Positions 1 through 51,562 of a DNA stretch of 51,562 nucleotides are shown one piece after another. The stretch spans positions 1 to 51,562 of the forward strand of contig CANIFU010000013.1 of the NCBI GenBank assembly GCA_947466965.1. The letters are read 5' to 3'. The stretch's first letter is position 1. Each line of letters opens with the position of its first letter. The DNA comes from Bacteroidota bacterium (GTDB lineage: Bacteria > Bacteroidota > Bacteroidia > 2-12-FULL-35-15). Under the pieces are notes generated by a model, which saw only the letters and a program-made list of their open reading frames with translations, did not search any database and had not been told where the DNA came from. The position numbers and the translations under genes are program-made.

Positions 1-1082
1 CCCGTTAACGAAGAATAAGTTGTATCTCCGTTGATAGAAGCTCCACCATTATCCCAATCAGAAAATTCAAACATGCCGGTTGAAGCTGAATTTGCAGAAA
101 CACCGTTTGCTGTTACACTTGTAAACGTGATCGATGAATCGACTGCTTCAGGAGCAGCCGTTGGATCTGTTGTTCCAGAAGTAGTGGTAACGCCTCCGAA
201 TGAATATGTTGCCGAAAGTGTTTTTGAGTCACATGTGTAATCATATCTGTTTCCACATGAACGGCGACCTTTAGTTATTGGTGTGTCATTCACGCCATCG
301 TCTCCGCAACCTACCTCTGGTTCATTGGTTGAACCCCATGTGTGAGGTAAATTTAGCCAGTGACCAATTTCATGCGTTAATGCTCTTGATCGTTCAACAG
401 TATCCGTTGGTGTAAGTGAACCCGTTCCGATACTACCAATGAATTCGTGTTTAATGATAATGCCGTCAATTGGTTCCATATACCAAAGATGCGTTGCACC
501 TGGATAATACGCATACCCTGCTGTTTCAACACTTTCCATCGTTTTGACAACCCAAACATTTAAGTATTTAGAACGTGGCCAAGGGTTTAACTTTGATTCG
601 TCATTTGCTTTGTTTGTTTTATGTGAATAGATTCTGTCGATTCCATTTGTACAATTTCCATTCGGATCAACTTGTGCTAAACGGAATTCAATTTTGGTAT
701 CAGCAGCTAATCCCTTAAAAGGAGCAACAATTGCTGCAGTATCAGCATTCAATTTGCGGAAGTCGCGATTCAAAATAGCAACCTGGTCAATGATTTGCGC
801 ATCAGAAATGTTTTCAGGTCCATTGGTGTGGATGATATGAAATACGATAGGAATAATGTAAACCTGCTCTGCCGACCTGTTTCCTTGTTTTGCTTTTATT
901 TGCTCATCAAGTATGGCATTATAATCTGCTTCTGCTTGCTTCAGCTCAGGGTGCTGTTCATAAAGTCGTTGATGGGCCTGTGTCGTTCCACATTGGTATT
1001 GACCTTGGGCAGAAATTGTATTTTTACCCGCGAAGTAAAAAAAAGAACCTAAAAAAAGGCAAGTGAAGAGATTTGTTTTCAT
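1..1082 (-). CDS. Secreted M43 (pappalysin-like) zinc metalloprotease, 3' end cut by window edge
   Basis: The frame is open from an ATG at 1082 to the left edge, so about 360 residues are visible and the C-terminus is missing. The protein starts with a signal peptide ending near residue 26 (ISAQ). The zinc motif HEIGHWLNLPH lies at residues 237-247, with the glutamate base at 238 and the third zinc histidine at 247. It is followed by CGDDGVNDTP, a known M43 signature. The Met-turn of the family has not appeared by the window edge. Instead a Gly/Thr/Ser-rich stretch follows, which looks like a domain inserted in the catalytic unit. Secretion is certain from the signal peptide; T9SS export is likely for this phylum, but the C-terminal sorting domain would be outside the window. 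The substrate is unknown. A weak -7 box (TACATTCG, minus strand, 1134-1141) lies about 50 bases upstream. Confidence 0.88.
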   Translation of the reverse strand, partial: MKTNLFTCLFLGSFFYFAGKNTISAQGQYQCGTTQAHQRLYEQHPELKQAEADYNAILDEQIKAKQGNRSAEQVYIIPIVFHIIHTNGPENISDAQIIDQVAILNRDFRKLNADTAAIVAPFKGLAADTKIEFRLAQVDPNGNCTNGIDRIYSHKTNKANDESKLNPWPRSKYLNVWVVKTMESVETAGYAYYPGATHLWYMEPIDGIIIKHEFIGSIGTGSLTPTDTVERSRALTHEIGHWLNLPHTWGSTNEPEVGCGDDGVNDTPITKGRRSCGNRYDYTCDSKTLSATYSFGGVTTTSGTTDPTAAPEAVDSSITFTSVTANGVSANSASTGMFEFSDWDNGGASINGDTTYSSLT

Positions 1083-1228
1083 TATCGTAATGATTTAGTT
1101 ATTTTATTAATTGTAATTCTTAAAACAATATTACGAATGTAAAATTTTAAAAAAACAAGCTTTTTCTGGAATGGTTGTTTTTTTTATTAAACGGTCGTTT
1201 TAGATGTGTTTTAGGTAAGAAAATAATA

Positions 1229-1255
1229 AAAAAGGAGCCATTGAGGCTCCTTTTT
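1229..1255 (-). terminator. Rho-independent terminator of the TonB receptor gene
   Basis: Perfect 11-bp stem (1229-1239 pairs with 1245-1255) around a 5-base loop. On the minus strand it is followed by a T-rich run. It lies just after the stop of the receptor gene and separates it from the protease gene. Confidence 0.85.
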
Positions 1256-1276
1256 AAATTTAAAATAGATGACTGG

Positions 1277-3604
1277 TTACAATTTTATTCTTATTGCACC
1301 CATTATATTTCTTCCTGCCGAACTAATTCCCGAAGCAAACATTCTGTAATGAGTATCAAAGAGGTTTTCTACACCGAGATTAATTGTAATTTTTTTTGTA
1401 ATATGGTATGCTGTCTTGATGTTAAAAGTAACCCAGCTAGGCATATATCCGCCAACAGGATCTGCTGAATATCCTTCATTGTCTTCGGTTCCTAAGCTGT
1501 AATCTTTGCCTGTTTTTGCAGCACTGTAGCGGACATATATTTCACTTTCAAATTTTTTGAAATGATACAATAGGCTGGATTGTCCGAAAAGGGGAGGGAT
1601 ATGATCCATTGGCACAATTGTATCGTGTTTCTCACCATTTATAGCTGTTAATTCCTGGTTATATTGACCTAAGGTATAGGTAAGGCTGGTTCTAAAGGAG
1701 ACATTGTCTGTGAAGTCAGCGCTGATTGCTCCGAAAAGCCCTTGGATATATGCCTCATCAACATTCTGGGAAGCCTTAACTTGTAATAATTCACCATTGA
1801 ATAATAAGGAATCTTTTCCCTCATATTGGAATGCCTTCGTCACAATCGCATTATTCAATAATGTATAATTGTAAGTCGCTTCCAGTTTAATTTTACCATC
1901 CAAGATCGTGGTCGATAAACCTCCTTCAATATTATAGGCATATTCAGGTTTTAATTCAGAATTTGGAACTATAATTTGGCCAGGTTTTGAAACTGTGCTT
2001 CCTGCAGGTACAACTGCTCCTGCAGATTCGTAAACTTTGCTCATGTCATCTACATTGGGTGATCTGAAACCAGAAGATCCTAACAACGTGAAGCGGATAT
2101 TCTTCTCAGGCGTAAAAATTAATCCGATGTTTCCACTAAGAGCACTATTCTTTTGTTTAATAGATGTATAAGGGAATTGAAAATTAGAAACTGCTGCGGC
2201 CGTATCAAATTTGGACGTTAAAGTATTATAAGAAAATCTTACTCCTTCTGATAATATGAATTTTTCGTTGATTTCCCAGCTGTCTGTTACATATGCACCG
2301 ATGTTCATTGTTTGACTACCGGCATTCGGATAACGTGTATCCGCTGGTGTAACTTGAGCGCTCGAATAAATATTTATTTTCGTAGCGGTCGAAATTACAG
2401 AGTTGCCAACAATCTCAGCGCCATAACTTAGTTCATTTTTTTCTTTGATTTGTTTTCTAAAATCAGCGTTGAGAGAAGACACCTTCACCTTTTCGGTATT
2501 TACTGTTTTGTTTCCGCTGCCACTTGAATAATCAGTACTGAATTTTCTGTTGAAACGCTCTTGCGTGATGTCCTGATACGCTGCCGTGATTCTGATATTG
2601 TCAGCTAATTTGCTGGTAGACTTTATTGTCGCAAATAGGGAGAGCAACATACGGTTTTGAGGGCCGTATCCATTTTCAGCAAACTTCAGATTTCCTCCGC
2701 TCCCGGCATCTGTTAAGCGGTCGTAACGATTTATTTCCGATGATGTTGAGTATTGAAGGTTTAGTCCGATATTTATTTTATCAGTTGCTTTAAACAAGAG
2801 TTTTTCCATAAAATCAACTTGTGAATAGCCGCTTCTTTTTTGGATGTTTGTATTCGAATTTTTAATCATACTATCGGCCGTTCCTGAACTATTCTGTCCG
2901 ACATAATATTCGCATCTTCCAAAAGAAGGGTCTGGATTACGTGAATAACCTGTTCGGAGATCATCGAAATCGCTATAGGTAACGCTGGTTAGAGATGCAA
3001 TTTTTTTGAATCCCAAATTAAAATCAAGGTGTCCTGTCTTTTCTTGATTCGCACTTGAATAACGTAAGTTCGAATTTAATTTTAAATTCATTTTTTCATC
3101 TCCGAACAATGGATTTTTTGTGTAAAAATGCATCACGCCTCCAAGCGCATCGCTACCATAGATTACGGATGATGGACCATAGATAATTTCTGTTCTGTCG
3201 AGCATGGCATTGTCTATTGTGATTACATCCTGCAAGTGTCCAGCTCTGTATATTGCATTGTTCATTCTTACACCGTCCACCACAATTAATACTCTATTTG
3301 CTTCAAATCCTCTTATTATTGGACTTCCTCCGCCACCCTGACTTTTTTGAACCATAATATTTCCGGTATTTGAAAGCATATCAGCTGTTGTTTGTGGATT
3401 TGAAAGTTCCAGTTCTTTCGCTTTTATAATATCTATAGAATAGGGGACATCCGATTTTTTTTCTTCTGCTTTATTGGCAGAAAAAACAACTTCGTTTAAA
3501 TTGATTAACTTGTTTAGTATCGTATCTGTTTGAGGGTTTATTTGTGCAATCATATTGCTAATTGCAATGACACCCAATATGGATGAAAGTAGTTTCTTAT
3601 TCAT
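1277..3604 (-). CDS. TonB-dependent outer-membrane receptor (haem/metal type)
   Basis: A 775-residue outer-membrane receptor for TonB-driven uptake. It has a signal peptide (about residues 1-20), then a plug domain with typical elements: a Gly-rich segment with IIRGFEANRVLIVVDGVRMN, and later EIIYGPSSVIYGSDALGG. A beta-barrel follows and ends with ENLFDTHY and a final hydrophobic strand, as in the family. The segment FRSPNVDD followed by VPNSELKPEY resembles the FRAP/NPNL box of haemoglobin/haem receptors, so haem or a metal chelate is the best guess for substrate; this is inference. There is no N-terminal carboxypeptidase-regulatory domain and no SusD partner, so glycan uptake is unlikely. 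It follows a small membrane protein on the same strand, separated by 204 bases holding two hairpins. No clear TAnnTTTG box was found directly upstream. Confidence 0.9.
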   Translation of the reverse strand: MNKKLLSSILGVIAISNMIAQINPQTDTILNKLINLNEVVFSANKAEEKKSDVPYSIDIIKAKELELSNPQTTADMLSNTGNIMVQKSQGGGGSPIIRGFEANRVLIVVDGVRMNNAIYRAGHLQDVITIDNAMLDRTEIIYGPSSVIYGSDALGGVMHFYTKNPLFGDEKMNLKLNSNLRYSSANQEKTGHLDFNLGFKKIASLTSVTYSDFDDLRTGYSRNPDPSFGRCEYYVGQNSSGTADSMIKNSNTNIQKRSGYSQVDFMEKLLFKATDKINIGLNLQYSTSSEINRYDRLTDAGSGGNLKFAENGYGPQNRMLLSLFATIKSTSKLADNIRITAAYQDITQERFNRKFSTDYSSGSGNKTVNTEKVKVSSLNADFRKQIKEKNELSYGAEIVGNSVISTATKINIYSSAQVTPADTRYPNAGSQTMNIGAYVTDSWEINEKFILSEGVRFSYNTLTSKFDTAAAVSNFQFPYTSIKQKNSALSGNIGLIFTPEKNIRFTLLGSSGFRSPNVDDMSKVYESAGAVVPAGSTVSKPGQIIVPNSELKPEYAYNIEGGLSTTILDGKIKLEATYNYTLLNNAIVTKAFQYEGKDSLLFNGELLQVKASQNVDEAYIQGLFGAISADFTDNVSFRTSLTYTLGQYNQELTAINGEKHDTIVPMDHIPPLFGQSSLLYHFKKFESEIYVRYSAAKTGKDYSLGTEDNEGYSADPVGGYMPSWVTFNIKTAYHITKKITINLGVENLFDTHYRMFASGISSAGRNIMGAIRIKL

Positions 3605-3678
3605 TATTTATTTTTGATTAAAATGATTAAATATCTTGTTTAATAACAATTCCAATATATTCAGAATTATTTTGTCAT

Positions 3679-3724
3679 AAGCCACAAAACAAAGAATAGC
3701 GGCAAGCTGTCTTTGTTGTTGCTT
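3679..3724 (-). promoter_or_regulatory. Long imperfect leader hairpin upstream of the TonB receptor
   Basis: The arms AAGC..ACAAAGA and TCTTTGT..GCTT form an imperfect inverted repeat across 3679-3724, with a core of ACAAAGA/TCTTTGT. No T-run follows on the minus strand, so it is not a simple terminator. It may be an operator or an RNA leader element for the receptor gene. Function is not shown by the sequence. Confidence 0.45.
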
Positions 3725-3751
3725 AACTAAGAATCCCGAATATTAAATGGT

Positions 3752-3788
3752 CAAAAAGCTCCCGAGTCCTTTTTGGACAGGGCTTTGA
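3752..3788 (-). terminator. Imperfect hairpin with short T-run after the small membrane protein
   Basis: On the minus strand, AAAGCCCTGTCC and GGACTCGGGAGCTTT pair with one bulge, then TTTTTG follows. It stands between the small protein (stop at 3809) and the receptor start (3604), so it may end the first transcript or act as an attenuator. Confidence 0.45.
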
Positions 3789-3808
3789 GATTTTGATTTC
3801 AAATGAAA

Positions 3809-4336
3809 TTAAACGAACTCAGGAGGCGGAGAGCATGTTTTGGGCGATTCTGAAAGATAGTTTAGTTGAAAAGTTGCAAAGGTACATTTGCTGATGCTAT
3901 CTTGAAACTGAAAGGAAAATGTATGATTGAAGTATATTTTTACAACGTGTTCTGCAAGCTTTTTTGAATGTGAATCATTTTTCTTTTCACCTGAAATAAA
4001 AGTAGTGATGTGTTCGTCTAGATTTGAGAATAATTCATGTTCCTTTTCATCGGTAATACAGTAAAATGTAGTTGAGGTACTGTTTGAATGAATTTTTACA
4101 ATGTCAAAAAGTTCATTGTTGTGATAAAACTCTTTATCCTTTTTGATCCATTGGATATTTTTAAGGTTTTGGTTGTCGATCTTGATTTCAGTTAGTTCAT
4201 CAAGGGACAATCCCTGTTCTATTTTAGATTTTATTTCTTTTCTCGCTTCAACTTGCGCTACTTTAAAAACAATGTAGTATCCCACTGTGTTAAACAGGAA
4301 TATGCAGAGTAAAAATAGTGGGAGAATTTTTTTCAT
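3809..4336 (-). CDS. Small membrane-anchored protein of unknown function
   Basis: 175 residues from the start MKKILPLFLL. The first 22 residues form a signal peptide or anchor; the rest is polar and probably lies outside the inner membrane. The C-terminus ends in CSPPPEFV, with two Cys in the last third. I do not recognise a named domain. I recall similar small proteins with a Cys-Pro-rich tail sitting upstream of TonB receptors in this phylum, which fits its place here and hints at a role in the same uptake system. A start 15 bases further upstream (4351) is possible by frame alone, but that codon lies inside the -7 box TACATTTG at 4349-4356, so 4336 is preferred. Confidence 0.65.
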   Translation of the reverse strand: MKKILPLFLLCIFLFNTVGYYIVFKVAQVEARKEIKSKIEQGLSLDELTEIKIDNQNLKNIQWIKKDKEFYHNNELFDIVKIHSNSTSTTFYCITDEKEHELFSNLDEHITTFISGEKKNDSHSKKLAEHVVKIYFNHTFSFQFQDSISKCTFATFQLNYLSESPKTCSPPPEFV

Positions 4337-4348
4337 TATTTGAATAAA

Positions 4349-4356
4349 CAAATGTA
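4349..4356 (-). promoter_or_regulatory. -7 box TACATTTG for the small membrane protein
   Basis: Exact match to the Bacteroidota -7 consensus TAnnTTTG on the minus strand, 12 bases before the ATG at 4336. It fixes the start choice and implies a very short leader. Confidence 0.6.
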
Positions 4357-4401
4357 AATATATACATTAATAAAAGCAAATGATGTCTTTCTGTCATTTA
4401 T

Positions 4402-4409
4402 TATCTTTG
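4402..4409 (+). promoter_or_regulatory. -7 box TATCTTTG for the rhomboid gene
   Basis: Exact TAnnTTTG match 37 bases upstream of the ATG at 4447. No clear TTG element is seen near -33. It is divergent from the promoter of the small membrane protein. Confidence 0.6.
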
Positions 4410-4446
4410 GTATAAACATTGACTGAAACAGCAGGAATTATTTTTT

Positions 4447-5157
4447 ATGAGAAACACTCAATCCAAATTACTTTTTAGTTTCGTTTATCCGACTTTGTTT
4501 GTGATTATATTGTGGGGTATAAAACTATTTGAAGTTTTAGAAAATATAAATTTGTCCTGGTATGGTTTATATCCAAGAACAATATATGGTTCTCTCGGAA
4601 TATTAACTGCTCCTTTATTGCACGCCGATTTCCCTCATTTGATTTCCAATACGCTTCCTTTGTTGGTACTTGGGCCAATCATTTTCTTTTTTTATAGATC
4701 GATCGCATTTAATGTTTTCTTTTGGGTGTATTTGATGACAGGTATATGGGTGTGGGCAGCAGGTAGAAATTCATATCACATAGGTGCTAGTGGAATTATT
4801 TATGGATTTATTACCTTTTTGTTTTTCAGTGGAATCTTCAGAAAAGATACACGACTGCTCGCACTTTCATTATTTGTAACATTTTTATACGGTGGCGCTG
4901 TTTGGGGTATTCTTCCTTTTCAGAAGGGTGTTTCCTGGGAATCCCATTTGCTTGGTTCGTTAGCCGGATTATTAACAGCATATAATTTCAGAAAAGAAGG
5001 TCCTCCTCCTCGCATATATGATTTGGGTGATGATCTAGAGAACGAAAAAATTGATGTGCGGGGTGATCAATCGTTTCTGCCCGATGAAGATGAGCCATCA
5101 AACGAAACGGTGGTGAATTATACCTACGTTAAAAATAATAATTCCCCAAATTTATAA
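4447..5157 (+). CDS. Rhomboid-family intramembrane serine protease
   Basis: 236 residues with about six hydrophobic membrane segments. Catalytic features are visible: GASG at 113-116 with Ser115 as nucleophile, His167 in SWESHLLG as its partner, and HLISN (His64, Asn68) in the second helix, matching the oxyanion residues of rhomboids. The family cuts membrane-anchored substrates within or near the bilayer. The last 50 residues form an acidic, probably cytoplasmic tail with no known domain. Own promoter at 4402-4409; the next gene also has its own promoter, so it is probably transcribed alone. Confidence 0.9.
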   Translation: MRNTQSKLLFSFVYPTLFVIILWGIKLFEVLENINLSWYGLYPRTIYGSLGILTAPLLHADFPHLISNTLPLLVLGPIIFFFYRSIAFNVFFWVYLMTGIWVWAAGRNSYHIGASGIIYGFITFLFFSGIFRKDTRLLALSLFVTFLYGGAVWGILPFQKGVSWESHLLGSLAGLLTAYNFRKEGPPPRIYDLGDDLENEKIDVRGDQSFLPDEDEPSNETVVNYTYVKNNNSPNL

Positions 5158-5158
5158 C

Positions 5159-5166
5159 TACCTTTG
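5159..5166 (+). promoter_or_regulatory. -7 box TACCTTTG for the ABC-F gene
   Basis: Exact TAnnTTTG match just after the rhomboid stop codon and 44 bases before the GTG start at 5211. Confidence 0.55.
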
Positions 5167-5210
5167 CGCCTTCTAAAAATAAATTTAGAATTTTAATTGG
5201 GTCAATTACA

Positions 5211-7124
5211 GTGAATTATTTATCAGTAGAATCAGTTTCCAAATCATTTGGACTAAAACCATTATTCAATAAAATTAGTTTCGGATTAAACCAAGGTGAT
5301 CGTATTGCATTGATCGCTAAAAATGGTGCCGGAAAATCAACACTTCTGAAAATCCTTGTCGGAAAAGAGATTGCCGATGAAGGTAGTGTTACTTTTCGTA
5401 AAGATATTGTTGTGACCTACCTTGATCAAAATCCAATATTTAACGAAAATGATACGGTATTGGAGGCCATATACAATACCAATAATCCCATGTTGAATGC
5501 AGTTAGAGCTTATGAAGAAGCCCTTACTGCATTTGAAAAAGAGTATACTGATGAAACGTCTGCAAAGCTTGAAGCTAGCAGTGCTCAGATGGATAAGCTA
5601 GAAGCATGGGGTTTCGAAGCAAAAGTGCAAGAAGTATTACAACGGTTAAAAATTGCTTTTTTAGATAAACAAATCGGCATGTTGTCCGGTGGTCAAAAAA
5701 AACGCGTGGCCTTGGCAAAAGTTTTAATTGATGAGCCGCATCTTTTGATTTTGGATGAACCGACCAATCATCTGGATGTAGAGATGATCGAATGGCTTGA
5801 AAATTATTTGGTTTCAAGAGACATGACTTTATTATTAGTAACGCATGACCGTTATTTTTTGGATCGTATCTGTAACGAAATCATTGAAATTGATGACGGA
5901 AAACTGCATCATTACAGAGGTGACTTTCAATATTATGTTGAGAAAAAGGCCGAACGTGAAGCTATAGAAGGAAGTGAGATAGATAAGGCTAAAAACTTAT
6001 TCCGGAGAGAATTAGAATGGGTTAGAAAAATGCCCAAGGCAAGGGGAACAAAATCAAAATCGCGATTAAACGCATTTGAGGATACAAAGGATAAAGCCTT
6101 CAGCGGAAAAACTGAAACGAAATTGGAGTTGGGCGTGAAGATGAGTCGGATAGGTGGGAAGATACTTGAATTTAAAAATATAAAAAAGGCATTTGGGGAG
6201 ACGAAAATTGTAAACGATTTTTCATATATTTTTAAAAAGGGAGAAAAAATAGGTGTGATCGGAAAAAATGGAGTAGGGAAATCTACTTTTTTAAATATGA
6301 TTATGGGTTTGGAAACTCCTGACTCCGGAGAGATTCAGACGGGTGAAACAATGGTCTTTGGTTACTACTCGCAGGAAGGCTTGAAGCAGACGGAAGATAA
6401 GCGTGTAATTGAAGTGGTGAAGGATATTGCAGAGTTTATTCCACTTGCAGATGGCTCTAAATTATCTGCTTCTGGTTTGTTGACTAAATTTTTGTTCCCT
6501 CCAGAAGTACAATACAGCATGGTTTCGAAGCTGAGTGGAGGCGAACGCAGACGATTGTATTTAATGACCATTCTTATTAAGAATCCGAATTTCTTAATTC
6601 TTGATGAGCCCACCAACGATTTGGATATTGTGACGCTGAGTGTTCTGGAGGATTTTCTCACCAATTTTCAGGGTTGCGTATTGATTGTAACCCACGACCG
6701 TTACTTTATGGATAAGATGGTGGATCACTTGTTTGTGTTTGAAGGAGCGGGTGTGCTGCGCGATTTTCCTGGGAATTATACGGAGTACCGAGATAAGAAA
6801 GAAGCAGAAGATAAGCAGGCTGCTAAGTCAGGACAAGAAACTGTTGTTGAAAATAAAATAGCTCCAGAGGCAATCATTGAAAAAAATGTTGCTGAAACTG
6901 CCTTTTCTAAAAAGAAATTTAGCTTTAAAGAAAAGCTTGAATACGAGCAACTAGAGAAAGATATTGCAAATTTAGAAGAGCAGAAAAATAAGATCACAGC
7001 ACTTCTTAATTCAAGTACTGATAATCATGATGATGTTGTGAAATGGAGTGAACAAATCGGAGAAATAATTTCTCGCTTGGATGAAAAGTCGCTCAGATGG
7101 TTAGAGTTGAGTGAAGGTGTTTAA
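5211..7124 (+). CDS. ABC-F family ATPase (Uup/translation-factor type)
   Basis: 637 residues with two ABC ATPase domains and no membrane segments, as in ABC-F proteins that act on the ribosome rather than transport. NBD1 has the P-loop AKNGAGKST, signature LSGGQKKR and Walker B LLILDEPTNHLD. NBD2 has GKNGVGKST, LSGGERRR and FLILDEPTNDLD. The linker between them is charged (ABC-tran_Xtn type, around residues 230-290). The C-terminus (about 555-637) is a Lys/Glu-rich coiled coil like that of Uup, whose length of about 635 residues is very close. The start is GTG; no ATG lies nearby in frame. The first P-loop has Ala where Gly is common, which should be tolerated. Confidence 0.93.
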   Translation: MNYLSVESVSKSFGLKPLFNKISFGLNQGDRIALIAKNGAGKSTLLKILVGKEIADEGSVTFRKDIVVTYLDQNPIFNENDTVLEAIYNTNNPMLNAVRAYEEALTAFEKEYTDETSAKLEASSAQMDKLEAWGFEAKVQEVLQRLKIAFLDKQIGMLSGGQKKRVALAKVLIDEPHLLILDEPTNHLDVEMIEWLENYLVSRDMTLLLVTHDRYFLDRICNEIIEIDDGKLHHYRGDFQYYVEKKAEREAIEGSEIDKAKNLFRRELEWVRKMPKARGTKSKSRLNAFEDTKDKAFSGKTETKLELGVKMSRIGGKILEFKNIKKAFGETKIVNDFSYIFKKGEKIGVIGKNGVGKSTFLNMIMGLETPDSGEIQTGETMVFGYYSQEGLKQTEDKRVIEVVKDIAEFIPLADGSKLSASGLLTKFLFPPEVQYSMVSKLSGGERRRLYLMTILIKNPNFLILDEPTNDLDIVTLSVLEDFLTNFQGCVLIVTHDRYFMDKMVDHLFVFEGAGVLRDFPGNYTEYRDKKEAEDKQAAKSGQETVVENKIAPEAIIEKNVAETAFSKKKFSFKEKLEYEQLEKDIANLEEQKNKITALLNSSTDNHDDVVKWSEQIGEIISRLDEKSLRWLELSEGV

Positions 7125-7126
7125 TA

Positions 7127-7420
7127 TTATAACACAATCTTTTGTTCAACGCTCCACGCTTCTGGTTTTGCACTGAACAATACTTTTGTTTCAGACCAAA
7201 CTTTCGCGAAAACTTCGGAGTTACGATAGTTATTTAAATCGTTTTCGGAGTTCCAATAACTGTATGTAAAATATACTTCCTTCGCTTGAATGTCATTCAA
7301 TAGTTCGAGGTGTTTACATCCAGACATGCTCCGAATTAGCTCTTTTGATTCATTAAAGAGGTGGATGAATTCATCTACCTTTTCTAGCTGGAAGGTCATT
7401 TTAACGATGCGGATAATCAT
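7127..7420 (-). CDS. Antibiotic biosynthesis monooxygenase (ABM)-fold protein
   Basis: 97 residues, the usual size of a single ABM-like ferredoxin-fold domain. Features of the fold are visible: MIIRIVKMTFQ as the first strand, a central helix, then EVYFTYSYWNSENDLNNYR, which matches the WxSxxdlxxYR pattern of the family. Members include small monooxygenases and haem-degrading or structural dimeric proteins, and the actual reaction cannot be told from sequence. Its ATG overlaps the stop of the upstream SAM hydrolase gene by four bases, so the two should be translationally coupled. It converges on the ABC-F gene with only two bases between the stops. Confidence 0.8.
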   Translation of the reverse strand: MIIRIVKMTFQLEKVDEFIHLFNESKELIRSMSGCKHLELLNDIQAKEVYFTYSYWNSENDLNNYRNSEVFAKVWSETKVLFSAKPEAWSVEQKIVL

Positions 7421-8175
7421 AGAAAGCGGATGGTTATAGAATCGTTCAGTTTTAAATTAAGCATGCTGTTTGCTTTGTCTTTATTCATAGCTATTTCTAG
7501 TTGATACGCTGCATTAAATAAGGCAAGTATCTCTCCTTCGGGAACGTCATTATAGTTCTTACTAATTTTACCTATTTCATACCTTGCAAATTCAATTTTA
7601 AATTCTTTTCCTTTTCCAACTTGTTCAAACAATGTTTTGGAAATATTGCACATAACGTTTCCAAAAGAATCGATATACTCAACAGTTCCTCTAATCATAT
7701 CGCCCATTGACGCCGCCCTAAATGGCATGCGTTCTAATAGGTTTTCTTTTACTTGCCCGAGTTGCTCCATTTGTGCACCTTTAGCCAATTCACTTGCAGC
7801 TATTGCAAAAATATCGCGAGTAGGAAATGTAGAAAAGTTTGTAGGTAGTTCGATAATCTTTTCAATAGGTGTTTCCAAAAAAGAAAAAATACCATTGTCG
7901 GCACCAATAAAAAAATGTCCGTCTGAAAATACAATTACATGCGACGATTGCTTTGTTTGTTCGGCCTTAATTCCAATTATATGAATACTGGATTTTGGGA
8001 AGTTTGGGTATGCATTTTTAATAATATAGGCCGCATCTTGTATATTAAATGTTGGAATTTGATGAGAAATATCGATGATTGTGGCATCCGATTGTTTGCT
8101 TAGAATGATGCCTTTAATTGCACTGACATAATGGTCCTTCATTCCTAAATCTGTTGTAAGAGTGATGATTGCCAT
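7417..8175 (-). CDS. S-adenosyl-L-methionine hydroxide adenosyltransferase (DUF62 family)
   Basis: 252 residues. The opening MAIITLTTDLGMKDHYV and the downstream segments DISHQIPTF, FIGADNGIFSFL and YIDSFGNVMCNI are characteristic of the SAM-dependent halogenase/hydroxide adenosyltransferase family. Members of this length hydrolyse SAM to adenosine and methionine using water; true fluorinases and chlorinases are rarer and carry an extra loop that I do not see. The role in the cell is not well established. It is the first gene of a two-gene unit with the ABM protein. A -7 box TATTTTTG lies on the minus strand at 8226-8233. Confidence 0.88.
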   Translation of the reverse strand: MAIITLTTDLGMKDHYVSAIKGIILSKQSDATIIDISHQIPTFNIQDAAYIIKNAYPNFPKSSIHIIGIKAEQTKQSSHVIVFSDGHFFIGADNGIFSFLETPIEKIIELPTNFSTFPTRDIFAIAASELAKGAQMEQLGQVKENLLERMPFRAASMGDMIRGTVEYIDSFGNVMCNISKTLFEQVGKGKEFKIEFARYEIGKISKNYNDVPEGEILALFNAAYQLEIAMNKDKANSMLNLKLNDSITIRFL

Positions 8176-8225
8176 TTGTTAGTAAATTCTGATTTTTTCG
8201 GTTTCTGTTTTACCCTAAGAATACA

Positions 8226-8233
8226 CAAAAATA
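8226..8233 (-). promoter_or_regulatory. -7 box TATTTTTG for the SAM hydrolase/ABM unit
   Basis: Exact TAnnTTTG match on the minus strand, about 50 bases upstream of the ATG at 8175. No clear -33 TTG. Confidence 0.45.
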
Positions 8234-8294
8234 TGTTATTTTCGTGCTTTCGAAGAAAAAAAATCAAAGTTTTTAATTTTATTCTATCCTTAGC

Positions 8295-9242
8295 GTGAGT
8301 GAAAAGCAGATAATTTTGGAAGATATAGCACCAGTGAATCTTTATGGTGTGAACGACTCTAAACTGGAGTTGATCAAAAAGCGATTTCCAAAATTAAAGA
8401 TCGTAGCAAGAGGTGAAACAATAAAAGCAAGTGGCGAGGATGAAGAATTGAATCAACTGGAAATGGTGATCAACATATTGATTGCTTACTATAATCGCTT
8501 TGGAAATCTTACTGAAAATGCAATTGAACAAATACTAAACGGGAGTTCAAAAAAAAAATCAGGAACGAATATAGCAGAGGCAGAGGAAGTGATTGTTTTT
8601 GGGAATAGCGGATTGATCATAAAAGCGCGTACCGAAAATCAACGTAAAATGGTTGATGCTATTGCTAGTAATGATATGCTTTTTGCAATAGGACCTGCTG
8701 GTACGGGAAAAACATATACAGCAGTAGCATTAGCTGTAAGTGCATTAAAGAATAAGGAAGTAAAAAAAATAATACTTACGAGACCTGCGGTGGAAGCCGG
8801 GGAAAATTTAGGATTTTTACCTGGAGATCTAAAAGAAAAACTGGACCCCTATTTACAGCCACTATACGATGCATTGGGTGATATGATTGCCCCCGAAAAA
8901 CTAAGCTACTATCTTGAAAATCGAGTGATTCAAATTGCACCCTTGGCATTTATGCGTGGACGAACATTGGACAATGCATTTGTGATTTTGGATGAAGCTC
9001 AAAATGCAACGGAAGGTCAATTGAAAATGTTTTTAACCCGAATGGGCTCCTCTGCTAAATTTGTGATCACAGGAGACATTACACAAATAGATTTACCAAA
9101 GCATCAGCCATCGGGTTTGCCACAAGCGATAAGGCTTTTGAAAAATGTTGAAGGTATTGTTTTTGTCGAATTGGATGGTACAGATGTAATTCGTCATAAA
9201 TTGGTAAAACGAATTGTTGAAGAGTACGACCAGAAAAAATAA
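8295..9242 (+). CDS. PhoH-family ATPase
   Basis: 315 residues, the normal size for PhoH/PhoH-like proteins. Walker A GPAGTGKT is at 133-140; Walker B is in FVILDEAQNATEGQLKMFLTRMG near 230-250. The N-terminal 100 residues form the small RNA-binding-like domain typical of the family. Known members are cytoplasmic ATPases linked to RNA handling. The start is GTG at 8295 (codons GTG AGT GAA AAG). It stands 52 bases before purC on the same strand, so the two may form an operon. It is divergent from the SAM hydrolase. Confidence 0.9.
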   Translation: MSEKQIILEDIAPVNLYGVNDSKLELIKKRFPKLKIVARGETIKASGEDEELNQLEMVINILIAYYNRFGNLTENAIEQILNGSSKKKSGTNIAEAEEVIVFGNSGLIIKARTENQRKMVDAIASNDMLFAIGPAGTGKTYTAVALAVSALKNKEVKKIILTRPAVEAGENLGFLPGDLKEKLDPYLQPLYDALGDMIAPEKLSYYLENRVIQIAPLAFMRGRTLDNAFVILDEAQNATEGQLKMFLTRMGSSAKFVITGDITQIDLPKHQPSGLPQAIRLLKNVEGIVFVELDGTDVIRHKLVKRIVEEYDQKK

Positions 9243-9294
9243 TTATAATTAGAACTAAATATCAATAAAAGATAACTATTAAACTATTAAAAAA

Positions 9295-10239
9295 ATGGAA
9301 GCAATAACAGAAACAAAATTTAATTTTACCAAGCAAAAAAGTTTTTATAAAGGAAAGGTTCGTGATGTATATAATATTGAAGATAAACAATTGATTATGA
9401 TCGTGAGCGATCGTATTTCTGCTTTTGATGTGGTTCTTCCAAAGGGTATTCCCTACAAAGGACAAGTGTTGAACCAGATTGCTGCAAAATTTTTAAAAGC
9501 AACAGAAGATATTTTACCGAATTGGGTGATTGCTGTGCCTGATCCAATGGTAACGGTTGGTTTGTTTTGTGAACCATTCAAAGTGGAAATGGTTATTCGT
9601 GGTTATTTATCGGGACATGCTTGGCGCGAATACAAATCTGGAAAAAGAATTTTGTGTGGTGTAACCATGCCAGAAGGAATGAAAGAGAATGATAAATTTC
9701 CTGAACCGATCATTACACCAACAACTAAAGCATCTGTTGGACACGATGAAGACATTTCTAAAGAAGAGATTTTAAAACAAGGAATTGTTTCAAAAGAGGA
9801 TTATGAGCAATTAGAGAAATATACGCGTGCAATATTTCACCGCGGAACAGAAATGGCTGAAAAAATGGGATTGATATTGGTAGATACAAAATATGAATTT
9901 GGTAAAAAAGACGGAGTTATTTATTTGATAGATGAAATTCATACGCCTGATTCATCGAGGTATTTTTATAAAGAAGGTTATTCTGAAAGACAAGCAAATG
10001 GTGGAACCCAAAAACAATTATCAAAAGAGTTCGTTCGTGAATGGTTGATGGAGAATGGTTTTCAAGGGAAGGATGGTCAGCGTGTGCCTGAAATGACCCC
10101 CGAAATTATTGCATCTATTTCTGAAAGATACATTGAATTGTATGAAAATATTGTTGGTGAAAAATTTATGAAGGCAGACGCGACAAATGTAATAGAGCGT
10201 GTGGAAAAAAATATTTTAAACTTTCTGAGTAATAATTAA
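9295..10239 (+). CDS. purC: Phosphoribosylaminoimidazole-succinocarboxamide synthase
   Basis: 314 residues. It joins CAIR and aspartate with ATP to make SAICAR in purine synthesis. Recognisable motifs are [22 protein letters not shown], the segment [20 protein letters not shown] and [13 protein letters not shown], all standard for PurC. The length fits the longer bacterial/yeast-type form rather than the 240-residue form. The gene follows phoH by 52 bases. No other purine genes are in the window. Confidence 0.96.
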
Positions 10240-10257
10240 TTTAACCAAGTTAGATTT

Positions 10258-10265
10258 TATATTTG
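10258..10265 (+). promoter_or_regulatory. Possible -7 box TATATTTG after purC
   Basis: Exact TAnnTTTG match in the gap between purC and the Rieske gene, about 125 bases before the ATG at 10391. A nearer weak box TACCTTTA lies about 35 bases before that ATG. The remainder of the 151-base gap shows no clear feature. Confidence 0.35.
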
Positions 10266-10390
10266 TTTGTGTTGCTCTATGCTTTTTATCAGTTGGGGGA
10301 GGGGCTCACTTGTGTTTAAAATTCGACTGTTTGGAATTGGAAAATGCTACCTTTAGCGAATGATCTATTTGTAATCGGAACATAAAATTG

Positions 10391-10753
10391 ATGTTTTTCA
10401 AAAAAAAAATCACTTGGATAAAACTGTTTGATTCTTATACTGCTGCAACGAATCAAATAGCAATAGGATGTGTTTCCTCAATTAAAGTTGGAAAGAAAAA
10501 AATATGTGTTGCCCATACTATAGAAGGTTTTTTTGCAGTAAACGACAAGTGTCCTCATAATGGTGCATCATTGGGAAATGGTTTTTGTACTGAACAAGGA
10601 ACAGTTGTTTGTCCGATGCACCGTTATCATTTCGATCTAAAAACCGGCCGTGCTAAAAGTGGTTTGGGTGATTATGTTCAGCCTTATCCAATCCAAATTC
10701 GTGATGATGGTATTTTTGTAGGATTTCAAGAAAGGGTTTGGAATTTATTTTAA
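10391..10753 (+). CDS. Rieske [2Fe-2S] ferredoxin-like protein
   Basis: 120 residues from the ATG at 10391; a TTG one codon earlier is possible but not needed. A Rieske cluster site is complete: Cys54 and His56 in CPHNGASL, then Cys74 and His77 in CPMHRYHFD. There is no signal peptide or membrane anchor, so it is a soluble cytoplasmic protein like the small ferredoxin components of oxygenases or nitrite reductases (NirD-like). No oxygenase or reductase partner is adjacent, so its electron partner is unknown. Confidence 0.87.
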   Translation: MFFKKKITWIKLFDSYTAATNQIAIGCVSSIKVGKKKICVAHTIEGFFAVNDKCPHNGASLGNGFCTEQGTVVCPMHRYHFDLKTGRAKSGLGDYVQPYPIQIRDDGIFVGFQERVWNLF

Positions 10754-10833
10754 TCCCACACATCCATAATTTTTTTTTAATTTCTTATGTATCTTATTCC
10801 TGGTTATCCGTTATAAGATAAAGTTCTTAAAAA

Positions 10834-10841
10834 AAGGAGGT
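10834..10841 (+). promoter_or_regulatory. Near-perfect Shine-Dalgarno sequence (AAGGAGGT)
   Basis: AAAGGAGGT ends five bases before the ATG at 10846. Such a full match to the 16S anti-SD is rare in this phylum and is not seen before other genes in this window. It firmly sets the start. Confidence 0.7.
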
Positions 10842-10845
10842 CCAA

Positions 10846-11706
10846 ATGAAATCATTTTGTTCTATTAATTTTCTTTTAGTTGTTTTTAGTGTTACAGAAT
10901 TACCTGTTTTTTCAAATTCAATTTTATCTGTAGAAGAGGCTGCAAAAAAAGGTTTTATAAAGTTGACCATAAAGAGTAAAGGTGGTTATACTGGAGATGT
11001 CATTGAAATGAAAGTTCAGAATTTAACCAACAGAAAATTGAATTTAAAAATTGAAGCTGGTCGAAAATTAGATTCAAAACATCAGAACGAACAAGATATT
11101 TTGGTGACAAGGGAGCAGGAGTTTTTTGTAAATGCAAATCAGCCTAAAACAATCAACGTGTTTGGGATGTGTTGTCAGGCGCATAAAGGCGCACCAACTG
11201 CTAGTTTTGCTTATTCTGTTGGATATATGGCCGACAGTAATTTGATAAAGATGGCTAGATTTATTGATAAAAATAAATATTATTCAAATTATTCTGCTCA
11301 GCAGTCAGTTTGGGTGATTTCAGATAATAATTCAATTGGAAGTATTCATGATGATGACAAAGAAGTGAATACTATGCTAAGAGCATTTGCATCAAAACTT
11401 ACAGGGAGATCAATTCCAACGTATGAAATTTCATATAGAAGTGGAAACGACGGAACTGCTATGGGAAGAGCTGTTACGATTGATGGTGTTTTAGATTATA
11501 CGTTGTTGCAAACCTGTCATTCAACACTTGCAATTTATAATGAAAGCGGCGAAGTGGTGCAATTGATCTTCAAAAATTTAGATAGCGATAAAGGAGTGTA
11601 CAAGCACTATTTCAGCTTCCGCACAAAAGATCTTCCACAAGGCACCTACTATGCCAGATTGAATGCGGATGGTTTGTTACAAAAAGAATTGAAAATTGAG
11701 TTTTAA
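10846..11706 (+). CDS. Secreted protein of unknown function
   Basis: 286 residues with an N-terminal signal peptide (about 1-24). Residues 30-130 look like a beta-sandwich with the phrase IEMKVQNLTNRKLNLKIEAG and a conserved-looking GMCCQAHKGAP near residue 107. The middle (about 150-200) is probably helical. The last 70 residues (TLAIYNESGEVV to GTYYARLNADGLLQKELKIEF) resemble a T9SS type A sorting domain, so cell-surface export is plausible but not certain. I do not recognise a catalytic motif. A full Shine-Dalgarno sequence precedes it and a strong terminator follows it, so it is a single-gene unit. Confidence 0.72.
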   Translation: MKSFCSINFLLVVFSVTELPVFSNSILSVEEAAKKGFIKLTIKSKGGYTGDVIEMKVQNLTNRKLNLKIEAGRKLDSKHQNEQDILVTREQEFFVNANQPKTINVFGMCCQAHKGAPTASFAYSVGYMADSNLIKMARFIDKNKYYSNYSAQQSVWVISDNNSIGSIHDDDKEVNTMLRAFASKLTGRSIPTYEISYRSGNDGTAMGRAVTIDGVLDYTLLQTCHSTLAIYNESGEVVQLIFKNLDSDKGVYKHYFSFRTKDLPQGTYYARLNADGLLQKELKIEF

Positions 11707-11713
11707 TTTTAAT

Positions 11714-11738
11714 ACCCTTCCTTTTATTTAGGAAGGGT
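11714..11738. terminator. Bidirectional terminator between convergent genes
   Basis: Perfect 9-bp stem ACCCTTCCT / AGGAAGGGT with a 7-base loop, then a T-run on the plus strand. It serves the secreted protein gene and possibly the MBL gene ending at 11745. Confidence 0.88.
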
Positions 11739-11744
11739 GTTTTT

Positions 11745-12599
11745 TTATTTTCCGAAATATTCTTCAAAGGAAAATGTATCTTTTAAGCGTACACCTTTCT
11801 CTGTATGATGAACGGTGCAGCATTGATTGATAGAGTCGTGTTCAAGAAATAAAATATATTCCTCATCAGCCGCGCGATTCAGAAATTTTTCTTTTTCTGT
11901 CATAGTAAGTAATGGTCGCGTATCATATCCCATAACGTAAGGCAAAGGAATATGACCAATAGAAGGTAATAAATCGGCCATAAAAGCAACTGTTTTGTTT
12001 TTGTATTTTATTTGTGGAATCATCATTGCATCAGTATGTCCGTGCATATAAGCAAGAGAAATGTTTTCTCCCAACAGTTTGCTGTTTTCATTTTCAATAA
12101 ATTTCAATTGTCCGCTTTCCTGAATAGGGAGAATATTTTCTTTCAGGAAGCTTGCTTTTTCTCTATTATTTGGTTTTGTAGCCCATTCCCAGTGTTCTGC
12201 ATTACTCCAGTAGGTTGCATTTTTAAAGGTTGTTTCGAATCCTGTTTTGTCGTGATTGTACTTTATACTTCCGCCGCAATGATCAAAATGTAAATGCGTT
12301 AAAAACATATCTGTTATATCATCTGTACTAAAACCTATTGTTTTTAATGAGCTTTCCAACGTATCGTTTCCATTTAAAAAATAATGACTGTAAAATTTTG
12401 CATCTTGTTTATTGCCAATTCCATTGTCAACTAATATCAATCGTTTCCCATCTTCAATTAACAAACAGCGCATGCTCCAGTTACACATATTGTTTTCATC
12501 AGCCGGATTCGTCTTATTCCACATAGCTTTCGGAACAACACCAAACATTGCACCTCCGTCTAATTTAAAGTTTCCTGTGTTTATTACATGTAATTTCAT
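11745..12599 (-). CDS. MBL-fold metallo-hydrolase
   Basis: 284 residues with the metallo-beta-lactamase fold. The zinc motif THLHFDHCGG holds His102, His104, Asp106 and His107; further likely metal ligands are in the segment YMHGHTDAMM and the late EHDSIN. No signal peptide, so cytoplasmic. The layout resembles lactonase-like and related MBL hydrolases, but the family covers many reactions and a quorum-quenching role should not be assumed. Monocistronic by position. Confidence 0.86.
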   Translation of the reverse strand: MKLHVINTGNFKLDGGAMFGVVPKAMWNKTNPADENNMCNWSMRCLLIEDGKRLILVDNGIGNKQDAKFYSHYFLNGNDTLESSLKTIGFSTDDITDMFLTHLHFDHCGGSIKYNHDKTGFETTFKNATYWSNAEHWEWATKPNNREKASFLKENILPIQESGQLKFIENENSKLLGENISLAYMHGHTDAMMIPQIKYKNKTVAFMADLLPSIGHIPLPYVMGYDTRPLLTMTEKEKFLNRAADEEYILFLEHDSINQCCTVHHTEKGVRLKDTFSFEEYFGK

Positions 12600-12681
12600 T
12601 TTTCTAATGTTGGATTATTTAAAATATCAGTGATTTAAAACAGCGCTTTCTTGTTTTATAAACAATTATAAAAAAACGAAA

Positions 12682-12722
12682 CGAATAATATTTTCATCCA
12701 TGAATTAAAATTTCCTTATTCG
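12682..12722 (-). terminator. Possible terminator of the OmpA-family gene
   Basis: On the minus strand the arms CGAATAA and TTATTCG, with ATTTT/AAAAT further in, form an AT-rich hairpin starting at the stop codon, then a run of seven T follows a short interval. Moderate support only. Confidence 0.4.
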
Positions 12723-15202
12723 ATAATAACCATTTCTACACGTCTGTTTTTTTGACGACCAGCTTCGGTTTTATTATCTGCAATTGGTTTTTTGGAGCCA
12801 AACCATTCTGTTTTAAATCTTTCTGCAGCAATGCCTTTGCTTTCCAAATAAGATTGGATCGCTTTTGCACGTTTTTCAGACAGCTTCAGATTTTTTGCTT
12901 TATCACCTTGGTTATCTGTATGCCCCGATATTTTTAATCTCCAGTTTGTTTTTTTCTTCATTAATGCAGCCAATTCGTCAAGAGAAATCAATGATTCCGT
13001 TTTGATAATATCTTTTGCTATAGCAAATTCAAGATTATCAAAAGCTTTTTTCAATACTTCAGCTTCTTCCTGATTTAATTTAATCGCAACATCCTTATTT
13101 TCTTCCGGTTTTAAATTAGTTACTTCTGGTTTTAATACGATGAATCTTAAATAATTATCTTTTTTATCTCTTATCGCTTTTTTAGCGATACCTCCAACCA
13201 TTACTTTCGCTTCCATTATTACTTCTGTATTTTCACCTACTAAATTAAAGATCACTAGATCATCAGCAGGAAGTTCATCAAAACTAAAGCTTCCGTCTTT
13301 TGCTTGAATTGCCGATCGTAAGGAAGTGCCCTGTGTGTCGATTAAAATTAATTTTACTTCCGGACATCCATTGTTTGATGCAGGACCTGGTTTGTCTGGG
13401 CATTCATCTGTTTTGTCCATTACGCCATCCCCATCTCTGTCCGGACAACCTCTGAATTGAGGTAATCCTGCTTCATTCGGACAATCATCTTCTTTGTCCA
13501 TAATTTTGTCTCCATCTTTATCAGGGCAACCATTGAATTCAGCGAGGCCTGCATCATCCGGACAAGCATCTTGTTTGTCGATGATTTTGTCGCCATCACG
13601 ATCAGGACAACCTGCAAATTCAGCTGTTCCTGGTTCATCCGGACAAGCATCCTCTTTGTCTTGAATATGATCACCATCACGATCTGGGCAGCCAAGAAAT
13701 TCCCATGTTCCCGGCACTTCCTTGCACTTATCTTTTTTATCAGATATTTTATCTTTGTCTTTATCTTTTGGCTTATTGTACATGATCGGAATTTTCAACA
13801 TCGCATACATATCCACGCCATAAATGTCATTTCCTGAAACCCATGGACCTAAGCTGTTTGTTCCCATAATAATAGGCCCCATACGTAACGCTAAACCTGC
13901 TTTGAAATTGCCAGTATTGTCGTATGAGAAAGGAGCAAATACGCCAAACCATTTGTGATCCCAGCGGGGAGTTAAACTAAACGTGGTGATTTCATGAACC
14001 TTTTCCTTATTATCCTTTTGCAAAGGCGACCAATACGGTGTAAAATTGATGTAAAAGTCTTTGTAGATATTGTAATCAATTTGTGCACTGATAGCAAGCG
14101 GTAGATTCATTTTAAAATACTGATCACCATCTTCCATAACAAAGTTAGCCTTGAGTGTGCTATCAAATTGTTCAACACTTCCGGTATTATCAAAATCATG
14201 TAAGTTCCAATAATTAATATCTGCAGTGAAGTTGTGACTGTATTGCCCTTTTTTAAATTTCACATATCCTATATCTACAACGGAAACACCAACCCTCAAT
14301 TTGTATTTGTTCTGATCTCTTCTCGAAAGTCCTGTTTCGCCATCCATGTCGTATTTGAATTTTTCATAATCTGGACGCCATTCGTAAACCAATCCAATAT
14401 CTAATCCTAAAGACGCTTTTGCACTTTGTTTAAAAGCTATGTTTTGTTCGTTAACTTCAAAATTTGTTGAGTGGCCATAACTTACTTCAGAATGAAATAA
14501 TGAAAGTGTCGTATCATTTGTAAAGTTGTAGTCAAGATTTTTAACCTGCATATATGCAGCCTGAATTCCCTGTAAATATTTTACGGAAAGTCCAGCTTTA
14601 AAAAAATGTTTTCCTTCATCCTTAAATACATGCCCATATGTAGCCGCATATTCAGCCCAGGTCATTGCTTGAATACTTAAATTCTGATTGCTTAATTGTG
14701 TATTCCACAAAGATTGATAATCTAGGTCATTGTATATTAATGTCGCTAATTCCTTTTCTATTCCATCTACATTTAAAAGTGTTCGCATTTTCGATTTTAT
14801 TGCGAAAGCATTTTTCTTATTTATAGAAACCAAAAAAGAAGGCCCGTAAATCTGATTTGATAAATAAGCCGATTTGATGACATTGTTTTCTCTTTTTGTA
14901 AGATAGTTATCATTAAAAGAAGTATCGGCAAATGCCGTATAATTTGCATCGTTGAAATCAAACAACTTGCCATTATGCTTTAATGCAGATTTTTTTAATC
15001 CTACATAGTTATTGTATGCGCTTAAACTAAATCCAGTCAAAGTAATGTCAACTTTGTATCTACTGTCAACAACGTTGGCAGGATTAAGATCAGTTCCTGT
15101 AACTCCTGAATAGTTACTGTTTATGTATCCAAGAAAATCCTGAGCAAATGATGGCAAGCTAAGCATTAAAGCAGCCGCTGCTAAAAGTATAATTTTTCTC
15201 AT
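12716..15202 (-). CDS. Outer-membrane DUF5723 protein with TSP3 repeats and OmpA domain
   Basis: 828 residues. A signal peptide (1-20) is followed by a long N-terminal region (about 25-480) rich in aromatic beta-strands, matching DUF5723 outer-membrane proteins of this phylum. Five Asp/Cys-rich repeats of 27 residues come next, of the DxDGDxxxDxxDxCPxxxG type (thrombospondin type 3), which bind calcium. After a linker that may be a beta-sandwich, the C-terminal 120 residues form an OmpA peptidoglycan-binding domain with ISGHTDNQGDKAKN and the typical NRRVEMVI end. The protein probably spans the outer membrane and fastens it to peptidoglycan. Flanked by genes on the same strand but with a possible own promoter (TATATTTA, minus, 15228-15235). 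Confidence 0.88.
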   Translation of the reverse strand: MRKIILLAAAALMLSLPSFAQDFLGYINSNYSGVTGTDLNPANVVDSRYKVDITLTGFSLSAYNNYVGLKKSALKHNGKLFDFNDANYTAFADTSFNDNYLTKRENNVIKSAYLSNQIYGPSFLVSINKKNAFAIKSKMRTLLNVDGIEKELATLIYNDLDYQSLWNTQLSNQNLSIQAMTWAEYAATYGHVFKDEGKHFFKAGLSVKYLQGIQAAYMQVKNLDYNFTNDTTLSLFHSEVSYGHSTNFEVNEQNIAFKQSAKASLGLDIGLVYEWRPDYEKFKYDMDGETGLSRRDQNKYKLRVGVSVVDIGYVKFKKGQYSHNFTADINYWNLHDFDNTGSVEQFDSTLKANFVMEDGDQYFKMNLPLAISAQIDYNIYKDFYINFTPYWSPLQKDNKEKVHEITTFSLTPRWDHKWFGVFAPFSYDNTGNFKAGLALRMGPIIMGTNSLGPWVSGNDIYGVDMYAMLKIPIMYNKPKDKDKDKISDKKDKCKEVPGTWEFLGCPDRDGDHIQDKEDACPDEPGTAEFAGCPDRDGDKIIDKQDACPDDAGLAEFNGCPDKDGDKIMDKEDDCPNEAGLPQFRGCPDRDGDGVMDKTDECPDKPGPASNNGCPEVKLILIDTQGTSLRSAIQAKDGSFSFDELPADDLVIFNLVGENTEVIMEAKVMVGGIAKKAIRDKKDNYLRFIVLKPEVTNLKPEENKDVAIKLNQEEAEVLKKAFDNLEFAIAKDIIKTESLISLDELAALMKKKTNWRLKISGHTDNQGDKAKNLKLSEKRAKAIQSYLESKGIAAERFKTEWFGSKKPIADNKTEAGRQKNRRVEMVIIE
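13361..13765 (-). repeat. Five tandem 81-bp units encoding TSP3 repeats
   Basis: Coding repeats of 27 codons each inside the OmpA-family gene. Each unit ends in GCP and begins with D(R/K)DGD; the first is more diverged. Diverged codons show old duplication rather than recent slippage. Confidence 0.85.
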
Positions 15203-15255
15203 TAAGTAGGGGTTATAATTTATGGAATAAATATAGCGTTTTTTTAGAACAAAAA

Positions 15256-17997
15256 CTACTTTAATTGATAAACGAAAATGGAGTTTTCTGAACTTCCTGT
15301 TACTAAATTATAGTTTCCATCATTGTTGATGTCACCAATGCTAAAGGTTGTTTTACCATTCAATGGAAAGTTATTGAATAGTGATCCATTTTCATTGAAC
15401 AGAAAAATTTCATTGGATTCATCCGAAACCACGCCTATTTTTTTACTGCCATCCGGGAAATTGAAAAACGAAGAAGCCTGTGAAATATTTGTTGGAAATT
15501 CATATTTGAATAGTAGTGTTTTATCCTGAGAAAACACTTTCAATTCGCTTCGCGAGATAAAAATATATTCTTTTGATTTGTCATTATTGATGTCTTTCAA
15601 ATCAAAATAAGGGGATGTTTCAAAGTCTTGAATTTTGATACTTTCCTTTTGATCGGTAAGACTTAGTTTTATAATATTGCCGAGCGTATCTGCTGCGATT
15701 AAATACGATTTAGAATAATCTTTTCCTGTTTCAATGTAAAAATTACGAATGCCATGTTCCATTTGCTCCTTTAGTTTTATCCTAATTTGGCCTTGTCTGT
15801 CAAGAATATAGATATTCCCTTTTATATCTATTGCGCACAAATGATCTTTATTATTTGCTTTGAAATATTGAAGAGGCATAAAAATTTGCTCGCTTGTTTT
15901 GTCAAATTTAAATGTCGTTAATTGCTCACCATTAATTTTATAACAAACGATCCGTTTGTTTTCTGTAGCGATAAAAATACGGTAATCACTCGTTTTTCCG
16001 TAGTCTGTTACCGTTATGGAATTTGTTGCAGGAGCTTTTAATTTGATTGGAAATCCTTTCATGTCATTTCCGTTTCTATCAAACATGTATATGAAAGAAC
16101 GCGTGTTGAATAGTATTTGAAGTTTTTCGTTTTTTAAAGCATCAACCTGAATAACATCGCTCATTATTTTTTCAGGCAATTGTTTGGTCCATATAATTTT
16201 TCCTGTATTGCTAATCAGGTAAATTTTATTTGAATCGTCCTGCACAAATACATCATTCGCTTTCGTAATATGGTTGTAAAGCAAATAAGGCTTTTGGCTT
16301 ATACTCCCTTCGAGCTTTGTTTCCCACAATGTACTCGTTTCTTTTTTTTGCTCAGGATTGTATTTTAAATAAATATTGCTGTAGAATAATTTGTTAGTTG
16401 AAGAAAACTGAATTGCTACGGCTTCAAATTTTTTAAGAAGTTTTTCTTTTAGTTCTAATTCTTTTACAAATTCTTCTTTAATGAATGCACTATATAATTT
16501 TTTTGATTTTGCGATACCATTATAAAGGAAAACATTTGATTCGGCAGATATGTTTTCAGAAAAAGCCTTGTAATTCGTATCATTCGCGAGTGTTTTGTTA
16601 GTTTCGAATTTATCAATAAAACTTTTTAGTGCATCTGAAGTGTTTGAAAATACGATATAGTTAGCTATTGAAGTATAAAAAGTTCTTTTAATGATATCAA
16701 ATTGTCTTCCGAATAATTGGGGCAAAAGTTCAGGGATATCTAAATGGTTGATCGCATGTCCCATATAGGAAGTGGAATCATTTTTGCTTTCTTTGTTTTT
16801 TGTTACGTCACTTAAATGATTGAGAATCTGTAATGCATCTTCAATATTATTAGATCGGATAACTGCAAAAGAATTACCACTATAATCGGTTGTTTCAGGT
16901 TCTGTTATTACGAATGTCATTTCATTATCCATCCAGCGGAGCATCAACACTTCAATATCTAAATGGTACTTATCGTTTATTTTTTTGCAGAAGGTGTTGT
17001 ATTTCTGAAGTCGTTTGTGTAGGCTTAAATATTTTTTATAATCTTGATGAAATGATTTGATGTTACTCATTCCTAAAAACAAAAACATAGCTGTATTGGA
17101 AGGCAGAATGCTTGTAACTTCTGTTTCCTGAGGCTTTTGTTTGCTGAATAAATTTAAAAAACTAGTACTTGAGTCGCTTGCAGATGTGAAACCTGATAGA
17201 ATTAGTGCATTGGGTTTAATAGAAATATCCCAACTCGAACAATCTGCAAAATCAGATAATGGAGCAAGTGTTTTTTCAAAAGAGGAATAGAGAGCAGGAG
17301 AAGCGAAATTAGGAAATTTCTTGTAGTTGATGTAAATAGTAGCATCAACATTTTTTCCTGCAGTACTTATTGTTTTATTGAAATAGTTTTTATTGATTAA
17401 TGACACTTGCGTTTTTAATTGATGTATAGAAACTTCGACTAGTTTTTGATTACTACTCATTATCAAAATTCCATTTGTTACTGAAAAATAAAAATGACTT
17501 TTTGCTGATGATGAAAGATTGCCAATGGTTTCGTCTTCAAATTTTATTTTTTTTGTTCTCAGTTTTTTCAGAATGATTTTATTTTCAAAAAAATCTTCAA
17601 TAGAACTTTTATAGGTTATGTTGGGAAGACTGAAAGCATATAGCAGATCAAAATGATTGTTTGTTGTTGCATGCGCTGAAATATAGATGGAATGCCCATC
17701 TAATAGTTGTGAAATTTCAGGAACGGTTTGTAAAAGAGAATCGATGAATGTACCTTGCTTGTTAAGTTCTGAAATTGTTTCGGTATCCAGTAACGCTTCC
17801 CACATGATGTTTGTTTGAGAGAGTTTTTTCCATGTGTTTTTTGATTGTTTACTTTCAAAAACGATAGCGGCATCGATTGGTATGGCTTTTATTCCTTCAC
17901 TGATAGGTGTTCTTACTTTTTTGGTGTAAAAAAACCAATACGTTCCACCTAATAGAATGGAGGATATGACAATACCGAATAAAAATTTTCTGAACAT
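15256..17997 (-). CDS. Large membrane-anchored protein with propeller-like C-terminus, unknown function
   Basis: 913 residues. One N-terminal membrane segment (about 5-24) suggests an anchored periplasmic protein. Residues 35-560 resemble DUF3352-type proteins (AIPIDAAIVFE near 38, TSILPSNTAMFLFL near 300). Residues 580-913 carry repeated blades such as NKIYLISNTGKIIWTKQLP, FIYMFDRNGNDMKGFP, NIYILDRQGQIRIK and GDINNDGNYNLVTG, pointing to a PQQ/FG-GAP-like beta-propeller. No catalytic motif is evident. It sits between the OmpA-family protein and rnhB on the same strand. A weak -7 box (TAATTTCG, minus, 18007-18014) lies ten bases before the ATG. Confidence 0.75.
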   Translation of the reverse strand: MFRKFLFGIVISSILLGGTYWFFYTKKVRTPISEGIKAIPIDAAIVFESKQSKNTWKKLSQTNIMWEALLDTETISELNKQGTFIDSLLQTVPEISQLLDGHSIYISAHATTNNHFDLLYAFSLPNITYKSSIEDFFENKIILKKLRTKKIKFEDETIGNLSSSAKSHFYFSVTNGILIMSSNQKLVEVSIHQLKTQVSLINKNYFNKTISTAGKNVDATIYINYKKFPNFASPALYSSFEKTLAPLSDFADCSSWDISIKPNALILSGFTSASDSSTSFLNLFSKQKPQETEVTSILPSNTAMFLFLGMSNIKSFHQDYKKYLSLHKRLQKYNTFCKKINDKYHLDIEVLMLRWMDNEMTFVITEPETTDYSGNSFAVIRSNNIEDALQILNHLSDVTKNKESKNDSTSYMGHAINHLDIPELLPQLFGRQFDIIKRTFYTSIANYIVFSNTSDALKSFIDKFETNKTLANDTNYKAFSENISAESNVFLYNGIAKSKKLYSAFIKEEFVKELELKEKLLKKFEAVAIQFSSTNKLFYSNIYLKYNPEQKKETSTLWETKLEGSISQKPYLLYNHITKANDVFVQDDSNKIYLISNTGKIIWTKQLPEKIMSDVIQVDALKNEKLQILFNTRSFIYMFDRNGNDMKGFPIKLKAPATNSITVTDYGKTSDYRIFIATENKRIVCYKINGEQLTTFKFDKTSEQIFMPLQYFKANNKDHLCAIDIKGNIYILDRQGQIRIKLKEQMEHGIRNFYIETGKDYSKSYLIAADTLGNIIKLSLTDQKESIKIQDFETSPYFDLKDINNDKSKEYIFISRSELKVFSQDKTLLFKYEFPTNISQASSFFNFPDGSKKIGVVSDESNEIFLFNENGSLFNNFPLNGKTTFSIGDINNDGNYNLVTGSSENSIFVYQLK

Positions 17998-18132
17998 TTC
18001 TCATTACGAAATTAGAGAAAGCTTTTATTATTCTGCTTGTTGTGATCGTTAACTTACTAACAGTTATGGGTTGAAACGAGAACCTAATATGCTATGCGAT
18101 AGAGTGGATTTCTTAATAAGGTTGCTCGATCT

Positions 18133-18732
18133 TTAAAACGCTATCTTTATCTGATCGGGCAATTGCTTAAAGCTTTTACGGTGATGATGGGTAATGCCAT
18201 GTTTTTGAATTGCGTTTCTGTGGCTTAGAGTACCATATGCCCTGTTGTGAAGCCAGTCGTATTGTGGGAATGCTTCATGCAGTTGGTCCATGTGATCGTC
18301 CCGGTATGTTTTAGCAAGAATGGATGCTGCGGCAATACTCAGGTATTTTCCATCACCTTGAATAATGCAAATATGGGGGATGTTTTTGTATTTTTTAAAA
18401 CGATTGCCATCAATCAGCAGGCTCTCTGGTATTGTTTTTAGTTGATCGATTGCACGGTGCATTGCTAAAAATGAAGCATTTAAAATGTTGATTTCATCAA
18501 TTTCTTCTACACTTACAATTCCTACAGCCCATGAAATAGCTTTTTCTTCTATTAGCGGACGAAGTTTTTTGCGCTGTTTGTCAGTCAGTTTTTTTGAATC
18601 ATCCAGCAATTTGTTTCTGAAATTTTTAGGAAGTATTACTGCTGCAGCGAACACAGGTCCAGCTAAACAACCTCTGCCGGCTTCATCGCAACCGGCTTCA
18701 ATCAATAGTTTATCGAAATACTTCTTAAGCAT
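18133..18732 (-). CDS. rnhB: Ribonuclease HII
   Basis: 199 residues, normal for RNase HII, which removes ribonucleotides from DNA. The active-site opening [15 protein letters not shown] carries the first Asp-Glu pair, and KTYRDDHM with the motif SLLIDGN carry later acidic residues. The start overlaps the end of the glycosyltransferase gene by 8 bases, so the pair is co-transcribed although functionally unrelated. Confidence 0.95.
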
Positions 18733-19852
18733 TTACTGTTTTTTCAATACTGTTCCACAAAGCAATAGCTGTTTGATTCCAGCTGAAATCATTTTTTCGT
18801 TTTCGTCCTTTTTCAATCAATGTATTGCGCATCGCATCATCTTTATAAACAGAAAGCATTGCCCTACTGATCGAATCAATAGAAAAAGGATCTACTAAAA
18901 GTGCTGCATCACCAGCCACTTCGGGCATGGATGTAATGTTGCTGGTGATAACTGGTGTGTCGCAATTCATGGCTTCCAAAATAGGAATTCCAAATCCTTC
19001 AAAGTATGGGATATAGGTCATCGCTAAAGCTGATGCGATAACATGATGTAGGTCATCTGTGCTCAAGCGTCCTGTGAAAATAACATCTTCTTTAAAAGTC
19101 ATATTGATGAATGTACTTTTTATTTCATTTGTCCATCTGTATTTTTCACCTACAATCACTAATTTAACATTGCTTTTTTCTGCTGATTTAAATTTATCGA
19201 AGGCTTCAAATAATCGGGAAATATTTTTTCGTGGTTGAAGCGCGCCTACAAATAAAAAATAGTCGCAATTTTTAGAAAAAGTTTCTCTTGTCACTTTTTT
19301 AAGCGCAGTGGAAATCGGTTTATACAAGTCGTTACAGCCGTTATAAACCACATCAATTTTGCTGGCTGATATGTTGTAGCAGTTGACGATATCTTTTTTA
19401 GAAAACACTGATACGGTTGCGATGCGACTTGCTTTACTTGCAAATTTTGGAAAAAAGTGTTTGTAATATTTTCTTACCAACCACGAAACATCTTTCGGGT
19501 GGTGTTCAAAATTGATATCGTGAATGACTGCGAGTTGTTTGCAATTCGCCTTGAGTGAAAGATAGCCATCTGTTGACAGAAATAAATCGGGTTTGTATTT
19601 GTTCAGAAAGTTGGCAACAGAAAATTCGAACCACCAATAAAATAAAAAAGGATGACGCGCTGGTGGGGATAATATTAAGGGGGTAATATTGTCTGAAAAA
19701 ATAAATTCCTCATCAAAATCACGGTCAAAAAGGAAAATGAAATGATGTTCAGGATGATCGTTTGTGATACGTTTTAGAGTTTCAAAGGTAAACCAGCCAA
19801 TTCCTTCCAGCTTGTTTTTTATAAGCAATCTTGTATTTACTACTATTTCCAT
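18725..19852 (-). CDS. GT4-type glycosyltransferase
   Basis: 375 residues from ATG 19852 ([11 protein letters not shown]); an upstream start at 19885 is possible by frame but would run through the divergent promoter. The GT-B/GT4 signature is clear: [20 protein letters not shown] as the nucleotide-sugar domain entry and [12 protein letters not shown] as the conserved EX7E element, followed by [20 protein letters not shown]. It is a retaining transferase, likely building cell-surface glycan, which fits the divergent polysaccharide operon. Sugar donor and acceptor are unknown. Confidence 0.9.
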
Positions 19853-19864
19853 ATTTTGAAGGAA

Positions 19865-19872
19865 CGAATTTA
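19865..19872 (-). promoter_or_regulatory. -7-like box TAAATTCG for glycosyltransferase/rnhB
   Basis: One mismatch to TAnnTTTG, 12 bases before the ATG at 19852. It lies back to back with the fkbM-like gene promoter in a 48-base divergent gap. Confidence 0.4.
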
Positions 19873-19884
19873 CATAAAAAATCA

Positions 19885-19892
19885 TACTTTTG
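19885..19892 (+). promoter_or_regulatory. -7 box TACTTTTG for the polysaccharide operon
   Basis: Exact TAnnTTTG match only 8 bases before the ATG at 19901, so transcription should begin within a few bases of the start codon. It argues against the TTG start at 19856. Confidence 0.55.
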
Positions 19893-19900
19893 CATCCCGA

Positions 19901-20641
19901 ATGAAAAACAAGGTAAAATATATATTACATAAACTGTTAGGCTTCAAAAATTATCTTTTTATTTTTTCTCTGTATAAGATTCTTACATTGAGAAAAGATA
20001 AAAATGAAAAGGACTTTTTTGCTTTTTTGCAACTTATTCCTGAAAACACTGCTGTACTTGACATTGGTGCGAATATAGGTATTATGACTGTGCATTTAGC
20101 GAGAACAGTAAAAGGCTCAACGGTTTATAGTTTTGAGCCAATGGCAAACAACATTTCGGCTTTTAAAAGGATTATCAGGTATTTTAATTTACAAAATGTG
20201 ATTTTGTTTGAAATCGCTTTAGGGAATACGGAGGGTGAAGTAGAAATGGTGATGCCTGTAATCTCAAATGTTAAGATGCAGGGCTTGAGCCATGTTGTTC
20301 ACGATTCTATACCAGATAACAATGACGGAGAAATGTTTAAAGTGCCTTTAAAGATGTTGGATAATATGATAGAATTGGTGAATTCTCCGAAACGCATCAG
20401 CGCTATAAAAATTGATGTTGAAAATTTTGAATTCTTCGTTCTAGACGGAGCAAAGCAGTTGATTTCAAAAAATAGACCGGTTGTTTATGCTGAATTGTGG
20501 GAGAATGATAACCGTGAAAAATGTTTTGAATTGTTTAAAAGTCTGAATTATAAAACGATCATTGTGGCGGATAAGCAAGCTGTTGAATTTGATGCAGCCA
20601 AACATAAAACACAAAATTTTATTTTTTTATCAAATACATAA
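19901..20641 (+). CDS. FkbM-family methyltransferase
   Basis: 246 residues from ATG 19901. The SAM-binding motif VLDIGANIGIMTVHLA and the FkbM features VYSFEPMANNISAFKRII and AIKIDVENFEFFVLDGAKQLI are clear. FkbM enzymes O-methylate sugars or polyketides; as first gene of a polysaccharide cluster it probably methylates a sugar. The promoter at 19885-19892 fixes the start and implies an almost leaderless mRNA. Confidence 0.88.
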   Translation: MKNKVKYILHKLLGFKNYLFIFSLYKILTLRKDKNEKDFFAFLQLIPENTAVLDIGANIGIMTVHLARTVKGSTVYSFEPMANNISAFKRIIRYFNLQNVILFEIALGNTEGEVEMVMPVISNVKMQGLSHVVHDSIPDNNDGEMFKVPLKMLDNMIELVNSPKRISAIKIDVENFEFFVLDGAKQLISKNRPVVYAELWENDNREKCFELFKSLNYKTIIVADKQAVEFDAAKHKTQNFIFLSNT

Positions 20642-20675
20642 TCGTTTTCAGGTTCTGTAATAATTTTATTAAAGA

Positions 20676-22148
20676 ATGCAAAAGAAATTTTTAACCAATC
20701 TTGGTTTGATTTTATTTTTGAATTTGCTTATCAAACCAATATATGTTTTTGGTATTGAAAAAGCTGTTCAAGAGCAGGTTGGTACTGCTGCATATGGAAT
20801 TTATTTCGCTATTTTCAACTTCTCTTTTCTATTGACAATTCTTCTCGACTTTGGTATAACCAATTTCAATAATAAGAATATCGCCCAAAATTCGCACCTG
20901 TTTACAAAACATTTCTCCAGTTTGTTTACATTAAAATTGATTCTTGCTATTATCTATATAATCATTGTTGTGATAGCTGGAGTAATGATTGGCTATGATT
21001 CCCGTTTAATGAAACTATTGCTAGTTCAGGGGTTCAACATGTTTCTGCTCTTCTTTATTAATTATTTGAGATCGAATTTGGCAGCATTGCATTTATTTAA
21101 AACAGATGGATTGATTTCCGTTCTTGATCGGTCAATTTTGATCGTTTTAGGAATCTTCATGCTGAATTCAGGAATCTTTTATTCTGAGAACGGTATTATG
21201 TATTTTGTTTATGCACAAACATGTTCCGGACTGATCACTGCAACAATTGCGTTCTTCATTATTGTCAAAAAAACACATTCCTTTAAGTTAAGCTGGAATT
21301 GGCCTTTTTCATTAATGATATTGAAAAAAAGTTTTCCTTTTGCAATTCTTACCTTGCTAATGTCATTCTATAATCGCATCGATTCTGTGATGATAGAGCG
21401 GATGTTGCCCAATGGGGATGTGCAATCCGGTATATATGCACAGGGCTTTAGAATCTTAGATGCTACCAATATGATTGCATTTTTGGTGGCAGGTGTCCTC
21501 TTACCTGTTTTCTCCAAAATGTTGAAGCACAAAGAATCTGTAGAGTCTTTAGTTAAGCTGATCAGTACATTACTTTTAACTCCGGCAATTGTAATTGGTG
21601 TAGGATGTATTTTTTATAACACAGAACTTATCGGGCAGCTTTATCCCAAACATGTGAATGAAACTGCCGAAATTTATGCCTTGCATTTGCAGCAATCCTC
21701 CAGAATTTTTGGACTCTTAATGCTTAGCTTTGTAGCGATTTCTACCACTTATATTTTCGGAACTTTATTAACTGCCAATGGAAATATGAGACAATTGAAT
21801 TATATGGCCGCTTGTGGAATGATTTTGAATGTCATATTGAATTATATATTGATTCAAAAATTCGAAGCGTTTGGCTCTGCTATTTCAAGTTTGTTCACTC
21901 AGTTTTTAACCGCTATGATTCAAGTTGCTATTGTTCAGAAGCTCTTTAAATTTAAGATCAATTTCCGACTGATCAACATCTTTATCACTTTTTTGGTAGG
22001 TGTTATTGCTATCAATTATGGAACTAAAATGCTGCATTTCGATTGGATGGTGAACTTTTGCATTATGGTTGTAGGATGCGGCCTCTGGGCTTTTATTACT
22101 GGAATTGTAAGCATAAAATCCATGTTCCGGCTTCTAAAATACGGATAA
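20676..22148 (+). CDS. Polysaccharide flippase (Wzx-like, MOP superfamily)
   Basis: 490 residues with 12-14 hydrophobic segments. The N-terminal MQKKFLTNLGLILFLNLLIKPIYVFGIE and the segment YNRIDSVMIERMLPNGDVQSGIY near residue 230 are typical of Wzx-type exporters. It should move lipid-linked oligosaccharide across the inner membrane. It stands 34 bases after the FkbM gene, in the same operon. Confidence 0.88.
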   Translation: MQKKFLTNLGLILFLNLLIKPIYVFGIEKAVQEQVGTAAYGIYFAIFNFSFLLTILLDFGITNFNNKNIAQNSHLFTKHFSSLFTLKLILAIIYIIIVVIAGVMIGYDSRLMKLLLVQGFNMFLLFFINYLRSNLAALHLFKTDGLISVLDRSILIVLGIFMLNSGIFYSENGIMYFVYAQTCSGLITATIAFFIIVKKTHSFKLSWNWPFSLMILKKSFPFAILTLLMSFYNRIDSVMIERMLPNGDVQSGIYAQGFRILDATNMIAFLVAGVLLPVFSKMLKHKESVESLVKLISTLLLTPAIVIGVGCIFYNTELIGQLYPKHVNETAEIYALHLQQSSRIFGLLMLSFVAISTTYIFGTLLTANGNMRQLNYMAACGMILNVILNYILIQKFEAFGSAISSLFTQFLTAMIQVAIVQKLFKFKINFRLINIFITFLVGVIAINYGTKMLHFDWMVNFCIMVVGCGLWAFITGIVSIKSMFRLLKYG

Positions 22149-22182
22149 GCCGTTTAAAATTCGCCAGTTTGCCTTTTTTTTC

Positions 22183-22190
22183 TATTTTTG
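22183..22190 (+). promoter_or_regulatory. -7 box TATTTTTG before the first Wzz-like gene
   Basis: Exact TAnnTTTG match 32 bases upstream of the ATG at 22223. It places the transcript start at or past the earlier in-frame ATG at 22193, favouring 22223. Confidence 0.45.
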
Positions 22191-22222
22191 TCATGCTTTA
22201 TTCAACTTTATATCAACTTACA

Positions 22223-23263
22223 ATGGACAAGAACGTTATAGCGAAAAGTGACTTTAATTCATTAAACGTATTGTATTTTATTTATAAATGGCGGAAACCA
22301 CTTATCTTAGTTGGTATAGCCGCTTTTGTTTTGTCGAGCATTGTTGCTTTAACAATAAAAGAAAAATACAAATCAACAGTTATTTTATTCCCTGCTACTA
22401 CTAACTCTATTTCAAAAGCACTATTAACTGAAAATAATGTGAAACAGGAGGATGTTCTTCAGTTTGGTGAGGAAGATGAAGCAGAACAAATGCTTCAAAT
22501 TCTTAGTTCAGATGAGATTAGAACAAAAGTATGCGAAAAATATAATTTGATGGCCCATTATGGAATTGATTCTACAGATAAGTTTAAACGCACTAAATTG
22601 TATGATGAGTTCCAAAGCAACATCTCTTTTAAACGTACTGAATATATGTCTGTTAAAATTGAAGTGATGGATAGTGATCCTGAATTGGCATCTGTTATAG
22701 CAAATGATATTGCAGCATTGCATGATTCAACAAAGATTCGTATTCAACGCGTCAGAGCTTTACGTTCATTAAAAATTGTTGAGCAGGAGTATTTTCAAAA
22801 GCTACAAGATGTTAAGCGTGGTATTGATTCGATGAAAATAATCAATAGCTATGGAATTTATGATTATGAATCTCAATCGGAAGTAACCAGTGAACAATAC
22901 GCAATTGCTATGTCAAAAGGTGATCAGCGTGCAATGAAATTGCTGGAGCAACAACTTAAAATAATAGGAGAGTATGGTGGAGCTTATGTTTCATTAAGAG
23001 AGAATCTGTATATGCAACGTAAGCAATTGAACTTGCTGAAAACAAAATATGAAGAAGTAAAAGTAGATGCTACAGAGGTGCTTCCTCAGAAGTTCATTGT
23101 AAGTAACGCATTCCCTGCTGAAAAAAAATCGTATCCTGTTCGTTGGATTATTGTTCTTGTTTCAACATTTGCAACATTGCTTGCCGCCATTATAGCAATA
23201 TTGATGCTTGAAAATGTGAAGCAGATAAAAACCGAATTTATAACAGACAAAAATCCAGTTTAA
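22223..23263 (+). CDS. Wzz/GNVR-type chain-length determinant (copy 1)
   Basis: 346 residues from ATG 22223. One membrane helix near 27-48 and one near 312-335 flank a periplasmic coiled-coil region, the standard layout of polysaccharide co-polymerases. The Pro-rich approach to the second helix (KKSYPVRWIIVLVSTF) is family-typical. There is no C-terminal tyrosine kinase domain. It should set glycan chain length together with the flippase and the polymerase. The frame extends upstream to 22043, but that part overlaps the flippase gene and is not coding-like. Confidence 0.85.
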   Translation: MDKNVIAKSDFNSLNVLYFIYKWRKPLILVGIAAFVLSSIVALTIKEKYKSTVILFPATTNSISKALLTENNVKQEDVLQFGEEDEAEQMLQILSSDEIRTKVCEKYNLMAHYGIDSTDKFKRTKLYDEFQSNISFKRTEYMSVKIEVMDSDPELASVIANDIAALHDSTKIRIQRVRALRSLKIVEQEYFQKLQDVKRGIDSMKIINSYGIYDYESQSEVTSEQYAIAMSKGDQRAMKLLEQQLKIIGEYGGAYVSLRENLYMQRKQLNLLKTKYEEVKVDATEVLPQKFIVSNAFPAEKKSYPVRWIIVLVSTFATLLAAIIAILMLENVKQIKTEFITDKNPV

Positions 23264-23365
23264 ATAAAGATTCCTTTGTTTATAGTCGCTTCTGACTTTA
23301 AAGAAAATGGTATCCGACTAACAGAAAAATTTAATACTTTAAAAAATAAATTTAAAAATAATAAA

Positions 23366-24307
23366 ATGGAAGAATATACTGAAAGTAGTTATAGTTTCAT
23401 TCAATTGATTAATAAAAGGAAGAAACCTTTTGCTATTGTTACCATTTTGGCGATACTTGCTGCTGCAATTTTTTCAAGCGCATGGTTCATCAAACCAAAA
23501 TATAAGTCTTTTGCAATTATTTACCCTTCCAATTTAATCCCCTATAGCCAGGAAAGTGCATCTGAACAAATGCTTCAACTAATTGAATCATCCAATATAC
23601 GTAATGTTATTGTGCAAAAATTTAATTTGTATAAAATCTATAAAATCGATTCGTTGGATCCTACAGCTCCAATTGAGATAGCAGATGTTTATGAATCAAA
23701 TGTCGAAATAAAACGTACTCAATTTGAGTCAATTGAAATTGTTGTTTTGGATGAAGATCCGAATCGAGCTGCCGGTATTGTTTCCGAAATTATTAATGCG
23801 ATGAATCTGAAGGCGAGAGCATTACAAAGAGATCAAACAAAAGAAGTGGAAGTGGTAGTGAAAAATCAACTAGTACAAAAAAAACGTACGATAGATTCCT
23901 TAAATAACTGTTTGCATGAAATAAGAGTGAAATATCAGCTTTTTGACTATGGAATGCAGGCAAAGGAAGTAACCAAAAGCTATTTAAAGGCTGTAGGTGC
24001 TGGTGGAAGAAACATGAAGGAAATAGATGCAATGATGCGTAATTTGGAAGAAAAAGGGGGAGAGTATTACGAATTGAATAAAACATTGGATGCGTTATTA
24101 AATAGTTATAACAATACGAAAATTGAATACGATGGAGTTTTGAGAGATTTAATCAAAGAGCTTACCTATGCGAATGTAGTCACCCAACCAACTCCTTCAT
24201 TCAAAAAAGCATATCCTATTCGTTGGTTGATCGTTTTAGCGTCTGTGATATCGGCAAACTTATTTCTTTTTGTTTTGCTTCTGATTTTAGACAATAAAAA
24301 AAAATAA
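23366..24307 (+). CDS. Wzz/GNVR-type chain-length determinant (copy 2)
   Basis: 313 residues from ATG 23366, a start that aligns with copy 1 (MEEYTESSYSFIQLINKRKKPF against MDKN..LNVLYFIYKWRKPL). Same plan: helix, periplasmic region, helix with KKAYPIRWLIVLASVI. Shared blocks such as EQMLQ, ESNVEIKRT and a later VLDEDPNRA show a tandem duplication, although identity is low. No kinase domain. A TTG start at 23276 is possible but adds an unmatched leader. Confidence 0.82.
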   Translation: MEEYTESSYSFIQLINKRKKPFAIVTILAILAAAIFSSAWFIKPKYKSFAIIYPSNLIPYSQESASEQMLQLIESSNIRNVIVQKFNLYKIYKIDSLDPTAPIEIADVYESNVEIKRTQFESIEIVVLDEDPNRAAGIVSEIINAMNLKARALQRDQTKEVEVVVKNQLVQKKRTIDSLNNCLHEIRVKYQLFDYGMQAKEVTKSYLKAVGAGGRNMKEIDAMMRNLEEKGGEYYELNKTLDALLNSYNNTKIEYDGVLRDLIKELTYANVVTQPTPSFKKAYPIRWLIVLASVISANLFLFVLLLILDNKKK

Positions 24308-24315
24308 TTCCACAA

Positions 24316-25764
24316 TTGTTAAAACAAAAAAATATTAAATGGGTATATGCCTTAAGTATAGCTTTTATACTTATAAATGCAGTATGCACCTATTTTGAAT
24401 TTTATTATTTCAATCTTTTACCTGCTGCCGTTCTTATACTTTTGCTGGCACTTTTTTCTTTAGACAAATTAGTTTTGTTTGTCGTTTTTTTAACTCCATT
24501 AGCCATCAATCTCCAAAATATTGATGGCGGATTAGGTTTGAGTTTACCTACAGAGCCAATCATCTTTGGCATTATGATTGTTTTTATATTCAAACAATTA
24601 CATAGCAATACATTGGATGTAAAATTGATGAAACACCCCATTACTATTGCTATTCTGATAAATTTAGTTTGGCTGTTTATCACAACTATCACTAGTGATA
24701 TTCCAATTGTATCAATTAAATTTATGGTCTCGAGGTTGTGGTTTGTTATTGTATTTTATTTTTTAGCCACTCAACTATTTAAAAATTTTAGTAATATTAA
24801 AATATTCATCTGGCTTTACATTAGTTCATTCTCAATAATTATAGTTTATACACTTTATAGTCATGCCTTGGTAAATTTTGATGAGCAGATTGCCAATTAT
24901 ATCATGTCTCCTTTTTACAACGATCATACTGTTTATGGTGCTATGTTAGCTATGTTTTTTCCTCTTTTGTTATTTTTTACAATTAATAAAAAGTACAGTG
25001 GTAGCATTAAATTTGCCGCTTCTTTATTATTGATATTGTTTATTGTTGCGCTTGTTTTTTCATATACACGTGCTGCTTGGGTTAGTCTAGCAATAGCCTT
25101 GATTGTATATTTTGTATTGCTTTTGCGCATTCGCTTCCGGAATGTAATGATCGTTTTTATTTCTGCGTGTTCTTTAGCGTTGGTTTACCAGACAGAAATT
25201 GTAATGAAATTGGAAAAAAACCGACAGGATGCTTCACAGGATTTTGATAAACACATTGAATCAATTTCAAATATCTCTACCGATGCTTCTAATCTAGAGC
25301 GTTTGAATCGATGGAATGCAGCTTTCAGAATGTTTCAGGAACGACCTTTTTTGGGTTGGGGCCCGGGAACCTATAGTTTTGAATATGCCCCTTTTCAACA
25401 TGCTCACGAAAAAACAATTATCAGTACAAATATGGGCGACAAGGGAAATGCGCATAGCGAATATATAGGACCTTTATGTGAGTCAGGGGTGCTCGGAGCA
25501 CTCACATTCATCTTCATAATTATTTATGTGCTTTCTACTGGATTTAGGTTGTACTATACAGTGAAAGAAAATGAAATAAAAAAAATGGTGTTGATGATTC
25601 TGTTAGGTTTTATTACGTATATCGTACATGGTGGTTTAAATAACTTTCTCGATACGGATAAAGCATCTGTTCCCTTTTGGGGATTTATAGCAATGCTTGT
25701 TGCTATTGATATATATCATAAAGGCAAGTCAGATGATGGTGTTACTTCGCTTACTTCAGCCTAA
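24316..25764 (+). CDS. O-antigen ligase/polymerase family protein (Wzy/WaaL-like)
   Basis: 482 residues with about 10-12 membrane helices and one large periplasmic loop (about 295-380) containing RPFLGWGPGTYSFEYAPF and NAHSEYIGPLCESGVLG. The R..GWGPG and H(S)EY elements are the conserved Wzy_C features of ligases and polymerases. As the last gene of the polysaccharide operon it most likely polymerises or ligates the glycan. No in-frame ATG exists near the start; TTG at 24316 is the best candidate, with ATT at 24307 as an alternative. Confidence 0.83.
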   Translation: MLKQKNIKWVYALSIAFILINAVCTYFEFYYFNLLPAAVLILLLALFSLDKLVLFVVFLTPLAINLQNIDGGLGLSLPTEPIIFGIMIVFIFKQLHSNTLDVKLMKHPITIAILINLVWLFITTITSDIPIVSIKFMVSRLWFVIVFYFLATQLFKNFSNIKIFIWLYISSFSIIIVYTLYSHALVNFDEQIANYIMSPFYNDHTVYGAMLAMFFPLLLFFTINKKYSGSIKFAASLLLILFIVALVFSYTRAAWVSLAIALIVYFVLLLRIRFRNVMIVFISACSLALVYQTEIVMKLEKNRQDASQDFDKHIESISNISTDASNLERLNRWNAAFRMFQERPFLGWGPGTYSFEYAPFQHAHEKTIISTNMGDKGNAHSEYIGPLCESGVLGALTFIFIIIYVLSTGFRLYYTVKENEIKKMVLMILLGFITYIVHGGLNNFLDTDKASVPFWGFIAMLVAIDIYHKGKSDDGVTSLTSA

Positions 25765-25818
25765 TTTCCTTTTTGGAACACATTGTTGCATTGATTTTTT
25801 GTTGTTTAGATTTTCTTC

Positions 25819-25847
25819 AATTCAATAAGGTTCCTTTTTATTGAATT
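25819..25847. terminator. AT-rich hairpin between convergent genes
   Basis: Perfect 10-bp stem AATTCAATAA / TTATTGAATT with a 9-base loop, in the 148-base gap between the O-antigen ligase and phosphatase genes. T-runs are poor, so termination is only likely. Confidence 0.45.
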
Positions 25848-25912
25848 AAATTATTGCTAAGAACGATTTATAAAATGTGGGAAAAGAAGTTCACATGAGG
25901 AATTGGAATGAA

Positions 25913-27139
25913 TTAAAAAACCTTCATACAAAACAAGGCAATGTCATCAATGTATGGGCGGCTTTGTTTGTAGTTCATTACCGTTTCCATAATCAATGAA
26001 TTCAAATCCATCATATTTAATGTAGGATTTTTACGGATCAGCTCTTTTAAGGAATCGATTCCAAAATCATCCCCATTGTCGTTTTCCAATTCTGTTAATC
26101 CGTCTGTATAACAAACTATGGTTGTCCCGGGAGAAATAGTTACAATCCCTTCTTTAATATTTTCAATCTCATCAAACATTCCTAAACCCGTGCAGCCAAT
26201 TTTTAAAGTGCTTACACCTTTACCTGCTGCCAATAATGGCGGATTATGAGCTGCGTTAATATAGGTGAGTGTGCGTGTAACAATATTGTATTTTGCAATA
26301 AAAAGGGTGATGAACTTTTCACCTTTAGCATTTGCCATTACTTTTGTATTAAGTTCACGCACGAGTTCTGTTAAGGAATTGGTATAGTGAAAAAGTACGC
26401 GTAAATTTGCCTGAAAATTGGACATTAATAATGCTGCGGCAACTCCTTTTCCTGAAACATCTGCCACACAAAATGCACATTCGTTTTCATTCAACCATAT
26501 AAAATCATAATAGTCGCCACCAACTTGTTGATGAGGAAGATAAAATGCTGCGGTATCTATGTTGTTGTCTCGTGGTAATTTGCTTGGGAAAAGCATGGAT
26601 TGCATCTCGGATGCCAGTTCTAGCTCTTTTCTCATTGCCGCCTGACGAACTGTATCGCGTGCAAGTTTTTTATTCTCGATAGCTACTACTATGATACTGG
26701 TAAGTATCTGTACAAATGGTAAATGTTTAATTGCCGGACTAACTTCAATTTTATCTTCTAAATCACCTATTAAAACATATGCCAAGGGTTGTGATTTATG
26801 AAAAACAGGAATAACAATTTCAAATGCTTTGCTTAATCTTTTTTCCGAAAAATTAATGGTGCCTATTTCTGTTATTGAAAGTAAATCACATTCAACATTG
26901 ATATCGTTGTATTCAAGTCCTACTCCATATTTTAGGATGCATTTCCAGTTGTCGTTTTCATTGCTGAACAGAACCAACTTCCCGATATTTAACTTTTTTT
27001 CTAACACTTCCTGAAAAATCTTCAGTAATTTATCAGTAGAAAAATTATTGTTAATAGCCTTTGTAATCTCCAGCAGAGAGTTTAGTTTTATATCCTTCAC
27101 TTTTTTTGAAATGCTTTTATTGTTCGGAGAGGTAGGCAT
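25913..27139 (-). CDS. GAF-like sensor with SpoIIE/PP2C serine phosphatase domain
   Basis: 408 residues, no membrane segment. The N-terminal part (about 20-165) looks like a GAF-type sensor. A short helix (KELELASEMQSMLFPSKLP) leads into a PP2C/SpoIIE domain with GGDYYDF, VADVSGKGVAAALLMSN, AAHNPPLL and IVCYTDGLTE, which carry the metal-binding Asp residues. Such RsbU-like phosphatases act on anti-sigma antagonists or other phosphoserine proteins; no such partner is in the window. Own -7 box TATATTTG at 27158-27165. Confidence 0.92.
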   Translation of the reverse strand: MPTSPNNKSISKKVKDIKLNSLLEITKAINNNFSTDKLLKIFQEVLEKKLNIGKLVLFSNENDNWKCILKYGVGLEYNDINVECDLLSITEIGTINFSEKRLSKAFEIVIPVFHKSQPLAYVLIGDLEDKIEVSPAIKHLPFVQILTSIIVVAIENKKLARDTVRQAAMRKELELASEMQSMLFPSKLPRDNNIDTAAFYLPHQQVGGDYYDFIWLNENECAFCVADVSGKGVAAALLMSNFQANLRVLFHYTNSLTELVRELNTKVMANAKGEKFITLFIAKYNIVTRTLTYINAAHNPPLLAAGKGVSTLKIGCTGLGMFDEIENIKEGIVTISPGTTIVCYTDGLTELENDNGDDFGIDSLKELIRKNPTLNMMDLNSLIMETVMNYKQSRPYIDDIALFCMKVF

Positions 27140-27157
27140 AGCTTATTTTTAGTGTCA

Positions 27158-27165
27158 CAAATATA
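27158..27165 (-). promoter_or_regulatory. -7 box TATATTTG for the SpoIIE-type phosphatase
   Basis: Exact TAnnTTTG match on the minus strand, 18 bases before the ATG at 27139. Confidence 0.55.
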
Positions 27166-27221
27166 AAGTATTTAATCACGATTGATCTTTGATTTATAGA
27201 ACTGATATACGTTTTAAAATC

Positions 27222-28157
27222 TTATTTTTCTGTAATTTTCTTTAACAGGCTGGGAAGCATTTTTAAAGCAGCCACTTCTTTCATTTTAGCCCTTGCTTCG
27301 CCCGCAGGAGATCCAAAATATGTTTTGCCCGCAGGAATATCTTCTCCCAATCCAGCTTGTGCCAATAATACAGCACCTTTACCAATTCGAACATCGCTTC
27401 GGATACCCGCTTGCCCCCAAAGGGCAACACCATCTTCAATTATAACAACGCCTGCTACACCAACTTGAGATGCCATTAAACACATCTTACCAACCTGGGT
27501 ATCATGTCCGATCTGAACGTGATTGTCTATTTTAGTTCCTGCACCAATTCTCGTATCTCCTGAAACGCCTTTGTCGATGGTACACATAGCACCTATTTCA
27601 ACATCGTCTTCAATCACTACTCTCCCACACGAAATCATCTTATCAAAATATTCCGTACGTTTTTTATAGTAAAATGCATCCGCACCAATTACAGAATTCG
27701 AGTGAATAATAACATTGTTTCCTAAATGGCAATTGTCGTAAATTACTACATTGGGATGTAGTACACAATTTTCGCCGATGCTAACATTGTTTCCTAAATA
27801 TACGCCCGGCATAATGATGCTTGATTTCCCAATTTTTGCTGATTCTGCTATTTGTTTTAATGAATAGTTTACAGGTTGGAAGTGACGCACCAATTTATTG
27901 TAATCTCTGAATGGATCATCGGAAATCAATAATGCTTTTCCCTCCGGACATTCTACTTTTTTATTAATAAGAATGGTAGTTGCTTTTGAAAGAAGCGCTT
28001 TTTCGTAATATTTGGGATGATCAACAAATACAATGTCACCAGCTTCTACCATATGAATTTCGTTTAATCCACTAATGATATGGTTGTCATTGCCTTCAAA
28101 TTCACAGTTGATTAATGCGGCAATATCTTTCAGTTTATAGGCAGAAGGTAATTTCAT
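27222..28157 (-). CDS. LpxD-like acyltransferase paralogue
   Basis: 311 residues, somewhat shorter than classical LpxD (about 340). The N-terminal uridine-binding-like domain (about 1-100) is followed by left-handed beta-helix hexapeptide repeats. The presumed catalytic His is kept at 218 in VQIGHDTQVG. Where LpxD enzymes usually have a GFGF-type segment this protein has GADAFYYKKRTEYFDKM (158-174), which is the mark of the second lpxD-like gene often found beside efp in this phylum. It may therefore not make the normal lipid A step. It is isolated from efp by a terminator and has its own -7 box TATATTTG at 28181-28188. Confidence 0.8.
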   Translation of the reverse strand: MKLPSAYKLKDIAALINCEFEGNDNHIISGLNEIHMVEAGDIVFVDHPKYYEKALLSKATTILINKKVECPEGKALLISDDPFRDYNKLVRHFQPVNYSLKQIAESAKIGKSSIIMPGVYLGNNVSIGENCVLHPNVVIYDNCHLGNNVIIHSNSVIGADAFYYKKRTEYFDKMISCGRVVIEDDVEIGAMCTIDKGVSGDTRIGAGTKIDNHVQIGHDTQVGKMCLMASQVGVAGVVIIEDGVALWGQAGIRSDVRIGKGAVLLAQAGLGEDIPAGKTYFGSPAGEARAKMKEVAALKMLPSLLKKITEK

Positions 28158-28180
28158 AAATTAAGTTTTATTCGTTGACT

Positions 28181-28188
28181 CAAATATA
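28181..28188 (-). promoter_or_regulatory. -7 box TATATTTG for the LpxD-like gene
   Basis: Exact TAnnTTTG match, 23 bases before the ATG at 28157, directly after the efp terminator. Confidence 0.55.
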
Positions 28189-28190
28189 AC

Positions 28191-28222
28191 AAAAAAGTCC
28201 CGCAATGATGCGAGACTTTTTT
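28191..28222 (-). terminator. Terminator of efp
   Basis: Arms AAAAAAGTC-CGCA and TGCG-GACTTTTTT with one mismatch and a 4-base ATGA loop; a T-run ends it on the minus strand. It lies 20 bases after the efp stop. Confidence 0.8.
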
Positions 28223-28240
28223 GCTTAAAAAAAGTTTTGA

Positions 28241-28801
28241 TTATTTTACACGTTCAACATAGGAGTTGGTGCGGGTATCAATTTTTATTTTTTCACCTTC
28301 ATTTACAAATAAAGGGACGTTAACTACGGCTCCTGTTTCCATTGTTGCTGGTTTTAACGTGTTTGTTGCTGTATCGCCTTTTACTCCGGGTTCTGCATAA
28401 GTAATAATTAATTCAACAAATACGGGAGCTTCAGCCAAAATAGGTTCATCACCTTCAAAAGAAACTTTAACTTCCATTCCTTCTTTCAAGAATTTTATTG
28501 AATCTCCTAATAAGAAAGAGGGAATATATACCTGCTCAAAATTATCGTTATCCATTACAACAATAAAATCACCTTCAGGATAAATAAATTGCATGTTTTT
28601 ATATTCAACACGAACTACTTCAACTGCTTCACCAGCACGGAAACGGTTTTCAACAATTTTTCCATTTTTTAAATTTCGCATTCGTGCTTGGTAAAAAGCA
28701 CGTAAATTACCCGGTGTGCGGTGTTGATATTCTTCTATTTTGCAAAGTTCGCCGTTAAAACGGATTACTGAACCTACATTGATGTCGCCTGAATTTGCCA
28801 T
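28241..28801 (-). CDS. efp: Elongation factor P
   Basis: 186 residues with all three EF-P domains; it rescues ribosomes stalled at polyproline. The domain I loop reads HRTPGNLRAF. In E. coli the tip is PGKGQAF with modified Lys34; here Asn32 sits at that place and Arg34 two residues later, so lysine modification cannot occur. No epmA or epmB gene is nearby. Own promoter at 28844-28851 with a TTG element 20 bases upstream; own terminator at 28191-28222. Confidence 0.96.
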   Translation of the reverse strand: MANSGDINVGSVIRFNGELCKIEEYQHRTPGNLRAFYQARMRNLKNGKIVENRFRAGEAVEVVRVEYKNMQFIYPEGDFIVVMDNDNFEQVYIPSFLLGDSIKFLKEGMEVKVSFEGDEPILAEAPVFVELIITYAEPGVKGDTATNTLKPATMETGAVVNVPLFVNEGEKIKIDTRTNSYVERVK

Positions 28802-28843
28802 TTTGAATGTATTTTATAAGTTGTATTTTTTTTAATTGGATTG

Positions 28844-28874
28844 CGAAGATAGGATTTATAGGATGAAAAAGCAA
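28844..28874 (-). promoter_or_regulatory. efp promoter: TTG - 20 bp - TATCTTCG
   Basis: Minus-strand -7 box (28844-28851) has one mismatch to TAnnTTTG, and a TTG at 28872-28874 stands 20 bases upstream, the spacing of Bacteroidota sigma-ABfr promoters. It lies 42 bases before the ATG. Confidence 0.55.
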
Positions 28875-28952
28875 AAAGAGAGTTGTTTTCAGTTCGTACA
28901 TCTTTTTTTGTAGTTTATTTTTTTATAGCTGGTATTTGAAGTAATAACATAA

Positions 28953-29597
28953 CTAAACTGTTTTTTTATAATCCTCAATAATCAGTTGTTTGTTACAAAA
29001 TGAATATTCATATTCTTGCTGATTGGAAGCAACAATAATCATCCTGTTTTTAGAATGGGCTGTAACCAATTGCTGATACCAATCTATCGCTTTTTTGTCC
29101 AGATTCGATGTCGGTTCATCCAAAAGTAGGAGAGGGGTATCTGCTAAAATAGCAAGGGCTAATCGAACGCGTTGCTTCATCCCAGAAGAATAATATTTCA
29201 ACTGTTTATCTTTTGATTTTCCCAATTCTGTGAGTTCAATTATTTGTTTAGTGATCAAACCTTTTTGAAAGGGTTTAAATTTTTCTTGAAATTCAATTGA
29301 TTCTGTCAGTGTGAACTCCTCAAAAAGATCGAGGTAAGGAGCACAATAACTTAAACTGTTGAATAGATTTTCTATTTCAATTACAGCTGTAGTATTCGCG
29401 TTGGGTGTGTTTGTAAATGTGATTTCTCCTTCTGAATTCATTAAGCTTCCGGAAATTACTTGTAATAGTGTTGATTTTCCAGAACCATTAGCGCCTAAAA
29501 TAACATAGTTGTTTTCTGAAGAAAAATCGTAATTCACACCACGGAAGATCCACTCGAAGTTATAACGTTTACCAATATTTTTTAAGGAGATAATCAA
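28953..29597 (-). CDS. Stand-alone ABC ATP-binding protein
   Basis: 214 residues, a single ABC ATPase domain. P-loop GANGSGKST, signature YYSSGMKQRVRLALA and Walker B LLLLDEPTSNLD are intact; the SSGM form of the signature is common in CcmA-like and drug-export ATPases. No permease is adjacent, so the partner is encoded elsewhere. It lies 98 bases after lpxA on the same strand and could share its transcript. Confidence 0.87.
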   Translation of the reverse strand: MIISLKNIGKRYNFEWIFRGVNYDFSSENNYVILGANGSGKSTLLQVISGSLMNSEGEITFTNTPNANTTAVIEIENLFNSLSYCAPYLDLFEEFTLTESIEFQEKFKPFQKGLITKQIIELTELGKSKDKQLKYYSSGMKQRVRLALAILADTPLLLLDEPTSNLDKKAIDWYQQLVTAHSKNRMIIVASNQQEYEYSFCNKQLIIEDYKKTV

Positions 29598-29695
29598 TAA
29601 TTTGAATGCGTTAGTTGGGTTAATATGGTTTTAAATGAGCGATTATGATTGCGTCAAAATGAACTCCAAAAGGATTTCCCATTCACCTTAATTGT

Positions 29696-30469
29696 TTATG
29701 ATATCCCTCTCATGATTCCATCTTTTGATTCGTGGATGAAATTAAGGATCTGCTCTTTCTCTTTTGATGCTGGAGCTTCTTGTTCTATAATTGCTAAAGC
29801 ATTTGTTACATTATGTCCTTTCACATAAAGTGTACGATAAATATCTTCGATCTCTAAAACACTTTCGTTTGAAAAACCTCTTCGGCGTAACCCAACTGAA
29901 TTAATTCCAACATATTGTAAAGGTTCTCTTGCGGCTTTTGTAAATGGGGGAACATTTTTACGAACAAGTGAACCGCCTGTTATAAAAGCATGCGCGCCAA
30001 TACGCACAAATTGCTGAACAGCAGCTAAGCCTTCCAGTATTACCCAATCTTCGATAGTTACATGTCCGGCAAGATTTACGCTGTTTGCAATAATGATATT
30101 ATTTCCTAAAATACAATCATGTGCAACATGAACGTATGCCATCAATAAGCAATTGTTTCCAACAGCGGTTTTCATTTTATCTGTTGTACCTCTGTTAATC
30201 GTAACACATTCGCGTATGGTGGTATTATCTCCTATTTCGGTTGTTGTGTCTTCTCCATTAAATTTCAAATCTTGTGGAATTGCTGAAATAACTGCTCCAG
30301 GAAAAACGCGGCAGTTTTTACCTATACGTGCTCCGGAAAAAATAGTAACATTCGGTCCGATCCAACTTCCTTCACCAATTTCAACATTGTCATCAATGAA
30401 AGAAAATGGCGAAACAGTTACGTCTTTCCCGATTTTTGCGTTGGGATGAATATGGCTTAAGTTACTCAT
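29696..30469 (-). CDS. lpxA: UDP-N-acetylglucosamine O-acyltransferase
   Basis: 257 residues, normal for LpxA, which adds the first acyl chain to UDP-GlcNAc in lipid A synthesis. Hexapeptide repeats begin at IHPNAKIGKDV; the catalytic His lies in YVHVAHDCILGN, and GHVTIEDW and GLAAVQQFVRIG are standard. One base separates it from lpxC/fabZ, so they are translationally coupled. Confidence 0.96.
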   Translation of the reverse strand: MSNLSHIHPNAKIGKDVTVSPFSFIDDNVEIGEGSWIGPNVTIFSGARIGKNCRVFPGAVISAIPQDLKFNGEDTTTEIGDNTTIRECVTINRGTTDKMKTAVGNNCLLMAYVHVAHDCILGNNIIIANSVNLAGHVTIEDWVILEGLAAVQQFVRIGAHAFITGGSLVRKNVPPFTKAAREPLQYVGINSVGLRRRGFSNESVLEIEDIYRTLYVKGHNVTNALAIIEQEAPASKEKEQILNFIHESKDGIMRGIS

Positions 30470-30470
30470 G

Positions 30471-31883
30471 TTATAGGGCCGGAGCGGCTACTTTAGGTTG
30501 TTTATCTTTAATTACTTGCGCTAACATTACCGCTTCAACTACTTCTTTTCCGTTTACATATCCTACACCTCTCATGTTCACCAATCCTCTGCGAATAGGG
30601 CTTTCAAGTGTAAGTTGGAAAACAATTGTATCGCCCGGAATTACTTTTTGTTTGAATTTTACTCCATCAATCTTCATGAAATAGGTGCTGTAACATTCAG
30701 GATCTTCTACTTGTGCCAGTGCAAAAATACCACCTACCTGCGCCATTGCTTCTATTTGCATAACTCCTGGAAATACTGGATTGTCGGGGAAGTGTCCTTG
30801 AAAGAATGGTTCGTTTAAGGTTACATTTTTTACGCCAATGATACTTTCTCCTTTTATTTCCATAATCTTATCGATCATTAAGAATGGATAACGATGGGGA
30901 AGCATTTTAGTGATATCATTTATGTCGTATAGTGGCTTTTTTATGAGGTCAAATATTTTTTCTTTTCTCTTTGACTTTATCAGTTCCTTTATTTTTTTTG
31001 CAAATGCTACATTTCCTGCATGACCGGGGCGGGCAGCTAAAATATGCATTTTTAAAGGAACCCCAACAAGTGCCAAATCGCCAACAATGTCTAGTAATTT
31101 ATGACGTGCAGGTTCATTAAAGAAATGCAGGGTTGTATTGTTTAAAACTCCTTTTCCTTTTATCTCCACATCTTCTCTGTGAAAAACCTTTTGAAGGTGT
31201 TTGATTTGTTCTTGTGAAACTTCTTTATCAACTAGTACAATCGCGTTATTTAAATCACCGCCCTTGATCAGGTCGTGTGCTAATAAGGCTTCCAGTTCAT
31301 GTAAGAATACAAAGGTACGGCAAGGGGCAATTTCTGTTTTGAATTCACCGATGTGATACATGGAAGCATGTTGTGTTCCAAGTACTTCGGAATTATAATC
31401 GACCATTACAGTTGTTCTGTATGCGTCTTGAGGTACTGCTAGCATTTCTACTTTTTTAATCGGATCTTCGTACGACAAGTTCTCTGTTAGTTCAAAATAA
31501 ATGCGTTCTGCATTTTGTTCTACGATTTCAACTTGTTCTAATACGTTAATAAATGGCATTGAACTTCCATCCATGATAGGCATTTCAGGGCCATCCATTT
31601 CCATTAATACGTTGTCAATCTCTAAGCCAACCAAAGCAGCTAAAACGTGTTCTGTAGTATGAATGCGCGCGCCATTTTGTTCTAAAGTGGTTCCGCGGGA
31701 TGTATCTACTACATTGTCTACATCCGCATTAATAATAGGGTTACCAGGTAAATCAATTCGTTGAAATTTATAACCGTGATTTTCAGGTGCAGGACGGAAT
31801 GTTAAATTGGTTAGTTTTCCTGTATGTAATCCAACACCTGAAATGGTGACAGCTGTTTTTAATGTTCGTTGCTTTATACTCAT
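30471..31883 (-). CDS. lpxC/fabZ: Bifunctional UDP-3-O-acyl-GlcNAc deacetylase / 3-hydroxyacyl-ACP dehydratase
   Basis: 470 residues in two domains. LpxC (about 1-300) removes the acetyl group, the committed lipid A step; the zinc site is in IHTTEHVLAAL and HKLLDIVGDLALVG, with late HILAARPGHAGN. FabZ (about 325-465) has LPHRYPFLMIDKI and GHFPDNPVFPGVMQIEAMAQ with the catalytic His and Glu. The fusion is typical for Bacteroidota and couples lipid A and fatty acid synthesis. It leads the lpxC-lpxA unit. Confidence 0.97.
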   Translation of the reverse strand: MSIKQRTLKTAVTISGVGLHTGKLTNLTFRPAPENHGYKFQRIDLPGNPIINADVDNVVDTSRGTTLEQNGARIHTTEHVLAALVGLEIDNVLMEMDGPEMPIMDGSSMPFINVLEQVEIVEQNAERIYFELTENLSYEDPIKKVEMLAVPQDAYRTTVMVDYNSEVLGTQHASMYHIGEFKTEIAPCRTFVFLHELEALLAHDLIKGGDLNNAIVLVDKEVSQEQIKHLQKVFHREDVEIKGKGVLNNTTLHFFNEPARHKLLDIVGDLALVGVPLKMHILAARPGHAGNVAFAKKIKELIKSKRKEKIFDLIKKPLYDINDITKMLPHRYPFLMIDKIMEIKGESIIGVKNVTLNEPFFQGHFPDNPVFPGVMQIEAMAQVGGIFALAQVEDPECYSTYFMKIDGVKFKQKVIPGDTIVFQLTLESPIRRGLVNMRGVGYVNGKEVVEAVMLAQVIKDKQPKVAAPAL

Positions 31884-31948
31884 AGTATTCTAATGGTTGA
31901 ATCAATTCATCTTTAAACCCTAAATAATAGCCTTGAAATTTAATCTTT

Positions 31949-31956
31949 CAAATGTA
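31949..31956 (-). promoter_or_regulatory. -7 box TACATTTG for lpxC/fabZ-lpxA
   Basis: Exact TAnnTTTG match about 65 bases before the ATG. The rest of the 223-base gap (31884-32106) holds a 7-bp inverted repeat GATTGAT/ATCAATC at 32004-32023 and no gene. Confidence 0.5.
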
Positions 31957-32106
31957 TACAATTTATTGAATAAAAGTATGATTTTAGGTTTTTTTTGATC
32001 CTCGATTGATTGTGTGATCAATCAGTTTTAAGCGATAGAATACTATTTCAAACAAATCAATAAATTAGTATTCCATTAACAAAATCCAAAGGAGTGTGAA
32101 CGCTCG

Positions 32107-33336
32107 TTATTTTGGTGAACACAAATAATGTTTTTTTACAGTTTTTGCAAGCACATCAATGCTAAGCTGGTCAGAAGCATCAGCAATATCCGAAACCGAT
32201 CCGTCTTTGAATAAAATATTTATTCTGATCTTATCAGATCGATAGGCATCGTTGGAGACAATTCCTGTAAAAACAAAATAATTTACTTCTTTGTCTTTCA
32301 GCTTCAACCGTTTTTTTATGTTTTGCTTTATAAGCTTAATTTTTTCTTCTTTAAATGCCTGATTTTGTAATTCGACTTTAAATAATTTGCGGTCGACCAG
32401 CTGTTTACAAAGGCTAGAAAGAACAGTGTCGCTATGCGATGTCCAGACTTTTATCGATGTCATGATGTCGTTGTCATCAAGTTTAGAAAAAATATCCAGC
32501 AGTGTTGCATTTGTCTTGAAATCTTTTTCGCTGTATTTGTTGTATAAAAATGAACGCAATGCTGGGGTGCAAAATAAATCGGCTTTTTTTTCTGCAAGTT
32601 CTTTTGCCCGTTTCAGGATATTTACCAATAAACTTTCAGCACTTAAAACAGTTTTGTGCAGATAAACTTGCCAGTACATTAATCGGCGAGCAATTATAAA
32701 TTTTTCAATTGAATAGATACCTTTCGCTTCAATTGCTAGCTGGTCGTTTACCACATTCAGCATTTTTATAATTCTGTCCGAACTGACAACACCTTCTGAT
32801 ACACCTGTAAAAAAACTATCCCGATTAAGATAATCTAAGCGGTCCATGTCCAACTGACTAGATACCAATTGGTTTAAAAATTTCTTTTTGTATTTATTTT
32901 GAAATATGCTGATAGCTAGAGTAAGTTGTCCGTTAAATTCAGTATTTAAGCGGCTCATAAATAATTCAGAAATATCTTCATGGGTCACATTGCTCACGAT
33001 GCTGTGTTCCAAAGCATGTGAAAAAGGGCCGTGTCCAATATCATGCAGCAAAATAGCTATGGTCACAGCTTTCGCCTCCTCCTCTGTGATTTCATGTCCT
33101 TTGGAGCGGATGACATCAATCGCTTGTCCCATTAAATGCATTGCTCCCATGGCATGATGAAAGCGTGTATGCAGTGCTCCAGGATAAACTAAATTTGTTA
33201 ATCCTAATTGTTTGATCCTTCGTAACCTTTGAAAATAGGGGTGATCGATGAGATCGAAAATTATTTCGTACGGCAGAGATACGAAACCGTAAATCGGATC
33301 GTTAAAGATTTTTAGTTTGTTTGAAAATGTGTTCAT
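32107..33336 (-). CDS. HD-domain phosphohydrolase (dNTPase-like)
   Basis: 409 residues. The HD motif is complete: TRFHHAMGAMHL near residue 57, then LLHDIGHGPFSHALEHS near 94-110, and a later Asp in SQLDMDRLDYLNRDSF. The arrangement matches SAMHD1/YdhJ-like hydrolases acting on nucleotides or cyclic nucleotides; the substrate is not known. It is divergent from porX, and in many relatives also stands beside porX. Its -7 box lies only five bases before the ATG. Confidence 0.9.
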   Translation of the reverse strand: MNTFSNKLKIFNDPIYGFVSLPYEIIFDLIDHPYFQRLRRIKQLGLTNLVYPGALHTRFHHAMGAMHLMGQAIDVIRSKGHEITEEEAKAVTIAILLHDIGHGPFSHALEHSIVSNVTHEDISELFMSRLNTEFNGQLTLAISIFQNKYKKKFLNQLVSSQLDMDRLDYLNRDSFFTGVSEGVVSSDRIIKMLNVVNDQLAIEAKGIYSIEKFIIARRLMYWQVYLHKTVLSAESLLVNILKRAKELAEKKADLFCTPALRSFLYNKYSEKDFKTNATLLDIFSKLDDNDIMTSIKVWTSHSDTVLSSLCKQLVDRKLFKVELQNQAFKEEKIKLIKQNIKKRLKLKDKEVNYFVFTGIVSNDAYRSDKIRINILFKDGSVSDIADASDQLSIDVLAKTVKKHYLCSPK

Positions 33337-33341
33337 CGGTA

Positions 33342-33349
33342 CAAAGATA
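33342..33349 (-). promoter_or_regulatory. -7 box TATCTTTG for the HD gene, almost leaderless
   Basis: Exact TAnnTTTG match on the minus strand with five bases between it and the ATG at 33336. Confidence 0.6.
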
Positions 33350-33359
33350 ATTTATCTTT
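33343..33359. promoter_or_regulatory. 17-bp palindrome spanning the divergent HD/porX promoters
   Basis: A perfect 8+1+8 inverted repeat (AAAGATAA-T-TTATCTTT) in the 33-base HD/porX gap. The left half contains the HD -7 box; the right half contains TATCTTTT, one mismatch from the consensus, on the plus strand for porX. Confidence 0.5.
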
Positions 33360-33420
33360 TTTTAACAGCATGAGCAAGATTATATTTAATAACTTTATAA
33401 ACTCAATTAATATGCAATTT

Positions 33421-34974
33421 ATGGATAGAATTAGTGTTTTGTGGGCCGATGATGAAATTGATTTATTAAAGCCTCATATTTTATTTTTAAAAGACAAAGG
33501 ATACGATATTCATACGGCCACTAGCGGTGATGAGGCATTGGAATTAGTTGAAAAAAATGATTTTTCCGTAGTGCTTTTAGATGAAAATATGCCCGGATTA
33601 TCCGGATTAGAGACCTTAAATAGACTTAAATCCCGTTTTTCTGACATTCCTGTAATTATGATCACAAAAAGTGAAGAGGAGCATTTAATGGAAGATGCGA
33701 TCGGATCTAAAATTTCCGACTATCTGATCAAACCGGTTAATCCGAATCAGATTCTTCTATCACTTAAAAAAACACTCGACAATAAACGACTCATCAGTGA
33801 AAAAACAACTTCGAATTACCAACAGGAATTTCGCCAGATTGGAATGACGCTGAGCGATCGATTAAGCTGGAGCGAATGGGTGGAAGTGTATAAAAAGTTG
33901 GTGTATTGGGAGCTAGAGCTTGATAATAGCAAGGATGAAAGTATGATGGAGATCCTGAAAATGCAAAAGTCTGAAGCCAATAAATTGTATGGGAAATTTG
34001 TTGAGAATAATTATATAGGATGGCTCAATGGCAAAAATCAAAATCCGCCTTTGTTTTCTCACACCATCTTTAAAGCGAAAGTAGCACCATTGCTCGATAA
34101 AAATGAAACAACATTTGTTGTACTGATTGATAATTTACGCTTCGATCAATGGAAAATAATTCAGCCAATTATTTCTGACTATTTTAAAGTTGAACAAGAA
34201 GAGCTGTATAGTAGTATTTTGCCTACTGCCACCCAATACGCTCGTAATGCATTCTTTGCCGGATTGATGCCGAGTGAAATTGAAAAACGTTTTCCAAAAT
34301 CATGGTTGAATGACGAGGATGAAGGGGGAAAGAATATGCACGAAGAAGAATTTTTGTCAGATCAATTAAAACGTTTAGGTAAAGATGTCAAGATCAGCTA
34401 TCATAAAATTACAAATCATGCTGCCGGAAAACGCTTGTCAGAGAACATGAGTAATCTGATGCAAAATAAATTAAATGTTATCGTTTACAATTTTGTGGAC
34501 ATGCTTTCTCATGCGCGTACCGAAATGGAAGTGATCCGCGAATTGGCGGATGATGAAAAAGCATATCGATCTATTACTTTGTCCTGGTTTGAACATTCAC
34601 CATTGCATGATATTCTCAAACAGATCGCTTCCAAAAAATGCAAATTGGTGATTACTACAGATCATGGTACTATAAAGGTTAACGAGCCTTCTAAGGTAGT
34701 AGGAGATAAAAATGTAAATACAAATTTACGTTACAAACAAGGTAAAAGTTTGGATTATGTAAAAAAAGACGTATTTGAAATTCGCAATCCTGCAGATGCA
34801 TTTTTACCAAAACAAAATTTAAGTTCGGCATATGTATTTGTTAAGGAAGATAAGTTTTTTGCATATCCGAATAACTTCAACTATTATGTAGGGTATTACC
34901 GGAATACATTTCAACACGGAGGTTTATCAATGGAAGAAATGATAATTCCGTTTATTACATTGAGTGCAAAATAA
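33421..34974 (+). CDS. porX: PorX-type response regulator with PglZ/alkaline-phosphatase-like domain
   Basis: 517 residues from the ATG at 33421 (MDRISVLWADDE), the start that matches PorX; longer starts at 33370 and 33412 exist. The receiver domain (1-120) has acidic residues DD at 10-11, phospho-acceptor Asp54 in LLDENMPG and the conserved Thr/Lys in MITKSEEE and YLIKPVNP. The C-terminal PglZ domain carries VVLIDNLRFDQW, the Thr nucleophile region SSILPTATQYARN, and FVDMLSHAR and TTDHGT. PorX with the kinase PorY controls T9SS genes; PglZ of PorX is reported to act on oligonucleotides. It fits the T9SS cargo seen in this window. Confidence 0.93.
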   Translation: MDRISVLWADDEIDLLKPHILFLKDKGYDIHTATSGDEALELVEKNDFSVVLLDENMPGLSGLETLNRLKSRFSDIPVIMITKSEEEHLMEDAIGSKISDYLIKPVNPNQILLSLKKTLDNKRLISEKTTSNYQQEFRQIGMTLSDRLSWSEWVEVYKKLVYWELELDNSKDESMMEILKMQKSEANKLYGKFVENNYIGWLNGKNQNPPLFSHTIFKAKVAPLLDKNETTFVVLIDNLRFDQWKIIQPIISDYFKVEQEELYSSILPTATQYARNAFFAGLMPSEIEKRFPKSWLNDEDEGGKNMHEEEFLSDQLKRLGKDVKISYHKITNHAAGKRLSENMSNLMQNKLNVIVYNFVDMLSHARTEMEVIRELADDEKAYRSITLSWFEHSPLHDILKQIASKKCKLVITTDHGTIKVNEPSKVVGDKNVNTNLRYKQGKSLDYVKKDVFEIRNPADAFLPKQNLSSAYVFVKEDKFFAYPNNFNYYVGYYRNTFQHGGLSMEEMIIPFITLSAK

Positions 34975-35005
34975 AAAATCAACATTGCATTAAGATCTAT
35001 CCTTT

Positions 35006-35416
35006 ATGTCAGAAGTTATTATAAATTCATTATCCGAATTACCGGCTGTTGCAAATCAAGTCATTCAAGCATTTGGAGAAAGAAATGTAATTGCATTTCA
35101 AGGACAAATGGGTGCTGGGAAAACGACTTTTATTAAAGCTGTTTGTATATCATTGGGAGTGAAAGAAACAATCAGCAGCCCAACTTTCTCTATTGTAAAC
35201 GAATACCTTTCTGCTTCTGGCCGAAAAATATATCATTTTGATTTTTACAGAATTAAGGATATTAATGAAGCATACGATATGGGATATGAAGAATATCTCT
35301 ATTCCGATGCGCTTTGCCTTATTGAATGGCCCGAAAAAATTGAGTCAATTCTTCCCCTTAATGTGTTTTATGTTTCCATCAATTCTAAAGTAAACACGCG
35401 AATAATTTCTTTCTAA
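35006..35416 (+). CDS. tsaE: tRNA threonylcarbamoyladenosine biosynthesis ATPase
   Basis: 136 residues, normal for TsaE (YjeE), which works with TsaB and TsaD in t6A synthesis. The P-loop GQMGAGKTT, the motif SSPTFSIVNEY and HFDFYRI and LIEWPEKIE are diagnostic. 31 bases after porX on the same strand. Confidence 0.95.
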   Translation: MSEVIINSLSELPAVANQVIQAFGERNVIAFQGQMGAGKTTFIKAVCISLGVKETISSPTFSIVNEYLSASGRKIYHFDFYRIKDINEAYDMGYEEYLYSDALCLIEWPEKIESILPLNVFYVSINSKVNTRIISF

Positions 35417-35424
35417 TTAGATGC

Positions 35425-35457
35425 CACTTTTTACCCTCGATTTTAAAGTGTTTTTTT
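35425..35457 (+). terminator. Terminator after tsaE
   Basis: Arms CACTTT / AAAGTG with a 14-base loop followed by seven T. Short stem, so moderate support. Confidence 0.5.
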
Positions 35458-35465
35458 GTTCCCTT

Positions 35466-35481
35466 TATTTTTGTAAATTTG
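35466..35481 (+). promoter_or_regulatory. Twin -7 boxes TATTTTTG and TAAATTTG for ald
   Basis: Two exact TAnnTTTG matches in direct succession (35466-35473 and 35474-35481), the second 21 bases before the ATG at 35503. Confidence 0.5.
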
Positions 35482-35502
35482 TCTACTCCCAAGCGATAGA
35501 AA

Positions 35503-36720
35503 ATGAAAACATCTAAAGAATTATTGGCTTCTCTTTCCCAAACTGCTCTAATGCCTCAGGAAGAAATGCTTGAAGTAGGCCGCAAAAAAGGTAAATTATT
35601 CATTGGTATTCCAAAAGAAATTTCCTTTCAAGAAAATCGTGTTGCATTGGTTCCCGATGCTGTGGCATTACTTGTGAACAATGGCCATCAGATAATCGTA
35701 GAAACCAATGCGGGTAAAATGGCCAATTTTCAAGATCATGATTATAGTGAGGCCGGAGCTCAGATCGTTTATAGTGCTGAAGAAGTTTATAAAGCGGATA
35801 TTATTTTAAAAGTAGCACCACCTTCTCCACAAGAAATTGAAATGATGCAGCAAAGACAAACATTGATCTCTGCGCTTCAACTAACAGTTCAACCCGAAGA
35901 TTTTTTAAAACAATTGATGGCCAAGCGTATTACGGCTATTGCTTTTGATTGGATCAAAGATATTGATGGAATTTATACGGTTATACGTTCTATGGGAGAA
36001 ATTGCCGGTGGTACTTCCATCTTAATTGCTGCTGAATATTTAAGTAATGTGAATAACGGACAAGGTGCAATTCTTGGAGGGATTTCAGGTATTTCACCAA
36101 CAGAGGTGGTGATTCTAGGTGCAGGAACTGTTGGTGAGTTTGCTACCCGTGCGGCATTAGGTTTGGGTGCATCTGTAAAAGTATTTGATAATAATATTTA
36201 TCGTTTAAGACGATTGCAAAGTGATATTGGTACTCGTGTTTTTACTTCTGTGATCCAACCGCGCGTGCTAGCGAAACACCTTAAAACTGCTGATGTTGTT
36301 ATTGGTGCTATACGTGCTCAACAAGGAAGAACTCCTCTTGTTGTTTCTGAAGAAATGGTAAGTGAAATGAAAGTTGGCTCCGTAATTATCGATGTCAGTA
36401 TCGATCAAGGCGGTTGTTTTGAAACGTCTGAAGTAACAAACCATACCAAGCCTGTATTCCGCAAACATGGTGTTATTCATTATTGTGTTCCAAACATTGC
36501 TTCTCGTGTTTCCCGAACGGCTTCTTATGCTTTGAGTACCATTTTCGCTCCTATCCTAATCAATATTGGTGAAGAAGGTGGAGTTGAAAATATGTTGCGC
36601 AGAGATCCCGGCGTTCGAAACGGTGTATATATTTATAACGGTACATTAACAAATCAAGTATTGGCTGAAATGTTTCAACTTCCCTATAAAGACATTAATT
36701 TATTAATGGCAGCGCTTTAG
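35503..36720 (+). CDS. ald: Alanine dehydrogenase
   Basis: 405 residues; NAD-dependent reversible deamination of alanine to pyruvate. The N-terminal AlaDh/PNT signature FIGIPKEISFQENRVALVPD is followed by the NAD-binding region VVILGAGTVGEFATRAALGLGASVKVFD and later SVIIDVSIDQGGCFETS. About 35 residues longer at the N-terminus than classical Ald, as seen in other Bacteroidota. It has its own promoter and a 42-base gap to the next gene. Confidence 0.92.
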   Translation: MKTSKELLASLSQTALMPQEEMLEVGRKKGKLFIGIPKEISFQENRVALVPDAVALLVNNGHQIIVETNAGKMANFQDHDYSEAGAQIVYSAEEVYKADIILKVAPPSPQEIEMMQQRQTLISALQLTVQPEDFLKQLMAKRITAIAFDWIKDIDGIYTVIRSMGEIAGGTSILIAAEYLSNVNNGQGAILGGISGISPTEVVILGAGTVGEFATRAALGLGASVKVFDNNIYRLRRLQSDIGTRVFTSVIQPRVLAKHLKTADVVIGAIRAQQGRTPLVVSEEMVSEMKVGSVIIDVSIDQGGCFETSEVTNHTKPVFRKHGVIHYCVPNIASRVSRTASYALSTIFAPILINIGEEGGVENMLRRDPGVRNGVYIYNGTLTNQVLAEMFQLPYKDINLLMAAL

Positions 36721-36762
36721 TCTGAATCAAAATTATTAATATCTAATATCCCTTTTCTGAGT

Positions 36763-37206
36763 ATGGCAATCCCTGGTAAAAATGCAGATTTATACAGAAG
36801 AATAAAATTTTATGGTTTAGGATTAGTGCTCGGTTTTATTCTTGTTGGAACTGTTTTAACTAAAAACAAAGGTTGTCAAATGCCCAACTCATCTAAGTTG
36901 GAAGAATTGAGTTCACAAACATTAGTTTATTGTAACGATAGTATGTGTTCCATTACTGAAGCTGAAATAGTTGAATTAGTTGGCGCCTGGAAATCTGGAA
37001 CCACTCAGATTGTTGGTAAAGGAAAGGTGAATTTTTATTTGAGTGATCCTCGCTCAGAGCATAATTCTTTTCCAACATATGCTATTGAAGGTATTACTAA
37101 AAGCGGGAAAAATCTAAGGATTTTTATTGCCGATTGTGATACCATTTCAAAAGTAGTGACAGCCATCGATTTGAAAATGGAAAATGATAGCTGTGATTGC
37201 AAGTAA
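36763..37206 (+). CDS. DUF4258 protein with N-terminal membrane anchor
   Basis: 147 residues. One hydrophobic segment (about 15-35) then a domain (about 60-140) of the DUF4258 kind, with SMCSITEAEIVELVGAWKSG and the strand pattern ending in LRIFIADCDTISKVVTAIDL. The C-terminus has a CDCK end. The domain resembles RelE-like or endonuclease-like folds, but no catalytic residues are evident here and no antitoxin is adjacent. Downstream of ald and ended by a strong terminator. Confidence 0.75.
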   Translation: MAIPGKNADLYRRIKFYGLGLVLGFILVGTVLTKNKGCQMPNSSKLEELSSQTLVYCNDSMCSITEAEIVELVGAWKSGTTQIVGKGKVNFYLSDPRSEHNSFPTYAIEGITKSGKNLRIFIADCDTISKVVTAIDLKMENDSCDCK

Positions 37207-37253
37207 ATTATCCGTTCGACTATTATATTTCTTCAAAACTTCTATAAAAAAAA

Positions 37254-37275
37254 TGCTCTCAAATTTTTGAGAGCA
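37254..37275. terminator. Bidirectional terminator
   Basis: Stem TGCTCTCAAA / TTTGAGAGCA with runs of A before and T after, so it can act on both strands. It serves the DUF4258 gene and the YHYH gene ending at 37306. Confidence 0.85.
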
Positions 37276-37305
37276 GATTTTTTGGAGAAAGGGGGGCATT
37301 TCAAA

Positions 37306-38676
37306 TTATTTTATGATGGTGATCTTTTTACTGATAACAGTCGTTCCTGAAATGATTTTAACTAGATACTGACCGCTATATAATTTTTGAGTATCAAAAT
37401 AAGCAATTGTACTGCCTTGATACACTGACGTTTTTTGAATGAATCGTCCTGTAATATCATATAATTCAATTGTTACATTCTCTTTTCTTAATCCGGTTAT
37501 TTGTATAGCAACAAGATCGTTTGCTGGATTAGGAAAAACAGTTGCATTTATTTCATTCGAATAAGAATCAGAAACACTTAATGGACTTGGGATATACTCT
37601 GTAACCGGTCCTGTAATTGCAGCCACATCTGCCACTACTTTAGTACCATAAAAAGTTGGTCCTACCAAATAAGGATATGCTGAATTCCAGTTTGCATCAA
37701 CAGTTGCAAAATAGCAGTAGATACCAAGTGGATATTCAGGTGTTATACAATATCTTCCGTTGTGTTCATCTAAATAGTCAGGTGTTGCTGAAGATGTTAT
37801 ATTGTACTGATAATCTTCTCTGAAATAACCCAAAGGATAAGTAGCACTTACTGGAGGTCCCGGCGTAACGGTTGCTCCTGTTGAATAAGTTGTTCTAGTA
37901 GTAATTGTTCGTTTGCTGTAACTAGATTTCATTCTAACTATTCCACCTGTTCCATCTACATTTTTAAATCCATAAGCACCATATACGGGAAAACCATCGT
38001 AAGCAAAACCAATTAGTGGAGAATGAACAGTACTGTCGATTGTATACAATCCATCGGCAGCATATAAATTGCAGACAGTTGAAATTACATTAAGATCCAA
38101 ATTGAATGCGCTAGGGTTTTGATGTGTGTGGTAATTTCCCATAGCAGGATGTCCTTTTGAACAATCGAAACCTCCTCGTTCTCCAACTACGGCATCTCGG
38201 TTCCAAACTCCGTCACCCATACAGGGAGGCATAATCGGACCACCACATAGGGATGAGCTTGCGTTTCTCCAAGATACACCGTCTCTGTAATCAAAAAATG
38301 CAATCCCGTTTATAAATACTCCGATATTTCCACCTGTTGTGTTTGTTGGTGTTCCTAAATTTTGAACCGGAGTAAGAGGGATTTTAAAAATTGCACTTTG
38401 ATTAGTAGCGATTGATGGATTTCCATCCAGATATGGTCCGGTAGGATAAGAAGGAATACCTTTTGTTTTTACATATGCAAAGCTTGTTGAGTAGTAAACC
38501 TTTTGAACATTCGCTGAGTCTGCATCGTTCAATGGTGTTGACCCACCTGCTACAGTATAGTGACTCCCTAAAATACCTGTTGTGTTGTGAAGCCAGGATG
38601 TAATTGCAGGATTTGTTTGTGCCATTCCTATGCAATAGCTCGAAAACAAAATAGATGCGATTATTATTTTTTTCAT
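37306..38676 (-). CDS. YHYH-domain secreted protein with T9SS type A sorting domain
   Basis: 456 residues. Signal peptide 1-19. The YHYH domain (about 90-350) contains GGPIMPPCMGDGVWNRDAV, the motif GNYHTHQNP and GFAYDGFPVYGAYGF and LDEHNGRYCITPEYPLG, a family pattern rich in His. The last 75 residues (VFPNPANDLVAI to SKKITIIK) form a T9SS type A domain, so it is surface-attached or released. YHYH proteins are of unknown function; several lie near metal or redox genes. It is 175 bases after the MauG-like gene on the same strand. Confidence 0.87.
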   Translation of the reverse strand: MKKIIIASILFSSYCIGMAQTNPAITSWLHNTTGILGSHYTVAGGSTPLNDADSANVQKVYYSTSFAYVKTKGIPSYPTGPYLDGNPSIATNQSAIFKIPLTPVQNLGTPTNTTGGNIGVFINGIAFFDYRDGVSWRNASSSLCGGPIMPPCMGDGVWNRDAVVGERGGFDCSKGHPAMGNYHTHQNPSAFNLDLNVISTVCNLYAADGLYTIDSTVHSPLIGFAYDGFPVYGAYGFKNVDGTGGIVRMKSSYSKRTITTRTTYSTGATVTPGPPVSATYPLGYFREDYQYNITSSATPDYLDEHNGRYCITPEYPLGIYCYFATVDANWNSAYPYLVGPTFYGTKVVADVAAITGPVTEYIPSPLSVSDSYSNEINATVFPNPANDLVAIQITGLRKENVTIELYDITGRFIQKTSVYQGSTIAYFDTQKLYSGQYLVKIISGTTVISKKITIIK

Positions 38677-38732
38677 AGTTATGTGTTTTGTTATTTTAAA
38701 ATTTCATTAATCTTTTATAATCTTAATTTAAA

Positions 38733-38740
38733 CGAAATTA
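38733..38740 (-). promoter_or_regulatory. Weak -7 box TAATTTCG for the YHYH gene
   Basis: One mismatch to TAnnTTTG on the minus strand, about 55 bases before the ATG at 38676. Weak. Confidence 0.3.
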
Positions 38741-38851
38741 CTGTAAGTTAACTACCCTCTATAATAATATAGGTGAACGGTTCTATTTATGCGATTAAAA
38801 AAAGTGTTTAAATATTTTATGCTTTTGATGCCCCTCTTCTATTAAGTATAA

Positions 38852-39886
38852 TTACTCTTTCTTTTTTGGAAAAAAAATATTTTTTGGATAAGAGTAATCT
38901 TTATTAAATAAGAATGATCTATCTGTAAGAGTGAATAAAAATGCTATCAGATCAACGCGTTCGTTGGATGACAAGATGATTTTTTTTTGAAGTTTAGGCG
39001 AAAGTGTTACACCTCCCTGAAAACCTTCAGTATAGTGTGTTAATACTTCCGACAGTTTTTTAAAACGTCCATCGTGCATATAAGGGTAAGAGAATTGAAT
39101 GTTACGTAATGTAGGGACTTTGAATTTCAATGAATCCTTTGGAATGTGTGTGACATTCATTCTCCCTTTATCGTTTAGTATAGTATCAATCGGTAATCCA
39201 TTTATTTCAAATTTAAGATTTGTAAATAACGGTTCGGTATGGCATTCTGCACAATTCGTTTTAAATAATTTATACCCATTTTTTTCTTGAATAGTAAAAT
39301 CGGATTCTTGTCGCATTACACTGTCATATTTCGAGTTCGAGCTAACAAGGGTCACTAAAAACTGAGAAATTGATTTTAACAAGTGTTCGCCTGTAATAAT
39401 GCTATCGTTAAATGCATTGAGAAATAATGAAGGATACATTTTTGATGCTTGAAGCTTCATCACAACATGTTCAATTTTTTCGTCCATTTCATCCGGATTA
39501 CTAATTGGTGCCAACGCTTGCATATCAAGATGGTTAATCGCTCCATCCCACATCAATGAATTATGCCAGGCTAAGTTCATCAAAGCTGGAGAATTTCTTT
39601 TTCCAATGCGGTCATCTATTCCATGACTCAATGAATGGTCAATATGGGTAAATGCAGTGAATTGAGAATGACAGCTTGAACAGGAAATTGTATTGTTCCT
39701 TGAAAGTAGAGGTTCATAAAATAATGCTCGACCCAATTCGATTTTTTTGTTACTCAGATTATTTTTCGAAAAATCGTAGAATGGTTTCGGCCATTTTACT
39801 GGAACAACAAACTGATAATCGTTCGAGCTTTTGAAAGATAAAATGATAAATGAAGCGATTAGTATAAGAACAAAAACTTTTTTCAT
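38852..39886 (-). CDS. Di-haem cytochrome c peroxidase/MauG family protein (MbnH-like)
   Basis: 344 residues with an N-terminal signal or anchor (1-20), so periplasmic. Two haem c sites are complete: CSSCH at 69-73 and CAECH at 212-216. FPYM-like axial-ligand region is YPYMHDGRF near 265-275. The family includes peroxidases and the MauG/MbnH enzymes, which oxidise a partner protein with a bis-Fe(IV) state. It begins two bases after the MbnP-like gene ends, which strongly suggests that MbnP is its partner. Expression is expected from the mbnP promoter. Confidence 0.9.
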   Translation of the reverse strand: MKKVFVLILIASFIILSFKSSNDYQFVVPVKWPKPFYDFSKNNLSNKKIELGRALFYEPLLSRNNTISCSSCHSQFTAFTHIDHSLSHGIDDRIGKRNSPALMNLAWHNSLMWDGAINHLDMQALAPISNPDEMDEKIEHVVMKLQASKMYPSLFLNAFNDSIITGEHLLKSISQFLVTLVSSNSKYDSVMRQESDFTIQEKNGYKLFKTNCAECHTEPLFTNLKFEINGLPIDTILNDKGRMNVTHIPKDSLKFKVPTLRNIQFSYPYMHDGRFKKLSEVLTHYTEGFQGGVTLSPKLQKKIILSSNERVDLIAFLFTLTDRSFLFNKDYSYPKNIFFPKKKE

Positions 39887-39888
39887 TT

Positions 39889-40641
39889 TTATTGGATACT
39901 GAAAATATTTTTCATTTTTTCTGAGAGAAAAAGCGCCTCTGCACCAGGTGACATAACTTGATTTTGTTTGGAAAGATCTGTCTCCTCAATTAATTTTTTT
40001 ATATCAGTTCGTATGGTCATTATTTCTTTATTGTTCATAGCAAGAACAATCGATTTTATTGTATTGTAAGGGAATTGATAACCTCCAACATGAAATTGGA
40101 ATTCGTTTTTTTGTGTGTTGCAGACTTTACTTTTCCCTTCTAACTTAAAATTAATATATCCGTTTTGCCAGGTCCAATACATTCCCTTTGTGGGGTCTAA
40201 GTCCCCGCCATATACTCCCGAAACGTTTGTTAAACTGTCGATTCCTAAATTAAAAATTATTTTATCAAATTTTACTTTTGCAGGAGTGGTGATTGGAATT
40301 GTTAATGATTTTATTTCAGAAACATCCAGTAAATGAAAACTATTTTTTTCGGTATAAACAACCCGTTCGTTTTTTAATAATTCTATTCCTGTAATATAAA
40401 ATTTAAATGCTTCAATTTGTAAGGCTATTCCGTTTTGATATAAGGTATCGTTGAGGTGCAGCGTATCGTTTCCGAAATACGGCTGAAAAATAATGCTACG
40501 TGTTATATTGTTTTGAGCAGATGCTATTTCAAGATTAAAAAACAAAATAAAGCTATAAATTATCCCGCAGCAAATTTTTTGCTTACTTTGGGAAGTCGTT
40601 AGGAGTGATGCTGTAGTATTGTTTTGTTTCGTAATCAGCAT
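39889..40641 (-). CDS. MbnP-family copper-related protein
   Basis: 250 residues. A signal peptide is present but its charged start is long (about 22 residues before the hydrophobic core), ending near AQ43. The mature part shows family features: EAFKFYITGIELL, LLDVSE, GDLDPTKGMYWTWQNGYINF with Trp156 and Trp158, and the late FQFHVGGY. In the methanobactin proteins MbnP and CorA a Trp in the equivalent region is converted to kynurenine and helps bind copper. Here that is inference. First gene of the mbnP-mauG pair; -7 box at 40660-40667. Confidence 0.87.
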   Translation of the reverse strand: MLITKQNNTTASLLTTSQSKQKICCGIIYSFILFFNLEIASAQNNITRSIIFQPYFGNDTLHLNDTLYQNGIALQIEAFKFYITGIELLKNERVVYTEKNSFHLLDVSEIKSLTIPITTPAKVKFDKIIFNLGIDSLTNVSGVYGGDLDPTKGMYWTWQNGYINFKLEGKSKVCNTQKNEFQFHVGGYQFPYNTIKSIVLAMNNKEIMTIRTDIKKLIEETDLSKQNQVMSPGAEALFLSEKMKNIFSIQ

Positions 40642-40659
40642 TTGTTTTATTTATCTTAA

Positions 40660-40667
40660 CAAACTTA
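40660..40667 (-). promoter_or_regulatory. -7 box TAAGTTTG for the mbnP-mauG unit
   Basis: Exact TAnnTTTG match on the minus strand, 18 bases before the ATG at 40641. No metal-regulator box recognised. Confidence 0.5.
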
Positions 40668-40796
40668 CAAAATGGAAGACACTTAATTAGTAAAATTAGG
40701 TAAATGACTGCTTTTATGAGACAAAAAAAGTAGTAGAACTATTTTTTCATATTTATGAATCTAAGGTCTTTAATTTTAGATTCAATAAAGGAAGAA

Positions 40797-41963
40797 TTAG
40801 TTTAAATTTCTTCTTGCTTTTTCTTTCATGATCAAATTGAGCTCTCTTCCAGTTTGCCCTTTTACAGAAGTGTTTTCTTGTGCCCTGCGAATCAAATAGG
40901 GTAGAACTTCGTTTACAGGTCCATACGGAACATATTTTGCGACATTGAATTTTGCATTAGCAAGATTGAAGCTAATGTGGTCGCTCATACCAAGAAGCTG
41001 AGAGAAATAAATATTTTTGCTATCGGATGGTATATTCTTTTTTTGCATTATCGCTGCAAGATTCATTGAGCTATTTTCATTATGGGTGCCCGCACAAATT
41101 GCTATGCGGGAAATGTTTTCAGTGCAAAATTCAATGGCCGAATTATAATCAGTATCTGTGTTTACTTTTGTATCATGAATAGGTGAGGGGTAGTTTTTTT
41201 CAATAGCTCGCGCACGTTCCTTTTCCATGTAAGCACCTCGCACAAGCTTCGCTCCAAGAAAATAATTTAATTCTTGAGCCTCTTTAAACGATTTTGCCAA
41301 ATAGGATAATCTATCTTTTCTATACAGCTGATAGGTGTTATAAACGATTGCTTTATCTTTATTGTACAATACCATCATTTGGTTTGCCAAATGGTCAATT
41401 GCTTCCTGAATCCAACTCTCCTCTGCGTCAATAAATATTGGCACACCGGCGCTGTTTGCTGCTTTACAGATTGAATCCACTCTGTTTTTTATTCGCTCAT
41501 ATTCTAAAAGCTCCGAAGCACTTAAAGCAATTTTTGAACTTACTTTTTCTAAAAGTTCGAAACGTGCCATTCCCGTTACTTTAAAAACACAAAAGGGAAT
41601 ATTAATATCATTCTTCGCTCTTATAATAGTAGCCTCTGTTTCTTTAGCGCATGCATCAAAATCTATTTCAGATTCTTTTCCCTCTACCGAATAATCTAAA
41701 ATGGTACCAATATTGAATTGTGCTAGTTCCTTTATGGCTTTGTCGCACTCTTCAATAGTTTCACCACCACAAAATTGTTTAAAGATTGTTGCTTTGATTA
41801 GTCCCTTAATTGGTAAATGTGTGTTAATAGCAAATGTAGTTAAGGATTTTCCAATGGATACAAATGTTTTGTTTGAAACCATTTTAAATAACCAGTAAGA
41901 GCGATTAAGATCCTTGTTTGATTTTCCTGAAAAAGAAATTTCTGTATTGTCGAATGATAACAT
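40797..41963 (-). CDS. Proline dehydrogenase
   Basis: 388 residues, a stand-alone PRODH (first step of proline use, FAD-dependent) as usual in Bacteroidota; no P5C dehydrogenase is fused. The barrel shows TILDYSVEGKESE, VPIFIDAEESWIQ, KLVRGAYMEKERA and CAGTHNENS, then YVPYGPVNEVLPYLIRRAQEN at the C-terminus, the typical PRODH end. It is divergent from aroB. A -7 box TATATTTG at 41982-41989 and a 6-bp inverted repeat between it and the ATG suggest possible control. Confidence 0.92.
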   Translation of the reverse strand: MLSFDNTEISFSGKSNKDLNRSYWLFKMVSNKTFVSIGKSLTTFAINTHLPIKGLIKATIFKQFCGGETIEECDKAIKELAQFNIGTILDYSVEGKESEIDFDACAKETEATIIRAKNDINIPFCVFKVTGMARFELLEKVSSKIALSASELLEYERIKNRVDSICKAANSAGVPIFIDAEESWIQEAIDHLANQMMVLYNKDKAIVYNTYQLYRKDRLSYLAKSFKEAQELNYFLGAKLVRGAYMEKERARAIEKNYPSPIHDTKVNTDTDYNSAIEFCTENISRIAICAGTHNENSSMNLAAIMQKKNIPSDSKNIYFSQLLGMSDHISFNLANAKFNVAKYVPYGPVNEVLPYLIRRAQENTSVKGQTGRELNLIMKEKARRNLN

Positions 41964-41964
41964 A

Positions 41965-41982
41965 GCTTTGTTTTGTCAAAGC
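41965..41982. promoter_or_regulatory. Inverted repeat GCTTTG-6-CAAAGC before proline dehydrogenase
   Basis: 18-base interrupted palindrome directly before the ATG and touching the -7 box at 41982-41989. It could be an operator or a leader hairpin that covers the start. Confidence 0.35.
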
Positions 41983-41989
41983 AAATATA
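41982..41989 (-). promoter_or_regulatory. -7 box TATATTTG for proline dehydrogenase
   Basis: Exact TAnnTTTG match on the minus strand, 18 bases before the ATG at 41963. Confidence 0.55.
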
Positions 41990-42036
41990 GTAAAATACCT
42001 TCGTTCAAAAGGCAGACTTATAAATGAGTTTTTTAC

Positions 42037-42044
42037 TATATTTG
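42037..42044 (+). promoter_or_regulatory. -7 box TATATTTG for aroB-aroA
   Basis: Exact TAnnTTTG match 18 bases before ATG 42063. It lies within the longer reading frame from 42024, which rules that start out. Confidence 0.6.
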
Positions 42045-42062
42045 TTATTTCCATTCTGTTTT

Positions 42063-43154
42063 ATGACTGAAATTCGTTCAAATAATTATTCTGTATTTAT
42101 TTCGGATGATATTCCGAAGGAAATCAATCGGTTTCTTAAATCCAATAAGGCAAGGTATTCCAATGTCTTTATTTTTGTTGATGAAAATTCTTTGAAGTGC
42201 TGTTATCCACTTTTGGTTGAAAAGATAAACATATTTAAGGAGGCTGAAATAATTGAAATTGAAAGTGGTGAGGAAAGTAAAACGATTGAAATTTGTATTC
42301 AGGTGTGGGGCGCATTAAGTGATTATGGTGCTGATCGGAAATCATTGTTCGTAAATATAGGAGGAGGTGTAATAACGGATATGGGTGGTTTTATTGCTTC
42401 TACATTTAAAAGAGGAATTGATTTTATAAATATCCCAACAACCTTGCTTTCTCAAGTTGATGCTTCCGTTGGAGGTAAAGTTGGGGTTGACCTTAATAAC
42501 CTGAAAAATGAAATTGGCGTTTTTAATAATCCTGCCGCTGTTTTTGTAAATAGTAATTTTTTGAATACCTTGGATAAACGTCAGATTTTATCTGGCTTCG
42601 CTGAAATTATTAAACATGCACTTATTGCCGATGTCAATTATTGGGTAAAAGTTATGAATGCCGATTTTGCGGACCTCAATCTGTTTGATGATTTAATTAA
42701 GACATCTATTCACATAAAAAACACAATCGTTCTGGAGGATCCGAAGGAACAAAATACTAGAAAGGTGCTTAATTTTGGACATACAATCGGACACGCAATT
42801 GAAACATTTTCGTTGGAAAATAAAAGTAAAAAACATTTACTCCATGGAGAAGCCATTGCTGTTGGAATGGTTTGCGAAGCTTATCTATCAAATAAAATAT
42901 GTAAATTGCCAGCATCGGAGCTAGATCAAATCACGCGATTTATTATTGGAACATACAATGCTGTAAATATAGATGCAATGGATGCTCACAGATTGATCGA
43001 GCTGATGAGACATGATAAGAAAAATGAAAAGGGCGAAATCAATTTTTCTTTACTTTCCTCAATAGGAAAATGTGAAATTAATAAAAGTGCAAAAGCAGAT
43101 CAGATTATCGACTCTCTAAAATATTATATTGAACAGGTAAAATTGATGAAATAA
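42063..43154 (+). CDS. aroB: 3-dehydroquinate synthase
   Basis: 363 residues from ATG 42063 (MTEIRSNNYSVF). Second step of the shikimate pathway, NAD- and zinc-dependent. Motifs: SGEESKTIE, NIGGGVITDMGGFIASTFKRGI, PTTLLSQVDASVGGKVGVD, and metal-binding EIIKHALI and LNFGHTIGHAIE with HGEAIAVGM. The ORF can be read from 42024, but the promoter box at 42037-42044 lies in that extension. The stop overlaps the aroA start (TAATG). Confidence 0.97.
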   Translation: MTEIRSNNYSVFISDDIPKEINRFLKSNKARYSNVFIFVDENSLKCCYPLLVEKINIFKEAEIIEIESGEESKTIEICIQVWGALSDYGADRKSLFVNIGGGVITDMGGFIASTFKRGIDFINIPTTLLSQVDASVGGKVGVDLNNLKNEIGVFNNPAAVFVNSNFLNTLDKRQILSGFAEIIKHALIADVNYWVKVMNADFADLNLFDDLIKTSIHIKNTIVLEDPKEQNTRKVLNFGHTIGHAIETFSLENKSKKHLLHGEAIAVGMVCEAYLSNKICKLPASELDQITRFIIGTYNAVNIDAMDAHRLIELMRHDKKNEKGEINFSLLSSIGKCEINKSAKADQIIDSLKYYIEQVKLMK

Positions 43155-44416
43155 TGAAATATACTATTTCGCATCCTACAAAAAATATTAAGGGTTCAAT
43201 ATCCCTCACTTCCTCCAAGAGTGAAAGTAACCGTGCATTGATAATTCAAGCATTGTGCTCCGAAAAATTCGAAATAAAAAATTTAGCAACTGCTCAAGAT
43301 ACCATTACCCTCAATCAAATATTGAATAATCAAGAATTACCTTCAGATAAGCAACAGTTTTTTGATGTTGGTGCAGCTGGCACTTCCATGCGTTTTCTGA
43401 CTGCATATTTCGCTACAAAAAATGGAACGCACATTCTTACCGGCTCCGAAAGAATGAAGCATAGACCGATTGGAATTCTCGTAGATGCACTTCGTGAACT
43501 CGGAGCAGAAATTGAATACCTTGAACAAGAAGGATTTCCTCCTCTCAAAATTATTGGAAAACACTTGAGAGGTGGGGAGGTTGAAATAGATGGTAATGTA
43601 AGCAGTCAGTTTGTTTCCGCATTATTGCTTATAGCCCCCGAATTTCAAAATGGACTTGTCATTAAGTTTAAAGGCGAAGTAACATCTCGGCCTTATATCA
43701 ACATGACGCTTAAAATGATGGAAGAGTTTCGTGTGTACGGTCAATGGCATGAAAATTCTATTTCTGTAAGTAAACAAAATTATCATAGAAAAAGTGAAGC
43801 CGATTATGCATATCAAGTGGAAGCGGATTGGAGTTCAGCATCTTATTGGTATGCTATAGCAGCAGTAAGTGAACATGCTGATTTAACAATACATGGTTTG
43901 AATCATAAGAGTTTGCAAGGCGATTCAATTGTTGCAAATCTCTTTTCGTTTTTTGGAATCAAAACTGAATTTATTGCTGATGGAATTCGAATCACAAAAA
44001 ACAGAATCAAAGACGAACATTTTGGTTTCGATTTTTCGGATTGCCCGGATATCGCCCAAACAATAGCCGTTGTTGTTAGTGCTTTAAATATCCCTTCATT
44101 ATTCAATGGCTTGAATACACTTCGTATAAAAGAAACAGATCGGATTGAGGCAATGAAAGTTGAATTAAAAAAAATAGGAACCGAGGTAGAAATTTTGAAT
44201 GGTAACAGTGTGAAAATAAATTCACAAACAATCAATTGCGAAGTGTCAGTTAATATCTCTACATATGAAGATCATCGCATGGCAATGGCTTTTTCTGCTC
44301 TTGCTATGAAGTTAAATTCCATTTCAATTGAAGACCCCGAGGTAGTGAAAAAATCCTATCCGAACTTTTGGCAAGATTTGAAAAATATAGGATTTGAAGT
44401 GATTGAAGTGGAGTAG
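43154..44416 (+). CDS. aroA: 3-phosphoshikimate 1-carboxyvinyltransferase (EPSP synthase)
   Basis: 420 residues; sixth step of the shikimate pathway. Motifs: SLTSSKSESNRALIIQALC, FDVGAAGTSMRFLTAYFA, MKHRPIGILVDALRELGAEI, DGNVSSQFVSALLLIAP, the acidic VEADWSSASYWYA, and IKETDRIEAM and DHRMAMAF near the end. The protein is somewhat divergent in the N-terminal loop but complete. One-base overlap with aroB shows translational coupling. Confidence 0.95.
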   Translation: MKYTISHPTKNIKGSISLTSSKSESNRALIIQALCSEKFEIKNLATAQDTITLNQILNNQELPSDKQQFFDVGAAGTSMRFLTAYFATKNGTHILTGSERMKHRPIGILVDALRELGAEIEYLEQEGFPPLKIIGKHLRGGEVEIDGNVSSQFVSALLLIAPEFQNGLVIKFKGEVTSRPYINMTLKMMEEFRVYGQWHENSISVSKQNYHRKSEADYAYQVEADWSSASYWYAIAAVSEHADLTIHGLNHKSLQGDSIVANLFSFFGIKTEFIADGIRITKNRIKDEHFGFDFSDCPDIAQTIAVVVSALNIPSLFNGLNTLRIKETDRIEAMKVELKKIGTEVEILNGNSVKINSQTINCEVSVNISTYEDHRMAMAFSALAMKLNSISIEDPEVVKKSYPNFWQDLKNIGFEVIEVE

Positions 44417-44431
44417 TACTGTTTTTTTGAA

Positions 44432-45775
44432 TCAGATGCGCTTGCTCACATAATTAAATCTCCAGAATAAAAGAATTGCGGAAATGGTTAAACCCATTGA
44501 TAAACCATACCAAACCCCTTCAACACCTAAATGTAGCTTGAATCCAAGGATGTAACTCATTGGTAAACCAATCAACCAATATGCAATAAGAGTAACTATT
44601 GTTGGTATTTTAACATCTTTTACTCCACGTAATGCACCCAAACCAACTACTTGAATGCCATCGCTCAGTTGAAAAAATGCGGCAATAACCAATAGTGATG
44701 AAGATATCGCGATTACGTTCGTTTCTTTACTGAAAAGTGTTGGAAGAAAGTTTTGAAATAAGATAAACGTTATTGCCATTGTACTCATAAATATTAAAAC
44801 CATCACAAAAGCACTAAATCCTGCAGACCTTATTCCTTCTCTGTTTTTTAATCCTAATTGATTACCTACTCTTACTGAAGCTGCTGCCGATAACCCACTC
44901 GCCATCATGTAGGTTGTGGATGCTAAACTAAGCGCAATTTGATGGGCCGCTTGTGCATCCGGACTAATCCATCCGATCATAATTACTGCAAACGCAAAAG
45001 CGCCGACTTCAAAAAACCATTGCAGTCCTGATGGAACTCCAATTCCCAATATTTTTTTTGTTAATTCTTTTGAAATATTCCTGAAATTAAATCCTTGCCA
45101 ATATTTTTTAAATGATTTATTGTAATATACATAAGCAAACATTGCAATAGCCATTGCAAACCTTGAAATGAAACTTGCCCAACACGAACCCATCAATCCC
45201 ATTTCAGGGAAACCCCAATGCCCGAAAATCATTAAATAATTTAATAATATGTTTAATAAATTCGCTCCAATCGTAATTAACATCGCAATTCCTGTGAAGG
45301 ATAGCCCCTCAGTAAATTGTTTAAATCCAGAAAAAATACACAAGGGAATCATTCCCAACATCATTACATTCAAAAACGGTATTGCTAAGTCTACAACCTC
45401 TTGTTTTTGATTGAAAAAGTTTAATAAAGGAGAAATTGAAAATAAAATAACAAAAAGTAAAATACCTAAAATGGTATTAATAATTATTCCATGTTTGAGT
45501 AATGCTGCATTTTCTTCGAAATTGTTTGAGCTGTCAGCTGCTGCTACCAGTGGGGTTATTCCATAAGAAACCCCTAAGCCAAAAACGAGTACTAATGTAT
45601 ATAGACTATTAGAAAGTGCAACGGCTGCTTGTTCAACGGTCCCGATTTGCCCAACCATTGCTGTGTCAACAACTCCTACCAAAATGTGACCTAACTGGCT
45701 CAAAACAACAGGGAAAGCTAATATAAATGTGGCTTTGTAATTCTTTAAATAGTTGTTGGAAAGCAAATTTGACAT
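44432..45775 (-). CDS. MATE-family efflux transporter
   Basis: 447 residues with 12 membrane helices in two halves. The N-terminal FPVVLSQLGHILVGVVDTAMVGQIG and the inter-half GVPSGLQWFFEVGAFAFAVIMIGW are clear NorM-type MATE features. It should export cationic compounds using Na+ or H+. It converges on aroA with 15 bases between stops and no clear terminator. Its -7 box is seven bases before the ATG. Confidence 0.92.
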   Translation of the reverse strand: MSNLLSNNYLKNYKATFILAFPVVLSQLGHILVGVVDTAMVGQIGTVEQAAVALSNSLYTLVLVFGLGVSYGITPLVAAADSSNNFEENAALLKHGIIINTILGILLFVILFSISPLLNFFNQKQEVVDLAIPFLNVMMLGMIPLCIFSGFKQFTEGLSFTGIAMLITIGANLLNILLNYLMIFGHWGFPEMGLMGSCWASFISRFAMAIAMFAYVYYNKSFKKYWQGFNFRNISKELTKKILGIGVPSGLQWFFEVGAFAFAVIMIGWISPDAQAAHQIALSLASTTYMMASGLSAAASVRVGNQLGLKNREGIRSAGFSAFVMVLIFMSTMAITFILFQNFLPTLFSKETNVIAISSSLLVIAAFFQLSDGIQVVGLGALRGVKDVKIPTIVTLIAYWLIGLPMSYILGFKLHLGVEGVWYGLSMGLTISAILLFWRFNYVSKRI

Positions 45776-45782
45776 AGGATTG

Positions 45783-45790
45783 CAAAGATA
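45783..45790 (-). promoter_or_regulatory. -7 box TATCTTTG for the MATE gene, leaderless
   Basis: Exact TAnnTTTG match with seven bases to the ATG at 45775. Confidence 0.6.
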
Positions 45791-45906
45791 GTTTTTATCT
45801 GATGATAAGAAAAGGCTTTATTCCGAATGCTTATTAAACTGCTTTTTTAATTTTTTTAATGCAACTTTATGGCCTAAAAAATCGTCATTCGTTTTGACAA
45901 TTTATT

Positions 45907-45914
45907 TATATTTG
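45907..45914 (+). promoter_or_regulatory. -7 box TATATTTG for the first T9SS cargo gene
   Basis: Exact TAnnTTTG match 40 bases before the ATG at 45955. Confidence 0.55.
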
Positions 45915-45954
45915 CAGTAGCTTTTTTAATAATCTATAAATCAAACACTTAAAA

Positions 45955-48315
45955 ATGAAAAAAAAATTATTAACTTTCTTTTTCCTTGGGACTATTCTGT
46001 TGCAAGGTTTTTCACAGACATCTCAATTGAAATTACCTGCCTCAGATACGAAAGAATACGAAAAAATGAAGGCGGAAGGCAAGATTCCTGCAAACTTTAG
46101 TTTCGAAAATAAGAACACAACTTTTCAACCCTCTTTTGAAGACCTGCAACGATTGGGTACTTCCCATAAAATGCCATCTTCTGGCTGTGGTTGTTACATC
46201 ACTCCAGATGCTTCTTATACATTAGCAATGGCGCCAAATGATGATTTGAGTACTGGATTGATTGCTATTCCATTTAACTTCTGTCTTTACGGTACAAATT
46301 ATACCTCGTTGTTTATTAATAATAATGGGAATATTTCTTTCGTTAGTTCTTATGGTACATTTACTGCCGCTGGTTTTCCTGATCCTGGATATATTATGGT
46401 TGCACCTTTTTGGGGGGATGTGGATACAAGAGGAACGGGAACTGTAAAATACAAAATTACTCCTACCGCATTGTATGTGAATTGGGAAGCTGTTGGATAT
46501 TATAGCAGCATGACAGATAAAGTAAATACGTTCCAATTGATCATTACAAACGGGCTAGATCCAATTTTACCTGCTGGCAATAATATTGCATTTTGCTACG
46601 GTGATATGCAATGGACGACTGGTGCTGCATCTATGGGTGTAGGAGGGTTTGGTGGATTTCCTGCAACAGTTGGTGTAAATGAAGGAGCGCCAGGATCAAA
46701 TTATATTCAAATTGGTACTTTTGATCAGGCGGGTGCTGCTTACGATGGTGGTTATGGTGCAAATGATGGCGTGAGTTGGTTAGATAATCAATCTTTTTAT
46801 TTCAATTCATGTTCAGGAAACAATATTCCTCCAATTGTTAGTATTTCACCTCCTTTATTAGGTGGTGGTGGTGCTTGCGATACATTGAAACTGTGCGGTA
46901 CAGACGATACGCTTGTTGTTAGCGCTTTGTTCTTGGCTCCTGAAATCGGTCAGAATACAACCATTGTAGTAAATACGTTTGGTGTTCCCGGAATCACCCT
47001 TATTAGCAATATCCCTGGAAACTCCGCAACAGCTCAAGTACAAATTGTTGCTTCTGCTGCAAATGCAGGATTGCAAACCATTCAATTTATTGCTACGGAT
47101 GATGGAACTCCTGCAGGTGTTACCACTGTAAATATTAATGTTTTTATTGATACAACAGGCTTAGCATCCTTCAATCCTATAATAACCGGAGTACTCGATT
47201 TTTGCGAGGGTGGAAGTACAACCCTGAGTATTACCCCGACAACCTATGATTCCTATATCTGGAACAATGGTACAACAGGGTTTACCGTTTCAACGGACTC
47301 TTCCGGACAAATTTGGTGTACTGCCAGTAAAAACGGATGTTTTAAAACTATTCTTGTTGATGTAGTAGAACATCCTGATCCTACTCCTGAAATTATTGGT
47401 AACTTATTTACTTGTTTTTCTAATACAACTGACTTGACTGTTGATTCTACTGGTTTATATACTACTTACCTTTGGTCGAATGCAAGTACAAATGATTCGA
47501 TCAGTGTAGTAAGTGGTACGTATACGGTTACCGTTACCGATTTCTTTGGTTGTACAGGTACATCGCCTGCTGTAACCGTAGTGAATGCCAACCCCGATGT
47601 TAGTATTTCGGGTTCAGTTCCTTTTTGTCCTGGTTATGATATTACTTTAACTGCAATACCTACAATTCCTGCAGGAGCAAGTTATTTGTGGTCAAATACA
47701 GCTGCAACTCCATCAACAACTGTGAATACTGCCGGTCAGGTAATTGTCACTGTTAGTTATACGAATGGATGTAATGCCGCAGATACAATTATAACAACTC
47801 AGTTCACATCTCCGCTTGCTAATTTCAGTAGCAACCCTCCGGGTACTACAAATCCGAATGTTGTTGTGAACTTCACCGATCTTTCAACAGTGTCTTCAGG
47901 TTCAATTGTTTTATGGGAATGGACTTTTGGAGATAGCACCGTTTCTACATTACAAAATCCTTCTCATATCTATGGGTCAGATGGAACGTACAATGTTGAG
48001 CTTGCTGTTCAAAGCAGCGATGGTTGTTGGGATACAATTATGTATCCCTATGTGATCGTTTCTGAAATTGAAGTGCCGAACATTTTTACTCCTAATGGTG
48101 ATAAAGACAATGAATATTTAGTTTTTAAAAATCTAAATTTCTATCCAGGTACTTCCATCTCTATTTTTAACCGTTGGGGAAATAAGATCTTCGAAAGTGC
48201 CGATTATCTAAACAATTGGAATGGAAGTGGTCAAAATGACGGAGTTTACTATTTTGTTCTCGAAAACTCGAAATTCGATAAACCTGTAGCTAACTTCTTT
48301 CAGATAGTTAGATAA
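45955..48315 (+). CDS. Secreted adhesin-like protein with nidogen-like, PKD and T9SS type B domains
   Basis: 786 residues. Signal peptide 1-21. Residues 95-280 form a nidogen/NIDO-like domain (NNNGNISFVSSYGTF, IMVAPFWGDVDTRGTG, VNWEAVGYY). Several Ig-like beta domains follow (about 300-620), some with paired Cys. A PKD domain lies near 625-705 with WEWTFGDSTVSTLQNPSH. The last 80 residues (VPNIFTPNGDKDNEYLVF, ISIFNRWGNKIFE, WNGSGQNDGVYYFVL) are a type B (gliding-associated) sorting domain. It probably ends on the surface. No catalytic motif. Confidence 0.9.
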   Translation: MKKKLLTFFFLGTILLQGFSQTSQLKLPASDTKEYEKMKAEGKIPANFSFENKNTTFQPSFEDLQRLGTSHKMPSSGCGCYITPDASYTLAMAPNDDLSTGLIAIPFNFCLYGTNYTSLFINNNGNISFVSSYGTFTAAGFPDPGYIMVAPFWGDVDTRGTGTVKYKITPTALYVNWEAVGYYSSMTDKVNTFQLIITNGLDPILPAGNNIAFCYGDMQWTTGAASMGVGGFGGFPATVGVNEGAPGSNYIQIGTFDQAGAAYDGGYGANDGVSWLDNQSFYFNSCSGNNIPPIVSISPPLLGGGGACDTLKLCGTDDTLVVSALFLAPEIGQNTTIVVNTFGVPGITLISNIPGNSATAQVQIVASAANAGLQTIQFIATDDGTPAGVTTVNINVFIDTTGLASFNPIITGVLDFCEGGSTTLSITPTTYDSYIWNNGTTGFTVSTDSSGQIWCTASKNGCFKTILVDVVEHPDPTPEIIGNLFTCFSNTTDLTVDSTGLYTTYLWSNASTNDSISVVSGTYTVTVTDFFGCTGTSPAVTVVNANPDVSISGSVPFCPGYDITLTAIPTIPAGASYLWSNTAATPSTTVNTAGQVIVTVSYTNGCNAADTIITTQFTSPLANFSSNPPGTTNPNVVVNFTDLSTVSSGSIVLWEWTFGDSTVSTLQNPSHIYGSDGTYNVELAVQSSDGCWDTIMYPYVIVSEIEVPNIFTPNGDKDNEYLVFKNLNFYPGTSISIFNRWGNKIFESADYLNNWNGSGQNDGVYYFVLENSKFDKPVANFFQIVR

Positions 48316-48335
48316 TTAGAAAAAATAAATTTTTT

Positions 48336-48365
48336 AAAGTCCCATTATATTTATAGTGGGACTTT
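48336..48365 (+). terminator. Terminator between the two T9SS cargo genes
   Basis: Stem AAAGTCCCA / TGGGACTTT with further TATA/TATA pairing inside, and a T-run after. Confidence 0.85.
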
Positions 48366-48390
48366 TTATTTAACACCCAATAATTTAGTT

Positions 48391-48398
48391 TATATTTG
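48391..48398 (+). promoter_or_regulatory. -7 box TATATTTG for the second T9SS cargo gene
   Basis: Exact TAnnTTTG match 23 bases before the ATG at 48422. Confidence 0.55.
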
Positions 48399-48421
48399 AA
48401 AAAACAATCCACAAACTACTC

Positions 48422-49648
48422 ATGAAAACTAAAAATAAAAAACGCGTATTTTTTTTATTGTTTGCGACATTTTTTACCGTAGCCAATTTCTCATTCGCTC
48501 AGATTGTAGGAGCCAATGCGTATATGAAGGGTAATAATATTGAAATTGGTATTTCCGGTATCGGTGGATTTGAAGGTGCTCCTTTGGATTCAACTTCTGT
48601 GCCGTTCGGAATGCACTTCCGCTCAAACAATCCCTTTTTTGGTTTTGTTGCAAATCCGCAATTAAATAGCTGGGCTACTTTTGATGGTGATTTTTTCACT
48701 CCTGGCAGTCCGGAAAATGGATGGGGATTTGAAATTGATTCAGTTTTAGGAACTTCACAAGGGAATAATTGTGCTTATTTGCAGCAAATTGACGGGGCAA
48801 TTACCAATTGGTCCTATTCAATGCCCCAAACCGACTGTGATTGGGAAGGTGATGCAACAACAGCAACGGATCTTCATTTTAAAATAAATTATCAATTGCA
48901 GGATAATGATTTGTTCTATATAACAACTGTTACAGTAACAAATAATACAACACTAACGATACCTCAATTATATTATTATAGAAATCTAGATCCTGACAAT
49001 AACATTGTTCTGAGTTCTGATTATACAACTAATAATACAATTTTAGGACAGCCGGCTTGTTGTACATACGCAAATGTTAGTGCTACTCAGGCGCTGCCTT
49101 GGAATTCGTTTTTCGCATTTTTAACGGAGGCGGACACCAATTGGCGCGCATCCGTTGGCGGGTTCTCAAACCGCGATGCCTCTGATCTTTGGAATGGAGT
49201 AGGGTTTAATCAAACTGTAGGCACATCTTCTTTCATGGATGAAGCAATTGCTATTTCATATCGTATTCAAAATTTGATTCCAGGAGGATCCGAAACATTT
49301 AAATTTTGTACCATGTTTGCAGGTGACTCAGTTACTCTAGCTTCAGCAATTTCAAGAATGGAACCATTAGTGACTAGTTTAATTGATCTTTCAGTTGTTC
49401 AAAATTTAATTACTGTGTATCCGAATCCTTTTAATGAAAATGCAACAATTACTATCGACAAAACAGTTCAATTGAAAAATGCAGAAATGCATCTTTACAA
49501 TGTGCTAGGTGAAGAGATCATCAATATGAACAATATTCAATCACACGAATTAAAGATTCAAAAGAACTCCATTTCTGAGGGTGTATATTTTTATAAGATG
49601 ATTAATAATGCTATGGTCATTGGAACGGGCAAGCTTATTATCAAATAG
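48422..49648 (+). CDS. Secreted protein with T9SS type A sorting domain
   Basis: 408 residues. Signal peptide 1-26 (ends SFAQ). The body (about 30-315) is rich in beta-strands and aromatic residues, with Cys pairs (CDWEGD, QPACCTYANV); I do not recognise a named domain. The last 80 residues (LITVYPNPFNENATITI, MHLYNVLGEEI, GVYFYKM, GKLIIK) form a type A sorting domain. It is a separate unit with its own promoter and terminator. Confidence 0.85.
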   Translation: MKTKNKKRVFFLLFATFFTVANFSFAQIVGANAYMKGNNIEIGISGIGGFEGAPLDSTSVPFGMHFRSNNPFFGFVANPQLNSWATFDGDFFTPGSPENGWGFEIDSVLGTSQGNNCAYLQQIDGAITNWSYSMPQTDCDWEGDATTATDLHFKINYQLQDNDLFYITTVTVTNNTTLTIPQLYYYRNLDPDNNIVLSSDYTTNNTILGQPACCTYANVSATQALPWNSFFAFLTEADTNWRASVGGFSNRDASDLWNGVGFNQTVGTSSFMDEAIAISYRIQNLIPGGSETFKFCTMFAGDSVTLASAISRMEPLVTSLIDLSVVQNLITVYPNPFNENATITIDKTVQLKNAEMHLYNVLGEEIINMNNIQSHELKIQKNSISEGVYFYKMINNAMVIGTGKLIIK

Positions 49649-49667
49649 AAGGTCTTTTTTTAGATTG

Positions 49668-49696
49668 AAAATCTCCGGATTAATTCGGAGATTTTT
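49668..49696 (+). terminator. Terminator of the second T9SS cargo gene
   Basis: Perfect 10-bp stem AAAATCTCCG / CGGAGATTTT with an 8-base loop and a T-run. Confidence 0.88.
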
Positions 49697-49784
49697 TGTT
49701 TACTAGAATATACAAAACAAAGCGCAGATAAAAAAATCAATCGAACTATATTTTAAAAGAGTTCTTTTTTACTCATTTCTTGCG

Positions 49785-49792
49785 TATCTTTG
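49785..49792 (+). promoter_or_regulatory. -7 box TATCTTTG for ssrA
   Basis: Exact TAnnTTTG match about 25 bases before the mature tmRNA 5' end. Confidence 0.6.
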
Positions 49793-49817
49793 CAATGTTA
49801 AAGTTCTTTTAAAATAT

Positions 49818-50180
49818 GGGGTCGTACGGTTTTGACAGCGTTGCGATTTTTATGTAAGCATGTCGTGTGTTGTGAATATGGCACGTAAATCCTAATTCTC
49901 AAAATTCTATCTGGCGAGTCTAACTACGCTATGGCTGCTTAATACCAAGTATTAAGTGCCTTTGTTTCCGGAGAAGCTTTGATCTTCTGCGTCTCCAGTG
50001 AAGCATAACAAATGAAGAAATAGTTGCGGAGCGTTTCGATCCGTGATGAGATAAAGAAACTAAGTATGTTTTTTGGCCTGCAGGTTTGCCTGAAATGTAA
50101 CGAAAATTAAATATCTGATACACATGTAGAAAGCATATTAATACGATGTTTGGACGAGGGTTCGAATCCCTCCGACTCCA
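49818..50180 (+). ncRNA. ssrA: Transfer-messenger RNA
   Basis: About 363 bases. The 5' end GGGGTCG pairs with the 3' CGACTCC to form the acceptor stem, followed by a discriminator A at 50180; CCA is not encoded. The tRNA-like 3' part has GAGGGTTCGAATCCCTC as the T arm. The tag reading frame is at 49913-49942 and encodes GESNYAMAA, a Bacteroidota-type degradation tag ending in AMAA. The inner region holds hairpins that fit the expected pseudoknots. tmRNA with SmpB rescues stalled ribosomes. The 3' end is the target of the serine recombinase element. Confidence 0.95.
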
Positions 50181-51562
50181 CTCGGAGGGAAGAAACTGAA
50201 AGTTCAGTTTTCTTCCCTCCTTTTTTTTGCCCCAATCCCTTGTCAGTCTTGCAAAGTATCTCGACCGCTTCGTTCAATTTTGTGGTTCGATACTGATTAT
50301 CTTTAAAATTCAGCTTTTCGGGAAAGACCGAACCAATAATCTTCTGTTTTACCTCTGTATTCTTTGAATCATAGTATTTATCAAGGTTTAAGACTACATC
50401 GAGGCAATCATCAATTTTAGTATCGTAACTTTCCATTCCTTGACGAATTTGCGTTTCTTCTCTATTCAACTTTTCTAATTCTGTTTCGATTTCAATTTTC
50501 ATTTCTTTATAATCCCCTGCTGAAAATTCGCCATCCAACATCATATCCTTTGCGTTCTTTAAACGCATATTTAATTTCGCAATATTAGCTTTAATCTTAT
50601 CCGCTTCTTTCTTACCTGAATTATTATAGTTTTTCAAGTTCCCTTTTAATATTGTAGCAAATAGCTCCACATACTTCGGGCTATTGTTATACTCTTTTAA
50701 ATGGTCAATAAAAGTGGTATTCATATCGAATGCCTTTTGCCTTTCTTTACAACCACCGCTGCAATGGTAATAAAAGAATTTACCACCTGCTCTACCTTTT
50801 GAAGCAGATGCAGTTAGATTTCTGTTGCATTGGGGACAGGTTAAATATCCACGCAACGGAAACTCATCTCTAATCGTTTGAAATTTATTAGGTATCTTCT
50901 TTTTTCTGCCCTCCAAAATATCCTGAACAGCATAAAATGTTTCCTCATCAACAATTGGTTCGTGTATGCCATCAGTCCAATAGGCAGGTTCATCTTTGTA
51001 AGCAGGAACTAACACCTTGCCGATATAACCTTTGTTTCTTAAAAGCATCCAAAACGAATTTCTTTCGCATTTTAAGCCCTGCTTATACAGCTTCTTTCTC
51101 AACTCCTCAATGTTGTGCATCCCTTCCGCAAACTCTTTAAATGCACTTCTAACCAGTTTCTCTTGTGTACCACCTTCGGGGGCAATAATCGGACGATTAT
51201 TTTCATCTCTCGTGTTTTTATATCCCCTTAAACAAGCACCTAACCAACGACCTTCTTTTTTTCCTCTACGGATTCCGTGAAATATATTTAATGCCCTACG
51301 GTCGTTATCTACTTCGGGTGCTGCAAGGTAGATAGCCAACATAATTTTGCTTTCAGGAATTTCAAAATCTAAAGGCTGTTCGATGGATTGAGGTTCTACA
51401 CCCATCTTTTTTAAATCACGGATTGTGATATACGCTTCGGCAACATTACGAGAAAATCTATCCCACTTTAAGAATAGTATATTATCAACATATCCGCTAT
51501 TCTTTTTAATGAATTGCATAATGTTGAGCCATTGGGGGCGGTTGAATGTTTTACCACTTTCG
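50107..51562 (-). CDS. Large serine recombinase, N-terminus beyond the window
   Basis: The frame is open from the right edge to a stop at 50107, giving about 484 residues. The N-terminal catalytic Ser region is outside; the remaining part of the resolvase domain shows ESGKTFNRPQW, ILFLKWDRFSRN, AYITIRDLKKMGVEPQSIEQP. The recombinase domain follows (about 110-200), then a zinc-ribbon (CPQCNRNL, later YYHCSGGCK) and a coiled coil (about 300-395). The last roughly 40 residues are encoded by the ssrA terminator and the tRNA-like tail and are probably not native. It likely integrates an element at the ssrA 3' end and lies at that element's edge. It may be shorter in practice. Confidence 0.88.
   Translation of the reverse strand, partial: ESGKTFNRPQWLNIMQFIKKNSGYVDNILFLKWDRFSRNVAEAYITIRDLKKMGVEPQSIEQPLDFEIPESKIMLAIYLAAPEVDNDRRALNIFHGIRRGKKEGRWLGACLRGYKNTRDENNRPIIAPEGGTQEKLVRSAFKEFAEGMHNIEELRKKLYKQGLKCERNSFWMLLRNKGYIGKVLVPAYKDEPAYWTDGIHEPIVDEETFYAVQDILEGRKKKIPNKFQTIRDEFPLRGYLTCPQCNRNLTASASKGRAGGKFFYYHCSGGCKERQKAFDMNTTFIDHLKEYNNSPKYVELFATILKGNLKNYNNSGKKEADKIKANIAKLNMRLKNAKDMMLDGEFSAGDYKEMKIEIETELEKLNREETQIRQGMESYDTKIDDCLDVVLNLDKYYDSKNTEVKQKIIGSVFPEKLNFKDNQYRTTKLNEAVEILCKTDKGLGQKKGGKKTELSVSSLRVESEGFEPSSKHRINMLSTCVSDI
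50151..50183. other. Probable attachment site at the ssrA 3' end
   Basis: The tRNA-like T arm and acceptor end of ssrA are intact here, and the recombinase gene begins right next to it. Integration at tmRNA or tRNA 3' ends normally keeps the gene whole by carrying an identical segment. The second copy should lie outside the window, so the exact core cannot be set. Confidence 0.4.
50184..50228 (+). terminator. Strong terminator after ssrA
   Basis: Long hairpin (GGAGGGAAGAAACTGAA pairing with its complement, one bulged base) at 50184-50220, then eight T. It lies inside the recombinase reading frame on the other strand. Confidence 0.85.

Follow-up and report, generated by a model that had tools for sequence, protein, structure and literature searches.

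Do the MbnP and MbnH-type genes of a Bacteroidota genome act in copper handling outside a methanobactin operon, and does the YHYH gene that follows them belong to the same system? Both questions are raised by three neighbouring minus-strand genes at 37306-40641 of the window, by which we mean the whole 51,562-nucleotide stretch analysed.

Results

Gene content and organization of the locus

The three genes encode an MbnP, a di-haem enzyme of the MauG/MbnH type and a YHYH protein with a T9SS tail (Table 1). The preliminary description of this DNA had placed the first two genes two bases apart, with a YHYH gene bearing a T9SS domain next on the same strand. Profile searches confirmed both statements and placed each protein in its family well above the Pfam cut-off, with matches to PF20243 and PF03150 on either side of a 2-bp gap (39887-39888) and matches to PF14240 and PF18962 for the third protein. 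The di-haem gene and the YHYH gene are separated by 175 bp, and the upstream neighbour of the trio is a proline dehydrogenase gene. The window MbnP scored 140.6 bits against PF20243 (gathering score 27) and 33 bits against the NCBIfam MbnP equivalog TIGR04052, which is below the cut-off of 140. The di-haem enzyme scored 205 bits (E 2e-60) against the MbnH equivalog TIGR04039, again below the cut-off (363), indicating that both proteins are members of the wider families rather than strict equivalogs. The third protein matched the PF14240 profile and carries the invariant three His and Asp of YHYH proteins.

A scan of the window for transcription signals revealed no terminator between the di-haem gene and the YHYH gene, the only strong one of the locus lying past YHYH. 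The possible promoter element TAnnTTTG is present upstream of MbnP and was not found on the minus strand between MbnH and YHYH. It occurs 81 times in the window for 79 expected, that is at chance frequency, so that the copy upstream of MbnP is only suggestive. Sigma-70 promoter predictions in the window were likewise at chance level.

Table 1. Positions in the window of the three genes, their candidate functional residues and the associated transcription signals.
Feature	Position	Strand	Remarks
MbnP-family copper-binding-type protein	39889..40641	-	250 aa; N-terminal hydrophobic export segment; PF20243, E 7.3e-41
W156-T-W158 (WxW) motif of MbnP, candidate Trp-to-kynurenine site	40168..40176	-	in GMYWTWQNGYI
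Trp156 of MbnP	40174-40176	-	Trp in 101/105 homologues
Trp158 of MbnP	40168-40170	-	Trp in 94/105 homologues
His184 of MbnP, candidate metal ligand	40090..40092	-	His in 102/105 homologues
MbnH/MauG-type di-haem enzyme	38852..39886	-	344 aa; CCP_MauG PF03150, E 1.2e-51
First haem motif CXXCH, C69-H73	39668..39682	-	99% conserved
Second haem motif CXXCH, C212-H216	39239..39253	-	99% conserved
Tyr285, candidate axial haem ligand	39032..39034	-	Tyr in 110/115; aligned with Tyr of 6e1c
YHYH protein, secreted	37306..38676	-	456 aa; PF14240, E 1.7e-51, residues 97-331
YHYH-type motif Y182-H-T-H185	38122..38133	-	predicted metal site with D171, H176, D227, D303
T9SS C-terminal sorting domain of YHYH	37315..37539	-	residues 380-454; PF18962, E 3.2e-14; TIGR04183
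Rho-independent terminator after YHYH	37254..37275	-	usable from both strands; 9-bp stem + T-run; fold z -4.96
TAnnTTTG, possible Bacteroidota -7 promoter element	40660..40667	-	18 bases before MbnP ATG

The MbnP and MbnH-type proteins

Sequence and profile searches of the PDB with MbnP did not reveal any relative, unlike a fold search with its AF2 model (pLDDT 89.8). The best match of the model was 7l6g, the MbnP of Methylosinus trichosporium (Z 18.1, 2.8 A over 205 residues, 20% identity), and the next unrelated match reached a Z score of only 4.7; CorA/MopE were not listed among the fold matches. The solved MbnP is a copper protein. The two Trp of GMYWTWQNGYI had been proposed as candidates for conversion to kynurenine, and their absence from homologues would have spoken against the proposal. 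Both are kept in most homologues, as is His184 (Table 1), and W156, W158 and H184 are invariant in an alignment of 49 MbnPs, all but one of which come from trio loci. At two loci (L108 and L117) MbnP genes occur in tandem, and the full WxW is missing from both copies. By analogy with the methanotroph proteins and with CorA/MopE (PMC3912023), we infer that a Trp of the window MbnP may be converted to kynurenine.

The di-haem enzyme matched a solved di-haem enzyme, 6e1c, in a phmmer search (E 4.6e-37); we take 6e1c to be the MbnH of M. trichosporium. A Tyr haem ligand is a signature of MauG and MbnH, and the assignment to this type rests on the CCP_MauG domain, the two CXXCH motifs, a Tyr at the distal ligand position and the adjoining MbnP gene. 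Glu133 and Trp113 are also kept in the homologues (99% and 82%, respectively). The residues predicted to serve MbnH chemistry, two CXXCH and the Tyr, are thus conserved together with the candidate Trp of MbnP. In the sampled Bacteroidota genomes, a di-haem gene lies directly downstream of nearly every MbnP gene: it was found within 800 bp at 70/72 pair loci and at all 33 trio loci (103/105 overall). At six loci from several Bacteroidota (L064, L079, L099, L101, L107 and L116), the MbnP gene precedes not one but two di-haem genes of the MauG-like kind, arranged in tandem.

We searched the whole host genome (3.1 Mb, 95.6% complete) for MbnB (PF05114). No match was found, in agreement with the earlier remark that methanobactin synthesis genes are absent, and the pair therefore does not belong to a methanobactin operon by this measure. 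The absence is not new: as early as 2013, Kenney and Rosenzweig described the conservation of the MbnP-MbnH pair as reaching "far beyond" the producers of methanobactin (PMC3621798), so that pairs lacking methanobactin genes have been on record from that year. The host carries a second MbnP-di-haem pair outside the window (G000:C34:25796-27348, equivalent to L036:8796-10348), beside a TonB receptor gene; contig C34 stops inside its di-haem gene. A third, separate CCP_MauG gene is also present in this genome.

Conserved residues of the YHYH protein

Residues Y182, H183, H185, D171, D227 and D303 are conserved at 100%, and H176 at 99-100%, in both the linked and the unlinked members of the YHYH family. 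Linked members and closely related proteins account for most occurrences of H218, H305 and C310. W28 and W158 are conserved at 98-99% in linked members. W158 was considered as a residue specific to linkage with MbnH, but this was not supported, as some distant YHYHs without the linkage retain it too (6/13). An AF2 model built from 42 close homologues reached a pLDDT of 55, too poor for a fold search, and the metal site of YHYH is accordingly predicted from conservation. No solved YHYH domain was found in the PDB, where profile matches were limited to the T9SS tail and one weak match at chance level. No full relative of the protein was found in the plasmids searched. A survey of phages predicted a Zn2+ hydrolase site from the three His and the Asp of YHYH domains (PMC7824862).

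Linkage of YHYH to the MbnP-MbnH pair

A link between YHYH and the pair had been put forward in the preliminary description as inference only, with the suggestion that co-occurrence be counted across Bacteroidota. A single set of 247 Bacteroidota genomes was searched for both MbnP and YHYH. Nine of the 20 full-length YHYH places, in 8 genomes, adjoin an MbnP-di-haem pair and share its strand, for an adjacency expected by chance of about 0.2% per gene. MbnP was present in 13/19 genomes with a full-length YHYH versus 54/228 of those without (p 1e-4). The six remaining YHYH genomes of this sample do not contain MbnP, indicating that the presence of YHYH does not require it. Among 59 relatives, 26/32 full-length YHYH genes have an MbnP gene on their own strand no more than 4.5 kb away, and a further four, of which two are located at contig edges, adjoin a di-haem gene. 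The neighbourhood is thus conserved both in relatives and across the phylum. Among the best 80 YHYH relatives in named genomes, 59 are accompanied on their own strand by a di-haem gene at a distance of up to 3 kb; these loci come from Flavobacteriales, Chitinophagales, Saprospiraceae, Sphingobacteriales and Ignavibacteria/Kapabacteria MAGs, the last of which draw on the phylum sample of the window and are counted here in the same phylum. Many of the linked genomes belong to a single genus, the samples overlap in ancestry, and the selection of the 80 named loci was based on resemblance to trio YHYHs; the counts are accordingly not independent and the p-values are indicative only.

Two gene orders were observed, YHYH-MbnP-MbnH and MbnP-MbnH-YHYH. 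Gaps within the trio often range from -4 to +30 bp, suggesting that the genes are probably co-transcribed. In two genomes (G260 and G272) the trio is split: MbnH stays with YHYH, and MbnP stands alone at a different locus. The MbnP tree contains a supported set, 64 rows in size, that comprises 57 trio MbnPs and 7 pair MbnPs. We found no published link of YHYH to MbnP or to cytochrome c peroxidase in the literature searched. The linkage of YHYH is the strongest part of our observation.

Metal-sensing and oxidase genes near the trios

Directly upstream of many trios lie genes for an ECF sigma factor, a single-TM protein of about 97 aa and a periplasmic Metal_resist/LTXXQ protein of about 160 aa. 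The Metal_resist sensor and ECF sigma were found at 15/33 trios and at 1/72 pair-only loci (p 2e-8). The sensor has three invariant residues, H74, H127 and C135, and in database searches it matches Spy/CpxP models, not CnrX. Next in frequency among the partners are a CueO-like multicopper oxidase secreted by T9SS, encoded at 15/95 trio loci, and a redoxin, at 11/95, versus none of 70 pair loci in either case. The window trio itself lacks the ECF sigma/anti-sigma/metal-sensor module, the multicopper oxidase and the redoxin, and a search of the host genome, run without a positive control, did not detect the Metal_resist sensor. The idea that the pair has a more general copper role in Bacteroidota, already voiced for this locus, is strengthened at the level of gene content by the presence of the sensor module and the oxidase next to trios and almost never next to pair-only loci.

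Other neighbours were also recorded. Sulfatase, CotH and arylsulfotransferase genes adjoin some YHYH genes; this fits a general secreted-enzyme island, and YHYH may have a more general role. At seven loci (L127:3822-6077 and 6 others), found in several genomes of the same genus, a secreted CotH-kinase protein with a Lamin Tail Domain and a T9SS tail is encoded between the metal sensor and YHYH. A CueO-like multicopper oxidase gene is found near YHYH without linked MbnP at L068, L076, L172, L180, L195, L219 and L223, suggesting a separate link between YHYH and multicopper oxidases. Pair-only loci (L038:5932-6909 and those of about 19 other genomes) often carry beside the pair a gene for a protein of about 320 aa, probably an outer-membrane barrel (PF13557-like in the member scanned), and, upstream of MbnP-MbnH, one for an uncharacterised protein of about 127 aa.

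Discussion

Sequence, predicted structure and gene neighbourhood together show that some Bacteroidota share a conserved set of three genes, for MbnP, its MauG/MbnH-type di-haem enzyme and a YHYH protein secreted by T9SS. The pair is of a known kind. It resembles the MbnP-MbnH pair of M. trichosporium OB3b (7l6g, 6e1c; GenProp0940) in gene order, MbnP fold, the two CXXCH with Tyr and the conserved Trp, but differs in the absence of methanobactin genes, the 20% structural sequence identity, the scores below the equivalog cut-offs and the added YHYH; relatives of the window additionally carry the ECF/metal sensor and the multicopper oxidase. MopE/SACCP of Methylococcus capsulatus and CorA/CorB of Methylomicrobium album likewise combine a secreted or surface copper-binding protein with a neighbouring di-haem enzyme, thought to make the kynurenine (PMC3912023), whereas in the trio it is an additional component, YHYH, that is secreted to the surface. 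Compared with the YHYH domains (PF14240) of jumbo phages, diatoms and other bacteria, with which it shares the invariant three His and Asp, the window protein is T9SS-secreted, lies beside MbnP/MbnH and has the extra conserved H218, H305 and C310. What is new is the trio itself, with its trio-specific metal-sensing and multicopper-oxidase context, of which we found no description in the literature searched.

We consider it rather likely that the three genes constitute an envelope module for copper handling, at the surface or in the periplasm, with MbnH as the maturase of MbnP and YHYH as a secreted partner bearing a metal site. After export, MbnH would oxidise Trp156 or Trp158 of MbnP to kynurenine, which together with His184 would complete a copper site, and MbnP would then hold copper or pass it on. 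T9SS would take YHYH, bearing its own His3/Asp metal site, across the outer membrane, and the protein would act outside the cell in the same pathway, as a copper-binding protein or a metal-dependent enzyme in tolerance or acquisition.

It is also conceivable, if unlikely, that MbnP and MbnH make up an ordinary kynurenine/copper pair beside which YHYH is a mere T9SS cargo, a metal-dependent hydrolase (3 His and Asp) with its own job. The hydrolase site predicted in phages, the YHYH genes of genomes devoid of MbnP, the sulfatase, CotH and arylsulfotransferase neighbours and the 175-bp gap of the window would all suit a bystander. A bystander would not, however, be expected to stay linked in two different gene orders and in several families, with gaps compatible with co-transcription and next to trio-specific genes for a metal sensor and a multicopper oxidase. 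Yet another arrangement would have the di-haem enzyme oxidise a Trp or Tyr near the metal site of YHYH, with or without acting on MbnP as well. The retention of the di-haem gene beside YHYH in the two split genomes, the near-invariance of W28 and W158 in linked YHYHs and the largely linked-specific H218, H305 and C310 point in this direction; we nevertheless regard it as improbable, given the partial conservation of W158 in distant unlinked proteins and the nearly constant pairing of the enzyme with MbnP at loci lacking YHYH.

The identity of the metal deserves separate consideration. The genes upstream of the trios resemble in arrangement the metal-sensing ECF system CnrYXH of Cupriavidus, with a tandem ECF sigma, one-TM protein and periplasmic Metal_resist protein, although the sensor has His/His/Cys and matches Spy/CpxP, not CnrX, and the module is missing from the window. 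CnrX, the best known Metal_resist/LTXXQ sensor, answers to Ni/Co, and the trios could by this token handle Ni, Co or Zn, the MbnP-like fold having been put to use for a different ion. We find this very doubtful: the solved MbnP is a copper protein, CueO-like multicopper oxidases accompany trios, and the invariant His/His/Cys of the sensor is compatible with a soft metal. The gene complement of the trios suggests that the metal handled is probably copper, while the sensor could answer to another metal.

We tentatively extend the envelope copper-handling module to a three-component Bacteroidota copper system, in which a metal-sensing ECF switch would activate the genes of a copper protein containing kynurenine, of the di-haem enzyme that matures it and of a YHYH metalloprotein exported by T9SS, in some cases joined by a secreted CueO-like oxidase; YHYH would then be a new copper protein, and possibly a substrate of the di-haem enzyme. 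YHYH proteins are widespread in bacteria, diatoms and phages, with no tested function found in the literature searched. The recurrence of the trio, often with a metal-sensing switch and sometimes with a copper oxidase, provides them with a testable link to the handling of a metal, probably copper. MbnP-MbnH pairs, for their part, are common outside methanotrophs, and the trio linkage offers them a candidate role. Linkage, metal sensor and multicopper oxidase lead to one hypothesis for both families: regulated copper handling at the cell surface that may proceed via a protein-derived kynurenine.
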